Positions 1 to 64,000 of a stretch of 64,000 nucleotides of DNA are shown here, piece by piece (within the stretch, counting starts at the first letter, position 1; the number at the start of each line of letters is the position of its first letter). Below the pieces are notes generated by a model. It saw only the letters and a list, made by a program, of their open reading frames with translations, had not been told where the DNA came from and did no database searches. Both the position numbers and the translations under genes were made by a program. The stretch comes from a virus, in IMG/VR virus record IMGVR_UViG_3300025728_000145, positions 1 to 64,000 of that record. One strand, 5' to 3'.

Positions 1-2
1 GT

Positions 3-518
3 GTCCAGATGATCGAGTTCCCTGTGGAGTTCGTAAAGGATCATCCGGACCCCGCACGACGCAAGGTAGCCAACCTTGAACAGTTGATTATGGATGACCG
101 TGAACGTGTGCTAGAGTGGATCATACAAGGAATGTTCCTGTTTCGTAATGATGACCAACAGCTTTCGGCCCCAGATTCAGTGGTGGCTCTCCAGAATGAT
201 GTTGTTACTGAGGCATCCACCGCTTTGCGTTGGGTTTCAGATTTCATCGAAGACGGTCTGATCAAGATTGACTTCAACCAGCCTGAGGAATACTTCCTCT
301 CCATCAAGGACGCATACCAGCGATACCAGCAATGGGTGGCAATGAACGGAGAAAAGCATCCACTTCCTCTGAGATATTTCTCACAGGATATTGAAAACCG
401 TTACAACGGATCAGTCCGTGTAGCAGGTAGTTCCCGATTCAAGGGAATTATTGTAACTCCCGAGTATAGGAAACTCGTGAGTGCTGGAAGTATCAACGGT
501 ACCTACGGCGGATTCTAA
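3..518 (+). CDS. DNA primase/helicase, C-terminal part (cut by window edge)
   Basis: Open at the left edge; about 171 C-terminal residues remain. The run FPVEFVKDHPDPARRKV followed by VLEWIIQGMFLF and a helical tail matches the end of D5/P4-type phage primase-helicases, where it follows the SF3 ATPase core. The ATPase motifs would lie outside the window, so activity cannot be judged. The family primes and unwinds phage DNA during replication. It ends just before a terminator hairpin, so it closes an upstream operon. Confidence 0.72.
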   Translation, partial: VQMIEFPVEFVKDHPDPARRKVANLEQLIMDDRERVLEWIIQGMFLFRNDDQQLSAPDSVVALQNDVVTEASTALRWVSDFIEDGLIKIDFNQPEEYFLSIKDAYQRYQQWVAMNGEKHPLPLRYFSQDIENRYNGSVRVAGSSRFKGIIVTPEYRKLVSAGSINGTYGGF

Positions 519-522
519 GGTT

Positions 523-546
523 ATGCCCTGTTTAGGCAGGGCATTT
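523..546 (+). terminator. Terminator after primase gene
   Basis: Perfect 8-bp stem ATGCCCTG (523-530) / CAGGGCAT (537-544) with a 6-nt loop, directly after the primase stop. The T-run is poor. A TTGACA (555-560) follows, with TAATGT 18 bases later, so a promoter for the next gene probably starts here. Confidence 0.6.
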
Positions 547-619
547 CCTGTATTTTGACAAGTTACTAACAAAGATACTAATGTATCAACCATGAGCTAT
601 ATGAAAGAGAGCACTATTA

Positions 620-907
620 ATGTCTGAACTGTCCGGTGACAAGATCGAATCCCTCCTTTGGGAAGCTGGTTGCGAAGTACAGCATGACGGAGGACTTGAA
701 GAGGTCAGCCCGATTGAGGTAACTGTCGGAACCACGAAGGTAATCATCTCAGAAGCATGGTTTGAGGAAGGAGACTGGTTCGCAGACACCGACTCGCTGG
801 TCCTGTACAAGCTTGTAGAGGGTGAAAAAGTCGATGAGGACTTGGATGTCTTTGAGACCGAGGAAGAGCTTGTAGAGCACATCCTACGGCTTGGCGGTGA
901 AGTGTGA
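620..907 (+). CDS. Acidic protein of unknown function
   Basis: 95 residues, strongly acidic, with two EE-rich helices at the C-terminus (ETEEELVEHIL). The start is preceded by GAAAGAGAG. The middle part (VTVGTTKVIISEAWFEEGDWF) looks like beta strands. I do not recognise it. It is translationally coupled to the next small gene, whose GTG overlaps its TGA. Confidence 0.6.
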   Translation: MSELSGDKIESLLWEAGCEVQHDGGLEEVSPIEVTVGTTKVIISEAWFEEGDWFADTDSLVLYKLVEGEKVDEDLDVFETEEELVEHILRLGGEV

Positions 908-1065
908 AAGGTCTACGAGTAAGAGCGCAGTTCAAAAACTCCGGTGGCAAGACGGGAATAGTTGTGGCAGAAGATGAATACCGTGTCGCTGTTCTATGGG
1001 ATGGAGATGACCCGGAAGTTCCCATGATCGTCCGGAAAGGTTATGTCTCCGTGATCTACGTTTAG
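904..1065 (+). CDS. KOW-like small beta protein (53 aa)
   Basis: GTG start inside the upstream GTGTGA. The pattern QFKNSGGKTGIVVAEDEYRV-AVLWDGDDPEVP is that of a single KOW/Tudor-like barrel: basic strand, GKTGIV turn, then an 'AVLWDGD' strand. Such domains bind nucleic acid or protein; here the partner is unknown. It is the smallest member of a KOW-like group that recurs through the window. Confidence 0.6.
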   Translation: MKGLRVRAQFKNSGGKTGIVVAEDEYRVAVLWDGDDPEVPMIVRKGYVSVIYV

Positions 1066-1096
1066 GCTTGACAGCCTAAGCCAACTAGGATAGTCT
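1062..1096 (+). promoter_or_regulatory. Promoter with -35 box in a hairpin loop
   Basis: TTGACA (1068-1073), 17-bp spacer, TAGTCT (1091-1096). The -35 box is exactly the loop of a 6-bp inverted repeat TTAGGC (1062-1067) / GCCTAA (1074-1079). It drives the gene at 1139. Confidence 0.75.
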
Positions 1097-1138
1097 TTAT
1101 ACATCAAGGACTTACCAACCGTTGAAAGGACAAAGATA

Positions 1139-1522
1139 ATGAACACATACAAGGAAAAGCCCACTTCTCTCGCTGAAGAACGGGAAGCAGCCAAGCTCGA
1201 ACAGAAGCGCCCCAGCAAGCCGATCTCCGTTGCAGGACTCAAGAGGGTCCAGCAGGTTCATGCCAATAACGCCAAGATCAAGGAACTGAAGGCTGAGAAT
1301 GAGCACAACAAAGCCTTCGTTATCCGAGAAATGCTCAAGCGTGGGGTTGATGTCCTTACCCGTAAGGGAGTGGAAGTTGTCTCTCTTGATGACTTCAACG
1401 TGGATGCCACGGAGTTTGATGAGGATCGGTTCAAGAATGACTACCCAAATCTGTGGAGGCAGTACCAGAAGGCCAAGAAGCCCGGCAAGCGCATCAACTG
1501 GAAGAGCCTGTTCACCCTTTAG
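1139..1522 (+). CDS. Coiled-coil protein of unknown function
   Basis: 127 residues. Residues 10-75 are charged helix with likely coiled coil (KIKELKAENEHNKAFVIREM); the C-terminus carries VDATEFDEDRFKNDYPNLWRQY then a basic tail RINWK. That VDATRFK..P..Y-like tail resembles C-termini found in phage recombination-associated proteins, but the likeness is weak. Starts with ATG after AAAGGAC. Confidence 0.55.
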   Translation: MNTYKEKPTSLAEEREAAKLEQKRPSKPISVAGLKRVQQVHANNAKIKELKAENEHNKAFVIREMLKRGVDVLTRKGVEVVSLDDFNVDATEFDEDRFKNDYPNLWRQYQKAKKPGKRINWKSLFTL

Positions 1523-1532
1523 GAAGGACGAT

Positions 1533-1838
1533 ATGCATAGTTTTTACCACAACGAAGTAAATATCCACTACAACAGTGATTACTCTGGTCTAATCATGGT
1601 GGACTCTCCCGGTAAGGGTGAAGTTGAAGTACCCTTCCCGGAGTTACTGGAAGCAGCCTTTGATGAGGATCAAAAGAGATGGAATAGTAAAGAGATTGAT
1701 GCCATCGAGAAGTTTGTTGGAAGTGCTGCAATCATGACTGAGATTGAACGGTTGGAGCAGCTTCCGACTGAACGCGCTCTCGAAGACTCCAATCTTGTCT
1801 GGGGCCTCAACGAAATGGTGAAGAAGTTGACTTCCTGA
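1533..1838 (+). CDS. Hypothetical protein (101 aa)
   Basis: ATG at 1533 with AGGAAGGA just upstream is preferred over a much longer in-frame extension that overlaps the previous gene. N-terminal strands (HNEVNIHYNSDYSGLIMV) precede a helical half (IEKFVGSAAIMTEIERLEQL). Its last codons contain the -35 box of the following promoter. No family recognised. Confidence 0.6.
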   Translation: MHSFYHNEVNIHYNSDYSGLIMVDSPGKGEVEVPFPELLEAAFDEDQKRWNSKEIDAIEKFVGSAAIMTEIERLEQLPTERALEDSNLVWGLNEMVKKLTS

Positions 1839-1855
1839 CAGAAGTCGCGTATAAT
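1827..1855 (+). promoter_or_regulatory. Near-consensus promoter for a non-coding RNA
   Basis: TTGACT (1827-1832), exactly 17 bases, then a perfect TATAAT (1850-1855). This is the best sigma70-like match in the window and there is no start codon directly behind it, only a structured stretch. Confidence 0.8.
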
Positions 1856-1861
1856 AAATAC

Positions 1862-1985
1862 TGTTGGTAGCCAGTGATCCCCCTCCTAGATCACCGGCAT
1901 TCGAACCGGTTTGGTACCCGGTTCTGGAAGTCCCGCAGTTGAGCGATAATGGGTAAGTGCACCCTAGCTCCTGCGGGACTTTCTT
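1862..1985 (+). ncRNA. Structured non-coding RNA, three hairpins
   Basis: Three successive stems: CCAGTGATC/GATCACCGG (1871-1897, one mismatch), GAACCGG/CCGGTTC (1903-1924, perfect), and AGTCCCGCAG/CTGCGGGACT (1929-1980, perfect 10 bp with inner GAGC/GCTC pairing), ending in TTTCTTC. CCGG at 1894-1897 can instead pair with CCGG at 1906-1909, so hairpins 1 and 2 compete. It could be an independent small RNA or a leader that controls the gene at 2028. It does not fold as a tRNA. Confidence 0.6.
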
Positions 1986-2027
1986 CAAACTTGTAAGAAC
2001 AATAAACTAAAAGAAAAGGAACTACTT

Positions 2028-2255
2028 TTGTCTGAATCTACTGTCACCGAGACCATCCACGAAACTTCAGTTATGTTGATTGCAAATACAGCAAACTGGC
2101 GGAAGGTTGCTAAAGAACTGATCGGTGACGAGCCGGTGGACTACATGGAGAAATCCAAGAAGGACACGCTCCGTAAGCGCCCCATCGTAACACTCTTCTC
2201 TACGGACCCGGAAGCCCTCAAGCGAGTGCTTACCAAAGCCGCAGAAGTAGAATAA
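2028..2255 (+). CDS. Hypothetical protein (75 aa), TTG start
   Basis: TTG start 7 nt after AAAAGGA. A helix-rich N-terminus (TSVMLIANTANWRKVAKELIG) and a C-terminal strand-helix (IVTLFSTDPEALKRVLTKAAEVE) suggest a small alpha/beta fold. It lies between the structured RNA and the hydrolase gene, 20 nt from the latter. No family recognised. Confidence 0.55.
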   Translation: MSESTVTETIHETSVMLIANTANWRKVAKELIGDEPVDYMEKSKKDTLRKRPIVTLFSTDPEALKRVLTKAAEVE

Positions 2256-2275
2256 ACAACAACTAAGGAGACACA

Positions 2276-2806
2276 ATGACAACTATTATTGCTAAAGAAA
2301 CCAACAAAGGCGTAGAAATCGGTTTCGATTCCCTGTGCACCGGCTATGATTCCTTTGATTTGGACCAGAAGAAAGTATTCGTCAACAATGGAATCATCTT
2401 CGGTGTAGCTGGGCGACTTCTTTTGTCCACTGAGCTTCTGCACGCAGACCTGCCCACACCTCCGGAGTCCTCTGTGGGAATCGAGAAGTGGATCACGGCG
2501 CGTCTGGTACCCAAGATTCGCCAGCTTCTCAACGAAATCGCTCCGCGTCGTCATGGTGATGGCTTCGGTATGCAGATTCTCATGGTCATCCACAACAAGG
2601 TCTATGAGGTATCCGGTGACACTGGCTGGCACCGACGTACTGACGGTCTCTACGCGGTAGGCTCCGGAAGCCCGTATGCCTTCGGTGTAATCGCAAACGG
2701 CGGTACTGTGGCTGATGCTCTTCGTGTCGCTGCTTCTGTCGATCCGGGAACTGGTGGACGCCTGACGGTTACCACTGCTGACAAGCTCTTGACACAAGCG
2801 AAGTAA
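2276..2806 (+). CDS. HslV/proteasome-beta-like Ntn hydrolase
   Basis: 176 residues, close to the length of HslV. Begins MTTI, so removal of Met exposes an N-terminal Thr, the nucleophile of the family. Asp18 (GFDSL) and Lys33 (QKKV) sit where the catalytic Asp17 and Lys33 of HslV are expected; IIFGVAGRL matches the conserved 'GFAG' strand, and AVGSGSPYAFG matches HslV 'AIGSGGPYA'. Family members form ring-shaped peptidases. No ATPase partner is seen nearby, so a stand-alone or host-ATPase role is open. The call is by motif only. Confidence 0.72.
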   Translation: MTTIIAKETNKGVEIGFDSLCTGYDSFDLDQKKVFVNNGIIFGVAGRLLLSTELLHADLPTPPESSVGIEKWITARLVPKIRQLLNEIAPRRHGDGFGMQILMVIHNKVYEVSGDTGWHRRTDGLYAVGSGSPYAFGVIANGGTVADALRVAASVDPGTGGRLTVTTADKLLTQAK

Positions 2807-2817
2807 GCCGGTACACT
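2789..2817 (+). promoter_or_regulatory. Promoter inside the hydrolase gene end, leaderless output
   Basis: TTGACA (2789-2794), 17 bases, TACACT (2812-2817). The ATG of the next gene begins 7 nt after the -10 box, so the transcript should start at or next to the start codon. Confidence 0.7.
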
Positions 2818-2824
2818 TTAGACT

Positions 2825-3217
2825 ATGAAAACGATTACGAAGGCGTCAGCCCTGCTTATTGGAGCAGCCCTGACCGTATCAAGCCTTTCAGGCTGTCAGA
2901 ACTTGGTAACCAACGATCCTACTACTTGTACGATCACGGACAAGGACCGATCAACAGAAGTCATCGATGGACAGTCAAGGTCTGTCTTCCGCATCTACAC
3001 TGAAGGTGAAGGATGTGATGACACCTACGGGTTGGCAGATAACATCTTCAAGGGTAATTTGAACTCGTCAGATTTCTACGGAAAGCTCAAGGTCGGAAAG
3101 ACCTACAAGCTTGAAACTGTAGGAATCAGAAACGGATTCTTCTCGTCCTTCAAAGAGATCACCAAAGCCACTGAGGTTGCTGGACCAACGCCCAGTCCGA
3201 CTGCGAGCGTGAAGTAA
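2825..3217 (+). CDS. Phage lipoprotein
   Basis: 130 residues. Signal peptide with basic N-terminus (MKTITK), hydrophobic core and lipobox LSGC (Cys24). The mature part has two Cys (TCTITDKDR... GEGCDD) and the pattern YGKLKVGKTYKLETVGIR-GFFSSF, typical of a widespread small phage lipoprotein family of unknown role. A Pro/Thr/Ser tail follows. No ribosome site; probably leaderless. Confidence 0.72.
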   Translation: MKTITKASALLIGAALTVSSLSGCQNLVTNDPTTCTITDKDRSTEVIDGQSRSVFRIYTEGEGCDDTYGLADNIFKGNLNSSDFYGKLKVGKTYKLETVGIRNGFFSSFKEITKATEVAGPTPSPTASVK

Positions 3218-3447
3218 TGAGCAAATTCGCAAAGCTTACTTGGCTGGCTCTCGCCTTCGTTACCATGCTGGGACTCTCAGCATGTTACCCTGATGCTTAT
3301 GTTGGAAATGGATCTGATGGACTTAGAGAGTTCACCGTAACAACTAAGGATGGCCGAATCGTCCCCTGCGTAGGTATTGGTCACGGAATTGACTGTGACT
3401 GGTCGAAAGCCAAGGTTCCTACATACAGTACACCTAACGCCAAATAA
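3217..3447 (+). CDS. Small lipoprotein
   Basis: 76 residues starting in the TAATG of the upstream lipoprotein gene. Signal peptide with lipobox LSAC (Cys22), then a short exported domain with paired Cys (VPCVGIGHGIDCDW) that could form a disulfide. Encoded as a pair with the preceding lipoprotein. Confidence 0.7.
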   Translation: MSKFAKLTWLALAFVTMLGLSACYPDAYVGNGSDGLREFTVTTKDGRIVPCVGIGHGIDCDWSKAKVPTYSTPNAK

Positions 3448-3477
3448 GAAAGACCCCCTCGTTTGAGGGGGTCTTTC
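3448..3477. terminator. Bidirectional terminator
   Basis: 13-bp perfect stem GAAAGACCCCCTC/GAGGGGGTCTTTC with GTTT loop, A-run on one side and T-run on the other. It separates the plus-strand lipoproteins from the convergent terminase gene. Confidence 0.9.
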
Positions 3478-3479
3478 TT

Positions 3480-4922
3480 CTATCGCCTGTTAGATCTAAT
3501 GGAGCCGACTGCTCTGGTACGTCCGGTTCCTAGACCCTGTGGGAGCTTCCTGTGGGCCGCTGAGGTTGCTGAGTACCTGCCAGCCCTCAGTCCCGGTGGA
3601 GGGCTTAGGATCGCCGCGTAGACACCCCAGACCATAGCATCCATTCGGTCAGGGGAGAAGCGTGAAGTCTCCGGATCGAAGAAGAGGCACTGGTCCTCCA
3701 GTTCAGGCATGTCTCCGTTGAACTTCACACGTCCCTGCTGCATGGCAACAACGACAGGCTCAGCGCGAGTTGCCTTACCCTTGGTCGCCACAACTGGGAA
3801 CGTCCTCAGCTTTTCATCGATGGCTGTAAGTGCCATGGAAACAAGGGCACCGCCTTGGTTTTTCTCGTAGACTACAAAGTTTGTCTTCCAGCGCTTGCAC
3901 GCATCGACAACGACCTTTGACCATACGTCTGGACCGGCCTTGACAGAGCAATCTTCAAGGACGTATACTGTTCTTTGTGTAAGGTCTCGTTCCTGTGAGA
4001 CTCCCATGACCATGATTCCGCATTCGTCAGTTGGATTCTCGGATACAGACGGGTCAACGGCTACGAAGATCAATGGGAAGCGTGGAGTCTCATACCCGAT
4101 CTTCTGAGAATCGGCCATGGCCTTGTTGATCATTTCCTGTGTGAAGACAAGACCTTCAGCATCTTCGAGCATCTGTCCATCAAGTTCCTGCTTGGCGAGA
4201 TCGGAGTTACCATACTGGCCTACAAGGTTGTCGATATAGTTCTTGGACAGAGAAGTGTTATCAAAGGTTGATCCTGTAACGATACGGATACGCTTCTCAG
4301 GAAGCTTTGCATCAGCCATGATATCCTTCATGACCTTCGTGCGCTTAGGTGTCGTTGCGAGTAGAATCTGTGGATTTTCTCCCAGACGGGTAGCAGCAAC
4401 AAGGTTGGAGAACAGGGTAGCTCCAGAAGCGTCCACTGTGGTCTTCCAAGCAGCGAACTCATCACCCACCGCGTAGTGGAACTGAGGTCCACGAGCACCG
4501 TCAGGGCTTTCGGAGGACAAAAGAAGCGCCTGTGAGCCATTGGGCCACAACAGGGAGGTTGTGGATGGCTTGTACTCTGGTCGTTCGTCAGGAGAGTGTA
4601 CAGCCAGTACTCCGGACTCACCAAGGATCATTGTGTTACGTACGTCAGCTACGGTACGGGCTGCAATTGCGATACGGCAGCCGGGATTCTCAAGAGCTTT
4701 CTTCCTGATCCACTGGGAAGCGGTCAGAGTCTTACCAAAACCACGTCCAGCGACAAGGGCGGTAATGAACCAGTCTCCATCTGGAATCTTCTGTTCCGGA
4801 CGTAGCCAGAAATTGGCATCGTACTTTAGCTTTGCATAGTCATCTGGTGTAAAATTTTTGAAGATTTCGTTTTGTTCTTCAATGGGAAGAAGTGAAATCT
4901 CTTCAGCAAGTGATTTGCCCAT
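3480..4922 (-). CDS. terL: Terminase large subunit
   Basis: 480 residues. ATPase: Walker A AGRGFGKT (about residue 59), Walker B-like HYAVGDEFAAW, and coupling motif LLATTPK. C-terminal RNase H-like nuclease: VAVDPSVSENPTDECG, VVYEKNQGG and SPDRMDAMVWGV supply the acidic residues. Packages DNA into the prohead. Unusually, it is read from the minus strand between two plus-strand blocks, with only a 76-aa gene upstream and no portal gene next to it; a candidate small subunit lies at 39.65 kb. Confidence 0.95.
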   Translation of the reverse strand: MGKSLAEEISLLPIEEQNEIFKNFTPDDYAKLKYDANFWLRPEQKIPDGDWFITALVAGRGFGKTLTASQWIRKKALENPGCRIAIAARTVADVRNTMILGESGVLAVHSPDERPEYKPSTTSLLWPNGSQALLLSSESPDGARGPQFHYAVGDEFAAWKTTVDASGATLFSNLVAATRLGENPQILLATTPKRTKVMKDIMADAKLPEKRIRIVTGSTFDNTSLSKNYIDNLVGQYGNSDLAKQELDGQMLEDAEGLVFTQEMINKAMADSQKIGYETPRFPLIFVAVDPSVSENPTDECGIMVMGVSQERDLTQRTVYVLEDCSVKAGPDVWSKVVVDACKRWKTNFVVYEKNQGGALVSMALTAIDEKLRTFPVVATKGKATRAEPVVVAMQQGRVKFNGDMPELEDQCLFFDPETSRFSPDRMDAMVWGVYAAILSPPPGLRAGRYSATSAAHRKLPQGLGTGRTRAVGSIRSNRR

Positions 4923-4941
4923 GAGGGGCCTTTCGTGTAGG

Positions 4942-5172
4942 CTAGACCGTAGGTGTTACGGTTAGAACTGTCGTAACGCACCCGAGATCAGCTTGCTTCT
5001 TGCTGATTGATTCTTGGGTCGTCTCCGGTAGATGAGTCGGGGTTGACTCCGTGACCGTAAACTGGTATGCTTTATTAGGAAAATACCTCTTTGCCATTGT
5101 CTCTGCCCATTCGGCAGGGTCGTGGGAGGCTGTGAGAACGAGTACGGCACCATTAAAAGAGTTAGTTGTCAT
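4942..5172 (-). CDS. Hypothetical protein upstream of terL
   Basis: 76 residues, 19 nt before terL and in the same direction. Pattern VLVLTASHDPAEWAETMAKRYFP-KAYQFTV reads as strand-helix-strand; the tail is Thr-rich. There is no clear ribosome site and two tandem TATAAT-like boxes lie directly before the ATG, so the exact start is uncertain. Confidence 0.55.
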   Translation of the reverse strand: MTTNSFNGAVLVLTASHDPAEWAETMAKRYFPNKAYQFTVTESTPTHLPETTQESISKKQADLGCVTTVLTVTPTV

Positions 5173-5197
5173 TATACCATTATACCATTTTCGTCAA
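5171..5197 (-). promoter_or_regulatory. Possible promoter of the terL pair
   Basis: On the minus strand TTGACG (5192-5197) precedes two direct repeats GGTATAATGGTATAATG; the second TATAAT (5171-5176) is 15 bp from the -35, shorter than usual. It lies between the divergent genes. Confidence 0.4.
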
Positions 5198-5218
5198 GCC
5201 AACAAGGAGAACAAAATT

Positions 5219-5656
5219 TTGGAGAACGCAAAGAGCCATATCGATGAGATTGTTTCCACCATCGAACAGGAAGCGTGCTACGCAAATCCGGGGCCAGCAG
5301 CGGTAACGGCTGGTAAATACATTGATGAGAATTTCTACCTCATCCCTAAATCTAACTTCCCCACTTCTTATGGGACCGTGGGTACCCTCTATAAAGAAGG
5401 TAAGCCTGATGTCAAAGCTACCCGTGACAAGGGATTGGAACTTCTGGTACGCGCTGAACAGCTTCGTCAGGAAGAACTTAAGGCAAAGCAGAAGTGGCGG
5501 GATGAGCGTTACGAAGTATATATGTCTCTCCCTAGCTCTAACCCAAGTATGTCTCAGCTAGACTTTGAGGTGATTTATGGATCGTTCACGAGATTGCAGG
5601 TTGAATCTTTTGATGAGATTGTAAGGCTCAAGCGAGAACTTGCTTCTAAAGAATAA
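5219..5656 (+). CDS. Helical protein of unknown function
   Basis: 145 residues from a TTG at 5219, chosen because AAGGAG stands 10 nt upstream; upstream in-frame codons overlap the divergent gene. Residues 50-95 form a charged helix (LVRAEQLRQEELKAKQKWRDERY). The N-terminal part has SHIDEIVSTIEQEACYANPG. No known family. Confidence 0.6.
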   Translation: MENAKSHIDEIVSTIEQEACYANPGPAAVTAGKYIDENFYLIPKSNFPTSYGTVGTLYKEGKPDVKATRDKGLELLVRAEQLRQEELKAKQKWRDERYEVYMSLPSSNPSMSQLDFEVIYGSFTRLQVESFDEIVRLKRELASKE

Positions 5657-5706
5657 ATCTTGTAGTGTTGAACTCAGCAAGCCACCACCGCTAAGTAAAG
5701 GAGAAT

Positions 5707-5913
5707 ATGAAGGTCATTACCAAGAGCGCTGCACTTGAGGCTCTGAACGAAGTACGGGATGAACAGGAAAGTTTCTCCATTGTAAGTGGACCGGATCGCC
5801 TTGGATCGGTCAGCATTTTCTCTGTTCTGGCATGGGATGGGGAGAATGTGGAAGACAGGGATGTCATGTTTTACTGGAAGAATGGAAAGGTCAAGGTTTA
5901 CGAAGGTGCTTAA
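5707..5913 (+). CDS. Hypothetical protein (68 aa)
   Basis: ATG preceded by AAAGGAG. Short N-terminal helix then a strand-rich half (FSIVSGPDRLGSVSIFSVLAWDGENV... VMFYWKNGKVKVYEG). Unrecognised; first gene of the 5.7-6.6 kb group. Confidence 0.55.
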   Translation: MKVITKSAALEALNEVRDEQESFSIVSGPDRLGSVSIFSVLAWDGENVEDRDVMFYWKNGKVKVYEGA

Positions 5914-5975
5914 CCCAGCCCGACACCGGCAAAGCGGTATTGAAATTTTGGAAGAAATGCTAAATCGAGAGGAAT

Positions 5976-6359
5976 ATGAATTTGAAGTCGCAGACTGCGG
6001 AGCATAAGGGACTGTTGCCCGAACTGGAGACCGACCCCGAAACAGGTCTCCCCAAGTTGCCGGAAGGTTATGCTTGGAAGGTAGAAGAATCCTATGGCAA
6101 TAAGATTGAAGTCAGGATTGCTGTCAGGGTAATCAAGAAGACAAACATCTTTGAAAAGATTTTCCTTGGAGACAGGGACAAGGAATCTTGGAATGTCTAC
6201 GATCACAACTTTGAAAGTGGTTATGACGTTTGTGAAAACAATGAGGAAGCTCTGAAGAAGTGCACTGAACTCTTTTATGAAGAGGTGCGAGAGAACCACA
6301 ACAAGAAGGTCAATGGAAAGAATCTCACTGGCCTCTACCCGCCCAAGTCAATCCTCTAG
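5976..6359 (+). CDS. LPEG-family protein, short form
   Basis: 127 residues. Residues 20-40 (TGLPKLPEGYAWKVEE) and the end (GLYPPKSIL) match the start and end of the protein encoded at 15971, with different middles, so the two are diverged copies. The core has ordered strands (KIEVRIAVRVIKK) and a helix. Function unknown. Confidence 0.6.
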   Translation: MNLKSQTAEHKGLLPELETDPETGLPKLPEGYAWKVEESYGNKIEVRIAVRVIKKTNIFEKIFLGDRDKESWNVYDHNFESGYDVCENNEEALKKCTELFYEEVRENHNKKVNGKNLTGLYPPKSIL

Positions 6360-6371
6360 CAGAAAGAATCC

Positions 6372-6587
6372 ATGGATAAGAATGAACTTACCGGTGTCAT
6401 CGGTATTGGAGTAATTGTAATTATTTTGGCAATTTGTGTACCCCTTGTATGGGCCGCTAGCGTTGCCATGGGAGTAATCCTCCTAGCACTGACAGGGATT
6501 CTCGCTATTGGTGTGGTAACCTCAGTCGTAGGGGCACTCCCCAAGAAGGAAAAGCCTGTCGAAGAAGAGATTACCGAAGAAGTCTAA
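6372..6587 (+). CDS. Small two-TM membrane protein
   Basis: 71 residues with two hydrophobic spans (about 9-31 and 34-55) and a charged, acidic C-terminal tail (KKEKPVEEEITEEV), presumably cytoplasmic. Followed by a terminator. Confidence 0.65.
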   Translation: MDKNELTGVIGIGVIVIILAICVPLVWAASVAMGVILLALTGILAIGVVTSVVGALPKKEKPVEEEITEEV

Positions 6588-6599
6588 TACACTAAGATG

Positions 6600-6657
6600 C
6601 CCCCTCTTTATGAGGGGGTTTCTTGTGTTTGACAAGCGAATGACAAACGTGTAAGTT
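6600..6657 (+). terminator. Terminator followed by promoter
   Basis: CCCCCTC/GAGGGGG stem (6600-6618) with TTTCTTG, then TTGACA (6629-6634), 17 bases, TAAGTT (6652-6657). The two signals are adjacent rather than nested. Confidence 0.75.
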
Positions 6658-6716
6658 TGTATCAAGATTTCATCAAGAAATCATCAAATCCACACTGAAA
6701 GGTCTCTCGCTATCTA

Positions 6717-7418
6717 ATGCTATACTCTGTCAAGAGATTCCTAAAGAACATCTTTGGGAGTCCCGAACCTACTGTCCCGGAAGTCAAGCCCTTCAAGATC
6801 GAGCATGAATGGCCCTTCCCTTCTCCTAAGCCCCTCAACGAGGGGTACCTTGTAGGAGAACTCATCAAAGGCATTCAGGTAGAAGGTGATCACGTGTTTT
6901 TCTTCTGGGGAGGGGAAAAGCGACGACACATCCGGACACCTGAAGGCCGTGAAACCATGCTGGCTCGAAACATTATCTGGTGGATGGAAGGTCGAAAGGT
7001 CCCCATCACGGCGGCTGGTACCGGCCTCAAAACTACCTGTGGAGAGCCTAAATGTGTTAAGCTGTCCCACCTTTCCCTAAAGGTAAGAACTACCGTCCAC
7101 GGGCCAAAGAACAGGGTTATCCCACCAGCACGACAAGTTCCCAAGGACAAGCAGCCTCCACTTCCTCCAAAGATTCATCGTGGTCCACGGACTCCGTTGG
7201 CTAAGTTCACCAAAGAAGATCGGATGAAGTGTGATACCCGTAAGGGATACTTCGCTGACCGAAAGTCAGGAGATGAATACGCACGTCAGGTCAACCGACC
7301 GGAGAACAGGGGAAAGGAGCCACGTCAGTACGTATACCCTTGCACACAATGTGACGGATTCCATTTGACAAAGATCAATCCAGAGAAGTACGGAAAGAAG
7401 AAGGTTGGATCGTGGTAA
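6717..7418 (+). CDS. HNH-like zinc protein
   Basis: 233 residues. Centre: ARNIIWWMEGRKVP...TCGEPKCVKLSHLSL, the C..C...H layout of degenerate HNH_3-type phage nucleases. A basic Pro-rich linker follows, then a second zinc-type motif YPCTQCDGFHLT at the C-terminus. The classic HNH catalytic His is not clear, so DNA binding is safer than cleavage. Ends overlapping the next gene. Confidence 0.5.
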   Translation: MLYSVKRFLKNIFGSPEPTVPEVKPFKIEHEWPFPSPKPLNEGYLVGELIKGIQVEGDHVFFFWGGEKRRHIRTPEGRETMLARNIIWWMEGRKVPITAAGTGLKTTCGEPKCVKLSHLSLKVRTTVHGPKNRVIPPARQVPKDKQPPLPPKIHRGPRTPLAKFTKEDRMKCDTRKGYFADRKSGDEYARQVNRPENRGKEPRQYVYPCTQCDGFHLTKINPEKYGKKKVGSW

Positions 7419-7645
7419 GTAAGAAGAAAATCATCGTCAATACGTTGGCTCGACACGCAGAGTACTCCCGAGGCCCATCGGACTACAATATCAACGGAGA
7501 GCAGTTTGTCCGTTGCGAATGTGGATGGGAAGGGTATACAATAGACTACGAAGACGTAAACAAGGCGTATGCAGAACACCTCTACCATGAGGTGAAGAAG
7601 GCTCTCAAGAAGCGGAAGAAGATCGTAAAACTTTTGAAGGAGTAG
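7412..7645 (+). CDS. Small Cys-pair protein with basic tail
   Basis: GTG start inside the last codons of the previous gene. Contains VRCECGWEGYTIDYEDVNKAY, a short zinc-type knuckle with a Trp, and ends in a lysine-rich helix (KKALKKRKKIVKLLK). It may bind nucleic acid together with its neighbour. Confidence 0.55.
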   Translation: MVSKKKIIVNTLARHAEYSRGPSDYNINGEQFVRCECGWEGYTIDYEDVNKAYAEHLYHEVKKALKKRKKIVKLLKE

Positions 7646-7647
7646 AC

Positions 7648-8055
7648 ATGGCAAAGATGTACGGTAAGCGAGGAATTGAGCACTGGCACTCACCTGACTT
7701 CATCATCCCTAAGTCCAAACTCAGGAATGAGGAAGAGATCCAATGGCGTACTGATGCTGAGCAGGAATCCTTGAAGCATCAGGGAGGACTCTGTCCATAC
7801 AGCATTCACGGATGCATTGAGTGTTGGGACATTGATCATGATGATGCCTACGATAACTCTGATCTGGATGAAATTCCGGGTGTCTGGTCTGATCATGACT
7901 GGAGGAAGTACCTCACAGAGGCCGACTACTGGTTCATGGAACGTATGGACGAACGAATAACAGATGCAAGAAAAAGGAGGGAAATTGAGCAAGCGTGGGA
8001 AGACCACACGCAGAACAGGGACAGTGGCACTGGGTCTGTCAGGGCTGCTGGCTAG
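7648..8055 (+). CDS. Hypothetical His/Trp-rich protein
   Basis: 135 residues, two bases after the upstream stop. Has CPYSIHGCIECWDIDHDD, a cluster of Cys, His and Asp that could bind metal, and a helical acidic-basic C-terminus. Its end overlaps the lipoprotein gene by 71 nt. No family recognised. Confidence 0.5.
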   Translation: MAKMYGKRGIEHWHSPDFIIPKSKLRNEEEIQWRTDAEQESLKHQGGLCPYSIHGCIECWDIDHDDAYDNSDLDEIPGVWSDHDWRKYLTEADYWFMERMDERITDARKRREIEQAWEDHTQNRDSGTGSVRAAG

Positions 8056-8380
8056 TGTCCTGCTGACTGGCTGCACGCCTAGCGGAGATGTGGTGGACGC
8101 TGACTACGCTCAGGTGTGTCAGGACCGCAAAACGGATTCTAGGGTCGAGGATGACAAATGCTCAGACCAAGGCCGGTCCTCCGGAGCCTATGGCTGGTAC
8201 TTCTTCAACATGAACTCCGGATCAAGCAACACCGTTCCTCCCGTGGGATCACGTCTCATGGGAGGTTCGACAACTGCCCCGACAAGTGGTAGCGTAAAGA
8301 GTGGAATTCCCTCAAAAGGAGGGACCGTCTCCCGTGGTGGATTCGGTGGAAGCGCCAAGGGCGGATCGTCCGGTGGATAA
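7985..8380 (+). CDS. Lipoprotein with Gly/Ser-rich tail
   Basis: 131 residues from TTG 7985, chosen because AGGAGG (7975-7980) precedes it. Twin-basic N-terminus, hydrophobic core and lipobox LTGC. Mature part has VCQDRKT-SRVEDDKCSD and YGWYFFN, then a Gly/Ser/Thr tail with SRGGFGGSAKGG. This layout recurs in phage lipoproteins of unknown role; an envelope surface function is likely. Confidence 0.65.
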   Translation: MSKRGKTTRRTGTVALGLSGLLASVLLTGCTPSGDVVDADYAQVCQDRKTDSRVEDDKCSDQGRSSGAYGWYFFNMNSGSSNTVPPVGSRLMGGSTTAPTSGSVKSGIPSKGGTVSRGGFGGSAKGGSSGG

Positions 8381-8394
8381 GGAAAAGGATTAGT

Positions 8395-8925
8395 ATGCTG
8401 ATTACAATTATGTTTTGGTCAACTATCGGATTGGCTGTGGCGGTAGCCGTTTGGTTGGAAATCAAGTTCGTGCATGATGAGTTTGGAATGGGCCTAGCAG
8501 CAGGGTTTGGTGTGATTATTCTAGGTGGAGTAGCCATGGCGATTACCATCCCAAATGTGATCAATGCCAATGAGGACAAGATTATCGTCAAAGACACTGA
8601 AGACAACTCCTATGCTCTTCGGGCGCTAGCCAATAACACCAACCTTGAAGGCCGTCAATACTTCCTAGGGGGAGGCTACATAGGTGAAAAGCAGGTCTTC
8701 AATTACATGACGCAGAGCGAACATGGGGCCATCAGGCTCCAGTCCATGGATGCAGCACAAGCAACCATCTTTGAAGACACGAACACTCCACACCTTCGAG
8801 TGATCAAGACCGAGAGGTTTCTCCCGAGTGTTGTTCCGTGGGACTTGGGAAGCACCATGCACTATGACTTCCACATCCCTGCCGGTTCGGTCCTTGAGAC
8901 CTATAACGTGGACGTGAACAAGTAG
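8395..8925 (+). CDS. Two-TM protein with external domain
   Basis: 176 residues. Two TM spans (about 3-23 and 31-53) are followed by a soluble beta-rich domain (SYALRALANNTNLEGRQYF, GAIRLQSMDAAQATIFED, FHIPAGSVLETYNVD). The pattern, including 'IPAGSV', matches membrane proteins I recall from actinophages. It follows the lipoprotein by 14 nt. Confidence 0.62.
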   Translation: MLITIMFWSTIGLAVAVAVWLEIKFVHDEFGMGLAAGFGVIILGGVAMAITIPNVINANEDKIIVKDTEDNSYALRALANNTNLEGRQYFLGGGYIGEKQVFNYMTQSEHGAIRLQSMDAAQATIFEDTNTPHLRVIKTERFLPSVVPWDLGSTMHYDFHIPAGSVLETYNVDVNK

Positions 8926-8954
8926 TTGACATCCTTCTCCTGAGAGGGTAATCT
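8926..8954 (+). promoter_or_regulatory. Promoter
   Basis: TTGACA overlapping the upstream stop, 17-bp spacer, TAATCT; followed by TAGACTACCAACAACACGAAAGGAG and the ATG at 8986. Confidence 0.7.
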
Positions 8955-8985
8955 TAGACTACCAACAACACGAAAGGAGAAGGAC

Positions 8986-9339
8986 ATGCTTGAAGATACT
9001 CCCGGCACAGTTCGATGGAAAGCCGGTGATGATAGGTTCTACTTGGAACCTGAACAGCATAACCATTTCGTTCTAGGACAGGAGTTCAACTTTGGAGACG
9101 GAGCTTTTACGGACTTCTCTCTGCTGGTAATCAACAGGGCTGACACTCCTGAGCTTCTGGACCGTCTTGCGGAGTTCAATGGGCTTCCCAAGTACTCTGA
9201 CCTGTCGAAGACTCAGGAGGCAGTGAAACACATCCTGAATCGTCTGGATAGCCCTATCTACTCCAGTGGGGTCTTCAAGGGTGCCATTAAGCGGGAGCTT
9301 CGGATGGCTTTGGAGGGGAAGAAGGTGGACGATGACTAA
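8986..9339 (+). CDS. Hypothetical protein (117 aa)
   Basis: Strand-rich first half (TVRWKAGDDRFYLEPEQHNHFVL) and a helical second half with LDRLAEFNGLPKYSD. Good ribosome site AAAGGAGAAGG. Its stop overlaps the next start. No family recognised. Confidence 0.6.
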   Translation: MLEDTPGTVRWKAGDDRFYLEPEQHNHFVLGQEFNFGDGAFTDFSLLVINRADTPELLDRLAEFNGLPKYSDLSKTQEAVKHILNRLDSPIYSSGVFKGAIKRELRMALEGKKVDDD

Positions 9340-9568
9340 CCACACAGTAGCCATCAATGTCCTCAAGGATGAGCTTGACGAGGTTGCCCGGAACATCAAG
9401 ATCCTCCGGGCTGAGGGTGCACGGATGCAAATACAGGGATTCATGAACCCTCACATGCCCAACATGGACAGATTCAACAAACTTCGTTATCGAAGGATGT
9501 TGAAAAACTTAATCGACAAGGGAGAAGCCTTGGTCGCGGCCATCAAAGTCTTGGAAGGAGACAAGTAA
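9332..9568 (+). CDS. Two-helix family protein
   Basis: 78 residues from ATG 9332, which overlaps the upstream gene and avoids a longer extension. Helix 1 (VLKDELDEVARNIKILRAEG), a short Asn/Pro linker, then helix 2 ending LVAAIKVLEGDK. First member in the window of a family of two-helix proteins ending L..(I/V)L.G. Confidence 0.6.
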   Translation: MTNHTVAINVLKDELDEVARNIKILRAEGARMQIQGFMNPHMPNMDRFNKLRYRRMLKNLIDKGEALVAAIKVLEGDK

Positions 9569-9997
9569 ATGGAAATCGTAATCTTCCTCAACCTGATCAT
9601 TGGGTTGGTGGTGGCTGGTAAGTTGTTCATCAAGCCCAAACAGGCTCAGCCTCAGCTTACTGCACCGGAGACTCAGATGGCTTTGAGTCCATCCCATACG
9701 CTGGTACGTGTTTGGGACAACCGTTCCTGTGAGCATGACCGTCAGGGCTGGTGGTTTGAGTGTTCCTGCGGGATGAAGCGTTCCGCAGACGGCACCAACT
9801 CAAAATCCTACGGATCGGAATCCAAGGCCATCACTTCCTACAAGGTGCACGCCAAGCTCCACACAGACATCTCACCTGAAAAGAATGAGTGGAAGGAAAA
9901 GTACGAAGCCGTAGAGATCGAATTTGCAAAATACAAGGAAGCGTGCTATTGTAAGAACTTGAACGACGACATCCTCATCCTCAAAGGAAACCCATGA
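9569..9997 (+). CDS. Membrane-anchored zinc-ribbon protein
   Basis: 142 residues: one N-terminal TM (3-20), a linker, then GWWFECSCGMKRSADG and YGSESKAITSYKVHAK. The W-x-C-x-CG knuckle followed by a YG..S.AI helix is shared with the proteins at 14086 and 18728, which also have an N-terminal TM. A second CYCK motif lies near the end. Confidence 0.6.
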   Translation: MEIVIFLNLIIGLVVAGKLFIKPKQAQPQLTAPETQMALSPSHTLVRVWDNRSCEHDRQGWWFECSCGMKRSADGTNSKSYGSESKAITSYKVHAKLHTDISPEKNEWKEKYEAVEIEFAKYKEACYCKNLNDDILILKGNP

Positions 9998-10089
9998 TCA
10001 TCATCCCCTACTTCATAATTGTTGTGCAATTCGGGGTCATCATCTACATGGCCTACAAGTTGCGTGGACATTCAAAAGACAAATTCTAG
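9994..10089 (+). CDS. Mini membrane protein (31 aa)
   Basis: ATG overlaps the upstream TGA. Translates to one TM span (IPYFIIVVQFGVIIYMAY) and a short basic tail (KLRGHSKDKF). Size and coupling fit the many tiny membrane proteins of this region. Confidence 0.55.
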   Translation: MIIIPYFIIVVQFGVIIYMAYKLRGHSKDKF

Positions 10090-10099
10090 GAAGGAACAT

Positions 10100-10345
10100 A
10101 TGACTACAGAACAACAGGACTACATGGACAACCAACGCAGAGTAAAACTCAATCCTCCAAGTCCGGCCAACGGGATGGTGGAGATCGTTCGGAAGACTTC
10201 GGATGGCTATGACGTGAGGACATCTGAGACCTTCTACAAGATCGAGCGTCTGGGTGTTTACTCGTCCCGACAGGCCGCTTTGGAAGCTGCCTTTAAGAAG
10301 TACTGCCCTGACCTGTCCATCGAGCCGCTGAAGGTAGATGGTTAA
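10100..10345 (+). CDS. YRI-like small protein
   Basis: 81 residues from ATG 10100 after AAGGAAC. The core YKIERLGVYSSRQAALEAAFKK is the strand-turn-helix of the YRI-type family in this window (strand, 's..eA' helix, final strand). Short acidic/Pro N-terminal extension. Confidence 0.55.
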   Translation: MTTEQQDYMDNQRRVKLNPPSPANGMVEIVRKTSDGYDVRTSETFYKIERLGVYSSRQAALEAAFKKYCPDLSIEPLKVDG

Positions 10346-10512
10346 TGGAAGAGCCGAAAGAAGTGAAGAAGCGCCGTAGCCGTGTTCTGGAGTACTACGA
10401 AAAGAAGCAGAAGGAAGAGTCCGAGAAGCCAGTAGAGGATGATGAGAATATCTTTCAAGATACCTTTGGTGAACTGGGACTTGACGAATTTGGAACGGAG
10501 CCTTTCAAGTAA
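10345..10512 (+). CDS. Small charged protein (55 aa)
   Basis: ATG overlaps the upstream stop (TTAATGG). Basic coiled N-terminus (EVKKRRSRVLEYYEKKQKEE) then an acidic tail (DDENIFQDTFGELGLDEF). No known family; likely a protein-binding peptide. Confidence 0.55.
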   Translation: MEEPKEVKKRRSRVLEYYEKKQKEESEKPVEDDENIFQDTFGELGLDEFGTEPFK

Positions 10513-10683
10513 ATGGCAGACATTGATGAAGTTCTTTGGCAAGATACGAAAGAAAATCTGATGGACGCAATGGACGGGGATGAGATGTCCGTTGAGATGT
10601 ACATGTCCGACATGAAAGACTCAGGCTATTTTGACCTGCCTGATGAATACCGTTTCGTTGACTACGACGATGACGAATACTAA
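10513..10683 (+). CDS. Very acidic protein (56 aa)
   Basis: Starts directly after the preceding stop. Rich in Asp, Glu and Met (ENLMDAMDGDEMSVEMYMSD), ending DYDDDEY. The DNA-mimic-like charge is noteworthy, but no function can be assigned. Confidence 0.55.
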   Translation: MADIDEVLWQDTKENLMDAMDGDEMSVEMYMSDMKDSGYFDLPDEYRFVDYDDDEY

Positions 10684-10698
10684 GTAAAGGAAAACATT

Positions 10699-11112
10699 TT
10701 GGTATTTTATATTGTGGTTGCGCTTGTCGTAATCATCCCCCTACTCTTTCTCCGGTTCTCCAATAAGTCGGAACGATGGGTTAACTTTGTAGGATCGCTA
10801 TTTACCTCCGCAATATTCGGAGCAATGATCTTCGGAATGTTCTCTACCGGGTCAAGTGACAGTTACACTGTAACCAACAGTGAAAACACTTACACTGTTG
10901 CAGAGGGAAAGGTTCCTACCCTTGTTGAAGGAAACCTGTCCTTCTCCTATACGGAGAACGGTGTCACCAAGGAATTGTATGTACCTATTGACAATTCAAA
11001 GATCCCCCTTGAAGACGTAAATCAGATCAAGATTACCCACAAGGACGCCATGAATCCTGCCATTGCCCCGTGGCCCACTGGTGACGGATACATAGCGGAG
11101 TTCATCAAGTGA
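10699..11112 (+). CDS. Two-TM protein with exported domain
   Basis: TTG start after AAAGG. TM spans at about 3-20 and 32-50, then a Ser/Thr-rich linker and a small beta domain (LSFSYTENGVTKELYVPIDNS). Architecture resembles the protein at 8395 without sequence identity I can see. Confidence 0.6.
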   Translation: MVFYIVVALVVIIPLLFLRFSNKSERWVNFVGSLFTSAIFGAMIFGMFSTGSSDSYTVTNSENTYTVAEGKVPTLVEGNLSFSYTENGVTKELYVPIDNSKIPLEDVNQIKITHKDAMNPAIAPWPTGDGYIAEFIK

Positions 11113-11291
11113 CGGTTACAGTCGTGGTAGCTGGTTGTGATGACACAACCACTGTTGAACTCGAAGCCACCGACGTTGAGAAGGATTTCCTCGTCAGGCT
11201 TAGTAACCTCATCAACGAGACACGAGAGTACGGATGTATGCCCGGAATGATGGTCTCTAGAGGTAAGGAAGTCCTTGTCAGTCTGGACTGA
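11109..11291 (+). CDS. Small hypothetical protein (60 aa)
   Basis: GTG start inside the upstream GTGA. Strands MTVTVVVAGCDDTTTVELEA followed by a helix (VEKDFLVRLSNLINET). Followed by hairpins at 11281-11334. Confidence 0.5.
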   Translation: MTVTVVVAGCDDTTTVELEATDVEKDFLVRLSNLINETREYGCMPGMMVSRGKEVLVSLD

Positions 11292-11303
11292 TTCAGACAA
11301 CTG

Positions 11304-11334
11304 AATGCTCTCCTACCTAGTGTAGGAGAGCATT
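11304..11334 (+). terminator. Strong hairpin between units
   Basis: 13-bp perfect stem AATGCTCTCCTAC/GTAGGAGAGCATT with loop CTAGT. No T-run follows, so it may be a weak terminator or a processing site. A smaller GTCTG/CAGAC hairpin lies just upstream. Confidence 0.6.
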
Positions 11335-11353
11335 CCTACACTGGAAGGTAAAC

Positions 11354-11563
11354 ATGAAAGCACGCACTGCTGTAATTGTGCTGGTCCTCTGGGTAATAAC
11401 TTGTGGACTGGCAGGTATTTTTACGTCGTTTTTTGGATTTTTCGCGACTCTCTTCCTTCTCGGGAGTGCGGCCATCATTGCATCCATCAAGCGTGAGGCA
11501 CCTGAACTGGTGATGCGAGAGGGTAAATGGTATGACGAGAGGGAAGACGATCAGGCTCGTTAA
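11354..11563 (+). CDS. Two-TM membrane protein (69 aa)
   Basis: Two hydrophobic spans (5-27, 28-44) with a Phe-rich turn (SFFGFFATLF) and an acidic tail. Starts after TGGAAGG. First of four or more small membrane proteins in a row. Confidence 0.62.
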   Translation: MKARTAVIVLVLWVITCGLAGIFTSFFGFFATLFLLGSAAIIASIKREAPELVMREGKWYDEREDDQAR

Positions 11564-11705
11564 AAAATTTTACAAGTACTTCCTTGTACTTGCCACGCTC
11601 ATTGTGTTTTACGTAGGTCCAATTAGTCTTGTACTTGTTGTATGCTATGCGTGGATGATGTTTTTACTTATTCAAGCTCTAGCAGAAAAGATTAAAGAAT
11701 TATGA
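11532..11705 (+). CDS. Small membrane protein (57 aa)
   Basis: ATG at 11532 overlaps the upstream gene by 32 nt. Basic start (MTRGKTIRLVKKFYKY) then one long or two short TM spans (FLVLATLIVFYVGPISLVLV). Overlapping starts of this kind are the rule here. Confidence 0.5.
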   Translation: MTRGKTIRLVKKFYKYFLVLATLIVFYVGPISLVLVVCYAWMMFLLIQALAEKIKEL

Positions 11706-11851
11706 TACTAATTCTCGCTTTACTACTCTTTGGAATAGCCATCTGGAATTTTGTTGTAGGTCTATGGATTGTTGGGATTCTTGCCACCGTCCTCGGAATT
11801 GCGTCACTGGTTGAATTGTGGATATCCTACAATGAGGATGTATTTCTGTGA
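11702..11851 (+). CDS. Small membrane protein (49 aa)
   Basis: ATGA overlap with the preceding gene. Almost entirely hydrophobic (MILILALLLFGIAIW; IVGILATVLGIASLV), ending in a short acidic stretch. Confidence 0.5.
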   Translation: MILILALLLFGIAIWNFVVGLWIVGILATVLGIASLVELWISYNEDVFL

Positions 11852-12030
11852 TGGTAACCACAGAGCAAGAGCTAGACGCTCTTCCCTTCGGAACCCGGCT
11901 GAGGTTTACCATCAGCAAGGCAGTTCTGGAGAAGACGCACGGAGGGCTATGGAAGGTCCACGGCGTGAAGGGGTGCTTCGGTTCGGATGACATTTGCCGG
12001 AACGGGACGCCCATGGAAATCTTAGAGTAA
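11848..12030 (+). CDS. Small beta-rich protein (60 aa)
   Basis: GTG 11848 or ATG 11851, both in the upstream stop region. Pattern TEQELDALPFGTRLRFTIS...KTHGGLWKVHG matches a small phage family with an 'ELDALP.GT..R' opening. No role known. Confidence 0.55.
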   Translation: MMVTTEQELDALPFGTRLRFTISKAVLEKTHGGLWKVHGVKGCFGSDDICRNGTPMEILE

Positions 12031-12037
12031 GGTAAAT

Positions 12038-12280
12038 ATGGTATACGTAATTATTTGGGTATCTGTGGCGGTAGTATGGTCTATCGTTTGTGCGATTGGT
12101 CGGGGTCTATGTGACCCACACTACGTCAGGGAGCGAGAGTATCGAAAGTTGTGGTCCCAGCTTCTCATCCTGTCTCCGGTGTGGCCCCTAGCCCTTGTAT
12201 GGCTGATTGGTAGGCTGTTCACTAAGGCTTATGAAGAATCCGGCTTTGACGATATGGTAAAGGACTGGAGGAAGAAATGA
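12038..12280 (+). CDS. Two-TM membrane protein (80 aa)
   Basis: TM spans at about 3-21 and 44-62, with LSPVWPLALVWLIGR in the second. The next protein carries a matching VAPLWPVILF motif, so the two are probably diverged copies. Confidence 0.6.
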   Translation: MVYVIIWVSVAVVWSIVCAIGRGLCDPHYVREREYRKLWSQLLILSPVWPLALVWLIGRLFTKAYEESGFDDMVKDWRKK

Positions 12281-12579
12281 TCTGGTGGATTATCTACGGA
12301 ATCGTTTCCTTGCTCTGGTTCGTACTGGTTATGTGGTACTATCTCGATGAGAAGGACATCATGCCTGATGATGAGAAGAAAGCTACTGCACGAGCCGCAC
12401 TGGTTGCGCCTTTGTGGCCGGTCATTCTTTTCTGTGCGGTATTGTATGGCCTTTGGATTCTTGCTGAACAGGTGGTAAAGTTGGTTGACGACGCCGATCT
12501 GGGAGAACCAGCACGGAAAGCAAGAGAAGCCAAACAGAAGGAGAAGGAAAATGGGAAAACGCAAAGCGAAGATCACTGA
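12277..12579 (+). CDS. Two-TM membrane protein (100 aa)
   Basis: ATGA overlap with its likely paralog. TM spans at about 3-22 and 44-66 and a long charged C-terminal helix (RKAREAKQKEKENGKTQ). Overlaps the next start. Confidence 0.6.
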   Translation: MIWWIIYGIVSLLWFVLVMWYYLDEKDIMPDDEKKATARAALVAPLWPVILFCAVLYGLWILAEQVVKLVDDADLGEPARKAREAKQKEKENGKTQSEDH

Positions 12580-12901
12580 TCTTGTAGAAGAGCTTTTGGG
12601 TGATGTCCGAATGGGCTACGAGATCGATATCACCGTGGACCGACATGACTTGGAAGAGGTTCTGATCTGGGCTGCTGAGAAGCTGGGAGCCAATCAGCTT
12701 TTCCGGGAGGGTGATGAGGTAGTTGTCACCGAACTTGACAAAAACACAACACAACCACCTTACGCCAAGAAGGGTGCAAAGGGAGTTATCCATCAGATCT
12801 TCAACTACGGTGACGAGAGTGTACGGGTCGTCTTCAATGACGACCCGGACGAGCGCCCGTGGTATATGTTCAAGACAGAGCTACGCCGAATCATCGAGTA
12901 G
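12551..12901 (+). CDS. Helix plus KOW-like protein
   Basis: 116 residues from ATG 12551 after AAGGAGAAGG. Basic start, a helical part (VDRHDLEEVLIWAAEKLGA), then a KOW-like barrel (FREGDEVVVTELD, AKKGAKGVIHQIF, VRVVFNDDPDERP). The order matches the protein at 19150. Confidence 0.6.
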   Translation: MGKRKAKITDLVEELLGDVRMGYEIDITVDRHDLEEVLIWAAEKLGANQLFREGDEVVVTELDKNTTQPPYAKKGAKGVIHQIFNYGDESVRVVFNDDPDERPWYMFKTELRRIIE

Positions 12902-12930
12902 TTGACATGGGTTCTCCTTTAGGGTATATT
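12902..12930 (+). promoter_or_regulatory. Promoter
   Basis: TTGACA directly at the upstream stop, 17 bases, TATATT. The transcript has a leader of about 40 nt ending in AAAAGGAG before the ATG at 12980. Confidence 0.75.
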
Positions 12931-12979
12931 AGTATCAGTCCTCAAAGAGAGGGAAGGTACAAGACAAAAGGAGAACACC

Positions 12980-13375
12980 ATGTGGGTTATGTTTGAAGGT
13001 GGATTTGTAAGCGCAGTACAAGATCGGGACGATCACGGAATCCTTCGAGTCCGAGCGCGCGATCAGCGTTCGTTGACCACAATGCTGGATATCATCAAGC
13101 TCTCCGGACACGATACCGGAGACTTGAAGCCCGTCACTTCAGCGGGTACCGACTACCGTTGGCGTGTCCTGCTTCCACGGGAACTGTTTGGAGTCTTCCT
13201 CGCTCAGGTGTCTGATGACATCAGCTACGGAAACTTCAAGGATCAGGCAACCAAGACACGCGGGAAGAAGTGGCATGACGCATTCATGGATGTGTGGGTT
13301 GCCATGTTGGCCGTAGACGATGGCCCAAAGTTCAAGCGGGGATGGGACTTGGCGGGACGTAAGGTCAAGGCATAA
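12980..13375 (+). CDS. Conserved phage protein (MWVMFEGGFVSAV family)
   Basis: 131 residues. The opening MW-MF-GGFVSAVQDRDD, the centre LRVRARDQRSL and later YRWRVLLPRELF and ISYGNFKDQ match a very common actinophage protein family of unknown function. Standard length for the family. Confidence 0.68.
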   Translation: MWVMFEGGFVSAVQDRDDHGILRVRARDQRSLTTMLDIIKLSGHDTGDLKPVTSAGTDYRWRVLLPRELFGVFLAQVSDDISYGNFKDQATKTRGKKWHDAFMDVWVAMLAVDDGPKFKRGWDLAGRKVKA

Positions 13376-13381
13376 CGGATA

Positions 13382-13417
13382 GGCAGGGTTGACGCCCTGC
13401 CTTTTCTGTTGTAATCT
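13382..13417 (+). promoter_or_regulatory. Nested terminator-promoter module
   Basis: Stem GGCAGGG (13382-13388) / CCCTGCC (13395-13401), loop exactly TTGACG, T-run TTTTCTG, then TAATCT (13412-13417) 17 bases after the loop. Ends the upstream unit and starts a leaderless transcript at ATG 13424. Confidence 0.85.
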
Positions 13418-13423
13418 ATGATT

Positions 13424-13654
13424 ATGGAGAATCCCAAAGAGAAAAACTACCGACCGCCTTACCGTCCGGGGCATTATGAGGAAGACGGATGCTACTACTG
13501 CAACAAAGACAGGTCGCTACATCCGAGCTTCTGGAAGTGTCCGGACTGTGGGGAGCTTTGGCGGGTCATCTCAGACAACGTGGCATGGTGCGGATGGATC
13601 AAGGCTCGCGGGTTGTGGAGACCCATCACGAGATTCATGACACGGAAGAGTTGA
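13424..13654 (+). CDS. Small zinc-ribbon protein, leaderless
   Basis: 76 residues from ATG 13424, which lies 6 nt after the -10 box; ATG 13418 would lie upstream of the transcript. Contains CYYCNKDRSLHPSFWKCPDC, a classic two-knuckle zinc site, then a Trp-rich end. Confidence 0.65.
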   Translation: MENPKEKNYRPPYRPGHYEEDGCYYCNKDRSLHPSFWKCPDCGELWRVISDNVAWCGWIKARGLWRPITRFMTRKS

Positions 13655-13679
13655 CTTCAGGATTTGTTCCTGTTAGTCT
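13651..13679 (+). promoter_or_regulatory. Promoter
   Basis: TTGACT overlapping the upstream stop, 17 bases, TAGTCT. The spacer holds CAGGA/TCCTG dyad symmetry. Leader ends in AAGGAG before ATG 13715. Confidence 0.7.
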
Positions 13680-13714
13680 AAGACAAATAGCAGGAACAAC
13701 CTAAGGAGACGACA

Positions 13715-14086
13715 ATGACTGAATTTGAACCATGGGACCGGGTACGGCACACATACACCGCCTATACCGGTCAGAAGTTTGTCCGTGAAGGAAATATCAC
13801 CACCATCACCCCAGACTTTGGAATCGCCTACACCACTGGAACAGCCACGTTCCTCGCCCAGCCTGAAAACCTTGAACTGATCAGCAAGCGGACCCGTAAG
13901 CGGGTAGGTCCCACCAAACAGGAGAAAGTGATGAGGGCCAAGCTCAAGGCTCTAGAGAAGAAGCTCCAGTACTTGAAGGTACGGGCTGACCCCTACGAGT
14001 ACGATGAGTGGGAACGCGGATACAACTTCGGCCAACGACAGATGGCAAGGGAATTGTTGGAAATTATTACGGAAGGTAAGCGGTAA
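13715..14086 (+). CDS. KOW-like protein with coiled coil
   Basis: 123 residues. First 60 residues: PWDRVRHTY, KFVREGNITTITPDFGIAYT, FLAQPENLELI, a KOW-type arrangement. Then a basic coiled coil (KVMRAKLKALEKKLQYLKV) and YDEWERGYNFGQRQMA near the end. Confidence 0.6.
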   Translation: MTEFEPWDRVRHTYTAYTGQKFVREGNITTITPDFGIAYTTGTATFLAQPENLELISKRTRKRVGPTKQEKVMRAKLKALEKKLQYLKVRADPYEYDEWERGYNFGQRQMARELLEIITEGKR

Positions 14087-14571
14087 TGGAACTCTTTATT
14101 TTTCTTCTGGTGGTTCTCGTCGTAGTCGGAGTACCGGGGGGATTCTACCTCAGCGACCGTGAAGGTTGGAACGCCACCTTCAAGCGACTGAACAGGGTGG
14201 TTCGGGCTAGCATTGAGAACAAGGACAAAGATAAGATGCTCCCGCAGATCAGCCACACAATGACTTCCGATGACTGGGATGCCCAGTTCAAGGGCGATAA
14301 GAACCTAACCCCTGTCGAAACCCCACAAGAGAACCACTACATTGTCAACACCTTTTTCAAGAGGGCATACAACGGGTCGGACTGGCCGGGGTGGAAGTGC
14401 AAATGCGGGGCCTCACGGGTTGAACCAGTGCTAAGCGCATATTACGGGGGACTTGAAAGTGCCATCAAGGACGCCAAGAAGGAATCCGAAAAGCATGTGC
14501 AGGATGCCAACAGGAATGACCAGATCAGGGCACAATACGCGGCTAAAGGAATAACAGGGAGGGAATGGTAA
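14086..14571 (+). CDS. Membrane-anchored zinc-ribbon protein
   Basis: 161 residues: TM 3-22, then REGWNATFKRLNRVVRASIE, a DWDAQFKGDK segment, and WPGWKCKCGASR followed by YGGLESAIKDAKK. It shares the whole layout with 18728 (EGWKRTFKRLSTTSRASLE, DWDRQFEG, W.CSCG) and the C-terminal part with 9569. Confidence 0.65.
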   Translation: MELFIFLLVVLVVVGVPGGFYLSDREGWNATFKRLNRVVRASIENKDKDKMLPQISHTMTSDDWDAQFKGDKNLTPVETPQENHYIVNTFFKRAYNGSDWPGWKCKCGASRVEPVLSAYYGGLESAIKDAKKESEKHVQDANRNDQIRAQYAAKGITGREW

Positions 14572-14879
14572 TGGAAGACTACAGGACAGCCCCTACAGCG
14601 GCGGATTACGCCCGTGAAGAGGCACGACAAGCCACCGTAAGCCAGAGCGCTTTGAGGTCCGCAGAGAAGCGTGCAGAGGGTGCAGAGAAGGCATTGTACT
14701 TTGCCAGCAAAGCAGGAGAACTTGCTGCCTACAAGCTGAACTCTCTCGCTAAACTGGCAGATGCTATCATTGAGTTTGGCCTTGCCCCTCAGTACGGCTA
14801 CGACATCAAGGCTATCCTTGACTTTGACCATGGAGACCTGATCGAACACAAGAAACAAGAGGCCAATGGCGAAGCCTAG
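14571..14879 (+). CDS. Two-helix family protein
   Basis: 102 residues from ATG 14571 in the TAATG overlap. A long Ala/Glu helix (YAREEARQATVSQSALRSAEKRAEGAEKA in total) is followed by a second helix (YKLNSLAKLADAIIEFG). Probably an alpha-helical hairpin. Confidence 0.55.
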   Translation: MEDYRTAPTAADYAREEARQATVSQSALRSAEKRAEGAEKALYFASKAGELAAYKLNSLAKLADAIIEFGLAPQYGYDIKAILDFDHGDLIEHKKQEANGEA

Positions 14880-15138
14880 GGTAGCTATTGATCTAACCGA
14901 CAAACAGCTTGACCTGTTGGCTCGGATCGTTGAGGAACCAACCTTGTCGGAGATCATTCGACAAGGGCAGAAGAACATGATACCCTTGATGAGAAAGTAC
15001 AGACGAGACAAGAAACGCGGACCCAACCCTGACTGTTCCGGTGCTTCAACCTGTCCCTGCATCTGCCACGATACGGGAGGCGAGGACTATGGAACGCATG
15101 GACCTGATGGTGGACGTTGCAAAGGCAAAGACTTCTAA
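14866..15138 (+). CDS. Protein with C-terminal CxCxCH cluster
   Basis: 90 residues. The N-terminal half looks like a regulator helix pair (IDLTDKQLDLLARIVEEP-LSEIIRQ). The end has CSGASTCPCICHDTGG, a likely metal site. Overlaps the upstream gene by 14 nt. Confidence 0.55.
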   Translation: MAKPRVAIDLTDKQLDLLARIVEEPTLSEIIRQGQKNMIPLMRKYRRDKKRGPNPDCSGASTCPCICHDTGGEDYGTHGPDGGRCKGKDF

Positions 15139-15148
15139 GGAGAAAACA

Positions 15149-15394
15149 ATGACTGAAGACAAGTTCGAATACACCGCTGAATACAGGGCCGCTGATATTA
15201 CGTTGGGTTGGGATTCCGACTGGGATATCCTCGCTGGACCTTATGACACACGGGAGGATGCACGAAACGAAATTATCCGGGAGATCGAAGTAGAAGACAC
15301 TCCCAACGAAAGCGAATTTGATTACCGGATCATCCGTACCCTGAAAGACCCTTCCGACAGTGTGGTGGAAGAGATTCAGGGGTTCCGTCGATGA
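15149..15394 (+). CDS. YRI-family protein
   Basis: 81 residues from ATG 15149 with AAGGAG upstream. Strand FEYTAEYRAADI, WDSDWDI, GPYDTREDARNEIIREI helix and the closing strand FDYRIIRTL: a full example of the strand-strand-helix-strand family repeated in this window. Confidence 0.62.
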   Translation: MTEDKFEYTAEYRAADITLGWDSDWDILAGPYDTREDARNEIIREIEVEDTPNESEFDYRIIRTLKDPSDSVVEEIQGFRR

Positions 15395-15951
15395 GAGACA
15401 CACCTACTGTCAAAGCAGGAGATGTTCTTCTCCTAGAGGATAACCGTATCTGTACAGTGGTTCGGATCGAAAGGGACCGTATTGCGGAGGACGAGTACAA
15501 TTACGGATACTCTTTCAGAAACTTCTACGCTGTAATTGTAACCTTTGATGGTGAGAAGGAAGACAAGTTTGATCATTGGAACTGGCGTAAGCTTGAAAAT
15601 CGCAGTATTTTTGACCCTAACCTCAAGGTAGGTGATGTGGTTGAGATCAAGCCTGATGAAGAATTCAAGGCTGAACTGGAACGCAACCCACGAGGCCGTA
15701 TCATTAAGATTGAGAAAGAAAATCCTCTTCGTCCGTATGTCATTCGTTCTGAAGACGGGTCTACGGAGCTTTGCTTCAACCGTAACGAGTTCGTAAAGGT
15801 ACTCTCTGCCACGTCATACGAGAAACGTGGGGAAACGATCTCCACACTGAATACCGAGATCAAACGACTTGACGATGAAATCAACTCCCTGACAGCACAG
15901 AGGGACGCCCTCAAGGTGGCCCGTGAAGTCATGGACTACGTAGTTACATAG
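15391..15951 (+). CDS. Double KOW-like protein with coiled coil
   Basis: 186 residues. Two beta segments: VKAGDVLLLEDNRICTVVRIE... and LKVGDVVEIKPDEEF...RGRIIKIEKEN, each with the 'V..GD.V' opening of KOW-like barrels, then a C-terminal coiled coil (ISTLNTEIKRLDDEINSLTA). Confidence 0.6.
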   Translation: MRDTPTVKAGDVLLLEDNRICTVVRIERDRIAEDEYNYGYSFRNFYAVIVTFDGEKEDKFDHWNWRKLENRSIFDPNLKVGDVVEIKPDEEFKAELERNPRGRIIKIEKENPLRPYVIRSEDGSTELCFNRNEFVKVLSATSYEKRGETISTLNTEIKRLDDEINSLTAQRDALKVAREVMDYVVT

Positions 15952-15970
15952 AAAAGGATAAACTAAATTA

Positions 15971-16540
15971 ATGTCAGAGTTGAATGAGACTGCAACCGGT
16001 CTACCGGAATTGCCTGAAGGATTATGGTGGAGGATCGGTGAGATCTCAACCACGGATGAATATGGCAATACCCGCTACGGAACCGGAGGATGGGCATCAT
16101 CTGTAGGTGGAAAGATTGCTGCCATCCAAATCATGGAGAACAGATGGGTCACTGAGACTGAAGAGGTTCCGATCTATGGTGATCGTTGGTGGAACAAGAA
16201 TAAGGTTGTAGAGTATGACTGCAAGTACAATAAAGAACTAAAAGAAGTAGCGGTGTTTACCCGTCTCTTTTGTGGTTATGCTACCCACGATGAAAAGAGC
16301 ATTCCTGAACATGCCTATAACATGGGCAGCAGTGGTTCGATTGGTGGACCTATTGAGCAGTACCACTACTCCTATCATGAAAATGCTGACGGTGCCCGAG
16401 CACTTGCCGAGATGATGATCAAGGAATACCATGCCAGTGTGCGTCGAGAGCAGGATTGGAAGATCGCTCTAGAAGCCAAGAGGAAAGCCAAGGACGAACT
16501 GTTCGGGGATTACCCACCCAAGACTCTAGGAAAGGCTTAG
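15971..16540 (+). CDS. LPEG-family protein, long form
   Basis: 189 residues. TGLPELPEGLWWRIGE at the start and GDYPPKTLGKA at the end match the protein at 5976. The middle is strand-rich with many Trp and Tyr, and a helix ARALAEMMIKEYHASVR precedes the tail. Function unknown. Confidence 0.6.
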   Translation: MSELNETATGLPELPEGLWWRIGEISTTDEYGNTRYGTGGWASSVGGKIAAIQIMENRWVTETEEVPIYGDRWWNKNKVVEYDCKYNKELKEVAVFTRLFCGYATHDEKSIPEHAYNMGSSGSIGGPIEQYHYSYHENADGARALAEMMIKEYHASVRREQDWKIALEAKRKAKDELFGDYPPKTLGKA

Positions 16541-16543
16541 ACT

Positions 16544-17131
16544 ATGACAAAGCAGACAATCCTCAGCGAGGCAAAGGTGGAAGTCCTTGACGCTCTGGAA
16601 GAACACCTAGGCGCAAAAGAGGTACGAGTAGCCAGCATCTCTGACTATTACGACTACGGATTCCACATCGAAAGGACTCTGCATAACCTTCTAACGGGCT
16701 ATGCGGAGTACAAGTACTTCCACTCCACCGAGCGTGCTGAACTAGAGCGACAGCAGCGCCTAGCCCGTGAAGAAGAGCTACGGGAGAGGTCCAAGGTCAT
16801 CCGTGATAACATCATGATCGGTGTCCTGTCCAACATGACCATGAAGCTTCGGAAGTACTTCCCGGATTCGGCTATCGAGTTCAATCTGGGATCAGCTAGT
16901 AGCTGTGTATCCGTCAGCCGTACGATGGACCCGGATGATGAGATGATGTTTATTGAATACTACAAGAACGACTCTCTCCAGAAGTATGAACTTACCGTCC
17001 ACATTGACGGTGTAGGTCTTTGGGAAGATGACGTGACAGTGGTCAACGGGAACCAGCGACCGGCAGACCAATTCACAGGAATTGCTGGACTGGATGCCTA
17101 CTTGGATACACTACCAAAGAAAGAAAACTAA
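16544..17131 (+). CDS. Hypothetical protein (195 aa)
   Basis: N-terminal helices with a strong coiled coil (RAELERQQRLAREEELRERS), then a beta domain (SAIEFNLGSASSCVSVSRTM, YELTVHIDGVGLW). Ends GLDAYLDTLPKKEN. No family recognised; three nt after its neighbour. Confidence 0.6.
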   Translation: MTKQTILSEAKVEVLDALEEHLGAKEVRVASISDYYDYGFHIERTLHNLLTGYAEYKYFHSTERAELERQQRLAREEELRERSKVIRDNIMIGVLSNMTMKLRKYFPDSAIEFNLGSASSCVSVSRTMDPDDEMMFIEYYKNDSLQKYELTVHIDGVGLWEDDVTVVNGNQRPADQFTGIAGLDAYLDTLPKKEN

Positions 17132-17836
17132 ATGAAGATCGACAGTTCAAAAATTGTAGGAAGAAAGATTGCTCCTGAAGATGTCAAGCACGGTGACATT
17201 ATCAAGTTCACTTCATCAAAAGATGGTGTGAAGGTTGAAAAGACCGGGACTATTCAGTATATTTACTGGAATGATCGGTTAGCTACTCAAACCTTCTTCA
17301 CTGAGAACTTCCGGCCGTACGATCCGGTGGATTCTCGTATCGGTGATGGACGTAATGACGAACTCCATTGGATGGGACATGAAGACAGTTCCCTTGATAC
17401 GGCTGAAGTAGGAGATTGGTTCGAGAACAAGGACTTGTCGCGTGAACACAAGGCCGGTAAGGTCACCAAGCACACCGAAGGTTACTGGATTCTTGAAAGC
17501 GGAGAAAAGGGTAAAGACCATGACCTCATGATGATCACCGAAAACGTTGCCCGTATGCTATTCCGGAACGGAAACTCAACTCTCTTCCAGACCAAGGCTG
17601 ACGATCAGGCTGTCTTCATGAAGGATGGTAAGGTCAATCTGGTGGAAGGTGACAAGGTACGTCTCACCGAAACTGCACTGAACCATGAAGCGTTCCTTGG
17701 TTGGGTATCAGATGGTGAATACGTTGTTGCAGGAACTAGTGGTGAGTCAGTCCTTTTGAGAGTACACTACCCATTCAGAGTCTATGAGTCCAACTCAGCT
17801 ATTGTCCATTACTCACATCTGGTGAAGGTTTCCTGA
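17132..17836 (+). CDS. Multi-KOW-like beta protein (234 aa)
   Basis: Starts next to the upstream stop. Segments VKHGDIIKFTSSKDGVKVEKT, VGDWFENKD-SREHKAGKVTK and LVEGDKVRLTETAL each open like a KOW-type barrel, suggesting three small barrels in series. The largest member of that group here. Confidence 0.58.
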   Translation: MKIDSSKIVGRKIAPEDVKHGDIIKFTSSKDGVKVEKTGTIQYIYWNDRLATQTFFTENFRPYDPVDSRIGDGRNDELHWMGHEDSSLDTAEVGDWFENKDLSREHKAGKVTKHTEGYWILESGEKGKDHDLMMITENVARMLFRNGNSTLFQTKADDQAVFMKDGKVNLVEGDKVRLTETALNHEAFLGWVSDGEYVVAGTSGESVLLRVHYPFRVYESNSAIVHYSHLVKVS

Positions 17837-18054
17837 TGTCTGATATGGAATTTGTCAACTACGTGGAAGGCAGCAAGGCCATTGTCTCCAAGCCTTCCGG
17901 TATCGACAACATCAGCGTAACGTACCCTCACGTTACCCGTGTCGAGTTGATCGTGAACGCAGAACGACGCGAGGTAATCTACGGAGCCAAGGACGTGTTC
18001 ACCGACTTGCAGGACGACGGGAGAACCCTGAAGGTCTTCCTGAATAAGGATTAA
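17836..18054 (+). CDS. Small beta-rich protein (72 aa)
   Basis: ATG overlaps the upstream TGA. Alternating strands (SGIDNISVTYPHVTRVELIV, REVIYGAKDVF, RTLKVFLNKD). No recognised family. Confidence 0.55.
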   Translation: MSDMEFVNYVEGSKAIVSKPSGIDNISVTYPHVTRVELIVNAERREVIYGAKDVFTDLQDDGRTLKVFLNKD

Positions 18055-18073
18055 AATATTTTAAGGAGAGAAC

Positions 18074-18340
18074 GTGGCAGGATTTGAAGAAGAGTATCAA
18101 CGCCGTCTTAGGCGTGTAGGTGGGGTTTATGATGACTCCCTGAAGGTCTGGGTGGAGTCAGGTGAGGACGATGGCTACTGGTCCGGTGGATGTGAAACCT
18201 GTGAGTTCTATATCGATGGTGGGCCGTACGTCAAAGTCTTTGTGGATTCGAAGACTTCATGGGAAATCAAGCGGGAGATCGCCCGTTTCTCTGACATGGG
18301 AGAACTTATCCGAGAGCTTGACTCAGTGGATGATGAATAA
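18074..18340 (+). CDS. Hypothetical protein with Cys pair
   Basis: 88 residues, GTG start after AAGGAGAG. Has YWSGGCETCEFYIDGG and closing helices (SWEIKREIARFSDMGELIREL). May bind a metal. Last gene before a terminator. Confidence 0.55.
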   Translation: MAGFEEEYQRRLRRVGGVYDDSLKVWVESGEDDGYWSGGCETCEFYIDGGPYVKVFVDSKTSWEIKREIARFSDMGELIRELDSVDDE

Positions 18341-18343
18341 GGT

Positions 18344-18379
18344 TTGACAAGGGGACTCTACTTAGTGTAGAGTCCTTTC
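18344..18379 (+). promoter_or_regulatory. Overlapping terminator and promoter
   Basis: TTGACA (18344-18349), 18 bases, TAGAGT (18368-18373). The -10 lies in the 3' arm of the stem GGACTCTAC (18353-18361) / GTAGAGTCC (18367-18375), which ends in TTTCTTG. Confidence 0.75.
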
Positions 18380-18406
18380 TTGTTGGAACAATACTAAGGA
18401 GGAAGA

Positions 18407-18724
18407 ATGCCGGAAGGTAAGAAGTGGAGGGGCAAGAGTGTCTATCAGGTACTCGACCGCCTCAAGATGGCAGCACAGTCCCAGCAAGCTCTCTTTGTTG
18501 TGGAGACCATGACGCGGGAACGAGTCAACAAACTCAACCATGAGGCCAAGGAAATCCTCATCGATCTTGCTGATGAGCTAAAGGATCTCCATCCTGACGA
18601 AATGCGTCTGGGACACTATTGGAAGTGTCTGGAATCTCCTACAGACCACTGCATCTACAATGACAGGAAAGACCCCTTTATGGACCACTGCCTGTTCTGT
18701 GGCGAACCAAGCGATAGGGGCTAG
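18407..18724 (+). CDS. Helical protein with C-terminal zinc site
   Basis: 105 residues. Helical first 65 residues (RLKMAAQSQQALFVVETMTR, EILIDLADELKDL), then YWKCLESPTDHCIYNDRKDP and DHCLFCGEPS: four Cys and two His that fit a treble-clef-like metal site. Confidence 0.58.
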   Translation: MPEGKKWRGKSVYQVLDRLKMAAQSQQALFVVETMTRERVNKLNHEAKEILIDLADELKDLHPDEMRLGHYWKCLESPTDHCIYNDRKDPFMDHCLFCGEPSDRG

Positions 18725-18727
18725 ACT

Positions 18728-19144
18728 ATGGAGCTAGCACTGGTATTGGCATTCCTCATGGCGGTCTTGGGCTTTGGACTGTTCGCTGTCTACAAGTCCG
18801 ATCCGGAAGGATGGAAGCGGACGTTCAAGAGGCTGTCTACGACCTCTCGTGCCTCCTTGGAGAGCCGTTCGATGCAGGACTGGGACCGACAGTTCGAAGG
18901 CAAGGTGCTAGGCGCTCTGGAGACCAAACACAAGCTTGCAAAGACATGGCACAGTAGGAGTGCCGGAGGAATGTTTCAGTTCTCCAACTGGCAATGCTCC
19001 TGTGGAGTCGGAGGGAGAAATGAATCAGAGATGGAAATAACACGGAACAAGGCAGACCGACGAGCCTTGCGAGCAGCCAACAGGCACATCCGATTAGCCC
19101 GGAAACAGGAGCTACAGAACCCTGACGGAGACTTTACATTCTAG
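18728..19144 (+). CDS. Membrane-anchored zinc-ribbon protein
   Basis: 138 residues: TM 3-23, EGWKRTFKRLSTTSRASLE, DWDRQFEG, then NWQCSCGVGGR and a basic helix (ADRRALRAANRHIRLARKQE). Closest relative in the window is 14086, and the neighbours are also of related kinds, which suggests block duplication. Confidence 0.65.
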   Translation: MELALVLAFLMAVLGFGLFAVYKSDPEGWKRTFKRLSTTSRASLESRSMQDWDRQFEGKVLGALETKHKLAKTWHSRSAGGMFQFSNWQCSCGVGGRNESEMEITRNKADRRALRAANRHIRLARKQELQNPDGDFTF

Positions 19145-19149
19145 GAGGA

Positions 19150-19461
19150 ATGATGGAACAGCATTTGAAGCACATCGTGGAAGACATGCGTCGTGGGATG
19201 AACAAGACGCCATACTCCCATCACACAGTTGACAAGGAAGACCTGTCGGCTATACTGGAGTACATGGAAGAGAAGATTGAAGAGGACCGCGTGACGATCC
19301 ATCTGGGGGACACTGTACAGGTGATTGAGCCTAAGGAAGACGGAAGGATCGGTGTGGTTACCCGTGAATCCGATTATCCGCTGGTAGTGTTCGAGCTTCG
19401 TCTTCCTGACGGGGAAGAGATCACTGTAGATCAGGAGAATGTGGTGAAAATCCATGGATGA
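19150..19461 (+). CDS. Helix plus KOW-like protein
   Basis: 103 residues. N-terminal helices with VDKEDLSAILEYMEEKI (compare VDRHDLEEVLIWAAEKL at 12551), then IHLGDTVQVIEPKEDGRIGV and VVFELRLPDGEEI, a KOW-like half. A diverged copy of 12551. Confidence 0.6.
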   Translation: MMEQHLKHIVEDMRRGMNKTPYSHHTVDKEDLSAILEYMEEKIEEDRVTIHLGDTVQVIEPKEDGRIGVVTRESDYPLVVFELRLPDGEEITVDQENVVKIHG

Positions 19462-19684
19462 GATTGACTGGGAGTACGGGGCCACGTACAGCGTGAACGG
19501 CAAGGACTCCGTAAGCACACCTACCGGGTGGAGCACGAACATCAAAGAGGCCAAGGAAGACTTGGACTGGTTCGTGAACAAGCAGAAAGTTACCCACCCT
19601 GAGAGGGAGTGGAGGATCGTCAAGCGGTACCCGCGTGTGAAGCTTGAACTAAGCGAGGAAGAGAAGGAGCAGATTGATGAGTAA
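19454..19684 (+). CDS. YRI-family protein
   Basis: 76 residues overlapping its neighbours on both sides. WEYGATYSVNGKDSVSTPTG, STNIKEAKEDLDWFVNK helix and EWRIVKRY strand give the family layout, followed by an acidic tail (LSEEEKEQIDE). Confidence 0.6.
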   Translation: MDEIDWEYGATYSVNGKDSVSTPTGWSTNIKEAKEDLDWFVNKQKVTHPEREWRIVKRYPRVKLELSEEEKEQIDE

Positions 19685-20039
19685 CCCCAACGTAGGAAAT
19701 TTCAAGGTTAATGATCTGGTGGAGGGAAACCGGGCTACCATGATCAGGGATGGTCGCCGGGGATTCGTTACCTCTGTGGAGAACCCCTCCCGAGACGGCC
19801 TTCACCCCATTGCCGTCCGTTGGCATGACGGAACGTCCAGCAGCGAATGGTGCGGGAGCCTCGTCAAGCTTGTTTGTGCAGAAAGTAGCGAAAGTACTGA
19901 GAGGTTTGTCTCCGCGTCCAAGCGTGCCCTGCTCAATGTCCAACAGGAAATTGACGAACTTTCTAAAAAGCTGGAAGAGAAGATCGAACAAAGGGAAGTT
20001 CTGGAAGAAGGTATACTTAGGAGCCTGAATGAGGGTTGA
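19677..20039 (+). CDS. KOW-like protein with coiled coil
   Basis: 120 residues from ATG 19677. VNDLVEGNRATMIRDGRRGFV and IAVRWHDGTSSSEW form a KOW-like half; residues 75-118 are a coiled coil (LLNVQQEIDELSKKLEEKIE). Same two-part plan as 15391 and 13715. Confidence 0.6.
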   Translation: MSNPNVGNFKVNDLVEGNRATMIRDGRRGFVTSVENPSRDGLHPIAVRWHDGTSSSEWCGSLVKLVCAESSESTERFVSASKRALLNVQQEIDELSKKLEEKIEQREVLEEGILRSLNEG

Positions 20040-20301
20040 CACGAACATGGATCTGTTCCTGATGGTAGGGGAGATGCCAGCGCCACCTTGTGAGCATCCA
20101 CAACACGCTACAAAACACAAAGACCAGCCAGCAACGTATTACTTTACTGCACACTGCCCATACTGTGAGTACCGGAGAGAATGCTTTTCCGTTTGTGACG
20201 ATATCATGTCGGACTACAGGAACGACGTACCTATCTTCTGCGCTGGATGCAAGACAGTGGATGGCGGACAAACGTTCTGGATTGTTTTGGGGAAGATTTG
20301 A
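20029..20301 (+). CDS. Cys/His-rich zinc protein
   Basis: 90 residues. APPCEHPQHAT, then AHCPYCEYRRECFSVCDD and IFCAGCKTVDGG: two or more C..C knuckles in an order I know from actinophage zinc proteins. ATG 20047 is an alternative start; 20029 overlaps the upstream stop as usual. Confidence 0.6.
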   Translation: MRVDTNMDLFLMVGEMPAPPCEHPQHATKHKDQPATYYFTAHCPYCEYRRECFSVCDDIMSDYRNDVPIFCAGCKTVDGGQTFWIVLGKI

Positions 20302-20325
20302 CATCTGACCTGAATGGGTTAGACT
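20298..20325 (+). promoter_or_regulatory. Promoter
   Basis: TTGACA at the upstream stop, 16 bases, TAGACT. Leader carries AAGACCAACACAGAAGGAG before ATG 20357. Confidence 0.7.
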
Positions 20326-20356
20326 AGAGGAAAGACCAACACAGAAGGAGAAGAGT

Positions 20357-20998
20357 ATGTCAGCTAAATTTTTAATCGGTGATTATGTAGAAGTGTCATC
20401 CGGAGGGTACACAGGCACCAAGGGGGTTGTCCTCAAGGTGTACAATGACCCCAAGGACGGGGAGGCCAGCTATTCCATCAAGTCAACAAGGGTCGTAGGA
20501 TACTCCTACAGTGTAGGAACCGACTTGATCTTTATGGAGTCCCGACTGGAGCTTGTTGAGCGCCAGCGGGAGAGGATCGACTTCAAAGACGTAGAGAACT
20601 ACGACGAGATCGAAGTACGGTTTGTTTCCGGAGACCTGAAGCGTGTATTCTCTGGAGTTGTCATGTCAAAGAAGACCAGTGATAGCATCACGGAGTTCTT
20701 CACTGCTGGAGGTCAAAAGCTCTTCTCTACTCGGTGGAGCGGTGCTGAGGTCTTTCTGGTCAAGAAGGGCAATCCGCCGCACCCTCTGGAAGGGGCCAAG
20801 GATGGGTTCAAATTCAAGGCGACTGCTCTGGCTGCTGATCCGGGTGGTGGAGTGTATTTCCGAATCTACACGAAATACAAGGGAGACTATTGGATTCTTG
20901 ATCAGTACAATGGTTCCGGAAAGCTCTTTGAATCCAAGATGTCTAATGACGCCAGTGCCCGTGCGGACTTTGACTATTACAACAGCCATATCCTTTGA
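20357..20998 (+). CDS. KOW-like multi-domain protein (213 aa)
   Basis: Opens FLIGDYVEVSSGGYTGTKGV, a clear KOW motif, and ends its first part with ESRLELVE. Two further beta parts follow, the last with YFRIYTKYKGDYWILDQYN. It has the same order as its neighbour at 21082 (YLIYTKVREGYWLCESY), so the two are tandem copies. Confidence 0.62.
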   Translation: MSAKFLIGDYVEVSSGGYTGTKGVVLKVYNDPKDGEASYSIKSTRVVGYSYSVGTDLIFMESRLELVERQRERIDFKDVENYDEIEVRFVSGDLKRVFSGVVMSKKTSDSITEFFTAGGQKLFSTRWSGAEVFLVKKGNPPHPLEGAKDGFKFKATALAADPGGGVYFRIYTKYKGDYWILDQYNGSGKLFESKMSNDASARADFDYYNSHIL

Positions 20999-21081
20999 GT
21001 TGGACAATGGGGTCTACCACTGGTAGGCTAAGCACAGGAAATCCAAACGTATACTGGCACAACGGAGTAAGGAAGAAGGTT

Positions 21082-21765
21082 ATGAAAATGATGGAATTCA
21101 AGTTCAATCGAAACGACAAAGTACGAGTCATCAAGGGTGACTACAAGGGCATGGAACTTCGTGTGACGGGGCGATATGCTGACAACAGCTTCAACCCTGC
21201 ACCTCCTATGTACAATGTGGAGGTCACCAATGACGGTGGATTTCCTGCATTCATCGTTGGAGAGCTTTCTGAATTCGGTGAGGAATTCCTTGAACTGATT
21301 GAGCCGGATGTCCGTGAGGTCAGGAAGAAGATCGAGCCGGAACTGGTAAAGGTCGGTGACCGAATCCGTGCTGTCCGGGTTGCAGATGACTCAGGCATAG
21401 AGTATTCCAAGTCTGGTATCGTCCACGAGAAGAAGAACTACTACGGTGCAATTTCCTTCTGGACACGTGGCAAGCATGAACTAAATCGCATCGGATACGC
21501 TGATGATCAAAATTCCCACTACATCCTTGAAGAAGAGTCCACGATCCATGAACTGACCCTGAAGCCGGTGGGAACGAAGTTCAAGGCTGATCGTGGACAA
21601 GGCTCTTATTACTACCTGATCTACACAAAGGTCCGGGAAGGCTACTGGCTGTGTGAAAGCTACTTCAAGAGCAACGGAGAATTCAAGGAAGTAACCTTGC
21701 GAAGTGAGGTAAACACCATCAACGAGTGGAACAAGGGACGAAGCACCTATCTGGATGTTCTGTAG
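21082..21765 (+). CDS. KOW-like multi-domain protein (227 aa)
   Basis: ATG 21082 follows GGAAGAAGG; an in-frame upstream extension is rejected because it overlaps the promoter TTGGAC-18-TAGGCT near 21002-21031. NRNDKVRVIKGDYKGMELRV is a KOW motif, then VKVGDRIRAVRVADDSG and a domain shared with 20357. Confidence 0.62.
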   Translation: MKMMEFKFNRNDKVRVIKGDYKGMELRVTGRYADNSFNPAPPMYNVEVTNDGGFPAFIVGELSEFGEEFLELIEPDVREVRKKIEPELVKVGDRIRAVRVADDSGIEYSKSGIVHEKKNYYGAISFWTRGKHELNRIGYADDQNSHYILEEESTIHELTLKPVGTKFKADRGQGSYYYLIYTKVREGYWLCESYFKSNGEFKEVTLRSEVNTINEWNKGRSTYLDVL

Positions 21766-22206
21766 ATGGAATGGTTCATAGTTATCCCTCTGTGGATTCT
21801 AGGGTATTGTGTAGTAGGAGGAATCACGACTTTCTCCGTTGTGAAGTATGAATTCAACAGAGCCATGGAAGAGAACAGAAACTCTCATCGTAACTACAAT
21901 GTACACTACCCTGAGTTGGAAAGAGCCAACTCGAAAGAGGAACAAATCGAGTTGAACCTCAAAGACGCCACTCAGGACTGGGGCGCTACATTCTTTCTCT
22001 GGCCTATCTTTTGGATTTACATTACGTGTGTAGGTATTGGGATGGGAATCAAGCACGGTGTAGCAGGTAAAGCTATCAAGGAAGCCAAGGCTGAAGCTGA
22101 GAAAGCTCGACTCGATGCGATCACCGCGAGGATTCTCAAAGAGCAGGATGATAAGTTTGACATGGAACTAAAAGGAAACGACCAGAAAGCAGGAAACAAT
22201 GAGTGA
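21766..22206 (+). CDS. Two-TM membrane protein (146 aa)
   Basis: TM spans at about 3-26 and 71-93 separated by a charged loop, and an Ala/Glu/Lys coiled tail (AIKEAKAEAEKARLDAI). Starts directly after the previous stop. Confidence 0.62.
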   Translation: MEWFIVIPLWILGYCVVGGITTFSVVKYEFNRAMEENRNSHRNYNVHYPELERANSKEEQIELNLKDATQDWGATFFLWPIFWIYITCVGIGMGIKHGVAGKAIKEAKAEAEKARLDAITARILKEQDDKFDMELKGNDQKAGNNE

Positions 22207-22387
22207 AGAAACTAAAGACAAGATCGCGGAGTGGGTTCTGTACATCTTCTTTGGAGGAATGGCACTCTTAATGATTGGGTTGCTCATCTGGGGACTTTTC
22301 ACCAGTCCCCTAGGAGTTCTTATCCTCGTAGGATTCTTTGGTGCGCTATGGCTGATTGGATGGGCTAGCCATCGTATGACTAATTAA
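22199..22387 (+). CDS. Two-TM membrane protein (62 aa)
   Basis: Spans at about 11-33 and 36-56, short acidic N-terminus, basic end (SHRMTN). Overlaps the upstream gene by 8 nt. Confidence 0.6.
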   Translation: MSEETKDKIAEWVLYIFFGGMALLMIGLLIWGLFTSPLGVLILVGFFGALWLIGWASHRMTN

Positions 22388-22441
22388 CAGTTTCCTTACA
22401 ATATATGGTATACTGGTAGTTCACCATTGATCGGAGGAACT

Positions 22442-22597
22442 ATGGACCTTTGGGGTTCTATTATTGCAATTGTCATCGGTGTTCTACTACTGGTATGGGC
22501 CATTCATGTCATCGTAACCGTCCTAGGATGGGTACTGGTGATTGCTGGTGCAGTCCTACTAGTGAAGAACCTTGTAGGAAGCAGAACGCGACTGTAA
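22442..22597 (+). CDS. Two-TM mini protein (51 aa)
   Basis: ATG after GGAGGAACT. Hydrophobic throughout (SIIAIVIGVLLLVWAIHVIV, LGWVLVIAGAVLLV), ending in a basic GSRTRL. A TATACT lies about 27 nt upstream of the ribosome site but its -35 is unclear. Confidence 0.55.
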   Translation: MDLWGSIIAIVIGVLLLVWAIHVIVTVLGWVLVIAGAVLLVKNLVGSRTRL

Positions 22598-22609
22598 CTA
22601 ACAAGCGAG

Positions 22610-22663
22610 AGAAGACTCCTTCGGGGGTCTTTTCTTGTTTTACGGGAAGGTTTGTGGTAGGCT
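22610..22663 (+). promoter_or_regulatory. Terminator with promoter in its T-run
   Basis: GAAGACTCC/GGGGTCTTTTC stem (TTCG loop, one G-U pair), then TTGTTT (22635-22640) inside the T-tract, 17 bases, TAGGCT (22658-22663). The ATG at 22670 is 6 nt from the -10: leaderless. Confidence 0.72.
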
Positions 22664-22669
22664 GTAGTC

Positions 22670-22912
22670 ATGCTGAACTTTACCGCGCTGAATAACATGA
22701 TGGACGACTATGATCGTACCCTTGGAATCGAGAGACGACTCCGTAATCTGATCAAGGCAAAACAGGAACAGCTAACCGAGATGTGTGATGACTGGGACCG
22801 TCTTCCGGAAACCCTTAGGCACAAGGACGAAGATCAGAAGCAGTGGCAGTTGGGCAAAATTATCGACCGCACTCGGGAGCTTGAGATTCTACAGGAGGTT
22901 CTTGATGGTTGA
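22670..22912 (+). CDS. Two-helix family protein, leaderless
   Basis: 80 residues. Helix 1 YDRTLGIERRLRNLIKAKQE, linker with Trp and Pro, helix 2 IIDRTRELEILQEVLDG. Founder of the 22.7-36.7 kb gene run in which this family recurs. Confidence 0.65.
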   Translation: MLNFTALNNMMDDYDRTLGIERRLRNLIKAKQEQLTEMCDDWDRLPETLRHKDEDQKQWQLGKIIDRTRELEILQEVLDG

Positions 22913-23171
22913 GCGGAAGCTGAGTGAACTGGTCCACGGAGATACAAGGAAAGCGAAAGCTCTTGTAACTTACTTCCGTGCCCTTGAGAAAGGGTATCGG
23001 GAAATACAGATTATCGATGCTGAGACTGGAGAGGTCCGGAAGATGATGATCTACGGAAAGAACGAGCGGGAGTTCTTCGAAGAGAGCAAGAGAAGGTACA
23101 TTAAAAACTTTTACGGGGCCAACGTAGGAGGCGTAGCTGCTGCGGCAGAAGAAAGGTGGAAGAATGGTTAA
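22905..23171 (+). CDS. Hypothetical protein (88 aa)
   Basis: ATG 22905 overlaps the preceding stop. Helical start (RKLSELVHGDTRKAKALVTYF), strand pair IQIIDAETGEVRKMMIYG and a basic helix ending AAAAEERWKNG. Unknown. Confidence 0.55.
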   Translation: MVERKLSELVHGDTRKAKALVTYFRALEKGYREIQIIDAETGEVRKMMIYGKNEREFFEESKRRYIKNFYGANVGGVAAAAEERWKNG

Positions 23172-23397
23172 TACTAATGTAGAGAAACTTGAAGAGATAC
23201 TTGAAGACTACGAGCGATTGTGTCTGATGGAGCACACTATCAAGTCCCTGATCTCCATGAAGGAAGATGTTATCAAGACCCTGATGGTGGAGATTAAAAA
23301 CGCATGGGATGATCACCAGACCTTTACGCACAGCATCCTGTCAGAGAAGCTGGCACTGCTGGAGATGGAAGTTGATGTCCTGAAGGCGGTATTGTAG
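23164..23397 (+). CDS. Two-helix family protein
   Basis: 77 residues. Helix 1 LEEILEDYERLCLMEHTIKSL, an Asp/His linker (WDDHQTF), helix 2 LALLEMEVDVLKAVL. Starts inside the previous gene's end. Confidence 0.62.
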   Translation: MVNTNVEKLEEILEDYERLCLMEHTIKSLISMKEDVIKTLMVEIKNAWDDHQTFTHSILSEKLALLEMEVDVLKAVL

Positions 23398-23630
23398 TGA
23401 GTGAAGTTGTAAAAATTAATATCGTCCGACATGACCAAGACTGTAAGACTGAGGTCAAGAACGGTGAGAAGGATATGGTACGCCGATGCCCCCACCGAAA
23501 GCTCCAGATCACGCGAAAGCATGGATACTATCCGGTATATTGGTCTGACCTTGATCCAGTAAACGACTGGAAAGAGTACTGGCTGGCGTTCAAGGCGTTG
23601 GGCGGCTGGCAAGCTTGGCTGAAGAGATAG
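23397..23630 (+). CDS. Hypothetical protein (77 aa)
   Basis: GTG in the GTGAGTG overlap. Basic, with CPHRKLQITRKHGYYPVYW and a Trp-rich helix end (DWKEYWLAFKALGGWQAWL). Unknown. Confidence 0.52.
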   Translation: MSEVVKINIVRHDQDCKTEVKNGEKDMVRRCPHRKLQITRKHGYYPVYWSDLDPVNDWKEYWLAFKALGGWQAWLKR

Positions 23631-23639
23631 GAAAAGGAA

Positions 23640-24032
23640 ATGAAAATTATTAAATCAACGGAGCCATGGTCCGAAAAGTTTTATATCGGTGTGGTGAAGA
23701 ATAATAACGATGTAAAGAACCATGACGTATATATTGAACTGGGTGGGCATACCATTCCGGCAGGTAGAGAATCGTTCGCCGCATTCACACAGCAGGATTG
23801 TTACGAGATTGTCAAGGCCATTGCCACAGAGGCTGGAATTCTTGGACCATCGAAGAGTCTTGACGGTAACGTGAGCTTCGAAGTCAAGAAGCCTAAGCCA
23901 CCTAAGAGCAAGGAAACGCTACGCCGGGAAGAACTGATGGTGGAGTACTTCTCCAGCTTTGATGTCTCTGAAGGTGGAGAGGCCGCTATTGACCGGATCA
24001 TTGAACTAGAGAAGAAAATTGGAGAACTGTGA
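23640..24032 (+). CDS. Hypothetical protein (130 aa)
   Basis: Beta-rich first half (KFYIGVVKNN, HDVYIELGGHTIP), a middle helix, then a basic linker and helix (RREELMVEYFSSF). AAAGGAAATG start. Unknown. Confidence 0.55.
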   Translation: MKIIKSTEPWSEKFYIGVVKNNNDVKNHDVYIELGGHTIPAGRESFAAFTQQDCYEIVKAIATEAGILGPSKSLDGNVSFEVKKPKPPKSKETLRREELMVEYFSSFDVSEGGEAAIDRIIELEKKIGEL

Positions 24033-24352
24033 ACGAAAACGTTAGAGTAAGGTACAACAGTAATAACTCAGGCGGTGGCTGGTGGTTGAAGGATGCGGAC
24101 TGGTTCGCTCTGGAAGAGGCTGGCTGGACCATTGTGTGGGCCAAGGATCGTCAAGGATGGAATGGCAAGTCACTGGCTGATGAGGACGGACGCTGGCTCG
24201 GGGCACTTGCTACAGGGGCCTATCGTGATGGGCTACCTGAGGAACTGGCGATTGCCGAATGGGAGTACGTCACAGGAGAAAACGCTGAGGCTGAAGGGTG
24301 TCCGTGCTGTGGAAGACCGCACTCCTTCTGGGAGGAAGAGGCTGTAGGGTAA
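24029..24352 (+). CDS. Conserved phage protein (RYNSNNSGGGWWL family)
   Basis: 107 residues, GTG start. VRYNSNNSGGGWWLKDADW, ALEEAGWTIVWA, RWLGALATGA and the end GCPCCGRPHSF match a family I recall from actinophages and mycobacteriophages. The last motif is a zinc-type site. Role unknown. Confidence 0.72.
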   Translation: MNENVRVRYNSNNSGGGWWLKDADWFALEEAGWTIVWAKDRQGWNGKSLADEDGRWLGALATGAYRDGLPEELAIAEWEYVTGENAEAEGCPCCGRPHSFWEEEAVG

Positions 24353-24356
24353 GAAA

Positions 24357-24389
24357 TTGACTAGTGGACTGAAGTCTGCTAGTCTTTTC
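24357..24389 (+). promoter_or_regulatory. Hairpin whose arms are the -35 and -10 boxes
   Basis: TTGACT (24357-24362), 17 bases, TAGTCT (24380-24385). GACTAG (24359-24364) pairs with CTAGTC (24379-24384) and is followed by TTTTCTTT, so the two promoter boxes pair with each other to form a terminator. Confidence 0.8.
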
Positions 24390-24431
24390 TTTATCGAGAA
24401 GAACTTAAGTCTAAGTAAAGGGAGAAGGAAA

Positions 24432-24641
24432 ATGACCAAGCAAGGACGTGAGTGGAGGCTCATGGAGCGTGAACTTAAGTCCGGCAATGTGCTGGCACAC
24501 CGGTTCTTCAAATCGAGCAATCAGTTCGAGCGGAGGCACAAGGGTAAGCTTGAAGAACTCAAGAGGCACCGACTGGGGTTCCTTATATGGACTGTGCGAG
24601 AGCCACGCCCATCCCTGATCCACAAGGGCGGGAAGCCGTGA
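24432..24641 (+). CDS. Basic helical protein (69 aa)
   Basis: ATG 24432 after GGGAGAAGG. Strongly basic helices (EWRLMERELKSGNVLAHRFF, FERRHKGKLEELKRHRL). Possible nucleic-acid binder; no family known. Confidence 0.55.
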   Translation: MTKQGREWRLMERELKSGNVLAHRFFKSSNQFERRHKGKLEELKRHRLGFLIWTVREPRPSLIHKGGKP

Positions 24642-25000
24642 GCCATGTAGAGAAGCTTCAGGGTCTTTTGGGGAGCGTTGCCTTCCCGGAGACACCGGAG
24701 GAACGGGACGAGGCTGAGAAGGCGATTATGGCATTCTCAGACAGCGTAGGGGAATTGCTTGCTGTCAAGCGCATTACCTATGATAAGAAGCTGGACGAAT
24801 TCAGGGCGATAGAGAAAAACCCTGAGAAAACGGACCCTTCAGATATTATTGCCCTGTTCACCAATCAAGGAGAGATGCAGGAGATAAGTACTACCATCTT
24901 GCAACTTGAGCATGTTCTGGGCATGGAAAGAGATGTGAATAGGCCGTTCGGATTCAAGATGTACATGGAGTACGCGGCTAAGAAGGAAGGGAAGCCATGA
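24638..25000 (+). CDS. Two-helix family protein (120 aa)
   Basis: GTG 24638 in a GTGA overlap. Helix 1 AIMAFSDSVGELLAVKRITY, long linker, helix 2 MQEISTTILQLEHVLGMERD, then a short extension ending AAKKEGKP. Confidence 0.58.
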   Translation: MSHVEKLQGLLGSVAFPETPEERDEAEKAIMAFSDSVGELLAVKRITYDKKLDEFRAIEKNPEKTDPSDIIALFTNQGEMQEISTTILQLEHVLGMERDVNRPFGFKMYMEYAAKKEGKP

Positions 25001-25401
25001 CCTTCAGTGAAGAAGAGCGAGATGCATTCGACAAGGAGTTGGAAGAGATGTTCAAGGACAACCGGACCCCGGAGCAGATAGCGCGCTCCGAAGGCTACAC
25101 GGCAGGGTACAAGGCTGCACAGGAGCACTACGAGCGCCGGAATGAGTACTTTGATTCTCTGACTGCAACGGGAGATTCTGAGTTGATCGAGATACTGAGG
25201 CGCAGTCATGAGAACGGTGATGTCCTGACCACAGAAGAAGCGTGCCGGGTCTGGGAAGAAATCCACATGTACATGGAAGGGCACCCTGAAGGACGTGTTC
25301 TCTTGCTTCTCAATGACCGACTGACGCGGGAGCTTGCCAAAGGCTTGCGCTGTGGAGTGTGCGGGGCTTACCAGAGTCCTGACTGTGCGAAAGGATGCTG
25401 A
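24997..25401 (+). CDS. Helical protein with C-terminal zinc knuckle
   Basis: 134 residues. Acidic helices (SEEERDAFDKELEEMF), GYTAGYKAAQEHYE, and a C-terminal RCGVCGAYQSPDCAKGC with four Cys. The 'EGY.AGY.A' segment resembles EGWDEGYDASY at 26948. Confidence 0.55.
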   Translation: MTFSEEERDAFDKELEEMFKDNRTPEQIARSEGYTAGYKAAQEHYERRNEYFDSLTATGDSELIEILRRSHENGDVLTTEEACRVWEEIHMYMEGHPEGRVLLLLNDRLTRELAKGLRCGVCGAYQSPDCAKGC

Positions 25402-25719
25402 GTGTTGAAAAAATTTAAGCTGGTGGCTGTTGCTCTGTCCCTGCTGCTGGCACTGGCGGCATGTGGGTGGTCGGGAACTGGCGTGGTTGTGGGTAAGACC
25501 AAGACAGATGCCTACACTTATGTCTCATTCATTTGCAGTGCCTACGATTCCAAAGGTTTCTGTACTGTCCAAGTACCAATCACCAACTACGTCCCTGATT
25601 ATTACTACCTTCAAGTCAACGCGGACGACGATGGTAAAGTCCACGATGTTAGTGTAAACTACGAGTACTGGGTTGCCGCAAAGAACGGTGACAAGTTCGA
25701 CAACAGGAAGAAGGAGTAA
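25402..25719 (+). CDS. Lipoprotein
   Basis: 105 residues, GTG start overlapping the upstream TGA region. Basic start MLKKFK, hydrophobic core, lipobox LAAC (Cys21). Mature part GTGVVVGKTKTDAYTYVSF with paired Cys (FICSAYDSKGFCTV) and YYYLQVN fits a small actinophage lipoprotein family. Confidence 0.68.
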   Translation: MLKKFKLVAVALSLLLALAACGWSGTGVVVGKTKTDAYTYVSFICSAYDSKGFCTVQVPITNYVPDYYYLQVNADDDGKVHDVSVNYEYWVAAKNGDKFDNRKKE

Positions 25720-26054
25720 TGAGCGCATACGAGCATCTGAAGAACAGCGTCAAGTATCAAGAGGAAGCAGGGAGCAAGGAGTTTCATTACTCCACCAAGG
25801 CTTTGAGCAACGCCATAAGTGAGATTGACAACAGGCTTAGGCAGATGGATGAGTTGAAGAAGATTCTTTCAAATGTTCCTCTTCAGGTCGGGGATGTGGT
25901 ACATGAGGTCGGTTACCCTGACGAGAAGGGTGATGTCGTTGACATTGACAATGTGGTAGGATACGCTTACTACACAGTCATGATTCGTCAACGGGGACGG
26001 GCCATCGGATACTACCGGGATGAACTGGAACTCATGGAAAGGCCGGAGGCATAA
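25719..26054 (+). CDS. Coiled coil plus KOW-like protein
   Basis: 111 residues. Helix pair (LSNAISEIDNRLRQMDELKK) then LQVGDVVHEVGYPDEKGDVV and YYTVMIRQRGRAIGYY, a KOW-like barrel. Here the helix comes first, the reverse of 19677. Confidence 0.6.
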   Translation: MSAYEHLKNSVKYQEEAGSKEFHYSTKALSNAISEIDNRLRQMDELKKILSNVPLQVGDVVHEVGYPDEKGDVVDIDNVVGYAYYTVMIRQRGRAIGYYRDELELMERPEA

Positions 26055-26272
26055 TGGATTTGTCAAAGGGAGGTTGGGCGTTCCCCAACTTCAATTCGAA
26101 CTCAAAGGCACACTTCTTCCCTGATCCAGCTATCCTCACCCCAAGCCTTTGCGGTCGATGGGGTCACGTGGGACAGCCTTTTCAGGGAGATGCGTTCTCT
26201 AGTGAATCAAAGGACGACTGCAAGGCATGTCGGAAGAAAGTCAACGACTATGTACGGGTGGAAAGGCCATGA
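26054..26272 (+). CDS. Small zinc protein (DDCKACRRK-like)
   Basis: 72 residues. KAHFFPDPAILTPSLCGRWG and the end KDDCKACRKKV match small actinophage proteins with a 'SLCG' and a 'DDCKAC' motif. Probably metal-binding. Confidence 0.6.
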   Translation: MDLSKGGWAFPNFNSNSKAHFFPDPAILTPSLCGRWGHVGQPFQGDAFSSESKDDCKACRKKVNDYVRVERP

Positions 26273-26535
26273 AACTGAAGAAGATACCCACGACATGGCG
26301 GGGAATCCAGAACACGGAGGACACGACTGAAGGTGACATGCAGGACTTCCTTGATGGTACGGACTGGGTGTGTGACGGGAAGTACGAGTGGTCTGGTACC
26401 TTTGAACTGTATCGATCTGGTGACCTCAAATACATTACCCTGAAGAGGGATCACTGGTTTGTTGTCTCATCCAAAGGTAAAGTAAAGACCATGGACCCTT
26501 GGGAGTTCGGAGAGAAATTCGAGGTGGACGAATGA
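26269..26535 (+). CDS. Hypothetical beta-rich protein (88 aa)
   Basis: ATG 26269 overlaps the upstream stop. TDWVCDGKYEWSGTFELYRS, LKYITLKRDHWFVVSSKGK: mainly strands, Trp-rich. May be a distant YRI-type relative but lacks the clear helix. Confidence 0.52.
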   Translation: MKLKKIPTTWRGIQNTEDTTEGDMQDFLDGTDWVCDGKYEWSGTFELYRSGDLKYITLKRDHWFVVSSKGKVKTMDPWEFGEKFEVDE

Positions 26536-26651
26536 TCAAGAAGGATGATCTTCTAGACCTTGTGGTGTGGCTGTGCTCAGCGAGAGATGACTTGGCACGG
26601 CGCAAAGGGATTGGTCCAGACTTTATTGTAGGTACACGGGATCTTCCCTAA
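26532..26651 (+). CDS. Mini protein (39 aa)
   Basis: ATGA overlap. One helix (KKDDLLDLVVWLCSARDDLA) and a short basic-to-neutral end. Supported only by coupling and position. Confidence 0.4.
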   Translation: MIKKDDLLDLVVWLCSARDDLARRKGIGPDFIVGTRDLP

Positions 26652-26654
26652 GAA

Positions 26655-26687
26655 TTGACTAGTAGGTGGAAACCTGCTAGTCTTTTC
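26655..26687 (+). promoter_or_regulatory. Hairpin whose arms are the -35 and -10 boxes
   Basis: TTGACT (26655-26660), 17 bases, TAGTCT (26678-26683). Stem GACTAGTAGGT (26657-26667) / ACCTGCTAGTC (26672-26682), one G-U pair, loop GGAA, then TTTT. Same design as 24357. Confidence 0.85.
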
Positions 26688-26725
26688 TATGTCAAGGGAA
26701 ATCATAGACTAACTAAGGAGTGGAC

Positions 26726-26947
26726 ATGAGAATCGATCTTCGTAAAATCAAAAAGCCCAAGGGATACACGGACCTGAAGCAGACCCTATCGGTTGATCTT
26801 CCGGGTGGAGACCTGATCTACGTACAAGAGGGTCAAGTAATTTTTGCCGGGATACCGGGAGAGTACGTGGGAATTGAAGAGTGGAAGGTAGAAGCCTTTG
26901 TAGAACTCTGGATGGAACGTCGTAGGGCTGAGCAGGAGGGGAAGTAA
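26726..26947 (+). CDS. Small beta-alpha protein (73 aa)
   Basis: ATG 26726, 5 nt after AAGGAG. LSVDLPGGDLIYVQEGQVIFAG followed by a helix (VEAFVELWMERRRAEQ). The order resembles the protein at 29559 (IHFEEDTTVTVMDGEVIFYIG), likely a paralog. Confidence 0.55.
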   Translation: MRIDLRKIKKPKGYTDLKQTLSVDLPGGDLIYVQEGQVIFAGIPGEYVGIEEWKVEAFVELWMERRRAEQEGK

Positions 26948-27232
26948 ATGGCACACAAAGCAGCAAAAGGATGGTCTTGCGCTGAACCGGAATGCAGGAG
27001 TTTCAGTGGAGTTGGCCCATGTCAATTCCCCACAGGAGACTTCACGGTTTCCATGAAGCAGAGTGAGCTTGACGCTCTGATCGCTGAGAAGGTGAAGGAA
27101 GAGCGGAACAAGCTCTACACTCGTAAAGACATGGACTTCATCTACGAAGTGGGCAAGCGTGAAGGTTGGGACGAAGGCTACGATGCCTCTTACCAAGGAA
27201 AACAACGCCACAGCCCCTACAAACAATACTAA
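26948..27232 (+). CDS. Hypothetical protein with N-terminal Cys pair
   Basis: 94 residues starting directly after its neighbour. WSCAEPECRSFSGVGPC then a helix (SELDALIAEKVKEERNKLYT) and EGWDEGYDASYQGKQ. Unknown. Confidence 0.55.
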   Translation: MAHKAAKGWSCAEPECRSFSGVGPCQFPTGDFTVSMKQSELDALIAEKVKEERNKLYTRKDMDFIYEVGKREGWDEGYDASYQGKQRHSPYKQY

Positions 27233-27244
27233 GGAGACCTACCC

Positions 27245-27481
27245 GTGGAAGAGCTAGAGCGCCTTAAGAAGATCGAACAACGTCTTCTCGAAAGCCTGAA
27301 GATCAAGAGGGAAGATCACGATGAGATGTTTGGAGTACTCCAGCGCATGTCAACGGAAGACTACAATGGTGAGGCAGGTAGGGACATGAGATACTACCTG
27401 ACCCAGAACACGGTTGAGGTCACCAACTTGGCCTACTATCTGGACTTCGACTTGGAGAACAGCATCGGATTCAAACACTAA
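27245..27481 (+). CDS. Two-helix family protein
   Basis: 78 residues, GTG start after AAGGAGAC. Helix 1 LERLKKIEQRLLESLKIKRE, helix 2 MRYYLTQNTVEVTNLAYYLD. Lacks the final L.G signature, so a looser member. Confidence 0.55.
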   Translation: MEELERLKKIEQRLLESLKIKREDHDEMFGVLQRMSTEDYNGEAGRDMRYYLTQNTVEVTNLAYYLDFDLENSIGFKH

Positions 27482-27490
27482 GGAGAAGCA

Positions 27491-27934
27491 ATGACACTCA
27501 AAGTAAAGGTACGACAGACCATCGAATTCATCGTGGAGGTTGATGATAGTGATCCTTTCGAGGTGGAGAGGTTTCACGAGGAACTGAAGAACGGGGAAGT
27601 TGACACCAGTCACTATGGTGCTAGCGGGAACTTCGATGTCCTCCTAACGGAGGTACTGGAAGAAGAGCACCAAACCAACTACGTAATCGGGATGGATAAG
27701 GAACGGGAACTCTACCTGTTGCAAGCTGACGGCGTGGATGTCTTCGCCAACCGAAGCCACAACGAGGTGGTACGTGAATGGGGACGGCGAACAAACAACG
27801 AGGTGACTTTCACTACGGACGCTGCCGAGTCTTGGAACAGGAACAACAGTGTATGGTTCGACTACGGAGACCCGGACAGGTCTTGGGACTTGCTCAAGGC
27901 ACGTCAGGACAAGAAGGAGGCTGAGGATGGATAA
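27491..27934 (+). CDS. Hypothetical protein (147 aa)
   Basis: AAGGAG start. Strands LKVKVRQTIEFIVEVDD, a helix, then NYVIGMDKERELYLLQADGV and a C-terminal helix. Unknown. Confidence 0.55.
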   Translation: MTLKVKVRQTIEFIVEVDDSDPFEVERFHEELKNGEVDTSHYGASGNFDVLLTEVLEEEHQTNYVIGMDKERELYLLQADGVDVFANRSHNEVVREWGRRTNNEVTFTTDAAESWNRNNSVWFDYGDPDRSWDLLKARQDKKEAEDG

Positions 27935-28232
27935 GGATACTGCTGTGAAGCTCTGGGAGGACACTGTAGGTGACTCCGGTGCTGCCCCGACAGACGAAGA
28001 GCTTCTGGACTATGCGAGAGCCGTAGAGAGTACTGGAACAGTCTCGGATGCATCCCGGATTGTGAAGGAAGTCCAAGAGTTGGCTGCAAGTAAGAGGGAG
28101 GATGCTGAATGCCTGTGGAGACTGATCAGGATTGAGGCCGGAACTCCCTTGGCCGAAGACCTGAAGAAACTGGCACGGAGTCTGGATGACGCGGCCCTTG
28201 AACTGGAAGACATTCTGAAGGGGGAAGGATGA
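27927..28232 (+). CDS. Two-helix family protein (101 aa)
   Basis: ATG 27927 overlaps the upstream stop. Helix DASRIVKEVQELAASKREDA and final helix LARSLDDAALELEDILKGEG show the family ending. Confidence 0.6.
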   Translation: MDKDTAVKLWEDTVGDSGAAPTDEELLDYARAVESTGTVSDASRIVKEVQELAASKREDAECLWRLIRIEAGTPLAEDLKKLARSLDDAALELEDILKGEG

Positions 28233-28540
28233 GTTGTAAAGCTAGCCACGACAACGCCCGTGAAGGAACCTGCCATCTTGTGGAAGGACACTCCGGGGAC
28301 CACCAAGCGTACGGGAGGTGGGGCATAGGGGATAAGTTCTTCTGGCCCAACGTTGACAAACTCGTGATCGTGATGGATGATGATACTGTAAAGCTTGCTG
28401 CATTGGCACTGTTCTACCGTCACGCTAAGAAAGGCGAGAAATGGGACGCGGAGTCAAAGGCAAGACAGGAAGAGATTCTGGGAGATGCACGTTGTGTTCT
28501 GGAAGCTGCTACAGGATTTGGAAAGGTGAGAGATGATTGA
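28229..28540 (+). CDS. Zinc N-terminus plus helical protein
   Basis: 103 residues. CKASHDNAREGTCHLVEGHS-DH is the C..C..GH.G.H site found in many small phage proteins; the rest is helical (LAALALFYRHAKKG, ARQEEILGDARCVLE). Confidence 0.6.
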   Translation: MSCKASHDNAREGTCHLVEGHSGDHQAYGRWGIGDKFFWPNVDKLVIVMDDDTVKLAALALFYRHAKKGEKWDAESKARQEEILGDARCVLEAATGFGKVRDD

Positions 28541-28700
28541 GTACCAGCTTAAGATAAAGTTTTTGAAACTAGGTGCCCTGTTTTTGGCAATGGTGGCTAT
28601 ATTCTGCGTTGCAGGTTCCGTCCCGTTTATTCCGGTAACCGTCTTTGTAATTGCTGCGATACTGGTTCTTAGTACAGTAGCCTTCGTTTGTTTGAATTAA
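28533..28700 (+). CDS. Two-TM mini protein (55 aa)
   Basis: ATG overlaps the upstream stop by 8 nt. Hydrophobic spans GALFLAMVAIFCVAGSV and VTVFVIAAILVLSTVAFV. Closes a tightly packed group. Confidence 0.55.
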   Translation: MIEYQLKIKFLKLGALFLAMVAIFCVAGSVPFIPVTVFVIAAILVLSTVAFVCLN

Positions 28701-28710
28701 GGAGAAAATA

Positions 28711-29076
28711 ATGACTGAATACCCAGCACAGAAGATTCGCCTGATGGTGAAAGCATACCGTGACATGCTCGAATACATCGACCGATGGGACCGGGATGAG
28801 TCCAGAAGGGCTGATGAGTTAGGCATGATTGCTGCACTGGAAGCTGCCGAGAAGTACGATGAGAATCCTGTCAAGGCCAAGGCTGACATGATCTCTATGC
28901 TTGAAGTGAAGATCCGTGACGAAGAGAAGAAGATCAAAGGTTGGCAGACCCGGATCAAGGGTGCAGTGGATACGGGTGATTATGGCTCTGCCGCGTCGTT
29001 GAAAAAGTTTATCGGCTGGGCTGAGGCGGAGATTGCCAAGTACAAGCGCGAAGTGGAGTTCATGCGTGCCGGGTAG
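28711..29076 (+). CDS. Two-helix family protein, long form
   Basis: 121 residues after AAGGAG. Helix 1 VKAYRDMLEYIDRWDRDESR, helix 2 MISMLEVKIRDEEKKIKGWQ and final WAEAEIAKYKREVEFMRAG: perhaps two hairpins in series. Confidence 0.6.
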   Translation: MTEYPAQKIRLMVKAYRDMLEYIDRWDRDESRRADELGMIAALEAAEKYDENPVKAKADMISMLEVKIRDEEKKIKGWQTRIKGAVDTGDYGSAASLKKFIGWAEAEIAKYKREVEFMRAG

Positions 29077-29248
29077 GTTCAAGATCGTCATCGGGGTAAC
29101 CCGGATCGAAGACCTTGAATCTGATGGGGACATTGTGATAGGCTATGATCATAAGCCACTACTTGAAGTGGACTGGGGCGAGACCACCGACGAAATGTTG
29201 GAAGAAGCTCTAGAGGGATTACTTGATGAGATAAGGAGAAGGAAATGA
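29066..29248 (+). CDS. Small beta-alpha protein (60 aa)
   Basis: GTG 29066 overlapping the upstream gene. FKIVIGVTRIEDLESDGDIV, HKPLLEVDWG and a final helix (EMLEEALEGLLDEIRRRK). Unknown. Confidence 0.52.
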   Translation: MPGRFKIVIGVTRIEDLESDGDIVIGYDHKPLLEVDWGETTDEMLEEALEGLLDEIRRRK

Positions 29249-29559
29249 CTGCTGTAGAGGTTCCGAATTGGGTGGGCGCATTGAAGCGTGACGTGGAAGA
29301 GCAGAGCGGGGAGGTTGGCTCACACACGGACGGAAAGGTTCAGGTAATCATCAAAGGGGAAGCTGAGGTTGCCGCAGTGATACTGGCCCTTGAGGTGCTG
29401 GATCGTCTGAGGGATGAGAAGGAGATCCGGGAGTTCAACGTTAACCAGATTGCCAAGCAGATCAATGAAGGTCAGGGCTTCAACGAACTGAGTCAAGGAG
29501 TTCTGGAACGCTTCGGTCGTGACCTGTCCATGATCCGAGTACTGTTGGAGGGGAAGTAA
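29245..29559 (+). CDS. Two-helix family protein (104 aa)
   Basis: ATGA overlap. A helix AAVILALEVLDRLRDEKEIR, linker (NVNQIAKQINEGQGFNEL), last helix FGRDLSMIRVLLEGK. N-terminal 30 residues are extra. Confidence 0.6.
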   Translation: MTAVEVPNWVGALKRDVEEQSGEVGSHTDGKVQVIIKGEAEVAAVILALEVLDRLRDEKEIREFNVNQIAKQINEGQGFNELSQGVLERFGRDLSMIRVLLEGK

Positions 29560-29816
29560 TGATTGAAAAGTTTGTAAAGCCTGTCGAAGAACTCAACTAC
29601 CTTCCGTTGAAGGAGGACATGTCCATCCACTTTGAAGAGGACACCACCGTGACAGTGATGGACGGTGAGGTGATCTTCTACATCGGGGATACCATGATGC
29701 GGATTCCGGAGTACATCGTGTCAGAGGTCTCGTGTCGAATTGCACAGCAACGTGTGCTAGAGTTCATGAAGAAGCAGAAGATCATCAAGGACGAGAAGGA
29801 GAAAGCAGATGGCTAA
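29559..29816 (+). CDS. Small beta-alpha protein (85 aa)
   Basis: ATG overlapping TAATG. MSIHFEEDTTVTVMDGEVIF, YIGDTMMRIPEYI then a basic helix (VLEFMKKQKIIKDEKEK). Likely paralog of 26726. Confidence 0.55.
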   Translation: MIEKFVKPVEELNYLPLKEDMSIHFEEDTTVTVMDGEVIFYIGDTMMRIPEYIVSEVSCRIAQQRVLEFMKKQKIIKDEKEKADG

Positions 29817-30066
29817 GTTTGACAACGCGACTGTAACTGACATGGTTTCGCAGACCGAGACACCGGCAGCAGACTATGTGGTCTACGACTCTGAGAAAGA
29901 AATCGAGTTGATCCATGACGCCCTTGTAATTGCCCGTAGGTTGGAGAAGGCCGTTATTATCAAAACGGATTACCTCAGGACTCTGACTGACTCTGAAGTT
30001 AATGAGTCCATGTTGCACAACCTGATTCTAGAAATCAATCTCTTGAAAGGAATACTCAATGGCTAG
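29809..30066 (+). CDS. Two-helix family protein (85 aa)
   Basis: Helix 1 ELIHDALVIARRLEKAVIIK, short linker, helix 2 LHNLILEINLLKGILNG. Overlaps both neighbours by 8 nt. Good example of the family ending. Confidence 0.65.
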   Translation: MAKFDNATVTDMVSQTETPAADYVVYDSEKEIELIHDALVIARRLEKAVIIKTDYLRTLTDSEVNESMLHNLILEINLLKGILNG

Positions 30067-30346
30067 CATGATCAAGCCCTTGGACGGGGCTGAGGCGGCT
30101 CTGATAGAGGCTCAGAAGGCCGGGATTGATACGCCTGTCCGGATGACTATCGGAGAGGTTGCAGTGTCCCTGAAGGCCGTGCGTGTGCTTCGGAACATGC
30201 AATACGAGATCGAGAGTCGGGCCAAGTATGTCCGGCAGGTTGGGGAAAAGCTGGCATCCGGGGAGTTCGTCGGCGGGGGTTCACTGGAACTCATGAAAGA
30301 GTTCTCGGAAGACATCAGGATCATGAAGGAGATGCTTGATGTCTAA
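30059..30346 (+). CDS. Two-helix family protein (95 aa)
   Basis: VAVSLKAVRVLRNMQYEIES, linker with SGEFVGGGS, LMKEFSEDIRIMKEMLDV. Preceded by PVRMTIGEV, as the member at 32529 is preceded by a similar HLTEVGEVL. Confidence 0.62.
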   Translation: MASMIKPLDGAEAALIEAQKAGIDTPVRMTIGEVAVSLKAVRVLRNMQYEIESRAKYVRQVGEKLASGEFVGGGSLELMKEFSEDIRIMKEMLDV

Positions 30347-30863
30347 CTACAAAGTAGAGATGCGCTCGAAGAGGGCGCAGATCTCCGCGACCGACTGGAT
30401 GGAATGGTCTGACTGGTATCTCGTATTTGAATTCCTCAAACTGGAAGCTGCGTCATCCTACATCGAGACTCAACAGAACTCAGACCTGTACAGTTCCGTA
30501 GAACGTGAATACCGTATTGTCATGCGGGACGGGAGTATCTTCACGCCTAAGCCTCTAAAGAAGAAGAGCGCGGAAGAGAAGATTCGTGCTATCGTATCTG
30601 GTGGAAACCGTTCGCACATGCTGGACCTGACGTTTGTCGAGATGCAAGAGATTGTGGCTGCTCTGGATGCGAAGCTCAGGATGGAAGAACAACTCCGTGA
30701 AATGACTGAAGCAAAGAAGCGCACTGTCCGGATGTACGGCGACCTGATAAAGTCTTCGGATGATCCTACCCGGATTGCACGCCTTGACGGAAAGATGCTG
30801 GCCTATACACGAGTAACAGAACAATTGGAGGCAATCCGTAATGGGGAAGACTGGACAGCCTAG
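30339..30863 (+). CDS. Fusion of YRI-type and two-helix domains
   Basis: 174 residues from ATG 30339. Residues 1-65 are a YRI-type domain (SNYKVEMRSKRA, WSDWYLVFEFLKLEAASSYI, REYRIVMRDG). Residues 80-174 are a two-helix hairpin (IVAALDAKLRMEEQLREMTE ... YTRVTEQLEAIRNGEDW). Both halves occur as separate genes nearby. Confidence 0.65.
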   Translation: MSNYKVEMRSKRAQISATDWMEWSDWYLVFEFLKLEAASSYIETQQNSDLYSSVEREYRIVMRDGSIFTPKPLKKKSAEEKIRAIVSGGNRSHMLDLTFVEMQEIVAALDAKLRMEEQLREMTEAKKRTVRMYGDLIKSSDDPTRIARLDGKMLAYTRVTEQLEAIRNGEDWTA

Positions 30864-31122
30864 CATTTACGGTAAGCTCAAAGCGGCAACGTCGATGGCA
30901 TTGGAAGTGAAGCTGTCGTGTCAGGAGGCCATGGAAGCTAGGATCGCCTTTGAGACAGTGGAGCGGTTGAAGACGAAGCTGGAAGAGACGAAGACACAAA
31001 TAGCTCAGAACCAGCACGACTATGAGTTTGACTCCAGTGACGACGTAAAGATTGATCTCAGGGAAGAGCTAATGATTCTGGAGGACATTAAGGATACACT
31101 GGAAGGGGTACTGGGTGGCTGA
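30841..31122 (+). CDS. Two-helix family protein (93 aa)
   Basis: Overlaps the upstream gene by 23 nt. Helices ARIAFETVERLKTKLEETKT and REELMILEDIKDTLEGVLGG joined by a YEFDSSDD linker. Confidence 0.63.
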   Translation: MGKTGQPSIYGKLKAATSMALEVKLSCQEAMEARIAFETVERLKTKLEETKTQIAQNQHDYEFDSSDDVKIDLREELMILEDIKDTLEGVLGG

Positions 31123-31315
31123 GGTTTTGGAAGTCGTATTGCGTCTGGAGAAGAGGATCAAAGAACTTCACGAAGAGATTGGTGAACGTGAAGAGCAGTG
31201 GGCTGTATATGACTCCGAAGGAAAGGCAGAGAGCGCCTACTACTGCCGGAAAAGTATTGACGAAGCCCACGGATTGCTGTGGGAACTGGAAAGGATTCTG
31301 AATGGAACAGCCTGA
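31115..31315 (+). CDS. Two-helix family protein (66 aa)
   Basis: GTG start in the previous gene's end. VLEVVLRLEKRIKELHEEIG, linker YDSEGKAESAYY, IDEAHGLLWELERILNG. The minimal version of the fold. Confidence 0.65.
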   Translation: MAEVLEVVLRLEKRIKELHEEIGEREEQWAVYDSEGKAESAYYCRKSIDEAHGLLWELERILNGTA

Positions 31316-31826
31316 CTTGAACGACAAGACCGATGAGGAACTGATTGCCGAGGTGCAGCGCCGTCTTCCGGGCCTGTGGAATGTGGGTGTGCTGGCTGCA
31401 CGAGACATGGAATACTGGGACGAAGAGTTGGCGAAAGGAAATATCGGTTCCTTCACCTACGGGTCTGCCACGTCTGACTCGTACAGTGAATGGGACAGGG
31501 GAGGTTACCTTCACTCTTGGCTCTCAAAGTACTCCCGTGAACTGGAAGAGGGAGTGGAGGGTGTGCGGGAGAAGCTTGTTGAAAAACTTGAAGAGATGGA
31601 TAAACTAACTGAGTCTGGATGCAGATTCAATCCTGTGGTAGAGTATCGACTACAGGCTAAATACTTGGATGGGGAATGGGGAGGCGAGATGGTAAATAAG
31701 GAAACGTTTCCGACTGTCGAAGCTGCCGAAGAACAAATCAAGGTAGAGCAAGAGTTCGATAAGAAGAATCTGGTCACTGGGTTTGAGTACCGGGTGATCC
31801 CTAGCCATGGAGGGTACGATGGGTGA
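31302..31826 (+). CDS. Helical domain fused to YRI-type domain
   Basis: 174 residues. A helical first part (TDEELIAEVQRRLPGLWNV...) with a Ser/Tyr-rich middle, then VVEYRLQAKYLDGEWGGEM, FPTVEAAEEQIKVEQEF and GFEYRVIPSHGG: a YRI domain at the C-terminus, the opposite order to 30339. Confidence 0.62.
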   Translation: MEQPDLNDKTDEELIAEVQRRLPGLWNVGVLAARDMEYWDEELAKGNIGSFTYGSATSDSYSEWDRGGYLHSWLSKYSRELEEGVEGVREKLVEKLEEMDKLTESGCRFNPVVEYRLQAKYLDGEWGGEMVNKETFPTVEAAEEQIKVEQEFDKKNLVTGFEYRVIPSHGGYDG

Positions 31827-32088
31827 GTACACGGAGAACTTCATCACTGACCTGCGTAAAGCGGCGAGGGTTGTCCAAGGTCTGAAGGATGAGAAAGCTG
31901 TTCTCTTGGAAGAACTTGCTGTGCGTCAACGTGAAGCTGAAGAAGCCAGTGACCGTATTGATGGCATGAACCGGAAGGTTGATGACTACATGGACCTGAC
32001 TGTTGCCTCACAGCTGATTCGGGCCATTGAGGCTGAGGTAGCGAAGATCGACTATTGGTTGGGGAAGGGTGAAGTGGATGGGCTTTGA
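31819..32088 (+). CDS. Two-helix family protein (89 aa)
   Basis: ATG 31819 in the upstream stop region. LRKAARVVQGLKDEKAVLLE, VASQLIRAIEAEVAKIDYWL then GKGEVDGL. Related ending to 34410 (EKWLKKGED). Confidence 0.63.
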   Translation: MGEYTENFITDLRKAARVVQGLKDEKAVLLEELAVRQREAEEASDRIDGMNRKVDDYMDLTVASQLIRAIEAEVAKIDYWLGKGEVDGL

Positions 32089-32332
32089 CGCTGCACAACT
32101 TTTGGAGTCGGGAAATGAGTTCACGGTGCTCTTCCGGTGGAAGCGTCCCAATGAGGAATGGTCCGAGTGGGGATTCTCTGACAAGGGGCCGGAGGCAGAG
32201 GTTACTCACCAGATGTACAAGGACATTGCCAAGGACCGACTATGGATGGCCCTGAACCCTGATAGGGTCGAGAAGATGGAGTACCGGATGGTCGATCCGG
32301 ACGGTGATGTTGTTGATGAATGGAGAAGTTGA
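32078..32332 (+). CDS. YRI-family protein (84 aa)
   Basis: ATG 32078 (GTG 32069 also possible). EFTVLFRWKRPNEEWSEWGF, helix THQMYKDIAKDRLWMAL, strand KMEYRMVDPDGDV. Overlaps the two-helix gene before it. Confidence 0.62.
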   Translation: MGFDAAQLLESGNEFTVLFRWKRPNEEWSEWGFSDKGPEAEVTHQMYKDIAKDRLWMALNPDRVEKMEYRMVDPDGDVVDEWRS

Positions 32333-32347
32333 GGGAGATGAGGACTG

Positions 32348-32536
32348 ATGCTGTATAGGATTGAAGGACGATACGTCGATGATGAACCGGGTGTGTGGTC
32401 AGAGGGCTACGTCTACACAGGAGACGGGGTGACCTTGGAAAAGGCTGAGGCGTTGATTGAATCAGAGAAGGCATTCGACTCCCTGAACGGAATGTACGGA
32501 GCCTACGAGTACAGGGCGGTGGAAATCGATGAGTGA
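32348..32536 (+). CDS. YRI-family protein (62 aa)
   Basis: The minimal version: MLYRIEGRYVDDEPGVWSEG, helix LEKAEALIESEKAFDSL, strand YEYRAVEIDE. Preceded by GGGAGATGAGG. Confidence 0.64.
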   Translation: MLYRIEGRYVDDEPGVWSEGYVYTGDGVTLEKAEALIESEKAFDSLNGMYGAYEYRAVEIDE

Positions 32537-32831
32537 GCTTAGCCTGATAGAGCGCGTGGCGCTGGCTGCTGAGGATGGGGAACACTATGAGGTGCACCTG
32601 ACAGAGGTAGGAGAAGTGCTAGAGGCTCTGAGGATTGTCCGTGGACTTAAGAAACGTCTTGCTGATAAGAAGGAGTCCCTGAGGATTACCACTGAGGCAT
32701 ACGAGGTAATGATGGGCCGTAAGGCTGATGTAGCTGTCAGGTCGTATCTGGTACTGATTTCCGGTCTTCAGGATGAAATCCGGAGTCTGGAAGTTTTGCT
32801 GGACTGGAGTTGGGAAGTAAACAATGGGTGA
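32529..32831 (+). CDS. Two-helix family protein (100 aa)
   Basis: VLEALRIVRGLKKRLADKKE, linker GRKADVAV, SGLQDEIRSLEVLLDWSW. Overlaps the YRI gene upstream and the fusion gene downstream. Confidence 0.63.
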   Translation: MSELSLIERVALAAEDGEHYEVHLTEVGEVLEALRIVRGLKKRLADKKESLRITTEAYEVMMGRKADVAVRSYLVLISGLQDEIRSLEVLLDWSWEVNNG

Positions 32832-33318
32832 GCATGAGAGGGCGTTTTATTCGGAGTACCGGACGATGATTCCTCGTAATCCATCGGGTGGCTGGTTTCG
32901 GCTGGGAGGCACGTCTCCCGTAACTTATCAGGAGGCATGTGCTGAAGTTCTAGCTGAGATGGAAGATGATAAGACCTCAAGTAGCCTGCATAGATACATT
33001 TACCGTATCGTGGACACAAAAGGTCTTGTGGTGATGACGGGATCGGAGTTGACCGAGTCGGTGAACCCTGTGACGGGCCGGGACTGGGAGGCGGAAGGGA
33101 TGACGGAATCGGAGATCCTTCGACGGTGGAAGATTGTGGATTCTCTTATTGAAGAGCATGACAACGCTGTGGCTGAAGAAAAAGAAGCTGAAGATCAGGT
33201 AAGGAAAGCTGTTGAGAACGAAAACTGGTATGCCGTAAAGTTTTTCAACCAACGTAGGGCGATCCGTAGTAAGACTGTCTCTGACCTAAAAGTTTACCTG
33301 ACGGCAGGTGACGAGTAG
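32824..33318 (+). CDS. YRI-type domain fused to helical hairpin
   Basis: 164 residues. Residues 1-65: FYSEYRTMIPRNPSGGWFRL, YQEACAEVLAEMEDD, HRYIYRIVDTKG. Residues 95-164: IVDSLIEEHDNAVAEEKEAE and AIRSKTVSDLKVYLTAG. Same order as 30339 but with different sequence. Confidence 0.63.
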   Translation: MGEHERAFYSEYRTMIPRNPSGGWFRLGGTSPVTYQEACAEVLAEMEDDKTSSSLHRYIYRIVDTKGLVVMTGSELTESVNPVTGRDWEAEGMTESEILRRWKIVDSLIEEHDNAVAEEKEAEDQVRKAVENENWYAVKFFNQRRAIRSKTVSDLKVYLTAGDE

Positions 33319-33518
33319 TGAGGTGGGGTGTGTTCTACGCATGGGTGACCGAATATCCAGATGAAGCTGAGGCTCGTCGGCAGTTGTGGTTCGCCCAAAT
33401 GGACGTACCTGCTGTTCTGGTGTACGATGAAGGGAAAGGCTGGACAGGGATGAACGGCGAGCCTATCGTAGAAGAGAGGAAGCCTCATTGGTTGATGGAG
33501 AAAGGAAAAGAAGCATGA
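33318..33518 (+). CDS. YRI-like protein, short (66 aa)
   Basis: GTG start. WGVFYAWVTEYPDEAEARRQ, LWFAQMDVPAVLVYDEGKG: strand-helix-strand with the helix early. A diverged or partial member. Confidence 0.52.
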   Translation: MRWGVFYAWVTEYPDEAEARRQLWFAQMDVPAVLVYDEGKGWTGMNGEPIVEERKPHWLMEKGKEA

Positions 33519-33805
33519 GTGTGACATGGCAGACGAACATCGAAGGTAACAGCTTCTTTACTGCTGCCACCACGGAGATGACCAAGGAGGGATACCGTAA
33601 AGACCCTGAATGGCTCCAGACACAGGCTACGTTGGCCGTAGCGGTTGAAGTGGGCAAGCTGGTCGATGCAATGCATAACAACGCGCGTACAGGGCACCTG
33701 ATCGCTTTGCTGGACAAGCCGGGAGTGACGGCAGACGTTCGACGGGCGATCCTTGAGGTTGTCTATGATCGTCTTGAAATTACGGTGGGTAAGACGAATG
33801 TCTAA
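33515..33805 (+). CDS. Helical protein (96 aa)
   Basis: ATG 33515 in an ATGA overlap. TLAVAVEVGKLVDAMHNNAR and DVRRAILEVVYDRLEITVG. Its plan (QTQATLAVA... D..V..V....RLE) parallels the next gene; probable tandem copies. Confidence 0.55.
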   Translation: MSVTWQTNIEGNSFFTAATTEMTKEGYRKDPEWLQTQATLAVAVEVGKLVDAMHNNARTGHLIALLDKPGVTADVRRAILEVVYDRLEITVGKTNV

Positions 33806-34094
33806 GATTACAGAGAGGAATACCAATCTCAAGCTTGCCCTTGCAGCGACAGATTACAACAGCAGTATGTCCTATTGTGCAATTGCTCAGGTCTATGAGA
33901 CTGGACGAGTAGTTGATGCGACTACTAGAGTGGCTGACGAGACGGCGAGGCTTGCTGACGCTACAGAGTTTGGCGCAATGATAGAGTATGTACGAGTGTT
34001 AAAAGATTTGAACAACGTGGGCATGGTATCCGATCAGAGGGTGCTGGAAGTTTCCGAAGCGTTGACGAAACGATTTGAAAGGATTATGGGATGA
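33798..34094 (+). CDS. Helical protein (98 aa)
   Basis: ATG 33798. NLKLALAATDYNSSMSYCAI, heptad-like TRVADETARLADATEFGAMI, then VSDQRVLEVSEALTKRFERI. Likely paralog of 33515. Confidence 0.56.
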   Translation: MSKITERNTNLKLALAATDYNSSMSYCAIAQVYETGRVVDATTRVADETARLADATEFGAMIEYVRVLKDLNNVGMVSDQRVLEVSEALTKRFERIMG

Positions 34095-34420
34095 ACACGA
34101 ACAGTGTAGTCATTGAGGAATGGTCGGACGATCCGGCTGAGGGACGGTCGGAATGGGATTGGCCGTACCCGACGAAGTATCAGGTATGCCTGATCACAGG
34201 AGAGTTGGCAGACAAGGTACGCGAACGTCTGGACTTGGATGACAGTGTTCCGGTCCACATCAAGGAAGAAGTCGTCAGCGGAGGATGGTCCGAGTACACA
34301 CAGGAGAACGACTACTACCACACGCTGGAGGTCGGAGGTCAGGAGATCACTCTGAGAGGTGACGACTACGGGAACGGATTGAACTCCCTTTTGGAATGGT
34401 TGGACTCCGATGAAGGATGA
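34091..34420 (+). CDS. Hypothetical protein (109 aa)
   Basis: ATGA overlap. DDSVPVHIKEEVVSGGWSEY and YYHTLEVGGQEITLRGDDYG are strands around a short helix. No family known. Confidence 0.54.
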   Translation: MNTNSVVIEEWSDDPAEGRSEWDWPYPTKYQVCLITGELADKVRERLDLDDSVPVHIKEEVVSGGWSEYTQENDYYHTLEVGGQEITLRGDDYGNGLNSLLEWLDSDEG

Positions 34421-34643
34421 CGTGGCGGAAGCCTTTGAGGTGATCATCCGTCATGGGAAGATCGTGTCTGCCATGGAGGCGGAAGTGGCTCAGTTGAAGG
34501 CTGAACGTAAAAAGTTTGAAGACGAGATGGACGTTACTCCGGTGTCGAACTGGCTGAAGATGGGAATCCTGTCGGACATGATGGACAGGGTTGATGGGAA
34601 GATTGAAGCTGTGGAGAAGTGGCTGAAGAAGGGAGAGGACTGA
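34410..34643 (+). CDS. Two-helix family protein (77 aa)
   Basis: AFEVIIRHGKIVSAMEAEVA, linker DVTPVSNWLKMG, MDRVDGKIEAVEKWLKKGED. Overlaps both neighbours. Confidence 0.63.
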   Translation: MKDDVAEAFEVIIRHGKIVSAMEAEVAQLKAERKKFEDEMDVTPVSNWLKMGILSDMMDRVDGKIEAVEKWLKKGED

Positions 34644-34921
34644 TGGGTGCTTTGGGATATAATGAGGCCGTAGATGAGCTTGTAGAGGCACAGAGGGTTG
34701 ATCCTGAGAGGGAGGTCGAACTGTACTTTATTGAGGGTGGTCGATGGTTTGAGTTGACGTTCATCCCGGAAGATGAAGAGACCCGTCAGTTCATCGAGGG
34801 CTATGTTAAAGTAAGTACAATGGGTACGTGGTTGGATAGTTGTGAGTTCTCTGCGTTGGAGATTGATGAGTTGAAGGAATGGGTTTCCGAGGTCGTAAGG
34901 GATTCGTATGCCGGTAAGTAA
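34643..34921 (+). CDS. YRI-like protein (92 aa)
   Basis: ATG 34643 overlapping the upstream TGA. REVELYFIEGGRWFELTFIP then helix and VKVSTMGTWLDSCEFSALEI with a final helix. Only loosely like the family. Confidence 0.5.
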   Translation: MGALGYNEAVDELVEAQRVDPEREVELYFIEGGRWFELTFIPEDEETRQFIEGYVKVSTMGTWLDSCEFSALEIDELKEWVSEVVRDSYAGK

Positions 34922-35156
34922 GGAATACGATCTTGAAACGATGGACGAGAAGGAAACGCGACGGCTCATGCACGTTCTCCGGGCGAGGATGAGTCGCCGG
35001 TACACCCGATATGCCAGCCTGAATTCGGATGGTGATCCGAGGGCTGAGGCCGTTCTGGAAGACTACCGGAGGATTGCTGCGGAGCATGTAGTGGTCGAAA
35101 GTGCTTTGGGAGACTGGTGTGTGAAGCTCTATGGGAGTCGTGGGCCGTACCGATGA
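34908..35156 (+). CDS. Two-helix-like basic protein (82 aa)
   Basis: RLMHVLRARMSRRYTRYASL, linker SDGDPRAEA, DYRRIAAEHVVVESALGDW, then a basic end. More positively charged than the other members. Confidence 0.55.
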   Translation: MPVSKEYDLETMDEKETRRLMHVLRARMSRRYTRYASLNSDGDPRAEAVLEDYRRIAAEHVVVESALGDWCVKLYGSRGPYR

Positions 35157-35263
35157 CAGCGCGTGATGGACGTAAAATGTGCTTTCTCCTTGGGCATGTC
35201 TGGGGAGGACGTGACTTGATGGGACGTACTTTCTGTTCCCGATGCGGGAAGCGGGTCGGGTGA
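35153..35263 (+). CDS. Mini zinc-type protein (36 aa)
   Basis: ATGA overlap. MCFLLGHVWG and TFCSRCGKRVG give Cys, His and C..C, enough for one small zinc site. Last gene of the long operon; its stop is directly before the DnaA boxes. Confidence 0.55.
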   Translation: MTARDGRKMCFLLGHVWGGRDLMGRTFCSRCGKRVG

Positions 35264-35265
35264 CC

Positions 35266-35286
35266 TGTGGATAAAGCTGTGGATAA
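35266..35286 (+). promoter_or_regulatory. Two tandem perfect DnaA boxes
   Basis: TGTGGATAA at 35266-35274 and again at 35278-35286, each the exact reverse complement of the consensus TTATCCACA, 12 bp apart start to start. Known DnaA binding sites of this type mark replication origins or DnaA-regulated promoters. Confidence 0.7.
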
Positions 35287-35330
35287 CTCTTGACAAAAGG
35301 TGTAAAGTCCTGTGTCAAGAGTTATCTTTT
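35282..35330 (+). terminator. Strong terminator at end of the long operon
   Basis: 14-bp perfect stem GATAACTCTTGACA (35282-35295) / TGTCAAGAGTTATC (35313-35326) then TTTT. TTGACA sits in the 5' arm, and the second DnaA box overlaps the stem base. Confidence 0.8.
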
Positions 35331-35823
35331 GAGTGGTGAGAAAGCGTTTTCTGGAGAGGGTATTTTTGAAAAAATCGAAGAGGCAAATACAAAAAACCAA
35401 AAACGGGCAATGGGAAGTAGAGGGTTTGGTCCGTTTTCGAGGCGTGGTTCGGAGTGGTGTTTGAGGGTGGTTGATCTTTAAATTCGATACGTATATGGTC
35501 GAGGGGTCGTATGTCTGCTTCCCATTGGACACTTTTGATTTTTTCAGAAGGGGGGTCTTGGGAAGGGGCTTGGATCGTTGAGTTCTAGGGGTTTTTGATG
35601 GTAGATGTTGGTTTCTAATTACTAACTTTTTTTTTCTATTGAGAGATTCATAGAGAGAAAAGAGAGAATACGGCAAGGGCCATGCCATATGTGGGCATTT
35701 CTACCCTATAGAGCTGTGGGTCAAAATAAAAAGTTTGTAAGAGGGGGTCAGGTGGAGAGGTGTCTGATGACGGTGTTCGAGGGTTGCTTGCTTGGGTTTC
35801 ATAGTGTAGTGTAGTATACGGGT
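35331..35823. other. Large non-coding region, origin candidate
   Basis: About 490 bases with no convincing gene. Plus strand is rich in G and T, with an AT-rich patch at 35614-35650 containing a run of nine T. A weaker DnaA-box-like TGTGGGTCA is at 35715. Small direct repeats TAGTG TAGTG TAGTA lie near 35804. Confidence 0.5.
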
Positions 35824-35852
35824 TTGCCTTTGGTGCGTATCTCTGCTATAAT
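35824..35852 (+). promoter_or_regulatory. Strong leaderless promoter
   Basis: TTGCCT (35824-35829), 17 bases, perfect TATAAT (35847-35852); the ATG at 35859 is 6 nt away. Confidence 0.78.
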
Positions 35853-35858
35853 AGATAT

Positions 35859-36263
35859 ATGAACAAGACAGTAGTAGAGATCGTAGAAGACCGTATCGAG
35901 AAGAAGGCTGTGTCGATTGACAAAGACACGAAGAGCAATGAGAACCTTCAATTGCAGATCGACTTGTACAATGCGTCCATTGCCAAAAAGAAAGCTGGGA
36001 TTGAGCAGAAGCTCTCCGAGATTGAAGAGTTGAAAGAGCTTCGGGATGAAGCTGTTGTCCTGCTGAAGAAAGCCGATGACATTCTGGAGTACACGAACTT
36101 CCTTCGGGCCAAGTACGATGCCATCGAGTGGAGTCCGGACATGCCATTCGAAGATAAGATTGAGAGTTCGGATTACGCGGTCAAGACCAAGGAACGGTTC
36201 GAGTACGTGGATCGATTGGCCGAGATTGAGAAGGCCGCGAACAAGATTTACTACCGGAGATAG
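35859..36263 (+). CDS. Coiled-coil protein (134 aa), leaderless
   Basis: Long coiled coil (residues 15-75, KKKAGIEQKLSEIEELKELR), linker with SPDMPFEDKIESSDY, final helix (FEYVDRLAEIEKAANKIYY). A large version of the helical hairpin plan. First gene after the origin candidate. Confidence 0.62.
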   Translation: MNKTVVEIVEDRIEKKAVSIDKDTKSNENLQLQIDLYNASIAKKKAGIEQKLSEIEELKELRDEAVVLLKKADDILEYTNFLRAKYDAIEWSPDMPFEDKIESSDYAVKTKERFEYVDRLAEIEKAANKIYYRR

Positions 36264-36272
36264 GTTATTGGA

Positions 36273-36719
36273 TTGAAGAAATTTGTTGATGCGCTGTGGT
36301 CCTTGAATGCCAAGGAAATTCACACGGCTGCTCGCAAGGAAGCTAGCCGTCAAGTGGGTGAGATGGTCAAGTGGAGAGACTTGCACTTGAAGTTTGACCC
36401 GGATGACGTGCTGTGGGTGTATCAGGACTTGTTCCCGCTGGTCAAGAAAGCGGAAAGATACCGGTCGAGGATTTATAACCGGACCCGTGAGATTGAGGAA
36501 CTACAGTACCAGATCAAGGTAGCTCAGGCTAATCAAGATCGAGGTAAGATTGAGCTTTTCAATAGCAAGTGGGCTGATCTGGAAATGGAGCAGTATGGGT
36601 ACTGCTGGAAGATCATGAAGATTTACTGTGTTGTCCGAGAGAAGGTGATCCTTACGGTAGGCGAGGGTGAGGATCAGGTGTTCAAGGAATTTGAGTATGA
36701 TCCAGAGAAGTTTGGATAG
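36273..36719 (+). CDS. Helical protein (148 aa), TTG start
   Basis: KKFVDALWSLNAKEIHTAAR, YRSRIYNRTREIEELQYQIK, then FNSKWADLEMEQYGYCWKIM: two long helices with an Asn/Gln linker, followed by strands. TTG is used because no ATG lies near and GGTTATTGGATTG offers no alternative. Confidence 0.56.
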   Translation: MKKFVDALWSLNAKEIHTAARKEASRQVGEMVKWRDLHLKFDPDDVLWVYQDLFPLVKKAERYRSRIYNRTREIEELQYQIKVAQANQDRGKIELFNSKWADLEMEQYGYCWKIMKIYCVVREKVILTVGEGEDQVFKEFEYDPEKFG

Positions 36720-36731
36720 GGAAGAGAATTG

Positions 36732-37070
36732 ATGAATGATGCAATGGTGAAGCGGCGCGAGATGGCCAAGGAGTTTCCTAGGTTGTCACGGGTGTTGTTT
36801 GTGATTGGGATTGTGCTGGCAGTGTTTGCCATGGGAAGTCTGTGCGTGTTCCTGCTGCACATGGGAGTGTGGCCCTATGTGGTGTTCTTCTTGGGTTCTT
36901 GGTGGTTGTTCTACCTTGTAGGGCAGAGTGCCGTAGATTGGGCTGTGTTGTTTGGTCCGGATCGGTCGCACAGTGTGCAGAATGTGGTTGTGAATGTTCA
37001 TCCGGTGGATGAAGAGACACGGATCACTCAGGAAGACTTGGACAAACTTGCGGATCGGCTGGGAAGCTGA
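36732..37070 (+). CDS. Two-TM membrane protein (112 aa)
   Basis: ATG 36732 (TTG 36729 possible). Basic start, TM about 20-44 and 47-68 (LGSWWLFYLVGQSAV), then a soluble tail ending ITQEDLDKLADRL. Confidence 0.62.
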   Translation: MNDAMVKRREMAKEFPRLSRVLFVIGIVLAVFAMGSLCVFLLHMGVWPYVVFFLGSWWLFYLVGQSAVDWAVLFGPDRSHSVQNVVVNVHPVDEETRITQEDLDKLADRLGS

Positions 37071-37076
37071 TACAAT
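37048..37076 (+). promoter_or_regulatory. Promoter for leader RNA
   Basis: TTGCGG, 17 bases, TACAAT; the -35 lies in the end of the upstream gene. The transcript would begin with the structured stretch below. Confidence 0.65.
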
Positions 37077-37082
37077 AGAGTG

Positions 37083-37195
37083 GTACGGTCGTTTCGGCCA
37101 CTACGCCTCCTACTAGAGCGGTAAATCCTCTAGAACCTGTTGTGTTGAACTCTACGGAGTCCCGAAAGGGAGCACAGGTTCTAGGGGATTTGCTG
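37083..37195 (+). ncRNA. Attenuator-like structured RNA
   Basis: A 17-bp stem AAATCCTCTAGAACCTG (37123-37139) / CAGGTTCTAGGGGATTT (37175-37191), one G-U pair. CTCTAG (37128-37133) inside the 5' arm can instead pair with CTAGAG (37113-37118), so two exclusive folds exist. An inner TCCC-GAAA-GGGA hairpin sits in the loop. Could be a leader or an independent RNA with its own terminator. Confidence 0.6.
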
Positions 37196-37218
37196 TTTGT
37201 GGGGGAGTATGTTAGGCT
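37190..37218 (+). promoter_or_regulatory. Promoter starting in the attenuator stem
   Basis: TTGCTG (37190-37195) begins in the last two bases of the 3' arm, 17 bases, TAGGCT (37213-37218), ATG at 37225 six nt on: leaderless. Confidence 0.68.
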
Positions 37219-37224
37219 AAGGCT

Positions 37225-37407
37225 ATGAAAACTATAAAGAACGTAATCGCAGGGATCATATCTCTTGTCCTGATTGGACTCGCTGTTGTCATGTGGGTTG
37301 TTGCGGCAACCTCAGGAATGTATCCACACATGATCTTCGTGTGCTGTGCTGTTACTGTCGTAGCCTTGGGGTTGTCGTGGACTGCCTTTCAAGTTGCTAA
37401 ACTGTAG
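37225..37407 (+). CDS. Two-TM membrane protein (60 aa), leaderless
   Basis: MKTIKNVIAGIISLVLIG and MIFVCCAVTVVALGLSW spans with a short loop. Downstream AAGGAAAAGGAGAAGG serves the next gene. Confidence 0.62.
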   Translation: MKTIKNVIAGIISLVLIGLAVVMWVVAATSGMYPHMIFVCCAVTVVALGLSWTAFQVAKL

Positions 37408-37436
37408 ACAAGATAGAGAAGGAAAAGGAGAAGGTA

Positions 37437-37676
37437 ATGGACATCAAAAACAAGATTGAGTATGTGAAGTACTTCTATCAACCATGGGAAGAGCTTCTGT
37501 TCCGGTATGTTCTGGTACTGGACCTTGTAGGTGGTAAGGGGCGGATGGAGTTCGTTTCCCATAACCTTGACGAAGACGAGTTCTTGGAGCGGTGGGATGG
37601 TCTGAAAGATGAGCCTACCCTGAATAGGATAGAGTACTGCTCCTTCGATGGTCCTGATGATTGGAAGGTTTTCTAG
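37437..37676 (+). CDS. YRI-like protein (79 aa)
   Basis: LFRYVLVLDLVGGKGRMEFV, LDEDEFLERWDGL helix, NRIEYCSFDGPDDWKVF. Similar strand-helix-strand order with Cys in the last strand. Confidence 0.55.
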   Translation: MDIKNKIEYVKYFYQPWEELLFRYVLVLDLVGGKGRMEFVSHNLDEDEFLERWDGLKDEPTLNRIEYCSFDGPDDWKVF

Positions 37677-37931
37677 ATGTATGAACCGATGACAGAGAAA
37701 GAAGCTAAGAGGTTTGTTGCTGGAGTCGTGGGGTTCTTTATTGTAGCTATTACGATTATGTTCGTGGCCGTTTACAATGTGAGCGTTGCGAATAACCAGC
37801 CCAAGTATGATCGATGCACGGATGCAGGAGGTGTGGTCATGAAGGTGATCACCACTGTAGGTGCAGGAGGCAAGCTGGTCTGTGTGGACGAGAAGGCTCT
37901 TCTGGATGTTGACTTTGGTGATGGCAAGTGA
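37677..37931 (+). CDS. Membrane-anchored protein (84 aa)
   Basis: Cytoplasmic MYEPMTEKEAKR, one TM (14-38), then an exported part CTDAGGVVMKV...GGKLVCVDEKALLDV with two Cys, a pattern I know from actinophage membrane proteins. Confidence 0.62.
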   Translation: MYEPMTEKEAKRFVAGVVGFFIVAITIMFVAVYNVSVANNQPKYDRCTDAGGVVMKVITTVGAGGKLVCVDEKALLDVDFGDGK

Positions 37932-38050
37932 GGCTAAACCCAAAGAAGAAGATTCGGAGAGAGGCGGACTGGGACTTGATTGGTCCGGTTGCCTGTCTGG
38001 TAATCGTTTCATGTGCATTCTTGGTAATCCTAGGGATTGTGTTGACTTGA
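37928..38050 (+). CDS. Mini membrane protein (40 aa)
   Basis: GTG in a GTGA overlap. Basic RLNPKKKIRREADW then one clear TM (LIGPVACLVIVSCAFLVILG). Preferred over a competing frame from ATG 37921, which gives no recognisable structure. Confidence 0.55.
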   Translation: MRLNPKKKIRREADWDLIGPVACLVIVSCAFLVILGIVLT

Positions 38051-38078
38051 GAAGGATGACAGCAGAGAGGTTAGGATT

Positions 38079-38264
38079 TTGACTAAGATTCCAGTAGGAT
38101 TCGAAGTAAATACTCGGTCTGGAGAGCTACCATCAACACCCTATGTGAAGCAGGAAGATGGTACGTGGAAGCCGAAGTATGTAAGTGGTAGGCCAACCAG
38201 TCCTACTACTCCACCAACAGACTGGGTTGATACATGGGTAACGATTACCCCTGAAGCAACCTAA
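38079..38264 (+). CDS. Small Pro/Thr-rich protein (61 aa)
   Basis: TTG start; no ribosome site is obvious, but TTAGGATTTTG is close to a -10 box. VGFEVNTRSGELPSTPYVKQ and Pro/Thr-rich end (GRPTSPTTPPTDWV). Confidence 0.45.
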   Translation: MTKIPVGFEVNTRSGELPSTPYVKQEDGTWKPKYVSGRPTSPTTPPTDWVDTWVTITPEAT

Positions 38265-38295
38265 GATTCGGAGAAAATTTTGAAGGAGAATTTGA

Positions 38296-38502
38296 ATGGC
38301 AATGAGCAAGGGCGACAAAGCAGTTATTGTTTTGGTGGCTATTTTGATGACGACGGTGGGTCTGGGGTTACTGTGCATGATGTGGCTATGCGCTATTTCA
38401 TTGGGCTGGGTTATCGTGAACGTAGTTACTATGGCCTTTACCCTGCTGACACTGATCGGTCTGTTCTATGGCTGGAAGGTAGTCCTCACTTCTCTGGACT
38501 AG
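38296..38502 (+). CDS. Two-TM membrane protein (68 aa)
   Basis: AAGGAG upstream. Spans VIVLVAILMTTVGLGLLCMM and VIVNVVTMAFTLLTLIGLFY. A competing frame across this region is rejected. Confidence 0.62.
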   Translation: MAMSKGDKAVIVLVAILMTTVGLGLLCMMWLCAISLGWVIVNVVTMAFTLLTLIGLFYGWKVVLTSLD

Positions 38503-38537
38503 GTACAGTTGTTACCAGAGGGTTTGCATTCATCCGG

Positions 38538-38906
38538 ATGTGGTCCACCCTTATAGGCTGGTCTCCTGCCTATCTGGAGGATGATTGGGAGAAGCCATAC
38601 TGGCCTGTAAAATATTGTAAGTACACTGCACCGTCTTGGTATGGGAAGAAGCAGCGGCCTAGGGTTCGGAACTTCTGGAACTCCAAGTTTGATCCATGGT
38701 GGTTGTATCCTGTTGAGCATGGTCGGGGTAAGTCCCTTACGGATTCTCTGTATGCAGGTGCAGGGTACAATGCCTACTCTGCGCGTAAAAAGTTTATGGG
38801 TAGGTTTTTATTTGGATATGACACCATCGGATCTTTTCAAATCAGCGAACCTAATCGCACGAAAGAAATGTACTCGCGCTGGCTTGCTGAAGATCATGGA
38901 AGCTAA
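38538..38906 (+). CDS. Trp/Tyr-rich protein (122 aa)
   Basis: ATG 38538 gives WSTLIGWSPAYLEDDWEKPY, RVRNFWNSKFDPWWLYP and a C-terminal YDTIGSFQISEPN. The upstream part of this frame overlaps the TM gene and is not used. No ribosome site; moderate support. Confidence 0.45.
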   Translation: MWSTLIGWSPAYLEDDWEKPYWPVKYCKYTAPSWYGKKQRPRVRNFWNSKFDPWWLYPVEHGRGKSLTDSLYAGAGYNAYSARKKFMGRFLFGYDTIGSFQISEPNRTKEMYSRWLAEDHGS

Positions 38907-39150
38907 TAACAAAAGATGTCCAGTGTGTGAGAAGCCGGTGTTCTTTGCCTTGCACGCTCCGCAGGACAGTACACTACATGCGTGCTCGGATATTGACTGT
39001 GTGAATGCACACGGGATTGTAGACTGGGGAATGCCGAAAGAGAAGGAAAAGATGAAAGACATTGATGAGATTCAGGCTAAGAAGCGTCTGGGTGATGTAC
39101 TGAACATAAAATATTTGAAAGGGAGCCATGAGCCAGACAATCAAGATTAG
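38896..39150 (+). CDS. Zinc-type protein (84 aa)
   Basis: ATG 38896 overlapping the upstream stop. NNKRCPVCEKPVFFALHAPQ and LHACSDIDCVNAHGIVDWG supply four Cys and two His; an acidic-basic tail follows. A longer start at 38818 is possible. Confidence 0.55.
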   Translation: MEANNKRCPVCEKPVFFALHAPQDSTLHACSDIDCVNAHGIVDWGMPKEKEKMKDIDEIQAKKRLGDVLNIKYLKGSHEPDNQD

Positions 39151-39313
39151 GTTGAAAGGGTACGGCGATAACGCACCAATGCGTGAGGTTGCTGAGATTG
39201 AAGTACCGCAAGGGTTTGCTTTGATCCAGTCTATGAAGATTGAGACTGTTGCGGGTAAGCCTTATCTGCTGGACAGTGTGGACATCAAATTTGATACGAG
39301 GCCCGTGGCGTAA
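39128..39313 (+). CDS. Small beta protein (61 aa)
   Basis: SQTIKIRLKGYGDNAPMREV, AEIEVPQGFALIQSMKIETV, DSVDIKFDTRP: nearly all strand. Overlaps the upstream gene by 23 nt. Confidence 0.55.
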   Translation: MSQTIKIRLKGYGDNAPMREVAEIEVPQGFALIQSMKIETVAGKPYLLDSVDIKFDTRPVA

Positions 39314-39543
39314 TGAGTGAGATGACTGAGCAAGAACAGGTAAAGGTTAGGGTCACTCGTGTTGTGGCGGATGCTGTTTATGATGCAACCTTGTACAACT
39401 GGTTTGCCCTAATGATAATAGGTATTCTCTTAGCCTTCAGTGTATGGCCGTGGATCATTGGATTAGTGGTCCTGTTGAATTGGTTCTCTGCGGAATACTT
39501 CAAGGACAAGGCAGTGAAGAAAGCGGTTGACAAACTAATCTAA
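39313..39543 (+). CDS. Two-TM membrane protein (76 aa)
   Basis: TAATG overlap. Charged start, then NWFALMIIGILLAFSVW and IIGLVVLLNWF, basic end. Its last codons hold the TTGACA of the next promoter. Confidence 0.6.
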   Translation: MSEMTEQEQVKVRVTRVVADAVYDATLYNWFALMIIGILLAFSVWPWIIGLVVLLNWFSAEYFKDKAVKKAVDKLI

Positions 39544-39554
39544 TTCGGTATAAT
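39527..39554 (+). promoter_or_regulatory. Strong promoter upstream of terS candidate
   Basis: TTGACA, 16 bases, perfect TATAAT (39549-39554). The leader of about 90 nt holds CTCTAGGAA twice (39575 and 39639), the second being the ribosome site of 39653. A second possible promoter is TTGACA (39590) with TATGTA (39612). Confidence 0.7.
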
Positions 39555-39652
39555 AGAGGCATAGCTCTAGGAACCGTTATTTCTAGTGGTTGACACAGCG
39601 GTGATATACTATATGTAGTAGACACCAAGAAGTTCAACTCTAGGAAGTATCC

Positions 39653-40261
39653 ATGACAGTTTTCAATCCATTCGACCAAGACTCTATGCCGGAACCACCG
39701 GAGATCGAGGGTCAACCTGTCTCCCGTTCACCGAGTGCAGGTAAGACTTCTCCTGCCGAGCAAGGTCTAGAAATCCCTATGGGATGGAAGCCATCCATCA
39801 TGGAACCAGTTCCGGTGATGCGCTGCACCGGCACCAGCAGTACTACCGGAGAGAGATGCAGGAAGTGGTCTCTTCGAGGTACCACCGTCTGCAAGAATCA
39901 CGGAGCACAGTTCCCCAGCGTACAGGAACATGCTAATGCCGTAGTAGAGTCTGCAAGGATGAGACTGTTCGGTATGGCTGACGACGCCGTTGAAGTGATG
40001 TACGACCTTATCCAAGAGGGTAAGTCAGATCAGATCAGGCTCAAAGCCGCTGAGAACATCCTGAACCGTGCAGGTATCAAGGATGCCATTGACATCAACG
40101 TTGAGGTCTCCCACAACGAGAACCCGTCAGACTCCATCTTGAAGCAACTCCAGATCATGCGGGAGCGTCAGGAAGCAGCTAAGAAAGAATCCGAACTAAT
40201 TGATGAAGGAGAACACGATGAAGAGATCATTGATGCCGAAGAGAAGCCCGAAGAAAGCTAA
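39653..40261 (+). CDS. Candidate terminase small subunit / DNA-binding protein
   Basis: 202 residues. A zinc-type RCTGTSSTTGERCRKWSLRG-TVCKNHG motif, then helices SARMRLFGMADDAVEVMYDL, QIRLKAAENILNRAGI, the 'R..AA..IL.RAG' order found in small terminase-like phage proteins, and an acidic tail. It would bind the packaging site for the large subunit at 3.5 kb, 35 kb away. A general DNA-binding role is possible instead. Confidence 0.5.
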   Translation: MTVFNPFDQDSMPEPPEIEGQPVSRSPSAGKTSPAEQGLEIPMGWKPSIMEPVPVMRCTGTSSTTGERCRKWSLRGTTVCKNHGAQFPSVQEHANAVVESARMRLFGMADDAVEVMYDLIQEGKSDQIRLKAAENILNRAGIKDAIDINVEVSHNENPSDSILKQLQIMRERQEAAKKESELIDEGEHDEEIIDAEEKPEES

Positions 40262-40376
40262 GCTTGATCCGTCCTATGAGAAAGCTTTGCTAGAGTACGT
40301 GCGAAAGCACTTCCCTCACATGCTTCTGAACAACCCTCCGGGTCCACGCAGGAAACGTCCTCCACGGGCAAATTAG
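40218..40376 (+). CDS. Basic small protein (52 aa)
   Basis: ATG after GAAGGAG, overlapping the terS candidate. KRSLMPKRSPKKAKLDP and PRRKRPPRAN flank a helix (YEKALLEYVRKHF). High charge suggests nucleic-acid binding. Confidence 0.55.
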   Translation: MKRSLMPKRSPKKAKLDPSYEKALLEYVRKHFPHMLLNNPPGPRRKRPPRAN

Positions 40377-40432
40377 CAACAAAACGCGCCTCTCCACGTC
40401 GTAAAATATTTCAACACACCGAAAGAGAACCA

Positions 40433-40789
40433 ATGTCAACCCACCACCTCTGTGTGAAATGCAACAAAAACTTCGCCGTAATCGGCCAAGACTACTGCCC
40501 TGTGCATGGAGGCGTGGTCCCCAAAACAATCAAAGAGTATGAAGAACTCCGAGACTCCAAGCTGATCACGGGAGCACAGTTTTACACGTCCCCCGGAGTC
40601 CCCGCCTTTACAGAGCAGACGGAGTCTGATAGACTATTAAAGTTGCGGGAGTACATCAGCAATCGACTGTCAGGTCTGTCCATGAATCCTCACTACATCG
40701 ATCAGTATGACGAGGGATGGGTCACTGGAGTTTCCGACTCTTACCGAGAAATCCTACGGATGATCGATTCCATGTACCCCAACCTCTAA
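40433..40789 (+). CDS. Zinc-type protein (118 aa)
   Basis: HHLCVKCNKNFAVIGQDYCPVHGG is a compact zinc site; the C-terminal half is helical (DRLLKLREYISNRLSG, SYREILRMIDSMYP). Preceded by ACACCGAAAGAGAACC. Confidence 0.6.
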   Translation: MSTHHLCVKCNKNFAVIGQDYCPVHGGVVPKTIKEYEELRDSKLITGAQFYTSPGVPAFTEQTESDRLLKLREYISNRLSGLSMNPHYIDQYDEGWVTGVSDSYREILRMIDSMYPNL

Positions 40790-40810
40790 TCCTATCAGAA
40801 AGGCAAGAAA

Positions 40811-41167
40811 ATCGCAAGAGCAAATACCCCACTCAATCCGGAGCCTGTCTACCGTGCCGTAGTCCTGTGGCATTATCCGGGCATGTACTACCCTCAGTCG
40901 GACTGGGAGATCAAGAGCGGATACGCGTCACGCCCACTACCTGATGCTCAAACTTATATAGCCTATGATGAATCGGGTAATGAAAGAGAGATAGAGTATC
41001 ACTCTTATATTTGCCGTGGCCCGTACTCCATGCCGGGACCGGCTAAGTCTCAGGTTACAGCAGCCGCACAGAGCCGGTGGAGTCCATCACATAATGACTA
41101 CATAGTCTACGCCGAGGTGGAGGAATCCACAGGAGCTTGGAACACGAAGCCAAAGGGCGTAAAGTAG
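40811..41167 (+). CDS. Hypothetical protein, apparent ATC start
   Basis: The frame is open from the upstream stop, yet the first ATG (40883) falls inside a well-formed segment (VYRAVVLWHYPGMYYPQSDW). AAAGG (40799-40803) stands 7 nt before an ATC at 40811, giving 118 residues. Strand-rich, with a Trp/Tyr pattern. Either an unusual start codon or the shorter 94-aa protein. Confidence 0.5.
   Translation: MARANTPLNPEPVYRAVVLWHYPGMYYPQSDWEIKSGYASRPLPDAQTYIAYDESGNEREIEYHSYICRGPYSMPGPAKSQVTAAAQSRWSPSHNDYIVYAEVEESTGAWNTKPKGVK
41137..41165 (+). promoter_or_regulatory. Promoter for non-coding stretch
   Basis: TTGGAA, 17 bases, TAAAGT overlapping the upstream stop. No gene follows before the next terminator, so it may make an RNA. 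Confidence 0.5.
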
Positions 41168-41416
41168 GTCCAGGAGGCTCTACCGGCCAGCAGTGATCCA
41201 CGGTAGGGCCTCTTCCCCTGAGAACCAAACGGCTGTAGACTTAGCTTACCAGCATCCCGGAACGAACGGCTGAGATTCTGGAAAAGGGTCTCCCGGTTCA
41301 CTGCCCCCCAGAGTGCCGGGAGGCCCCTACAACACAACTGAATAACCTAGTGGGCACCGAACCTATCCGTAGGCTTGGCGCAAGCAGAAGACCCTCAGCC
41401 TAAACTGGGGGTCTTC
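41168..41416 (+). ncRNA. Structured non-coding region
   Basis: No gene. Hairpins: GAGGC..CTACCG (41174-41185) / CGGTAG.GCCTC (41201-41212); TCCCGG..CACT (41291-41302) / AGTGCCGGGA (41312-41321); and a terminator GAAGACCCTCAG (41387-41398) / CTGGGGGTCTTC (41405-41416). Carries CACAACTGAATAAC (41333-41346), seen again at 43371. Possibly a 240-nt RNA. Confidence 0.5.
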
Positions 41417-41484
41417 TCTTTGACGAGATGCCGTGATAAACTTTTTGAACCGAATCGACACGGTACACAGATAGATCCACAAAG

Positions 41485-41514
41485 AAAGACCCCTAGCGGG
41501 AACTAGGGGTCTTT
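41485..41514. terminator. Bidirectional terminator
   Basis: 12-bp stem AAAGACCCCTAG/CTAGGGGTCTTT, loop CGGGAA, with A- and T-runs. Ends the reversed DGQHR gene and any plus-strand transcript. Confidence 0.85.
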
Positions 41515-41523
41515 CCTTTGCCG

Positions 41524-42945
41524 TTAGGCTTCTACGCCGGGTGCCTTGTCAAGGTAGACCAGTTCGTAGAGCGTGGCGTAGAGTCCGGTGACTCCAGCGA
41601 AGCCTGCACCGTGAGAGGTCCACGGATTGCCGGGGCGCTTCTCCCAATCCACCTGACCGAGCTTGGAGACCTTTGCCGCAACTGCGGACCAGAACTCTTC
41701 CTCAGTGCGGGACTGCTCCAGAGCGCCAGAGAGGATGTCCTTGCCGAGCTTGGAGACGGAGCCGACACCAGCGAGGTTCTTGAGTTGGTACTTGACCTTC
41801 TCTTCCACCGGGTCTCCACCTTCGATAGGTACGACCAGTCGCGGACGTTCCTGCCATGCCGGGGCGCATGTACGGGCAACGAGTTCCCAGTACTTCTTGG
41901 CCACCTTCTCCAGCTTCAGCCCACGGTGCTCCAGACGGCCCATCAACTGCTCAGGGAGCATGTTGCCGACCGAACGGCGCAGACCTTCATAGGATACCGG
42001 ACGGTCCCGTTCCTGCGGCCCACCAGTCATGTTGACCAGACCGTACCAAACGGAGTCGCCATCTTCTGCCAGAGAGCGAGCGACCTCACGGACGATCTGT
42101 TCGTGTGCGGGGTTGCCCTGCTCCATGTGGACCTTTGTGGCCTCGATGAGAGCCTTGGGAAGCTTGCGCTGGTTGGTGTTGATGTCATCGAACAGCGTAG
42201 CTTCGTCCGTGTAGCGCAGACCGTAGTAGAGCATCACCGGAACGTCCGGGTTGAAGTTGGCCTTGTTCTCCCATGCCCAGAACAGACCACCAGTGCGGTG
42301 CTGTCCGTCAACGATGGAGACAACGGAGGGGCCGAACTCCTTGTGGATACCCTTGATGTCTCCCTTGTTGAACAGGTGGTTGAACTTTGCCTTCTCCTTT
42401 TCGGAGTAGACGCGAACGGACGCGATGATCGGGGTGATCAAGTGAGCGTGCGTATGCTGCTCATCGGTCTCCTGAGAGTAGTACCGTCCGATTGCAGGGA
42501 AGCGAGCTTCGAGCGGATCGCGCTGATATCCGTTCTGCCGTGGTGAGGTGGACTGCTCATCCACCGAGTTGTATGTGGAGATGAACGCGAGTTCCTTCAG
42601 GGCATCAGGAGTCAGGGTAGCGAGTGCCGCCTTGCCAGCGACAAACTCCGACTCGATGACCATGCGGCGTTCCTTCTTTGCCTGTGATTCGGCGCGAGTT
42701 TCAAACTCCGGTTCCTTCGGCTCTGCGGCCTTACCTTCCGGATCGGTTTCTTCCTTGGGGTTGTCCGAGAACATGGGCTTGACATCCGGTGCGGGTGCCG
42801 TGACCTTGGGAGCTTCCTCCGTAACTTCTTCGGTGACCGTTGCAGTTGCGGATTCCGCTGCTGCGATTTGTGCTGCTGCCTTCTCTGCGTTGGCCTTGCG
42901 GGTTGCCGCTGCCTTCTGTCCGCGAGTAAGAGTCTGAGTAGCCAT
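41524..42945 (-). CDS. DGQHR-domain protein (DndB/DpdB-like)
   Basis: 473 residues. First 90 are Ala/Glu/Lys/Pro-rich and probably disordered. The core has VSIVDGQHRTGGLFWAWE, the signature DGQHR motif, then MLYYGLRYTDEATLFDDINT and NQRKLPKALIEATKV, the ParB-like fold of DndB-family proteins. Relatives regulate or take part in DNA phosphorothioate or deazaguanine modification. No dnd/dpd partner is visible here. Lone reversed gene between terminators; C-rich codon use differs from 30-39 kb. Confidence 0.75.
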   Translation of the reverse strand: MATQTLTRGQKAAATRKANAEKAAAQIAAAESATATVTEEVTEEAPKVTAPAPDVKPMFSDNPKEETDPEGKAAEPKEPEFETRAESQAKKERRMVIESEFVAGKAALATLTPDALKELAFISTYNSVDEQSTSPRQNGYQRDPLEARFPAIGRYYSQETDEQHTHAHLITPIIASVRVYSEKEKAKFNHLFNKGDIKGIHKEFGPSVVSIVDGQHRTGGLFWAWENKANFNPDVPVMLYYGLRYTDEATLFDDINTNQRKLPKALIEATKVHMEQGNPAHEQIVREVARSLAEDGDSVWYGLVNMTGGPQERDRPVSYEGLRRSVGNMLPEQLMGRLEHRGLKLEKVAKKYWELVARTCAPAWQERPRLVVPIEGGDPVEEKVKYQLKNLAGVGSVSKLGKDILSGALEQSRTEEEFWSAVAAKVSKLGQVDWEKRPGNPWTSHGAGFAGVTGLYATLYELVYLDKAPGVEA

Positions 42946-43133
42946 GATAGTGATCCTTTCAATAGTCTATTTGAATGTTGTGTGGTAGCCCCTCCTTTCC
43001 GAGGTGGTTTCCATGTCTCAAACATTACGCCTCCTTTTCCAGTATGACAAGTTGACTTTGAAAAATATTTTTCCTCTGGTAGGCGATTCCGCGTAATGCC
43101 GGGGCTGATCCTCAAAAAACAAGTAGTGCCGGT
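42946..43133. other. Intergenic promoter region
   Basis: On the minus strand TTGTCA-17-TAATGT precedes a leader of about 90 nt to the DGQHR start, containing AAAGGAGG and TAGACTATTGAAAGGA. On the plus strand, GTANTGCCGG occurs three times (43093, 43123, 43146). Confidence 0.4.
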
Positions 43134-43162
43134 TTGCAAACTGAGTACTGCCGGGGTAGGAT
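43134..43162 (+). promoter_or_regulatory. Leaderless promoter
   Basis: TTGCAA, 17 bases, TAGGAT; ATG at 43169 is 6 nt away. Confidence 0.68.
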
Positions 43163-43168
43163 TGAAGC

Positions 43169-43363
43169 ATGAACCAGACCAAATATGCGGTAGGAGATCC
43201 TGTAAAGATCACTGCTGGTACCTATGCGGGTGCCGAAGGTGTCATTGCGGATCTACAGCCTGAGTGTGATGCGGTGCGGTTAGAGACTAAAGAAGGCACT
43301 GCGTACTCATTCCTAGAGTCCATGGTGCCGCTGCCGAAGCCTAGGCCACCACGGCGTAAGTGA
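43169..43363 (+). CDS. KOW-like protein (64 aa), leaderless
   Basis: YAVGDPVKITAGTYAGAEGV is the clearest KOW motif in the window, followed by VRLETKEGTAYSFL and a basic Pro tail (PKPRPPRRK). Single-domain, probably nucleic-acid or ribosome/RNAP binding by family analogy. Confidence 0.66.
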   Translation: MNQTKYAVGDPVKITAGTYAGAEGVIADLQPECDAVRLETKEGTAYSFLESMVPLPKPRPPRRK

Positions 43364-43414
43364 TGCAGACCACAACTGAATAACATGCGGTAAGGACTGG
43401 GGGCTTGCCGTACC

Positions 43415-43452
43415 GTAGCGTTACTCCCTTAGGAGTGGCGCTACTTTCTTTT
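43415..43452 (+). terminator. Strong terminator
   Basis: 13-bp stem GTAGCGTTACTCC/GGAGTGGCGCTAC (two G-U pairs), CTTA loop, then TTTCTTTT. Between 43364 and 43415 lies a copy of CACAACTGAATAAC and one ATGCGGT; no gene. Confidence 0.85.
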
Positions 43453-43522
43453 ACCCAGACAACAATGCGGTTATGCAGATGCCGTGCCGATAGTGTTATT
43501 GGAGAGGATACATGCTCTAGAT

Positions 43523-43879
43523 ATGAAGGTCTCAATGTTCCGAGTAGAGAAGGCAAACGGTACGGGGCCGTATGTCCAACAGGAAGATCACCCGATGCTT
43601 ACACACATGTATGCCGTTCACGGTGATTCCGATCATCCTGAGCCGTGGGATGATCCACTGCTTGAAACAATTTATCCCGACGAAGTATGCGGCTTCCCTA
43701 CACTCTGTGCCGTAGAGGAATGGTTTGCCGGATACGAAGACCCTCTTGCCGAGTGCGGCTACAGCATCGTAGCCTACACGGTACCAATACATTCAGTACG
43801 ATACGGTAAGCAACAGTCAGTATTCCTTAAGAAGGATGCGGTACTTGTGCGGAGAATGCCGATGATAGGTCAGCCATGA
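43523..43879 (+). CDS. RVE-GPY family protein (118 aa)
   Basis: ATG 43523 gives VSMFRVEKANGTGPYVQQED, HPEPWDDPLL, VEEWFAGYEDPLAECGYSIV and GKQQSVFLKKDAVLV. The protein at 46021 has the same series (YRVEHKEKGHGPY ... WWFKDF ... GKQVIFEKDQAKLV). A known type of phage hypothetical protein with unknown role. Confidence 0.64.
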   Translation: MKVSMFRVEKANGTGPYVQQEDHPMLTHMYAVHGDSDHPEPWDDPLLETIYPDEVCGFPTLCAVEEWFAGYEDPLAECGYSIVAYTVPIHSVRYGKQQSVFLKKDAVLVRRMPMIGQP

Positions 43880-43989
43880 TAGAACGTCTCCTTGCCGCTC
43901 AGGATATGATACGGCTACTGCTAGGCAATGCGGATGCCAGAGAAGCAGATGCGGTTACCGCTCAGTTTGTAAAAGATGCGGTGCCGTGA
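43876..43989 (+). CDS. Mini helical protein (37 aa)
   Basis: ATGA overlap. IERLLAAQDMIRLLLGNADA, then EADAVTAQFVKDAVP. Contains three ATGCGG copies in its DNA, so the frame may be incidental. Confidence 0.4.
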   Translation: MIERLLAAQDMIRLLLGNADAREADAVTAQFVKDAVP

Positions 43990-43995
43990 TAGACT
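43967..43995 (+). promoter_or_regulatory. Promoter of small RNA A
   Basis: TTGTAA, 17-bp spacer containing ATGCGGTGCCGTGA, TAGACT. The spacer is nearly identical to that of the promoter at 44078. Confidence 0.62.
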
Positions 43996-44001
43996 GAACA
44001 C

Positions 44002-44072
44002 CGTTCGATACACAATGATAAGAAGCCCTCCCGATTACCACTTGGGTCCTAGACCAGCGGGAGGGCTTTTGT
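44002..44072 (+). ncRNA. Small RNA A with own terminator
   Basis: About 70 nt between a promoter and a terminator AAGCCCTCCCG (44023-44033) / CGGGAGGGCTT (44058-44068) followed by TTGTGTG. The 24-nt loop ends GGTCCTAGACCAG. No start codon with a reading frame of use. Confidence 0.6.
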
Positions 44073-44077
44073 GTGTC

Positions 44078-44106
44078 TTGACTTAGATGCGGTGCCGTGA
44101 TAGAAT
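44078..44106 (+). promoter_or_regulatory. Promoter of small RNA B
   Basis: TTGACT, 17-bp spacer with ATGCGGTGCCGTGA, TAGAAT. It begins 10 nt after the arm of the preceding terminator. Confidence 0.72.
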
Positions 44107-44112
44107 GAGATG

Positions 44113-44192
44113 TATCAGGTAGGCGCTCTCCTTCCGAGCACCGAAGACCCTCTCGGCCAACAGTATGCCAGTACTGCGGGAGGGTCTTTCTT
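44113..44192 (+). ncRNA. Small RNA B with own terminator
   Basis: About 80 nt: GCTC-TCCTTCC-GAGC hairpin (44125-44139) then terminator AAGACCCTCTCG (44144-44155) / CGGGAGGGTCTT (44177-44188), T-run TCTTTT. The terminator arms resemble those of RNA A (CCCTC.CG/CGGGAGGG). Confidence 0.62.
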
Positions 44193-44198
44193 TTGCCC

Positions 44199-44227
44199 TT
44201 GACAATGCGGTTCCGTTACCATAGACT
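44199..44227 (+). promoter_or_regulatory. Leaderless promoter
   Basis: TTGACA, 17 bases starting with ATGCGGTTCCG, TAGACT; ATG at 44234 is 6 nt away. Confidence 0.75.
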
Positions 44228-44233
44228 AAGTAT

Positions 44234-44395
44234 ATGAACAGAGTAATCATTACCGCCATGGGTGACGATTCGTCATATGCTATTCTGCTGCTCACGGAGG
44301 AAGAGACTGCCGTAGCTCAGAAGATCGTTGACGCTTTCGAGCCTGACGGAAACTACGCACCGACAATCAAAATCGAAGTGAAGGAGATAAAATGA
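44234..44395 (+). CDS. Small alpha/beta protein (53 aa), leaderless
   Basis: NRVIITAMGDDSSYAILLLT, helix EEETAVAQKIVDAFEPDG, strand TIKIEVKEIK. Compact strand-helix-strand, perhaps a YRI relative. Ends in an ATGA overlap. Confidence 0.6.
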   Translation: MNRVIITAMGDDSSYAILLLTEEETAVAQKIVDAFEPDGNYAPTIKIEVKEIK

Positions 44396-44490
44396 TTTAT
44401 CGAGACAACGACCCCCACACGCTCCGACAGATGCGGTACCGCCTCATGGACCGCGTTCGTGATCTTCTCCGGGCTTTGCGGGACAAGTAA
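44392..44490 (+). CDS. Mini basic helical protein (32 aa)
   Basis: ATGA overlap on the left and TAATG on the right. TLRQMRYRLMDRVRDLLRAL is an amphipathic arginine-rich helix; nothing more can be said. Confidence 0.5.
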   Translation: MIYRDNDPHTLRQMRYRLMDRVRDLLRALRDK

Positions 44491-44687
44491 TGGACACCCG
44501 GCAAGTGACCCTAGAGAAGACCGAGACCGATGCGGTTGCCGTGAGGTACGGTAAATGCATCCTAGGTGCCGTAGCTAAGCTGCCGTTCCAAGATCTCTGG
44601 GCTGCTTACCATGACGGACGTCTAGTTGCTACGGCCAAGACCGACTGGGCTGCGGCTTACGCACTTGCCACATGGTGCGGATACTGA
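44490..44687 (+). CDS. Hypothetical protein (65 aa)
   Basis: RQVTLEKTETDAVAVRYGKC, helix and LVATAKTDWAAAYALATWCG. Contains an ATGCGGT copy in frame. Unknown. Confidence 0.55.
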   Translation: MDTRQVTLEKTETDAVAVRYGKCILGAVAKLPFQDLWAAYHDGRLVATAKTDWAAAYALATWCGY

Positions 44688-44721
44688 TAGTCTAAGGTTT
44701 ACCAACTACTTAGGAGAGAAC

Positions 44722-44964
44722 ATGGAATACGAAAAGGCTTCAGACATTCTTCAGAAGATGCATGACCGTACAGTTGCTGACGCTGAGAATAAAGAACAGC
44801 GGTTAGCTCAACTCAACGCGGAGTATGCGGCTGGTGACACCAGTACCGATACGATTGCGGGTATAAAACTTTTTACCTCCCGAGGTGTCAAGCTCCGTGC
44901 CGAAGCCGAGGCCCTAAACGTAGCTATCGAAGCCCTGTGGCGGCTTGAACAGTTGGACAAGTAA
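44722..44964 (+). CDS. Two-helix family protein (80 aa)
   Basis: ATG 44722 after TTAGGAG. ASDILQKMHDRTVADAENKE, linker AAGDTSTDTIAG, RAEAEALNVAIEALWRLEQL. An isolated member 8 kb from the main run. Promoter TTGCCA-17-TAGTCT lies upstream. Confidence 0.6.
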   Translation: MEYEKASDILQKMHDRTVADAENKEQRLAQLNAEYAAGDTSTDTIAGIKLFTSRGVKLRAEAEALNVAIEALWRLEQLDK

Positions 44965-44988
44965 AATGTTTGAACGACTTCAGCCGCG

Positions 44989-45027
44989 AATCCAACCTCA
45001 ACCTCAACCTCAACCTCAACCTCAACA
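44989..45027 (+). repeat. CAACCT tandem repeat
   Basis: Six near-perfect head-to-tail copies of CAACCT directly upstream of CAACAACCACAGGAGGA. It looks like an expansion of the CCAAC leader motif found before neighbouring genes. Confidence 0.8.
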
Positions 45028-45043
45028 ACCACAGGAGGAATCA

Positions 45044-45259
45044 ATGCGGTACCGAGACGTACTGTTCATAATCTTCTCGATTGCCCTGACCGCGTTCCTT
45101 CTGGTCTGTGCCTTCCGAGGTGGTCACATGATCTTTGACAACCTCGAAGACGACCGTAAGTACAACCAGCGACAGCAGCAAGCCCAAGAATGGGTAGATC
45201 ACTGCCGACAAATCAAAGACGCGGAAGTATTTTCCGCCTGTATTAAGGCGTACCGATGA
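45044..45259 (+). CDS. Single-TM protein (71 aa)
   Basis: ATG 45044 with AGGAGGA upstream. RYRDVLFIIFSIALTAFLLV is the TM, followed by a soluble tail with two Cys (DHCRQIKDAEVFSACIKAY). An in-frame ATG at 44966 would add a Pro-Gln repeat from the CAACCT tract. Confidence 0.6.
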   Translation: MRYRDVLFIIFSIALTAFLLVCAFRGGHMIFDNLEDDRKYNQRQQQAQEWVDHCRQIKDAEVFSACIKAYR

Positions 45260-45489
45260 TCCCACTCCCAGACCTCGAACCGGAGACTCTTAAAACTTTT
45301 GAAGCTGCGGTAACGGAGTTGTTCCCGGACGCTACCTTCCGGCACGTCGAGCAGACCATCATGGGTCCGCCGTACCTCATCATCTGGATACCGGATGAAA
45401 CGTCAGTCGTCCCGATAACGCTGTGCATCGATGCGGGACAGGGATTGCAGGGAGTTGACAAGGATGACCTTCGTGTCGTAGACTTGTAA
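45256..45489 (+). CDS. Alpha/beta protein (77 aa)
   Basis: ATGA overlap. ETLKTFEAAVTELFPDATFR, PYLIIWIPDETSVVPITLCI, DDLRVVDL. Possibly a small strand-helix module; unknown. Confidence 0.55.
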   Translation: MIPLPDLEPETLKTFEAAVTELFPDATFRHVEQTIMGPPYLIIWIPDETSVVPITLCIDAGQGLQGVDKDDLRVVDL

Positions 45490-45512
45490 TACCAACCAAC
45501 ACAGGAGGAATC

Positions 45513-45671
45513 ATGGCACAATCAGCGGAACACATTGCGGCGGACAAAGATCACAAGCCCGTATGGGAAGGTGACGAAATCTACGATTGCTCAGTATGTG
45601 GACTAGCCGTTATGTCAGACGGACGGAACCACGGATTTGATAGTGACTACGATGTACAGGAGAAGAAGTAA
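45513..45671 (+). CDS. Small Cys-pair protein (52 aa)
   Basis: AGGAGGAATC ATGG context. DEIYDCSVCGLAVMSDGRNH: one C..C and a downstream His, likely metal. Coupled to the next gene by TAATG. Confidence 0.58.
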   Translation: MAQSAEHIAADKDHKPVWEGDEIYDCSVCGLAVMSDGRNHGFDSDYDVQEKK

Positions 45672-45934
45672 TGGCTCGCCGTTCATACGAAACACTCGCC
45701 CGTGATCTTGCCAAGGAGAAAGGAATCTCCGTACAGGTAGAAGTAGACAACGGGCGTGACTTCTCCGTAGAGATCTGGGCGTTCAATGCACATCAAAACT
45801 TTGATGATGCTCACACCAACATCCCAAGCATGGAAGGCTACGGCCTGAAGTCACCGGCTGCGGTGTGGAGGCAGGTCTACGAAGACTTGCAGCAGTACGA
45901 AACATGCCCACTGGACTGTCGCTGCTACGAATAA
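45671..45934 (+). CDS. Hypothetical protein (87 aa)
   Basis: SYETLARDLAKEKGISVQVE, FSVEIWAFNAHQ, a helix, and a C-terminal CPLDCRCYE. Unknown; followed at once by a nested module. Confidence 0.55.
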   Translation: MARRSYETLARDLAKEKGISVQVEVDNGRDFSVEIWAFNAHQNFDDAHTNIPSMEGYGLKSPAAVWRQVYEDLQQYETCPLDCRCYE

Positions 45935-45984
45935 AACTTTTAGAACGGGTCACCTTGACAGGTGGCTCGTTCTTTTTGTATGCT
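45932..45984 (+). promoter_or_regulatory. Nested terminator-promoter module
   Basis: Stem GAACGGGTCACC (45943-45954) / GGTGGCTCGTTC (45961-45972), two G-U pairs, loop exactly TTGACA, T-run, then TATGCT (45979-45984) 18 bases after the loop. Preceded by AAAACTTTTA. The clearest example. Confidence 0.88.
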
Positions 45985-46020
45985 GGAGCCGTACTGATAA
46001 AAACTTACAAGGGGAGAGAT

Positions 46021-46410
46021 TTGAAGACTGTTACTGTATACCGTGTCGAGCACAAGGAGAAAGGACACGGCCCGTACCTTGACAGGAATGGCATCTTCAG
46101 GGGCGTATCCGGACTGCACACAGCACATGAACGATCCCCTCAGCACCCCGGACCACGACAAGACGGGCTGGGTTGGGATGTTTACGGCAAGTCCTTTGCC
46201 TTCCCTGACCGCGAGCGCATGGACTGGTGGTTCAAAGATTTCAAGCACAAGCTCAACCGTGAAGGATTCGTCGTAAACATTTACGAGGTGGGTGAAGAAC
46301 ACACGACCGTAAGTGAAAGTGGCAAGCAAGTCATCTTCGAAAAAGATCAAGCCAAGCTGGTTGACACGCAAAGTGTCATAGGGTATAGTAAATATTACCA
46401 AACCAACTAG
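46021..46410 (+). CDS. RVE-GPY family protein (129 aa)
   Basis: TTG 46021 after AAGGGGAGAG. VTVYRVEHKEKGHGPYLDRN, HPGPRQDGLGWDVYG, MDWWFKDFKHKLNREGFVV, GKQVIFEKDQAKLV: long-form paralog of 43523. Confidence 0.66.
   Translation: MKTVTVYRVEHKEKGHGPYLDRNGIFRGVSGLHTAHERSPQHPGPRQDGLGWDVYGKSFAFPDRERMDWWFKDFKHKLNREGFVVNIYEVGEEHTTVSESGKQVIFEKDQAKLVDTQSVIGYSKYYQTN
46361..46389 (+). promoter_or_regulatory. Promoter with -35 in a hairpin
   Basis: TTGACA, 17 bases, TATAGT, within the upstream gene's end. TGACAC/GTGTCA (46362-46377) pairs across the -35 box. Confidence 0.68.
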
Positions 46411-46419
46411 GAGGAAATC

Positions 46420-46668
46420 ATGGCAAAGGTAATGACCAGCGTACAGAACATGTCAGATGCACTGGAGTTCGCAACCAACAGCATGGACGAACGACTGGGT
46501 GGCCGAGTGGACGCTGTTGGACACATCGGTAAGTTGCTGACCGGAGTGTACGACGCTGACCAACTGGACGGCATCCAGAACGAAATCTTCGCAGAAGCTT
46601 CGAAAGACTACCGTGAAGGTTACGAAGAAATGTGGAACACCATCTACACCAAAGCCGTAGGATTCTAG
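46420..46668 (+). CDS. Helical protein (82 aa)
   Basis: NMSDALEFATNSMDERLGGR, VGHIGKLLTGVYDADQ, SKDYREGYEEMWNTIYTKAV: three helices. Leader CCAACTAGGAGGAAATC. Confidence 0.55.
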   Translation: MAKVMTSVQNMSDALEFATNSMDERLGGRVDAVGHIGKLLTGVYDADQLDGIQNEIFAEASKDYREGYEEMWNTIYTKAVGF

Positions 46669-46676
46669 GAGGAATC

Positions 46677-46922
46677 ATGGAAAAGTCAGAGCCGTTCACC
46701 ATCACAACGATCATCACTTTCGATGACCAGAACGAACCACAGGCGGTGACCGTTGAAAACTTTGGTGGAATGCCACGATCAGCCGTAAGGGCAATCTGTG
46801 AGGAAGCACTTGACCGACACTTTGGGCGCGGAGCGATTGAATACAGCGTCAACACCTCATCGGTTGAGGCATTCGAACAGGCAGATGACTTCGTAGTATT
46901 TGAAGTTCGTAAGCTGGTCTAA
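46677..46922 (+). CDS. Alpha/beta protein (81 aa)
   Basis: ATG 46677 with AGGAGGAATC. ITTIITFDDQNEPQAVTVEN, helix SAVRAICEEALDRHFG, AIEYSVNTSSVEAF and DDFVVFEVRKLV. Unknown. Confidence 0.56.
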   Translation: MEKSEPFTITTIITFDDQNEPQAVTVENFGGMPRSAVRAICEEALDRHFGRGAIEYSVNTSSVEAFEQADDFVVFEVRKLV

Positions 46923-46970
46923 AAACTTTGAAGGTCCGGACTTGCATCCGGACCTTTACTGTTATAGACT
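46923..46970 (+). promoter_or_regulatory. Nested terminator-promoter module
   Basis: Stem AAGGTCCGGA (46931-46940) / TCCGGACCTT (46947-46956), loop CTTGCA holding the -35 TTGCAT (46942-46947), 17 bases, TAGACT (46965-46970). Confidence 0.85.
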
Positions 46971-46997
46971 ATTGTTATCAGCCAAACAGGAGGAATC

Positions 46998-47273
46998 ATG
47001 GCAACGGTAAAAATCGGAGACATCAGCCGTAACGGTCTGTACCAGATCACAGACACCAATTGGGACAGCAATGGCACCATGAAGGTTACTGTTCGCGAAC
47101 TCATCGGAGAGCGGGAGATTCCAAAAGACCGCCTTGAAGCAATGCGAAGGTTTGCCCGTCGCGCACTTCCGGAGTACCGTAAAGGTCAGACTCGCGGTGC
47201 CCGTACCATTCGAACATGGTATGCAGATGGATGCAGCCGCGCAACATTCGCAGTCACCCGTAACGAACGGTAG
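46998..47273 (+). CDS. Basic protein (91 aa)
   Basis: TVKIGDISRNGLYQITDTNW, GTMKVTVRELIGEREIPKDR, a basic helix (LEAMRRFARRALPEYRKG) and TWYADGCSRATFAVTR. Possibly nucleic-acid binding; unknown family. Confidence 0.56.
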   Translation: MATVKIGDISRNGLYQITDTNWDSNGTMKVTVRELIGEREIPKDRLEAMRRFARRALPEYRKGQTRGARTIRTWYADGCSRATFAVTRNER

Positions 47274-47302
47274 TTGACAACGGGATGAAAGTCCCATAGA
47301 CT
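47274..47302 (+). promoter_or_regulatory. Promoter
   Basis: TTGACA, 17 bases containing GGGA/TCCC dyad, TAGACT, then AAGTACATACCAACC and CTAGGAGGA. Confidence 0.78.
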
Positions 47303-47340
47303 AAGTACATACCAACCGGAACAAGTCCTAGGAGGACAAA

Positions 47341-47667
47341 ATGAGCAAGTACACTCACGAAGAGAACCGCATGTCACTTCAAGCGATCACCCTCCAAGCT
47401 TTCGAAGCAGGATTGCTGAAAGAGAACCAGCGTCTCTACTACGACAAGGGCAACGGTAACTACGCTGTACCTACTCGGATCAAGGTCGAAGAGTTCAACG
47501 AAGAGACTCAGAAGTGGGAATACATCAGCCACCCTGCATGGGTTCCTGAGTTCACCTACAAGGACGGACCAACCGCAGTAGGTAAGGTGCTCACTGGAGT
47601 AGCCAACGTCCTCTGGGCCGTCATCATGAACAAGCGCCAAGCAGAACTGGACGAACTCCGGAAGTAA
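47341..47667 (+). CDS. Hypothetical protein (108 aa)
   Basis: LQAITLQAFEAGLLKENQRL, NYAVPTRIKVEEFNEETQKW, then a hydrophobic helix VGKVLTGVANVLWAVIM that may be membrane-associated. Confidence 0.55.
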   Translation: MSKYTHEENRMSLQAITLQAFEAGLLKENQRLYYDKGNGNYAVPTRIKVEEFNEETQKWEYISHPAWVPEFTYKDGPTAVGKVLTGVANVLWAVIMNKRQAELDELRK

Positions 47668-47716
47668 AAATTTTATGTCGCTCCGCTTGACACCAACAAG
47701 CGGGGCGGCATAAGAT
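47668..47716 (+). promoter_or_regulatory. Nested terminator-promoter module
   Basis: Stem GTCGCTCCGCTT (47677-47688) / AAGCGGGGCGGC (47698-47709), two G-U pairs; TTGACA (47687-47692) spans the loop edge; TAAGAT (47711-47716) 18 bases later. Preceded by AAAAATTTTA. Confidence 0.82.
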
Positions 47717-47748
47717 GGTTACACCAACGAAGTCCACAGGAGGACAGC

Positions 47749-47940
47749 ATGAAACTTTTCACAGTCACGATGAGCGTCAACAACAATCTTCTTTCTGTAC
47801 CCATTAATCAGGTTCAGGGATTTGGAGAACACTCCCCCACCCAAGGCTTCATCTTTATGGGGACAAAGACGGTGACCACAAAGGAGAGCTATTCGACTCT
47901 CGTAGAAATGTGGAACGACTTGACAGGTGAGTCCGAGTAG
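47749..47940 (+). CDS. Small beta protein (63 aa)
   Basis: LFTVTMSVNNNLLSVPINQV, GFIFMGTKTVTTKE, helix YSTLVEMWNDLTG. CACAGGAGGACAGC leader. Its DNA end carries the next -35 box. Confidence 0.55.
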   Translation: MKLFTVTMSVNNNLLSVPINQVQGFGEHSPTQGFIFMGTKTVTTKESYSTLVEMWNDLTGESE

Positions 47941-47948
47941 CTTAGACT
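47920..47948 (+). promoter_or_regulatory. Promoter
   Basis: TTGACA in the upstream gene's end, 17 bases, TAGACT, then ATAGTTACCAAC. No hairpin here. Confidence 0.78.
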
Positions 47949-47979
47949 ATAGTTACCAACGAAGTCCTAGGAGGACACA

Positions 47980-48309
47980 ATGCGCATCACGCACAAAACC
48001 CTGAAAGCACTTCTCGAAGACCTGAAAGCTGTCGAGAACCGCGAAGGTGACTACCTCGCAGCACTTGACTCAGCGGTAAGCACTGTTGAGGAATGGGTCG
48101 AAGTATCCGCACCTGATCCATCCGAGGGGACACGCTACTACTCGGACGACTTCTTGGACTACGAAGAGTCGAAGCCCTACGGTGATGACACAGCCCGAAT
48201 CATCGACATTCACGCTGGTGTCATTGCCTACTCACACAAGGGCAACGCGGCAGACATCTGCCAAGCTCTGGAAGTCAATCCGCTCTCACAGTACAAAGAC
48301 GAACGGTAA
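47980..48309 (+). CDS. Hypothetical protein (109 aa)
   Basis: THKTLKALLEDLKAVENREG helix, middle acidic loop with TRYYSDDFLDYEESK, then ARIIDIHAGVIAYSHKGNAA. CTAGGAGGACACA leader. Confidence 0.55.
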   Translation: MRITHKTLKALLEDLKAVENREGDYLAALDSAVSTVEEWVEVSAPDPSEGTRYYSDDFLDYEESKPYGDDTARIIDIHAGVIAYSHKGNAADICQALEVNPLSQYKDER

Positions 48310-48356
48310 AACTTTTAGGTAGTGGGTTTGCAATCGTAGGCCCACTACCTTAGACT
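48310..48356 (+). promoter_or_regulatory. Nested terminator-promoter module
   Basis: Perfect 10-bp stem AGGTAGTGGG (48317-48326) / CCCACTACCT (48341-48350); TTGCAA (48328-48333) in the loop; TAGACT (48351-48356) 17 bases later. Preceded by AAAACTTTT. Confidence 0.86.
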
Positions 48357-48384
48357 AGAACTACCAACCACACAGGAGGACAAA

Positions 48385-48696
48385 ATGTCTGTAGCACTTG
48401 AAACCGCAGTATCCATCGACGCAATTGAAGAAGCTCTCGTTGAAGCGGGAATGTATCCTGAGTACGTCGGAGAAGACGACGGCACGACGTTCACCATCAC
48501 CTACGGTGACAAGGAGATTCAGATTTTCAACGCAGTCAGCGGTGACTCGTTTGTAGCCGAAAATCTTTCATCGGCCAGCTACTACTTTGGGATCATCGGC
48601 AAGGACGTTACACGGGCTTTTGAGGACGTGGAGACTCTGGAAGAGTTCATGGCCGCAGTTCGGGACTGCATGGAAGCGAACTTCATGCCACGCTAA
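48385..48696 (+). CDS. Alpha/beta protein (103 aa)
   Basis: AIEEALVEAGMYPEYVGEDD, TTFTITYGDKEIQIFNAVSG, SSASYYFGIIGKDV and a final helix ETLEEFMAAVRDCMEA. CACAGGAGGACAAA leader. Confidence 0.56.
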   Translation: MSVALETAVSIDAIEEALVEAGMYPEYVGEDDGTTFTITYGDKEIQIFNAVSGDSFVAENLSSASYYFGIIGKDVTRAFEDVETLEEFMAAVRDCMEANFMPR

Positions 48697-48712
48697 AAGA
48701 ATTTAAACTATC

Positions 48713-48754
48713 GGCCCTTGTCAGTTGACAGGGGCCATTAGTTTGTCATAGACT
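48713..48754 (+). promoter_or_regulatory. Nested terminator-promoter module
   Basis: GGCCCTTGTCA (48713-48723) pairs with TGACAGGGGCC (48726-48736), one G-U; TTGACA (48725-48730) begins the 3' arm; TAGACT (48749-48754) 18 bases later, then ATAGTTACCAAC. Confidence 0.8.
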
Positions 48755-48791
48755 ATAGTTACCAACACAGCAACAGTCCTAGGAGGACAAA

Positions 48792-49439
48792 ATGAGCGGG
48801 TTCACAATGGCAGACTTCAACATCACCGTAGATGAAGAGACCGGCCACCGGGTTGCCAAGTTCGCAGTAGACTCCAACATGCTGCCCGTAGAACAGCCGG
48901 ACATGTACAGCACCTACAACGGTGACTACTTCACTGAGCGCTACCTCGAAAATATGGAAGAGGACGGACAGCCGGGAGACTATGACGCCTACGACTGGAA
49001 GTACGATTCCTCCGCAGTGTGCAGGAAACTCAGTGAGGTGGGAGCACAGGATGTCGTTAATCAGCTTTCGTCGGAGGGAATCATCCGTAGTGTTGAGGTG
49101 GAAAGCACATGGTCACCTCGTGAATATAACTTTGCAACGGACAGCTACAAAGCAGTCTGGGAGTTCGATCTTGATCTTCTGGAAGCATGGGCAAAAGAAA
49201 ATAGGTTCAACGACTCCGAGTACGTCAAGAAATATCACAGCAGCTACGACGGATTCATGTCCTATGTAGAAGATTGGATGGAAGATGAGCGGTATGTTGA
49301 GGGGTCAACACTTTGGCTCACACTGGCCGCTTACCTCCGGATGAACCTTGATCTGGTACAGCAAGAGGAATCTATGCGAGAGGTCGAGTATGAAGCATGG
49401 GATGAGACCACCACGATCACACTGAAAACAGAAGACTAA
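48792..49439 (+). CDS. Conserved phage protein (SPREYNF-TD type, 215 aa)
   Basis: Centre SVEVESTWSPREYNFATDSY, AVWEFDLDLLEAWA and KKYHSSYDGFMSYVEDW match a phage family with 'SP..YN..TD' and 'Y.S.DGF.S' motifs. Acidic throughout, like DNA-mimic proteins, though no function is known to me. Confidence 0.6.
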   Translation: MSGFTMADFNITVDEETGHRVAKFAVDSNMLPVEQPDMYSTYNGDYFTERYLENMEEDGQPGDYDAYDWKYDSSAVCRKLSEVGAQDVVNQLSSEGIIRSVEVESTWSPREYNFATDSYKAVWEFDLDLLEAWAKENRFNDSEYVKKYHSSYDGFMSYVEDWMEDERYVEGSTLWLTLAAYLRMNLDLVQQEESMREVEYEAWDETTTITLKTED

Positions 49440-49487
49440 AAACTTTTAGAGCGGTCCTTGACAGGGCCGCTCTAACTGTTTTAGACT
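49440..49487 (+). promoter_or_regulatory. Nested terminator-promoter module
   Basis: TAGAGCGGTCC (49447-49457) / GGGCCGCTCTA (49464-49474), one G-U, loop exactly TTGACA; TAGACT (49482-49487) 18 bases on. Preceded by AAAAACTTTTA. Confidence 0.88.
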
Positions 49488-49518
49488 GTAGTTACCAACA
49501 AAGCCTAGGAGGGCAATC

Positions 49519-49728
49519 ATGGAAAAGGAACTTACACTCGAACAGGCTCAAGAGTTTGTAAAGACTCGCGACGGCTACGGTTCCACTCGACTTTATGGAA
49601 TCATTGCGGACGGTGATTTCGCTGGACAGACTGTGGCAATCAAGTCCACCTATCACCTCGAACGGTACACCTACTCTCGTATCTACACAAAGTCCACAAC
49701 CATTACCGATATCGTCGGTAAGGCATAG
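49519..49728 (+). CDS. Hypothetical protein (69 aa)
   Basis: ELTLEQAQEFVKTRDGYGST, LYGIIADGDFAGQTVAIKST, YTYSRIYTKSTTITDI: helix then strands. CTAGGAGGGCAATC leader. Confidence 0.55.
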   Translation: MEKELTLEQAQEFVKTRDGYGSTRLYGIIADGDFAGQTVAIKSTYHLERYTYSRIYTKSTTITDIVGKA

Positions 49729-49732
49729 TCAC

Positions 49733-49782
49733 AAAAGTTTTTCTCTACCGGACTTGCATAGAGTAAGTAAGTCCGGTAGAGT
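49733..49782 (+). promoter_or_regulatory. Nested terminator-promoter module
   Basis: Perfect 13-bp stem CTCTACCGGACTT (49743-49755) / AAGTCCGGTAGAG (49769-49781). TTGCAT (49754-49759) starts in the 5' arm and TAGAGT (49777-49782) lies in the 3' arm, spacer 17. Confidence 0.85.
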
Positions 49783-49819
49783 AGGTACTACCAACAAGGA
49801 AACGTCCTAGGAGGACAAA

Positions 49820-50230
49820 ATGATTATCACCGGAATCACAGTTCAGGAACTCATCGACGTAGTAGCAAAGCTCAACGCCGAAAGCTACAACGGCAACATC
49901 GTGATTGAGCGGGTAGAAGCACTATCCGCAACGGGTACGCGTATCTCAGCAAAGCTGGGAACGAATGACAGCCGTGCTCACGGGTCACGCAGGTCAGCAT
50001 CAGGCCGTCACGGCAAGTACCTTTGCTGGCACGGTTTCCGCGACGTTTACCGCGCTTGCTTTGCGGTCAACCCTGCTGCACGTATCAAGTCCGGTCAGGT
50101 CGTCTACCGTGGCGCACAGCACTTCGAGGACACCTACGAGACGACGGCGTACCAGAACATCGGGTCGATGGTTTCACCAACTTACATGCCCGAATGCTGC
50201 GTAGGAACCTGCAACGGCGACTTCGAATAA
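49820..50230 (+). CDS. Hypothetical protein (136 aa)
   Basis: VQELIDVVAKLNAESYNGNI, RRSASGRHGKYLCWHGFRDV, RACFAVNPAARIKSGQVVYR and CCVGTCNGDF. The GRHG.Y.CWHGFRD segment recurs in actinophage proteins as I recall. Unknown role. Confidence 0.6.
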   Translation: MIITGITVQELIDVVAKLNAESYNGNIVIERVEALSATGTRISAKLGTNDSRAHGSRRSASGRHGKYLCWHGFRDVYRACFAVNPAARIKSGQVVYRGAQHFEDTYETTAYQNIGSMVSPTYMPECCVGTCNGDFE

Positions 50231-50277
50231 AAACTTTTCGTGGAGGGGTTGACGAAAGTCCCCCTCCACGATAGACT
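50231..50277 (+). promoter_or_regulatory. Nested terminator-promoter module
   Basis: Perfect 10-bp stem CGTGGAGGGG (50239-50248) / CCCCTCCACG (50261-50270); TTGACG (50249-50254) in the loop; TAGACT (50272-50277) 17 bases later. Preceded by AAAAACTTTT. Confidence 0.88.
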
Positions 50278-50316
50278 TTCATTAACAGCACAAACAACCA
50301 ACAAAGGAGAAACACA

Positions 50317-50520
50317 ATGCTGAAGCTCATTGAAAACGGCTGGAAGCTCGAACCCATCAACGGCAACTCCGGCGTGTACGTCGCAAGCCGTGGAGATTCC
50401 AACATCGTCTACGTCACCAACATTTGGGGCGAACTGGAACGGCGCTCGCAGAACTTCAAGAATCGCTTCGACGCACGGAATGAAGCGAAAGACATCGCCC
50501 GAGAGTTCGCAACACTCTAA
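50317..50520 (+). CDS. YRI-like protein (67 aa)
   Basis: GWKLEPINGNSGVYVASRGD, NIVYVTNIWGELERRSQNFK, RFDARNEAKDIAREFATL. Strands then helix; a loose relative. Leader has AAAGGAG. Confidence 0.52.
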   Translation: MLKLIENGWKLEPINGNSGVYVASRGDSNIVYVTNIWGELERRSQNFKNRFDARNEAKDIAREFATL

Positions 50521-50553
50521 CCACTTCAAAAGTTTTACGTCTGGGAGGACACC

Positions 50554-50832
50554 ATGGCTACACCGAAAGTCATCACCGCACTGATCGAAGACCGAGACAA
50601 CTGGAAGGTAGGGGAAACTCCCTTCAAGGTCGAACTGAAAGGTCAAGCCGTTCCGGAAATCAAAGCCAAGCGGGTACAGAACTTGGCTACAGGAGCATTG
50701 TCGGTACAGATCATTGCACCCGTCACGTTCGCACTCTCGACACTGGACAAGATTGCCCAGAACATCCTGACAGGCGCGAAGGTGCGAGAGTACCGAAAGG
50801 GTTCGGTCATCGTTCGGGAGTACAGCCGATGA
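50554..50832 (+). CDS. Beta-rich protein (92 aa)
   Basis: KVITALIEDRDNWKVGETPF, GALSVQIIAPVTFALSTLDK, KVREYRKGSVIVREY. GGGAGGACACC leader after AAAAGTTTT. Unknown. Confidence 0.55.
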   Translation: MATPKVITALIEDRDNWKVGETPFKVELKGQAVPEIKAKRVQNLATGALSVQIIAPVTFALSTLDKIAQNILTGAKVREYRKGSVIVREYSR

Positions 50833-51089
50833 GCTACATTGTAGTCAGGGCCGCAGAGAACGAGCGGACACGCCAGACCCTCGAACGGTACTTGTACGAA
50901 GGTCAGAAGATCGTAGGTGAGCCGGTAAGGTCCGAATTTGATTCACAATACTTTATCGTGGACACCGGAACGAACGATACCTACCGCAGCCAGTACATCA
51001 CGGATCGCCTGAACTCAGGGCCGTTCGGTGCGAAGCTGTTCACCAGTCTTCCAGAAGCTGAACTCTACATTCAGCGGGAACTCCGATAA
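50829..51089 (+). CDS. Hypothetical protein (86 aa)
   Basis: ATGA overlap. RTRQTLERYLYEGQKIVGEP, DSQYFIVDTGTNDTYRSQYI, LFTSLPEAELYIQREL. Unknown; end of a two-gene unit. Confidence 0.56.
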   Translation: MSYIVVRAAENERTRQTLERYLYEGQKIVGEPVRSEFDSQYFIVDTGTNDTYRSQYITDRLNSGPFGAKLFTSLPEAELYIQRELR

Positions 51090-51096
51090 CTTCAAA

Positions 51097-51143
51097 AAAC
51101 TTTTAGCCTAGGGTTGCGCGGTTGCGTTACCCTAGGCTATAGT
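51097..51143 (+). promoter_or_regulatory. Nested terminator-promoter module
   Basis: Perfect 10-bp stem AGCCTAGGGT (51105-51114) / ACCCTAGGCT (51129-51138); TTGCGC (51114-51119) at the loop edge; TATAGT (51138-51143) 18 bases later. Confidence 0.82.
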
Positions 51144-51183
51144 TGTTTCAAGAGCAGGAACCGAAACGAAGAAAGGTAAGGCC

Positions 51184-51378
51184 ATGAAAACGACTTGCAG
51201 CACAGAAGGACACTACTTCTACCGGACACTGAACACAGTAGCCCACAAGTGCACTTACTGCGCTGCACGTCGCTGGCCGTGGACACGCGAAAGCGTAGCT
51301 TCACTTCGAGCGGTAGCCGTTCTTCGACTGGCCTCAAAGAATCCAGCTTTTGCAGCAAAGTTGCTCAAAGCAAATTGA
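51184..51378 (+). CDS. Small zinc-type protein (64 aa)
   Basis: TTCSTEGHYFYRTLNTVAHK-CTYCAARRW: C..H then C..C, a compact zinc site, followed by a basic helix. Its 3' end overlaps a promoter TTGCTC-17-TAAACT. Confidence 0.6.
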   Translation: MKTTCSTEGHYFYRTLNTVAHKCTYCAARRWPWTRESVASLRAVAVLRLASKNPAFAAKLLKAN

Positions 51379-51425
51379 TAGTGTAAACTGAGAGAGTAAT
51401 ATCCAGTCTAGTGAAAGGAACCGCC

Positions 51426-52073
51426 ATGCTGAAAGCATTAGGAGTGGCCGCAGTAATTGCGCTCGCAGGAACCACGGCTGCACCAGCCCAAGCTGCTGTG
51501 GCACCCGTGACACTGGCACCAGTCGCCGTAGCATCTACCGTAGCTGTTGAAGCTGCACCGGACGCTGTAGTGACGTTTGAAAGTCCCGAGGTAGAAACTG
51601 TCGCTGCACCAGAAGAAGTAACCCCAGTGGTTGCTGAACCTGTTGTAACCGAACCAGTTACAGAGCCTACAACGGAACCGACACCGGAGCCGGTAACGAT
51701 CTTGCCAACTCCAGTAGCACCTGTTGAAAATATTTCAACGCCAACAGTTGGGGGAACTGTGACAGAAGAAGCAACACCCGAGGTAGTTGAGGAACCGGCA
51801 ACGGTGCCCGAAACTCCCGCCGAACCACCAGTAATCGAGGAACCTGTGGTAACACCCGAAGACACAACCGCAATTGAAATGTTTGAAGGAACGAGCGAAG
51901 ACTTCAAGCCCGAAGGCGGAACGTACATCGGAACCTACAAGGGTCCAAAAGATATCTGGACAGGTGAAGGCAAGGTTGCTGTAAAGGGCACCATGACGAC
52001 CACAGTTGACGGTAATCCCAACAACATGGCCGAAAGTAACATCCTTTACTTCTGGCACGTCTACACCATCTAA
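51426..52073 (+). CDS. Secreted Pro/Val/Glu/Thr-rich protein
   Basis: 215 residues from ATG 51426. Signal peptide (LKALGVAAVIALAGTTAAPA, cut near AQA-A), then about 120 residues of EP/VTEP/TPE-type repeats, a wall- or envelope-spanning stalk, and a C-terminal small domain (GTYIGTYKGPKDIWTGEGKV ... YFWHVYTI). It probably displays that domain outside the cell. Low-complexity DNA here also opens a false reversed frame. Confidence 0.65.
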   Translation: MLKALGVAAVIALAGTTAAPAQAAVAPVTLAPVAVASTVAVEAAPDAVVTFESPEVETVAAPEEVTPVVAEPVVTEPVTEPTTEPTPEPVTILPTPVAPVENISTPTVGGTVTEEATPEVVEEPATVPETPAEPPVIEEPVVTPEDTTAIEMFEGTSEDFKPEGGTYIGTYKGPKDIWTGEGKVAVKGTMTTTVDGNPNNMAESNILYFWHVYTI

Positions 52074-52079
52074 AAGTCA

Positions 52080-52120
52080 TAGTCTAGGACTTGCCTATTG
52101 GGGGAGTCCTAGGCTATGCT
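52080..52120 (+). promoter_or_regulatory. Nested terminator-promoter module
   Basis: 12-bp stem TAGTCTAGGACT (52080-52091) / AGTCCTAGGCTA (52105-52116), one G-U; TTGCCT (52091-52096) in the loop; TATGCT (52115-52120) 18 bases later. Confidence 0.82.
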
Positions 52121-52158
52121 TGCTCTACAGGCAAGAACAGAACAACCTAGGAGTTAGC

Positions 52159-52473
52159 ATGTCTTTCATTATCGAATACTCGTCCATCGAAGACGACGCA
52201 GAAGACGGCGGCATGGGTGAGAAGCTGGTCAAGCTGACCGAACCGCGTGTGTACGGGTACACGAAGGAGGAACGTGACGCAGTGAAGGCCGGTAAAGCTG
52301 GCAAGGGCACACACTTCAAGCTGTACGACGACGACGGCAACTGCTACTACACTGGCAAATACTTTGGTGACGCTGATTCGGAAGAAGCTTTCGAGCCGCT
52401 GGAATGGGGTTACGGGGAAGGGTGCACGCACATCAAGTACCGTCAGAAAGACGGAACCTACGAAGTTCTGTAG
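52159..52473 (+). CDS. Acidic protein (104 aa)
   Basis: ATG 52159 after CTAGGAGTTAGC. SFIIEYSSIEDDAEDGGMGE, FKLYDDDGNCYYTGKYFGDA, EPLEWGYGEGCTHIKYRQKD. Strand-rich; unknown. Confidence 0.58.
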   Translation: MSFIIEYSSIEDDAEDGGMGEKLVKLTEPRVYGYTKEERDAVKAGKAGKGTHFKLYDDDGNCYYTGKYFGDADSEEAFEPLEWGYGEGCTHIKYRQKDGTYEVL

Positions 52474-52487
52474 GGGAAAAGATTTTT

Positions 52488-52527
52488 AGGGGCTGGCCTT
52501 GACGGGCTGGCCCCTTTGTCTTAGACT
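52488..52527 (+). promoter_or_regulatory. Nested terminator-promoter module
   Basis: AGGGGC (52488-52493) / GCCCCT (52510-52515) with inner GCC/GGC, loop exactly TTGACG (52499-52504); TAGACT (52522-52527) 17 bases later. Confidence 0.83.
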
Positions 52528-52555
52528 AGAGTTATCACCGACCCAAGGAGTGAAA

Positions 52556-52780
52556 GTGAAGGTAGAAATGGTACGGCCCAGAGCAATCAAGGTAGGCGCA
52601 ACGATCAAGGTTCGCCCGGAGTGCTTCAACCTCACGGGACTGCCAGAATCGGCGCGTGGAGAGTTGAGGGTGGACGAGTACGGTTCCAACTGGAACGGAC
52701 GCTACACCTTGGAAGTGTCGAACCGAGAAGGTGACTGCTTCAACGTCATGGAGTCCGAGGTAATCGAGATTCGCCCGTAG
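52556..52780 (+). CDS. KOW-like protein (74 aa)
   Basis: GTG 52556, 5 nt after AAGGAG (ATG 52568 is possible). RAIKVGATIKVRPECFNLTG, GELRVDEYGSNWNGRYTLEV, VMESEVIEI: small barrel. Confidence 0.58.
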   Translation: MKVEMVRPRAIKVGATIKVRPECFNLTGLPESARGELRVDEYGSNWNGRYTLEVSNREGDCFNVMESEVIEIRP

Positions 52781-52783
52781 TAA

Positions 52784-52826
52784 AAATTTTAGCGGGGTCA
52801 GTTGAGAGACTGGCCCCGCCTTATCA
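52784..52826 (+). promoter_or_regulatory. Nested terminator with weak promoter
   Basis: Stem GCGGGGTCAGT (52792-52802) / ACTGGCCCCGC (52809-52819), one mismatch-type pair; TTGAGA (52802-52807) in the loop. The -10 is unclear (TTATCA or CATTAG). Confidence 0.65.
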
Positions 52827-52838
52827 TTAGGAGTAGAA

Positions 52839-53018
52839 GTGAAGACTGCACAGGAACGTAGTGAAATGTTTGATCGGGCACTGGAGCTTACGGCCGTTGA
52901 CCGGGCCGAGTTGTCGGTTAGAAAATTTTTCAAGGGGGCTTATGCACCTCCAGTCGTGGTGCTGGTAAGTTTTGGAGCACTGGGTGCAGTTCAAGGATTC
53001 ATCCAGCGTACATTCTAG
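52839..53018 (+). CDS. Small protein with hydrophobic C-terminus (59 aa)
   Basis: GTG 52839 after AGGAG. Helix QERSEMFDRALELTAVDRAE, basic turn, then YAPPVVVLVSFGALGAVQGF, probably a membrane segment. Confidence 0.56.
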   Translation: MKTAQERSEMFDRALELTAVDRAELSVRKFFKGAYAPPVVVLVSFGALGAVQGFIQRTF

Positions 53019-53027
53019 GGGGCCGAG

Positions 53028-53492
53028 GTGGCTGTAACTAAACAAGGCATCAAACGGCGCGTAGCGGCCCTGATGGTCGACTTTGGGGTAAAGGGCTACA
53101 CTGTCCGTGTTGGGCGCTCAAAAGGCGGATCATGGGCGCATTGTGACTATGTGAAGCGGGAGATAGTCATGAGTTCCAGTCTTTTGAGTTGCGACTGGGT
53201 ATTTATCAACCAGATTGCCATCCACGAAGTAGCCCATGCTTTCGTAGGCCCGAAAGTCACGGCTCACGGTAGGGACTGGCTAAAGACTGCCCGATCAATG
53301 GGGTACAGGTTGGGCGTAAAGGTGCCTAGGGGCGAACCGATCAAGGGGGAGCATAAATGGGTAGCCGTGTGTGAGACAGGGCTTCACAGCGCTATCAGAT
53401 TCGAAAAGAAAGCAGAAGACGGCGTGTTGCTATGTCGTCCGTGCTGGGATAGTGGGTCAGGAGAAGTCAGGGTGTTCTGGGACAGGCTCTAA
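53028..53492 (+). CDS. SprT-like zinc metalloprotease
   Basis: 154 residues, GTG start. INQIAIHEVAHAFVG contains HExxH and a later HGRDW supplies the third ligand, as in SprT/SprT-like proteins (HEL.H ... H...W). A C-terminal zinc-type part has VAVCETGLHSAIRFEKK and LLCRPCWDSG. Host SprT-like proteases act on proteins bound to DNA or on translation factors; the phage target is unknown. Confidence 0.8.
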   Translation: MAVTKQGIKRRVAALMVDFGVKGYTVRVGRSKGGSWAHCDYVKREIVMSSSLLSCDWVFINQIAIHEVAHAFVGPKVTAHGRDWLKTARSMGYRLGVKVPRGEPIKGEHKWVAVCETGLHSAIRFEKKAEDGVLLCRPCWDSGSGEVRVFWDRL

Positions 53493-53565
53493 GGGGCCTA
53501 GGAGCGCCTATAACGGCGAGCGCTAGTGATTGAGCCTTGAAAGAATTTAAGGCCGTTAGAAACGA

Positions 53566-53597
53566 AAATAGCCCCCACCTGATGGTGAGGGCTATTT
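53566..53597. terminator. Convergent terminator
   Basis: AAATAGCCCCCACC/GGTGAGGGCTATTT, 14 bp with one mismatch, loop TGAT. Lies between the plus-strand protease and the reversed block. The 70 bases before it hold nothing clear. Confidence 0.8.
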
Positions 53598-53605
53598 GCT
53601 TTGGT

Positions 53606-53827
53606 CTAGAGTTCATCCTGCTGAAATGTCCAGTATCCTAGTGACTTACCTGAATCGTCACGATTCTTGATCTTGGTCCATCCCCTGTCGTCAAGCTGGT
53701 CTACTGAATCTTGACCGCCGAGACGAAGCACCCGTTCGTATGCTTCATTGTTCTGCATGTCGGCCATGCGGCGCTTAGCGAGTTCCGCGTATTCACCGTT
53801 GATTGCCGGAGTGTAGAAGAGCTTCAT
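53606..53827 (-). CDS. Hypothetical protein (73 aa)
   Basis: ATG at 53827 with AAAGGAAC upstream. KLFYTPAINGEYAELAKRRM, helix MQNNEAYERVLRLGGQDS, DRGWTKIKNRDDSGKSLGYW. Unknown. Confidence 0.56.
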   Translation of the reverse strand: MKLFYTPAINGEYAELAKRRMADMQNNEAYERVLRLGGQDSVDQLDDRGWTKIKNRDDSGKSLGYWTFQQDEL

Positions 53828-53864
53828 TTCAGTTCCTTTGTTCGTTGTTCCTGCTGATAAAACA

Positions 53865-53908
53865 AGACTACGGCCTAACTCTCGTGGAGTCAAGCCGTAG
53901 TCTAAGAA
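53865..53908 (-). promoter_or_regulatory. Nested terminator-promoter module (reversed)
   Basis: On the minus strand AGACTACGGC pairs with GCCGTAGTCT around a loop starting TTGACT; TAGTCT, 17 bases after it, lies in the 3' arm and is followed by TGTTTT. Ends the unit from 54151 and starts the one from 53827. Confidence 0.85.
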
Positions 53909-53917
53909 AGTTTTTGA

Positions 53918-54151
53918 TTAGTTGGTGGAGAGGATCTGGATTACGAGAGTGTCTGAGGTGAGGCCGGTCTTGAAGCCACGGACGAAGTTGGTGTTAGCTG
54001 CGGCGACCATTGCAGCACCGTCGTAAGCGAGAGACAGGAACTTGAGGTATTCGTTGGTCTCGGTAACGTCATCGAGGTCTACAACGAAGATATCGTTAGC
54101 CTTGAGTTCGCCAACAGTGGTGAAGTGGACCTGAGCGGAGTTTGCAGACAT
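53918..54151 (-). CDS. Small alpha/beta protein (77 aa)
   Basis: SANSAQVHFTTVGELKANDI, FVVDLDDVTETNEYLKFLSL, AMVAAANTNFVRGF, DTLVIQILSTN. The 'L.A.D.FVVD' opening may be a small barrel. Unknown. Confidence 0.57.
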   Translation of the reverse strand: MSANSAQVHFTTVGELKANDIFVVDLDDVTETNEYLKFLSLAYDGAAMVAAANTNFVRGFKTGLTSDTLVIQILSTN

Positions 54152-54187
54152 TTTCGGTTCCTTTAGTTGTTTCTTGCTGATGTAGAT

Positions 54188-54236
54188 AGTCTATGGGGTG
54201 TTTGGGCAAAAGTAAAGCCCTACCGGAGTAGGGCTT
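54188..54236 (-). promoter_or_regulatory. Terminator then promoter (reversed)
   Basis: AAGCCCTAC-CGGA-GTAGGGCTT hairpin (54215-54236), then on the minus strand TTTACT, 17 bases, TAGACT, leading to the gene starting at 54151. Confidence 0.72.
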
Positions 54237-54244
54237 CAAAGTTT

Positions 54245-54553
54245 TTACAGGGTTTCAAAATCTTCCGAGTCAAGCTCGAACGGGTGAGTTCCGCCATTCA
54301 CTGTGTAGTCCGACTGTCCGGACCTATCCGTCTGGCTGTAGCGCTCGCAGTCTCCAACTTCAAGGATAAGGGGGTAGGTTCCGTATGTGTCTACGTGAGA
54401 TTCGATTGTTTCATAGGCCGTGACGTCATAGCCTGCAACAGTGACGACAGAACCAGACTTGACGACATCAATGTACCCGTTTTCATCTTCAACTTCAAGG
54501 TCAATCATGAGCTTGATCTGTGAGCCAATGGCTGGGATGTTCAGGGATTCCAT
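54245..54553 (-). CDS. Beta-rich protein (102 aa)
   Basis: LNIPAIGSQIKLMIDLEVED, VKSGSVVTVAGYDVTAYETI, YPLILEVGDCERYSQTDR: KOW-like openings in places. Acidic end (HPFELDSEDFETL). Unknown. Confidence 0.57.
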   Translation of the reverse strand: MESLNIPAIGSQIKLMIDLEVEDENGYIDVVKSGSVVTVAGYDVTAYETIESHVDTYGTYPLILEVGDCERYSQTDRSGQSDYTVNGGTHPFELDSEDFETL

Positions 54554-54586
54554 GTTTTCATTCCTTTGTTCGTTGCTGATGTATCT

Positions 54587-54662
54587 AGTCTAAGGTCTTT
54601 GTTGGCGGGTGTCAAGCTGGGATGAAAAGTTTTTGAGCAAAAGAAAAGGCCCCGTAGGGCCT
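54587..54662 (-). promoter_or_regulatory. Terminator then promoter (reversed)
   Basis: AGGCCC-TACG-GGGCCT with TTTTCTTTT (54645-54662), then TTGACA, 17 bases, TAGACT near 54587-54615. Here the two signals are adjacent, not nested. Confidence 0.75.
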
Positions 54663-54666
54663 ATCC

Positions 54667-54849
54667 TTAGTTGTTCGGGAATCGGGAGTCAAATTCTTCA
54701 TCTGGAAGAATGGTCCACACGGGTTCAGCTTCCCGGCACTCTGTGCAGTAGGTTGTGGGGCCGTCGTCTGCACCGTAGCTGAAAACGTCGTGTTCGCCAG
54801 TTTCCGTGCAGATGGAGCCGGTACGGTCCTTAGTTGCGAAGTGTGCCAT
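54667..54849 (-). CDS. Small Cys-pair protein (60 aa)
   Basis: ATG at 54849 with AAAGGAAAG. HFATKDRTGSICTETGEHDV and TTYCTECREAEPVW: C..C plus C and H, a likely zinc site. Confidence 0.58.
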   Translation of the reverse strand: MAHFATKDRTGSICTETGEHDVFSYGADDGPTTYCTECREAEPVWTILPDEEFDSRFPNN

Positions 54850-54885
54850 TTTCTTTCCTTTGTTTGTTCCTGCTGTTGATACAAG

Positions 54886-54930
54886 TCTAGGGCATAGCCG
54901 CGTGGATTGCAACCATGCCCTAGAAAAGTT
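54886..54930 (-). promoter_or_regulatory. Nested terminator-promoter module (reversed)
   Basis: Minus strand CTAGGGCAT / ATGCCCTAG stem; TTGCAA in the loop, 17 bases, TAGACT overlapping the 3' arm. Preceded by AAAAAACTTTT. Confidence 0.83.
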
Positions 54931-54936
54931 TTTTGA

Positions 54937-55371
54937 TTAGTCGTTTTCAGTCTGGCACTGCGGGTAGCTCCACATGTTCCATTCGGAGCCGTGATCGTGT
55001 GCGAAATACTCTGCGGAGCACTCATCGATGATCCCAGTGGCGTGTGCTACCTCATGGAGCAGGATGTGAGCGCCCTCAGGGGTGTTGTAGACCTGCGGTG
55101 AGACAATCACAGCAGTGTATCCCTCAACAGTAAGGAACGTGCAGCCACCGCCCGTACCAGTGGGGCTGATCTTAGAGCCACAGTTCTGATCCTCAGTGAA
55201 GAACAGGCGAGTGTTGGCAGGGAGTGACAGGCCAGCCTTGTCAAGGACACCCTGTTCCCAGCTAACTACCTGAGTGACAGGTGAAGGAGCAGGAGTCTCA
55301 ACCTCAGCAACCTGAGAGGGGAAGAGGCCAGCAAAGATAGAGACGATGAGGGCGAAGATTGAGGCGTACAT
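54937..55371 (-). CDS. Secreted zinc metalloprotease-like protein
   Basis: 144 residues. Signal peptide or anchor (YASIFALIVSIFAGLFPS), linker rich in Pro/Thr, then FFTEDQNCGSKISPTGTGGG, VIVSPQVYNTPEGAHILLHE and HEVAHATGIIDECSAEYFAH. The HExxH with a downstream DE..AE fits a gluzincin-type site. Paired Cys suggest folding outside the cell. A role on the host wall or in superinfection is possible. Confidence 0.7.
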   Translation of the reverse strand: MYASIFALIVSIFAGLFPSQVAEVETPAPSPVTQVVSWEQGVLDKAGLSLPANTRLFFTEDQNCGSKISPTGTGGGCTFLTVEGYTAVIVSPQVYNTPEGAHILLHEVAHATGIIDECSAEYFAHDHGSEWNMWSYPQCQTEND

Positions 55372-55401
55372 TGTGTGTCCTTTGTTCGTTGGTATGTAGA
55401 T

Positions 55402-55430
55402 AGTCTATGACACATAGAGGTATGAGTCAA
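55402..55430 (-). promoter_or_regulatory. Promoter of reversed protease gene
   Basis: Minus strand TTGACT, 17 bases, TAGACT, then ATCTACATACCAACGAACAAAGGAC. The -35 sits in ATGAG-TTGA-CTCAT. Confidence 0.78.
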
Positions 55431-55572
55431 CTCATGACAAAGAAATCTTTTGAGAAAAGTTTTCATGACTCATTGAGTGAAATGTCTTGACAATATGAAT
55501 CAAAAAGAATATTCGCGTGTGTATGCACGTGGATGCATAGGTAAAAAGTTTTAAAATATTTTATTTGAGCAT
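55431..55572. other. AT-rich divergent intergenic region
   Basis: Separates the reversed block from the next plus-strand block. Contains TTGACA at 55492, TGCACGTGGATGCA symmetry near 55524 and AAAAAGTTTTAAAATATTTTA at 55542-55562. No gene. Confidence 0.45.
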
Positions 55573-55635
55573 TTGACTTGATTGGGTGGATTGTGGTAGG
55601 CTAAGGGTATGCGGAGGCTTTCTCGAAACTTTTAG
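55573..55635 (+). promoter_or_regulatory. Leaderless promoter with 8-codon ORF
   Basis: TTGACT, 18 bases, TAGGCT (55597-55602); 6 nt later ATG CGG AGG CTT TCT CGA AAC TTT TAG. Could be a leader peptide for the gene at 55761 or an accidental frame. Confidence 0.45.
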
Positions 55636-55702
55636 GGGTGCCACCTCAGACTGAGCACTAGGTCGCTCACCGAAATAGCTAAAAAATACTTAACATACCG
55701 AT

Positions 55703-55731
55703 TTGCACCTTTAAGTAAACCATGCTAAACT
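55703..55731 (+). promoter_or_regulatory. Promoter
   Basis: TTGCAC, 17 bases, TAAACT, then ATCAAAAACCACCAACCTAAGGAG before ATG 55761. Confidence 0.68.
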
Positions 55732-55760
55732 ATCAAAAACCACCAACCTAAGGAGAACCA

Positions 55761-56177
55761 ATGTCTTTCGCTTCAGACCTTCACGCCCAATACGTCACCC
55801 TCATGGAGCAATACGAACTCAAAGTCGAACGCCTTGTAGACAGGTGGATCGAGATTCAGGTCCAGATGGGTAAGCTGAACTCCGAAGCCATCCATCAATT
55901 CTTCATTCCGTATGAGTTTAGCCACGATGACACCAAGCTTGGATTCAGGACTCTTGACCCTGAACAGGACTATTACGGAGCAAAAATCATCTACATCCCA
56001 ACTGCATACTTCGAAGACCAAACCCCTTACGAAGAAGCCCTGAAGAACCACCTAGATCAGGTCGAGAAGAACAAGCAGTCCGCCAAGCGCCGCATGACAC
56101 AGCAGCAAGTCGATTCCCTTGAACGCCAACTCGCCCAAGCCAAGGCCCAACTTGCGGGAATCCCAAAGAACGGATAG
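55761..56177 (+). CDS. Helical protein (138 aa)
   Basis: YVTLMEQYELKVERLVDRWI helix, a strand-rich middle (GFRTLDPEQDYYGAKIIYIP), then a long coiled coil (MTQQQVDSLERQLAQAKAQL). Unknown. Confidence 0.6.
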   Translation: MSFASDLHAQYVTLMEQYELKVERLVDRWIEIQVQMGKLNSEAIHQFFIPYEFSHDDTKLGFRTLDPEQDYYGAKIIYIPTAYFEDQTPYEEALKNHLDQVEKNKQSAKRRMTQQQVDSLERQLAQAKAQLAGIPKNG

Positions 56178-56180
56178 ACT
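56152..56180 (+). promoter_or_regulatory. Leaderless promoter
   Basis: TTGCGG in the upstream gene, 17 bases, TAGACT; ATG 56187 is 6 nt away. Confidence 0.72.
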
Positions 56181-56186
56181 CTCCCC

Positions 56187-56483
56187 ATGAATACACGAGT
56201 CTCCCGCCAAATCCAGCAAATGGCTTCAGCCCTGAACTGCACCTACAAGGTTGCCCAACTCTTCCGGCACCTCCACGTCAAGGCAAAGAAACTTCAAACA
56301 CAGATAGACAAGCAAGCAGAGCAGATCAATTTCCTCACCGATCTTCTCCGAAACAACGAAGTACACGAGTCCACCTGTTCGATCCCACGAGCAATCGCGC
56401 ATAACCGTCTGGGTATGTCCTACATGATCCCTCAGCCCTGTGACTGCTGGCTCTCGGTTGACATCTCAGACACCACCCTGTAG
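56187..56483 (+). CDS. Coiled coil with H..C/CDCW domain (98 aa)
   Basis: KAKKLQTQIDKQAEQINFLT coiled coil, then VHESTCSIPRA and PQPCDCWLSVD. The next protein opens with the same pair (LHEPDCTAFSP ... SYCDCWISRN), so they share a metal-type domain. Confidence 0.62.
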   Translation: MNTRVSRQIQQMASALNCTYKVAQLFRHLHVKAKKLQTQIDKQAEQINFLTDLLRNNEVHESTCSIPRAIAHNRLGMSYMIPQPCDCWLSVDISDTTL

Positions 56484-56486
56484 ACT
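56458..56486 (+). promoter_or_regulatory. Leaderless promoter
   Basis: TTGACA, 17 bases, TAGACT in the end of the upstream gene; ATG 56493 is 6 nt away. Confidence 0.76.
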
Positions 56487-56492
56487 GTCCGT

Positions 56493-57065
56493 ATGGAATC
56501 CCAAGACTCTGCGCTCTTCAGCGCCCTCAATCAAGAACTGCACTTCCTTCGGCGTATCATCTTCGCCAACCGCCTTCATGAGCCGGATTGCACTGCCTTC
56601 TCCCCACCTGAGAACTCAGGATTTCCTTTTGCATCCTTTGGTCGTTCATACTGTGACTGCTGGATTTCCCGCAACAACCCGGAACCAGACCCGACCAAGG
56701 GCTACGCGATCTACGAGAAGGCCACGGAAAGCCTCGAAAACATCCTTTTCCGGTCCCGAGCCGCCGCAGTTGACTATCTCACGGAAGAATATGGCTTCTC
56801 GCGGGACTCAAAGTCCGATAGGTACTGGGAAAATACGTATCTCGTTATCGAAGCCAAGGCAAAAGAGGTAGAACCACCTCCCACGTCCTTCAAAATCATG
56901 CCCAAGCGATACGGAGCGCCCTCATGGACCGGAGAAACCATCCATCCGACTCGTGAAGCAGCCATTGAAGAGCTAACAAAAGACAAAAACCTCCACTCCA
57001 CCCACGAAATGGCCGATAAGTACTGGGGCCACACGTGGAACATCGTAGAAAACAAGGAGAATTAA
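56493..57065 (+). CDS. CDCW domain plus two YRI-like repeats
   Basis: 190 residues. N-terminal H..C/CDCW domain shared with 56187, then two repeats: YAIYEKATESLENILFRSRA-AVDYLTEEY...YLVIEAK and FKIMPKRYGAPSWTGETIHP-TREAAIEELT...WNIVEN. Each repeat is strand, W/L turn, 'R.AA.. L' helix, strand, like the YRI family. Confidence 0.62.
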   Translation: MESQDSALFSALNQELHFLRRIIFANRLHEPDCTAFSPPENSGFPFASFGRSYCDCWISRNNPEPDPTKGYAIYEKATESLENILFRSRAAAVDYLTEEYGFSRDSKSDRYWENTYLVIEAKAKEVEPPPTSFKIMPKRYGAPSWTGETIHPTREAAIEELTKDKNLHSTHEMADKYWGHTWNIVENKEN

Positions 57066-57421
57066 TGAAAATCAAGATCAAAGACCTTGAAACCTTCGCA
57101 ACAGACCTCGAAGAGATGTATGGTACCATGGAACGCCTCTCAAATAAGGGTATCCCATCGGAACATTCCGTTTATCAAGACCTTCTGGAGGCCACAATCC
57201 AGATGAACATCGAACTCATCCCCGACGAACCGGAAATCCCACAATCCAAGACCCACATTGGATGGATTATCTGGTACAACCCCGGATCAAGGCAGTCTTT
57301 TGAGTTTGACGAGCTATACAGCAGTAAAGAGTCAGCCCAACTCGATATTGATCAGGTCAATAAGGCGTATCCACAAGAGGCCGACGACAACAAGTACTCA
57401 ATCAAGGAAGTTTTCATCTAA
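57065..57421 (+). CDS. Helix plus YRI-like domain (118 aa)
   Basis: ATG 57065 in a TAATG overlap. Helical first part (IKIKDLETFATDLEEMYGTM), then HIGWIIWYNPGSRQSFEFDE, SSKESAQLDIDQVNKAY and KYSIKEVFI, a YRI-type C-terminus. Confidence 0.6.
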   Translation: MKIKIKDLETFATDLEEMYGTMERLSNKGIPSEHSVYQDLLEATIQMNIELIPDEPEIPQSKTHIGWIIWYNPGSRQSFEFDELYSSKESAQLDIDQVNKAYPQEADDNKYSIKEVFI

Positions 57422-57571
57422 ATGGCACTCATCCCACCTTCAGAAACCCCGATTTATGACGAACTTGCCACAAAATACAACGCCAAGGCGCTCTATGAGC
57501 AGGTTTTCGTAGCAACCGACGAAGATCTCCCTCCGATTGAGCCTCTGGGAGTCAACATTGGCACGAACTGA
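57422..57571 (+). CDS. Small protein (49 aa)
   Basis: Starts next to the upstream stop. SETPIYDELATKYNAKALYE and an acidic Pro-rich end. Position and spacing are the main support. Confidence 0.5.
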   Translation: MALIPPSETPIYDELATKYNAKALYEQVFVATDEDLPPIEPLGVNIGTN

Positions 57572-57578
57572 TCCCATT

Positions 57579-57842
57579 ATGCTTACTCCCGTCCAACGAT
57601 ATCTCTCTGCCCTTGCCCGTATGGCCGAATTGGCCGAAAATGACCAAGAACTTCCCGCAGCAGAGACCGTCATCCACCTGAACTCGATGCTGACCGCCTG
57701 TGCTGAGCTTATCCGGGAAAATGACCTTCTCAGCGCCCAACTGCGTTCCGCAGACACCTACATCGCAGAACTTGAGATCGATAACGCCGTAAAGGACATC
57801 GAAATCTTCAATTTTGACAGCACAAAGGGCCAAAATGAGTAA
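57579..57842 (+). CDS. Two-helix-type coiled protein (87 aa)
   Basis: ATG 57579, 7 nt after the upstream stop, without a visible ribosome site. VQRYLSALARMAELAENDQE, linker, ELIRENDLLSAQLRSADTYI coiled helix. Confidence 0.55.
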   Translation: MLTPVQRYLSALARMAELAENDQELPAAETVIHLNSMLTACAELIRENDLLSAQLRSADTYIAELEIDNAVKDIEIFNFDSTKGQNE

Positions 57843-57865
57843 AAATTACGAAGAAAAGGAAAAGA

Positions 57866-58360
57866 ATGACTAACCTCACCCCTCAGCAAATCCTCGCCAT
57901 CCCCATGCAGGACAACGACGCCAAGGCCAAGACCATCTACCAGTACCTCCAAGCTATTTCGCGTAGGGTCTGGATCGAGAGTGAAGGATTCTCTGGTAAG
58001 CGTCCGTTCGGCAACTCCGGATGGGAGCATGATCTTTACATTGCTCTCGCCAAGGCTGGGGCCATTCAGTCTGAATACGATGAGGAAATAGAAGAGTTTA
58101 CCGACTACGATACCTCAACCGCTGACATCCTCATTAATCAGGCTCTCGACTTCCTAGAAAACGCAGACCCTCTCTCCATCCAGCTTCCTCCGGAGCCTAC
58201 AGAGTACTGGGTTGCCCGACTAATTGTGGAGTCAGGACACGAAGATTACGGTCCTGCTCTCTGGGGGCCGTTCACGGAAAAAGAAGCCAAAGTACGACTA
58301 ATTGAGAAGCAAAGGCTCCTATCAAAAATGACCTATAAGGTTCTCCACATTCCCACTTAA
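57866..58360 (+). CDS. Helical domain plus YRI-like C-terminus (164 aa)
   Basis: AAGGAAAAG upstream. First 100 residues helical with IADILINQALDFL-type segments; the end has YWVARLIVESGHEDYGPALW, FTEKEAKVRLIEKQRLL, TYKVLHIPT, a full YRI-type module with a W-G-P turn. Confidence 0.6.
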   Translation: MTNLTPQQILAIPMQDNDAKAKTIYQYLQAISRRVWIESEGFSGKRPFGNSGWEHDLYIALAKAGAIQSEYDEEIEEFTDYDTSTADILINQALDFLENADPLSIQLPPEPTEYWVARLIVESGHEDYGPALWGPFTEKEAKVRLIEKQRLLSKMTYKVLHIPT

Positions 58361-58404
58361 TTCTCAAACAACCATTCCACATCTGATATACTAAATAAAC
58401 CACG

Positions 58405-58440
58405 AAAAGACGCTCCCACCAAGGGGCGTCTTTTCTTTTT
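58405..58440 (+). terminator. Strong terminator before lysis-like genes
   Basis: AAAAGACGCTCC/GGGGCGTCTTTT (one G-U), then TTTTCTTTTT. A TATACT at 58387 upstream of it has no clear -35. Confidence 0.85.
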
Positions 58441-58465
58441 GTAGATTAGATTAGGAGGGCATCTA

Positions 58466-58801
58466 GTGGACAAGTTTTTAGAGCTTCTAGGAACCGCTGG
58501 AATCCCGAGTGGCTTTGTAGGAGTCTGTCTAACTCTACTGTTCTACGTACGTAGGCAGGAAGCCGGGGTTAGGACAGATATCAACGGCTCGCTCCAACGT
58601 CTGACTGCTGAGAAACTTGATCTGAATGATGAAATCGATGCTCTGAAGGATGAACTCCAAAAGAAAGAGTCCGAGATCGACCTTCTACGTAAAGAACGTA
58701 GGGAAGCTGAAGATCGTGAAGACGAATTTAGGCGTCGTGCCAAGGCGCTTGAGGCAAAGGTTGCCTCACTTGAGGCTAAACTAGGAGACAGTGATGAATG
58801 A
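58466..58801 (+). CDS. Single-TM coiled-coil membrane protein
   Basis: 111 residues, GTG after AGGAGGG. TM about 13-29 (GFVGVCLTLLFYV), then a long coiled coil (LDLNDEIDALKDELQKKESE). Position before a holin-like gene suggests a lysis or envelope role; small phage TM-coiled-coil proteins act as holin partners or spanins, but this is inference. Confidence 0.6.
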   Translation: MDKFLELLGTAGIPSGFVGVCLTLLFYVRRQEAGVRTDINGSLQRLTAEKLDLNDEIDALKDELQKKESEIDLLRKERREAEDREDEFRRRAKALEAKVASLEAKLGDSDE

Positions 58802-59744
58802 GGACACACATAGCGAGTCCGCCCTTGAATTAAGGGTACGTCAGCTTAAGAAATATATGACTCTAGGAATCATCGGTCTGCTGGTTTTGGGGATTTTGCA
58901 GATTTTCTATACGGCTTCCGTAAAGCAGAATGAAACAAACGCCCTTACCAATTCACAGGTCCAAGCTCAAACGACGAAGGATTCTACGATTTGTCAGACT
59001 TTCCCGGACGATGACCTGTGTACATTGGCTGAAGAGGTTTTGGCGGACCCCAAGCAGACAATTACACCAAAGGATGGTTCCAACGGTACAAACGGAACCA
59101 ACGGAAAGAACGGTTCCGATGGTCGCGGTGTAACGAAGTTCGATATTGTCAATGGCAACCTTGTTGTCCAGTACACGGACGGCGTTGAGCAGACCATTGG
59201 AAAGGTTGTCGGCAGGGACGGTGTTGCGGGAGCAACTGGCGCTACGGGTGCCAAGGGAGAGACTGGGGTCAGCGGTAAAGATGGCCGTGGAATCCTCTCT
59301 ACTGGACTGGAATCAGGGTCTTTGATCGTGAGGTACAGTGACGGCACGACAGAGAACCTAGGATACGTTGTCGGACCTGCTGGAGCCAATGGTGCGGACG
59401 GAGCACCGGGTAAGGATGGTGTCGGAACAACCGGGGCCACCGGGGCAACTGGTCCCCAAGGAGAGCAAGGCCCACAGGGTGTTGCTGGTCCTCCGGGGAC
59501 AAACGGAATTTCCATCACGGATGTTCAGGTGGACAATACCGGGACAGTTGTTGTTTATTACTCCAACAATACCAGTGCAGTTGCCGGTAAGGTAATTGTC
59601 AGTTCCATTACATCCATGGTCTGTGATCCAAATACCGATATCCTGACTATTACCATTTCCGATGGCACAGCATTTACGACGACCGTCGATTGTAGTCCAG
59701 ATATTTTGCCAGCAGCACCAAACCCATCAACACTAATGAAGTAA
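58791..59744 (+). CDS. Membrane-anchored collagen-like protein
   Basis: About 317 residues (GTG 58791 or ATG 58794). TM about 23-43, then Gly-X-Y tracts (GSNGTNGTNGKNGSDGRG; GATGATGAKGETGVSGKDG; GPAGANGADGAPGKDG; GPQGEQGPQGVAGPPG) alternating with three similar beta repeats (GNLVVQYTDGVEQTIGKVVG; GSLIVRYSDGTTENLGYVVG; GTVVVYYSNNTSAVAGKVIV). Such trimeric triple-helix stalks usually belong to phage fibres; anchoring in the membrane is unusual. Confidence 0.8.
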   Translation: MMNEDTHSESALELRVRQLKKYMTLGIIGLLVLGILQIFYTASVKQNETNALTNSQVQAQTTKDSTICQTFPDDDLCTLAEEVLADPKQTITPKDGSNGTNGTNGKNGSDGRGVTKFDIVNGNLVVQYTDGVEQTIGKVVGRDGVAGATGATGAKGETGVSGKDGRGILSTGLESGSLIVRYSDGTTENLGYVVGPAGANGADGAPGKDGVGTTGATGATGPQGEQGPQGVAGPPGTNGISITDVQVDNTGTVVVYYSNNTSAVAGKVIVSSITSMVCDPNTDILTITISDGTAFTTTVDCSPDILPAAPNPSTLMK

Positions 59745-59752
59745 GGAATCTC

Positions 59753-60190
59753 ATGGAAATTATTACAGTAGGAACGATCCTGTTCACACTGCTTCTTCCA
59801 TTCATCAACGCATGGATCAACAAGGTCACGTGGTCTCCGAAAACAAAGTCACTTGTGGCTCTCGGAACCTCCATTGTGATTGCTGTGGTCTATGTCCTTC
59901 TCACTGGCGGTATCGCGAACCTTGATCAACTGTGGCTGGCCATCCCCGCCATTTATGGTGCATCCCAAGCGGTCTTCCAATTCCTTGTGAAGAACATTGC
60001 CACGAAGTTTGAGGCCATCACCACGAAGGACGCAGCAGTTATCGCACCGGCAGACACAGCAGGTACGGTAACAGTCACTACGGATGAGACGATCAAGGCC
60101 GAGACGGACACCACCCCTGTTCCGACTCCGGTCCAAATCACCACCCCCGAGACAGTCGAGATCACCAAAGACCCCGACGTAAAGGGCTAA
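59753..60190 (+). CDS. Holin-like membrane protein
   Basis: 145 residues with three hydrophobic spans (about 5-23, 33-53, 61-80) and IPAIYGASQAVFQFLVKNIA, like holins known from actinophages, followed by a soluble Thr/Pro/Val-rich tail. No endolysin is adjacent, so the lysis role is likely but unproven. Confidence 0.62.
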   Translation: MEIITVGTILFTLLLPFINAWINKVTWSPKTKSLVALGTSIVIAVVYVLLTGGIANLDQLWLAIPAIYGASQAVFQFLVKNIATKFEAITTKDAAVIAPADTAGTVTVTTDETIKAETDTTPVPTPVQITTPETVEITKDPDVKG

Positions 60191-60204
60191 CACCTACCAA
60201 CCAG

Positions 60205-60258
60205 AAGGCACCCCCACAAAGGGTGCCTTTTGCGTTTCCACTCGAAAAGTGTTAGAAT
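60205..60258 (+). promoter_or_regulatory. Terminator with promoter at its tail
   Basis: AAGGCACCC/GGGTGCCTT (60205-60229), then TTGCGT (60230-60235) sharing the T-run, 17 bases, TAGAAT (60253-60258); ATG 60265 is 6 nt on. Confidence 0.8.
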
Positions 60259-60264
60259 ATTTTC

Positions 60265-60594
60265 ATGTTCACTTACACACTTCAAACCCCTGACCACGGA
60301 TATGATTTTATCCCTGACCCTCTTGACGCCAACGTCGTCCGTGTCAAGTCCGAGTTCAAGGACTCCATCGAAGAGTTCATCAACACGCTTGAGCTTGCCG
60401 GTTTCTCACAGTCCGAGAGGGACAAGGATGGCTGGACCGATCCCAGCGATCTCACACGTCTCCAGAATCTTACCATCGAAGAGGCCGACAACGACTACGA
60501 CCACTACTACTTCATCGACATCCAGAAGGCAGACCTCGCGCTCTTCCTCCAGTTCGAAGTCCTCAACTACATGGGAGCATCCTTTGGTAACTAA
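60265..60594 (+). CDS. Hypothetical protein (109 aa), leaderless
   Basis: FTYTLQTPDHGYDFIPDPLD, helix FKDSIEEFINTLELAGFSQS, DHYYFIDIQKADLALFLQFE. Alpha/beta; unknown. Confidence 0.6.
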   Translation: MFTYTLQTPDHGYDFIPDPLDANVVRVKSEFKDSIEEFINTLELAGFSQSERDKDGWTDPSDLTRLQNLTIEEADNDYDHYYFIDIQKADLALFLQFEVLNYMGASFGN

Positions 60595-60790
60595 GAACAC
60601 TACAGTACAGGGAGTCAACGTCTCGGAGAAGTCCGAACTTACCCTCTACTCCCTGATTGCTATCTGCGTTGCCCTGATTCTTGGTGTCGTTGGCCTCCTT
60701 CCCGGATTGGCGGCTGTAGGCTCTCTCGGTATCATCTTCGCCCTCGCAGCAGTCCTGCTGGGTGTCCTCTCCCTGAGGGAGATTCTGTAG
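60584..60790 (+). CDS. Two-TM membrane protein (68 aa)
   Basis: TTG 60584 overlapping the upstream stop, after GGGAG. Spans LTLYSLIAICVALILGVVGL and LGIIFALAAVLLGVL. Typical of tiny DUF4190-like phage membrane proteins. Confidence 0.6.
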   Translation: MVTKNTTVQGVNVSEKSELTLYSLIAICVALILGVVGLLPGLAAVGSLGIIFALAAVLLGVLSLREIL

Positions 60791-61104
60791 TGCCAAAGAA
60801 CTACATTGACCTCCGCATTGTCCTCTCCTACGGAGAGCCTGAAGTAACCTACGCCGACGAGACGGAAGTAGAAAGCTACCGGTTTCTTGAAGGAGCTAAG
60901 ATCAAGGTCTCCCGCACCAAGGGTCTCACCCCTCTTGAAGTAGAGTGTGTGGCAGAAGTCTTTGGACAGTCAGACAAGTACCAGATCATGCTTGTCAATG
61001 ACTCGATCCAAGCCATTTCTGATGAAGCCGAACGTCAGGCCAACAAGGAAGCCGAGGACATCCGTCTCGGATATCGCTACCCAATCCAGCACCCTAGGGA
61101 TTGA
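60790..61104 (+). CDS. Hypothetical protein (104 aa)
   Basis: GTG in the TAGTG overlap. DLRIVLSYGEPEVTYADETE, GAKIKVSRTKGLTPLEVECV, acidic helix (SDEAERQANKEAEDI). Unknown. Confidence 0.57.
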   Translation: MPKNYIDLRIVLSYGEPEVTYADETEVESYRFLEGAKIKVSRTKGLTPLEVECVAEVFGQSDKYQIMLVNDSIQAISDEAERQANKEAEDIRLGYRYPIQHPRD

Positions 61105-61129
61105 CATTCTCGCGTTCCTCCTGTAGTCT
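61101..61129 (+). promoter_or_regulatory. Promoter
   Basis: TTGACA overlapping the upstream stop, 17 bases, TAGTCT, then AATATCACCAAACACC and AGGAGGAATC. Confidence 0.75.
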
Positions 61130-61161
61130 AATATCACCAAACACCGACTATAGGAGGAATC

Positions 61162-61414
61162 ATGGCTACAAACTGGTGAAACTTTCACCGAGCTTATTGA
61201 AGAAGGTCTCCGTGAAGAGGTCAAGCACTGGGCAAAACAGATGGACCTTGGAGAGAAGATTGCCACCCGTAAGGCGGATGACTGGGATGAGTCCGGAGGA
61301 ACAACCTACCACTACTACCACAATGGCCGTGTGAAGGTGAACCAGTACACCACCCGCCAGCGTATGGGCAACAGTCCTATGCCCGAATTCCTCTCAAAGA
61401 AAAAGAAGAAATGA
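61162..61414 (+). pseudogene. Frameshifted small gene
   Basis: ATG 61162 has a perfect AGGAGGAATC ribosome site but meets TGA after five codons. Skipping one A in the AAA at 61170-61172 gives a good 83-residue frame to 61414: ETFTELIEEGLREEVKHW, YHYYHNGRVKVNQYTTRQ and a Lys tail. It is a one-base insertion, a sequencing error, or a +1 frameshift just before UGA. Confidence 0.6.
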
Positions 61415-61728
61415 CACAAAAAGAAGAAGCAGTATCAGCAGCCCGAAGATACGCCAACAAGTCTGGAAAGTACGCCATGTACATGGCCCCCTATGGTCCG
61501 TTGGATGGCGACATTATTAGCATGGTGGCCTACACTTCCACGCCTCAAATTTCGCTGGACCGTAGCATCCTTGTCTGCGCACGGACATGCAAGAAGGGTT
61601 ACCTGTCCTCCAAGGGACGGATCAATGAAGCCAAGTATTACCGGGATTCCCGCATCGTCAATCGACAACGGGTACCCGGAACTCACCACATTGAACTTGT
61701 AACCGTCAAACTCATAAAGAGCCGATAA
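61411..61728 (+). CDS. Hypothetical protein (105 aa)
   Basis: ATGA overlap with the frameshifted gene, so that region is normally translated. AISAARRYANKSGKY-like start, ISLDRSILVCARTCKKGYLS, HHIELVTVKLIKSR. Unknown. Confidence 0.57.
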   Translation: MTQKEEAVSAARRYANKSGKYAMYMAPYGPLDGDIISMVAYTSTPQISLDRSILVCARTCKKGYLSSKGRINEAKYYRDSRIVNRQRVPGTHHIELVTVKLIKSR

Positions 61729-62042
61729 TGCCAAGATCAAAACCACCACGTAAGGGAATTGCATCCTCTGATGACGCTAAACTGTGTGGTCCTTTGGCAA
61801 ACGTCAATAGGGTGAAGGTCATCCAGACCGTATACACGGATAAGATCAAGTTCGTCGCTTTTCCTGTTGAGTGGGCGGCTATTTCTGAGGTAGTATCAGT
61901 ATCCCTTAGGTCTCAAGGCATAAAGAAGGGTACCAGCGACATATGGTGGAAGGAATACAACAAGTGGAAAGCCACCCTTGATTCCTACAAGCCTATAGGT
62001 GTTGATACCTTTGAGGCCATCGTCTACGTAAGAAGGAAGTAA
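61728..62042 (+). CDS. AIVYV-type protein (104 aa)
   Basis: TAATG overlap. KVIQTVYTDKIKFVAFPVEW, WWKEYNKWKATLDSYKPIG-DTFEAIVYVRRK. The end matches the next protein (WDARLLEHKLVGPDTYRAII-RVKKK), so they are tandem copies. Confidence 0.6.
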   Translation: MPRSKPPRKGIASSDDAKLCGPLANVNRVKVIQTVYTDKIKFVAFPVEWAAISEVVSVSLRSQGIKKGTSDIWWKEYNKWKATLDSYKPIGVDTFEAIVYVRRK

Positions 62043-62046
62043 TCAA

Positions 62047-62370
62047 GTGTACAAACAACACCACAAAGACCTGAGTGTTACTATTGAGCATAAAGTCGAG
62101 TTTCTGGAGCCACTGTCGGATAACTTCCGAATCCAGTATACCTATGAACTGTTCGGTGAGGGTAAGACGCTAACCAGCGATACTCTTCTCTCCCTAGCCG
62201 TTGATGACTCTGTGGCATATATTCTGAACCGAAAAAGAGGTGTTACGCGTCCTGAGGCACGAAGAGCCTTTGACAATGGACCTAAAGTCTGGGATGCTAG
62301 ACTTCTTGAACATAAGCTAGTTGGCCCGGACACTTATCGGGCAATCATTCGTGTCAAGAAGAAAGGATAA
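62047..62370 (+). CDS. AIVYV-type protein (107 aa)
   Basis: GTG start. KVEFLEPLSDNFRIQYTYEL, LNRKRGVTRPEARRAF, then the shared W...L..K..G.DT..AI..V ending. Possibly another strand-helix-strand group. Confidence 0.6.
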   Translation: MYKQHHKDLSVTIEHKVEFLEPLSDNFRIQYTYELFGEGKTLTSDTLLSLAVDDSVAYILNRKRGVTRPEARRAFDNGPKVWDARLLEHKLVGPDTYRAIIRVKKKG

Positions 62371-62376
62371 ACTAAA

Positions 62377-62895
62377 ATCACATTCAAAATCATTGAGGGC
62401 GATCTCTTCGATCCCTCACACAACTTCAGCGCTCTCGCACAGGGAGTCAACTGCCAAGGCGTTATGGGTGCCGGTATTGCACCTCACTTCAAATCCCGAT
62501 GGCCTAAGATGTTCGAAGAGTACAGCGATATCTGTCTCCGTTACGGAGCCGCCATGGCTGGCCTCATGTCAAAGCACTGGACTCCCAATAGGTCACTTGT
62601 AACCTCGTGGGATTATGAGACGGAAACGGTGTTCGACCCTCTGTGGTATGGTGGAGTAATTTACAATCTCTATACCCAGAACATGCCCGGACCAGACGCC
62701 ACATACCGCCAGCTTCAGTCCTGCATGATTCAGATGGTCCTTGACGCTGATGACGAAGGGCTTGATTCCATTGGTGTCCCGCTTATCGGTGGAGGTCTCG
62801 GTGGCCTTGAGCCTCACAACGTCCGGACCATAATGGCATCCGTTTCCCGCACTTCTGAGGTTGAAGTCGTCCTTGTGGAGCGTCCCAATGAGTAA
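62377..62895 (+). CDS. Macro-domain protein, apparent ATC start
   Basis: ITFKIIEGDLFD-ALAQGVNCQGVMGAGIA is the start of a macro domain (GD.... VN.....G.G), then FKSRWPKMFEEYSD, VIYNLYTQNMPGPDATY and IGVPLIGGGLGGLEP. The first ATG (62464) falls after the ligand-binding loop begins, so translation must start earlier; AAAGGA precedes an ATC at 62377. Macro domains bind or hydrolyse ADP-ribose derivatives; a phage could use it against ADP-ribosylation or NAD-based defence. Confidence 0.75.
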   Translation: MTFKIIEGDLFDPSHNFSALAQGVNCQGVMGAGIAPHFKSRWPKMFEEYSDICLRYGAAMAGLMSKHWTPNRSLVTSWDYETETVFDPLWYGGVIYNLYTQNMPGPDATYRQLQSCMIQMVLDADDEGLDSIGVPLIGGGLGGLEPHNVRTIMASVSRTSEVEVVLVERPNE

Positions 62896-63058
62896 CGGAT
62901 TCAAGATTACCAACACAGCCGGTGAAACCTACCATGTTGACGCATATACAGTTAAATTTGACAACCCAAACTATGTCAGATTTTATGACTACAATGGACG
63001 TTTCCTACAGGCGTTCCTTGCTCAAAGTGTCCTGATTGTGGAGAACCTTAAAGATTGA
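62888..63058 (+). CDS. Small beta protein (56 aa)
   Basis: ATG 62888 overlapping the macro gene. FKITNTAGETYHVDAYTVKF, NYVRFYDYNGRFLQAFLAQS, VLIVENL: beta-rich. Unknown. Confidence 0.56.
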   Translation: MSNGFKITNTAGETYHVDAYTVKFDNPNYVRFYDYNGRFLQAFLAQSVLIVENLKD

Positions 63059-63114
63059 CATCTTCACGGAAGGGCTATACACTTCTAATAACAAACCGTA
63101 CAGCCCTTCCGTGA
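63055..63114 (+). promoter_or_regulatory. Promoter within a 14-bp inverted repeat
   Basis: TTGACA (63055-63060), 17 bases, TACACT (63078-63083). TTCACGGAAGGGCT (63064-63077) and AGCCCTTCCGTGAA (63101-63114) are a perfect inverted repeat whose loop holds the -10 box and start site. Confidence 0.78.
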
Positions 63115-63124
63115 AAGGATACCA

Positions 63125-64000
63125 ATGGAACTTCTTATCATCCTCGCCATTCTCGCCCCAATCATCTTGGGAACCTCTGTAAAAGTATGGAGCAACTTCA
63201 CGGATGGTAAGTACCAGATCGATAAGACCAAGAATCCTACGCTTTATCGCCTTCAGCGCCTCAACCAGTACATGTCCAATGAACAGCACAAGCTGTGGAC
63301 TCAGGAACAGGAACGGAAGCAGCGTCTCCAACTATCTCAGTTGGAGACAGTCACCAATATCCAGATTGCAAAGTCTCTTCATGGGAAGCACATAGAGCAT
63401 GAGAACTCCATCGATGACTGGGACCGTGACTTCGCAGCCATAGATGCCGAGAAACGTAAGGCAGAGGAACTGGCAAAACAACAGGAGAAGCAGCGTATTG
63501 AGGCTGAGCGCCGAGAGAAGGAGCGCCAAGCCACCGAAGAACGGAACAGGATCGCCTACGAGAAGGCAAAGGCCGAACAGGTAGCACGTCAGTTGGAACT
63601 TGCCCAATGGACTGCTACTGAGGTTGCCCGTCAGAGGGCAAAGAAAAATTACACTCAGGATGGGGACGACGAGTACATTCTGTGTGAACCTAGCCCTCGC
63701 CGTCGTGCCATCGATGAGTCCTCCTACGGAACCCGTAAGATCAACGTTCACCTTGTGAATGTTCGAGACTTCCCCTCCAAGGGGGCAAAGCAGACCGGTC
63801 GCCTTGAGATCGGTGATATCGTTCAGGTCACTCACTGGGCCACCGGAGACACCCTGTATGGGAACAACATCTGGTTCAAGGTAGAAGACCAGCACAGGGA
63901 ATACCTTGGCTGGATTTGGTCCGGTGCCGTGGATAAGCAGTCCACGTCAGGCATCAAGCAGGATCACCCAACCAAGAAGTCCCTCAAGAAAGCGGCAGCA
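63125..64000 (+). CDS. TM, coiled-coil and SH3b-type protein (cut by window edge)
   Basis: Open to the right edge, 292 residues visible. N-terminal TM (LLIILAILAPIILG), long charged coiled coil (residues 80-170, KQQEKQRIEAERREKERQA), then VHLVNVRDFPSKGAKQTGRL, EIGDIVQVTHWATGD, LGWIWSGAVD, an SH3b-like domain with the 'NVR..PS' signature. Such domains bind peptidoglycan. It may sit in the membrane with the SH3b outside, or be a wall-linked protein; any catalytic part would lie beyond the window. Confidence 0.7.
   Translation, partial: MELLIILAILAPIILGTSVKVWSNFTDGKYQIDKTKNPTLYRLQRLNQYMSNEQHKLWTQEQERKQRLQLSQLETVTNIQIAKSLHGKHIEHENSIDDWDRDFAAIDAEKRKAEELAKQQEKQRIEAERREKERQATEERNRIAYEKAKAEQVARQLELAQWTATEVARQRAKKNYTQDGDDEYILCEPSPRRRAIDESSYGTRKINVHLVNVRDFPSKGAKQTGRLEIGDIVQVTHWATGDTLYGNNIWFKVEDQHREYLGWIWSGAVDKQSTSGIKQDHPTKKSLKKAAA

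Follow-up and report, generated by a model that had tools for sequence, protein, structure and literature searches.

The genes of the first-entering gene block in a giant Arthrobacter virus family are, for the most part, separated by an element that probably combines an intrinsic terminator with a host sigma70-type promoter, which would split the early region into transcripts of one or a few genes. The window analyzed here comprises 64,000 nucleotides (positions 1 to 64,000 of IMG/VR record IMGVR_UViG_3300025728_000145), and the array of elements lies within 45.9–52.5 kb. This region contains 11 same-strand promoters, each with a TTGACA-like -35 box, a spacer of 16–18 nt and a TANNNT -10 box, and each placed within an inverted repeat of 10–20 bp that holds the -35 box in, or touching, its loop. 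Promoters of this make-up precede each gene at a frequency above chance, and a GC-rich hairpin of the sense-strand RNA is found right behind the stop codon. The common forms of the -10 box are TAGACT and TAGTCTTT. The arm sequences vary from unit to unit, while the pairing is preserved. The predicted units and related hairpins are as follows (MFE, minimum free energy).

45942..45984, plus strand: predicted terminator-promoter; stem 45942-45973, 14 bp, loop TGAC/TTGACA; -35 45955-45960 TTGACA; U-tract TTTTG; -10 45979-45984 TATGCT; MFE -22.7 sense, -15.5 antisense
46929..46970, plus strand: predicted terminator-promoter; stem 46929-46958; -35 46942-46947 TTGCAT in the loop; -10 46965-46970 TAGACT
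47670..47716, plus strand: predicted terminator-promoter; 20-bp stem; -35 47687-47692 TTGACA, spanning the border of 5' arm and loop; -10 47711-47716 TAAGAT, where the 3' arm ends; MFE -31.7 sense, -20.7 antisense
48317..48356, plus strand: predicted terminator-promoter; stem 48317-48350; -35 48328-48333 TTGCAA at the arm/loop edge; -10 48351-48356 TAGACT
48713..48754, plus strand: predicted terminator-promoter; stem 48713-48736; -35 48725-48730 TTGACA, partly in the 3' arm; -10 48749-48754 TAGACT
49446..49487, plus strand: predicted terminator-promoter; stem 49446-49475; -35 49458-49463 TTGACA forming the loop; U-rich CTGTTT; -10 49482-49487 TAGACT
49743..49782, plus strand: probable terminator-promoter with weak hexamers; stem 49743-49781; -35 49754-49759 TTGCAT; -10 49777-49782 TAGAGT
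50238..50277, plus strand: predicted terminator-promoter; stem 50238-50271, 11 perfect bp; -35 50249-50254 TTGACG inside a 12-nt loop; -10 50272-50277 TAGACT
51104..51143, plus strand: predicted terminator-promoter; stem 51104-51139; -35 51114-51119 TTGCGC (weak); -10 51138-51143 TATAGT
52078..52120, plus strand: predicted terminator-promoter; stem 52078-52118; -35 52091-52096 TTGCCT; -10 52115-52120 TATGCT
52488..52527, plus strand: predicted terminator-promoter; stem 52488-52515; -35 52499-52504 TTGACG forming the loop; U-rich TTGTCT; -10 52522-52527 TAGACT
52792..52819, plus strand: terminator-like hairpin only; TTGAGA at the loop; no -10 at usable spacing
54886..54924, minus strand: predicted terminator-promoter; AAAAAACTTT upstream; -35 TTGCAA; -10 TAGACT
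53865..53903, minus strand: hairpin; -35 TTGACT in the 5' arm, -10 TAGTCT in the 3' arm

The weak hexamers at 49743 and 51104 count against a fused element at these two sites.

The original prediction had placed ten stems in this region, and all 10 are present. It had further assigned to each a -35 box at the loop and a -10 box downstream, an arrangement found in nine of the ten (a plausible -35 with TANNNT 16–18 nt on). The tenth, at 52792, is dropped as a promoter: no -10 follows its TTGAGA at 16–18 nt, and the distance to the next start codon is too short. At 45955, 49458 and 52499, the loop is exactly the -35 hexamer, as described earlier, only when the closing T-A or T-G pair stays open; RNAfold closes this pair, leaving a TGAC tetraloop. 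In other units (47687, 48328 and many of those of phage Racecar) the -35 box straddles the 5' arm and the loop, and its centre is offset from the loop centre by 0 to -7 nt in most units. Four units of the same type had escaped the earlier list: 48713 and 49743 on the plus strand, and 54924 and 53903 on the minus strand.

The pattern lies far above chance, which is excluded as its source. Under stricter criteria, promoter and stem coincide at 9 sites in 43.9–55.0 kb and at none in any of 30 dinucleotide-shuffled sequences, a comparison with shuffled sequence having been among the checks named in the original prediction; among 36 promoter-like sites in 1–43.9 kb there was none. The corresponding counts against shuffles are 8 versus 0 in Racecar and 5 versus 0 in Atuin, and a control with reversed sequences gave 1/1/0 against 12/19/8 observed. 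As negative or near-negative controls, the analysis included phages phiC31, SPO1, T5 and K and two phages of Gordonia, GodonK and Forza. The phiC31 scan revealed no sigma70-like promoter with its -35 box in a hairpin loop; promoters with a stem at -35 numbered 0 in SPO1, 1 in phage K and 0 in T5, overall no more than in the reversed control. A search of 40–58 kb against Rfam gave no family above the gathering score, only chance matches.

The same design is conserved in the Arthrobacter phages Racecar, Talia1610, Mimi and Atuin, and is present in sparser form in Microbacterium jumbo phages, whose terminase is 43% identical. The Racecar array is located inside a terminal repeat of ~20 kb. The Racecar annotation includes neither an RNA polymerase nor a sigma factor, which fits the use of the host polymerase. 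Pattern scans of IMG/VR with consensus sequences of the window type and the Racecar type returned nothing, because the arms are too variable and such phages are rare there. A single IMG/VR relative was reached through a ParB-like gene, and its examined flanks are free of such units.

The base pairs of the stems show that selection acts on the pairing of the sense-strand RNA, as had been proposed. Scored symmetrically over 47 units from 7 genomes, the stems contain 108 G-U pairs versus 16 A-C mismatches (p=6e-18 against 1:1; p=4e-9 against the 63% expected from composition), and the sense strand folds with a better MFE than the antisense strand in 12/12 hairpins of the window. Compensatory changes are found between orthologous stems: C-G at Racecar 8337 is G-C in Talia/Mimi, G-C at 13179 is C-G in Mimi, and T-A at 14443 is C-G in both Talia and Mimi. 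Automatic mapping of stems from Racecar to Talia/Mimi flagged some pairs as broken at sites of intergenic replacement; direct listing revealed another intact stem at these sites in most cases. A pairing test by shuffling of partner columns was left out of the evidence, as it is circular for stems that were picked by pairing.

Between the stem and the -10 box, T is enriched to 47%, versus 20% in promoters that lack a stem (p=1e-6). The 8 nt behind the stem contain on average 3.6 U against a background of 1.7, with at least five U in only 12/47 units and next to none at 47670, Racecar 8856 and Racecar 14443. Part of the counted U is supplied by the -10 box itself. Upstream of the -35 box, at about -57 to -50, the motif AAAACTT is enriched. 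Its end is separated from the -35 box by a mean of 13–16 nt (sd 1.0–1.5), and its position relative to the stem is looser (sd 1.4–3.1). The motif is a candidate UP element, being an A/T-tract within about -38 to -59 that is fixed relative to -35.

Promoters without a stem either overlap the stop of the upstream gene or lie directly next to it. Their -35 boxes lie -49 to +1 nt from that stop, as compared with 18–29 nt after it in units with a stem.

45455..45484, plus strand: stemless promoter of the same class, within the upstream coding region
46361..46389, plus strand: stemless promoter of the same class, within the upstream coding region
47274..47302, plus strand: stemless promoter; -35 starts directly behind the stop codon
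47920..47948, plus strand: stemless promoter, overlapping the stop of the upstream gene

Conversely, hairpins with UUCG or GAAA loops are found in the same genomes where no promoter follows.

The G-U/A-C asymmetry, sense folding, compensatory changes, U-enrichment and recurrence in relatives support the central claim of the original prediction, in which one RNA-selected element would act as hairpin of the upstream transcript and, as DNA, as a promoter. When the polymerase leaves the upstream gene, the RNA would form a hairpin just behind the stop, followed by a short U-rich stretch, and would then be released. The same bases in duplex DNA would constitute the next promoter, reading from the UP-like AAAACTT through the 5' arm to the -35 box, within the loop or next to it; the 3' arm would serve as the spacer of 17–18 nt, and the U-tract would run into the -10 box. 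A hairpin laid over a promoter would be centred near -35 because only the upstream flank and the spacer accept arbitrary complementary sequence. Termination efficiency and host polymerase use are presumptive, as is the benefit, which would be to insulate numerous small host-takeover genes in little space. The predicted RNA ends lie a median of 7 nt from the next start, and this short distance suggests a hand-over of the polymerase. A relay of this kind, in which the active site of the host polymerase stands about 0–14 nt from the next start as the finished RNA is let go, sigma is retained or bound anew, and transcription resumes at the promoter already occupied, is rather unlikely. If it took place, a few polymerases caught at the head of the array would express the whole takeover block one gene after another, with no return to the host pool.

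An equally doubtful prospect is that the hairpin does not terminate but serves to process a long read-through transcript or to stabilise 3' ends, for instance as a cleavage site of the RNase III type, with the promoter simply overlapping the hairpin. Selection on sense RNA is just as compatible with it, the U-tract is missing in many units, and the promoters could contribute successively to one long transcript. However, processing does not require the U-enrichment seen between stem and -10, and stems of 10–20 bp are short for RNase III. Promoters that overlap the upstream gene also lack the hairpin, although this is compatible with both readings. Three further readings were set aside on account of the wobble strand bias, the variable arms and the anchoring of AAAACTT. 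Very improbably, the hairpin terminates antisense transcription with AAAAGTTTT as its minus-strand U-tract: AAGTTTT does occur within 2–6 nt behind the minus-strand stems, but pairing is optimised for sense RNA, and AAAACTT is anchored to the -35 box rather than to the stem and also stands ahead of the stemless promoter 54615(-). Even less credible is an operator bound by a phage or host repressor over the -35 box, the classic place for such dyad symmetry, since the arms differ with pairing kept instead of being conserved, the dyad centre shifts by several nt, and the G-U/A-C asymmetry reflects selection on the RNA of one strand, which would not be expected of a DNA operator. No better placed is a somewhat N4-like cruciform or single-strand hairpin promoter, switched when supercoiling extrudes the -35 loop: the geometry resembles that of hairpin promoters, but a DNA cruciform is weakened by G-T mismatches, which A-C mismatches do not equal in number (108 versus 16, where DNA-strand selection would leave no wobble strand bias), and the antisense strand folds worse throughout.

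The fused terminator-promoter consists of parts that are already known, and their systematic fusion is, as far as we have searched, undescribed; no account of this design was found in the literature covered. It would represent a compact regulatory part of ~40–60 nt that seemingly both ends and starts transcription. With ~10–20 uses per genome in differing sequences, it offers a natural library from which to derive rules for designing terminators and promoters that overlap, and gives annotators of jumbo actinophages a signature by which to place the borders of early genes.

A structural comparison with known systems reveals both likenesses and differences. Actinophage phiC31 likewise has intercistronic hairpins in its early region, which have little or no U-tail and reportedly were read as terminators. 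By contrast, its scan is devoid of -35-in-loop promoters, and it is a member of another phage group, whose host is GC-rich. Morons and cassette-like early genes of phages consist of promoter, gene and terminator, and resemble the present array in that every small gene has its own sigma70-type promoter and its own factor-independent terminator; here, one gene's terminator and the next promoter share bases along the whole array. The promoters of the N4 virion RNA polymerase place recognition elements in a small DNA hairpin read by the phage polymerase, whereas in the present units it is the RNA that is under selection, and the hexamers are of the host type. SPO1, phage K and T5 also carry small host-takeover genes with host-type promoters and terminators in a first-entering terminal repeat, but it is here that stem-at--35 promoters form an array. 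After hairpin termination, the E. coli polymerase stays on the DNA and restarts at a nearby promoter, and the closeness of terminator and promoter matters (PMC6978380, PMC11347151). That work concerns the E. coli polymerase on designed templates, whereas the short distance given here is a prediction from sequence. The arrays provide natural templates for the in vivo question of polymerase recycling after termination.

Reading of 45.0-54.0 kb, together with promoter and stem scans, bears out the original prediction that hairpins between the early genes carry the -35 box of the next promoter at their loop. The typical unit consists of a stop codon, (T)AAAAACTTTT, the 5' arm, TTGAC(A/G) in or beside the loop, the 3' arm, a U-rich gap, TAGACT, ATAGTTACCAAC, AGGAGG and ATG, and 11 plus-strand units of the window match this layout. 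The element at 52792, also proposed as a unit, is a hairpin only and has no -10. In 43.9-55.0 kb, 9 promoters with a stem at the -35 were observed against none in 30 shuffle trials, a result with which a reversed-sequence control agrees, and in the related phages the counts over shuffles were 8 versus 0 (Racecar) and 5 versus 0 (Atuin). The same scan of the 43.9 kb left of this block found 36 promoter-like sites, none with a stem. In all of 18 Racecar gaps the -35 lies no more than 7 nt from the loop centre (p ~2e-11 for random stem placement under the chosen gap limits). Two more hairpin promoters with TTGAC in the loop were seen outside the array:

1060-1105: GTTTAGGCT TGAC AGCCTAAGC ... TAGTCT
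13381-13420: AGGCAGGGT TGAC GCCCTGCCT TTTCTGTTG TAATCT

The IMG/VR virus record of 67,943 bp that contains the window is related to the Arthrobacter jumbo phages Racecar, Talia1610 (Talia), Mimi and Atuin (~194 kb), with 74-76% identity between the large terminases. Racecar genes 1-45, the ParB-like gene and the small genes after it, have a second copy at the right end (genes 290-334), which places its array inside a terminal repeat of ~20 kb, expected to be the DNA first into the cell. A WhiB-family regulator is annotated in Racecar; neither a phage RNA polymerase nor a sigma factor is. A large tRNA array occupies Racecar 91.7-112.4 kb, where nearby RNA ligases, polynucleotide kinase and tRNA nucleotidyltransferase suggest a tRNA repair set. 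Features of the window are:

41524-42945, minus strand: ParB-like gene, sharing 55-62% identity with gene 4 or 5 of the four phages
43.9-54.9 kb: early-gene array, syntenic with the Racecar terminal-repeat array
44975-45044: tandem CCTCAA repeat encoding (PQ)n runs, just upstream of AGGAGG and ATG
51411-52073, within the array: putatively secreted protein, its N-terminus signal-like, with a long stretch rich in Pro, Glu, Thr and Val

The pairing within the stems supports selection at the RNA level. Among 47 units pooled over seven genomes, G-U pairs outnumber A-C pairs by 108 to 16 (p=6e-18; 4e-9 allowing for base composition), both being handled identically during stem extension, and the sense RNA folds more stably than the antisense RNA in 12/12 window hairpins. 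An operator or a cruciform is unlikely, as neither would favour G-U on the sense strand. Between Racecar and Talia/Mimi, compensatory pair changes occur in the Racecar stems at 8337, 13179 and 14443; those at 8856 (Talia and Mimi) and 12800 (Talia) are replaced entirely by a different long stem, with the -35 still at the loop.

Racecar stems start 3-25 nt past the stop codon. Where stems end at least 3 nt before the -10, the intervening gap is 47% T; the equivalent positions of stemless promoters have 20% T (p=1e-6). Examples are TTTTG, CTGTTT and TTGTCT in the window and TTTCTTG and TTTCCTG in Microbacterium phages; the A3Wally gap, GGGCTTTTTCTGCTGTAGAAT, is a textbook U-tract running into the -10, which in Racecar is frequently TAGTCTTT. 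Only 12/47 units have at least 5 U among the eight nt that follow the stem. At places lacking a downstream promoter, the same genomes carry hairpins whose loops are UUCG or GAAA.

The -35 of stem-bearing window promoters lies 18-29 nt past the stop, versus -49 to +1 in the stemless promoters (45455, 46361, 47274, 47920 and 51375); the hairpin is thus an optional module, present wherever intergenic room exists. AAAACTT is enriched in the arrays (observed versus expected: window, 11 versus 0.6; Racecar, 14 versus 0.6; Atuin, 7 versus 0.35), and is fixed more tightly to the -35 than to the stem. Its location and A-tract/T-tract form fit a candidate UP element. The AT motif is also found alone: at 50520-50560, AAAAGTTTT follows a stop codon and is accompanied by no stem and no promoter. 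TACCAAC is enriched near the start site (8 copies in the window, 12 in Racecar and 9 in Atuin, versus 0.6-0.7 expected). Most early transcripts of window 44.0-52.8 kb, Racecar 5.3-18 kb and Atuin 5-13 kb have it close to their predicted start, as a conserved 5'-leader motif.

The same arrangement was found at 2-7 sites each, some probably by chance, in the Microbacterium jumbo phages Pumpernickel, Zooman, Cece, Big4 and A3Wally (reversed control, 0-1), whose terminase is ~43% identical to the window's. In phiC31, SPO1, T5, phage K, GodonK and Forza the same scan returned one site at most. Phage K has one hairpin (AGGGCTTGA ctt TCAAGCCCT) at 6685, directly after a stop and suitably spaced from a -10, which may be an independent single case.

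The window elements are real, conserved and selected at the RNA level, and each is most likely a fused terminator-promoter. The hexamers are constrained in sequence, and the upstream flank and spacer are free to vary; a hairpin that overlies a promoter harmlessly must then draw its arms from those two stretches, so that the -35 falls at the loop and the 3' arm is limited to about the spacer length. Stems reach as far as the -10 or overrun it by a few nt. The fused element would insulate neighbouring genes within ~90 nt. With the RNA 3' end predicted at stem + 7, its distance upstream of the next predicted start ranges from -1 to 17 nt (median 7). Once a hairpin has terminated transcription, bacterial polymerase often remains on the DNA and initiates again at the nearest promoter (PMC6978380, PMC11347151); direct hand-over between units is therefore a possibility. 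The parts of the element are already known; their systematic fusion, in which the loop carries the -35, is new within the literature searched.
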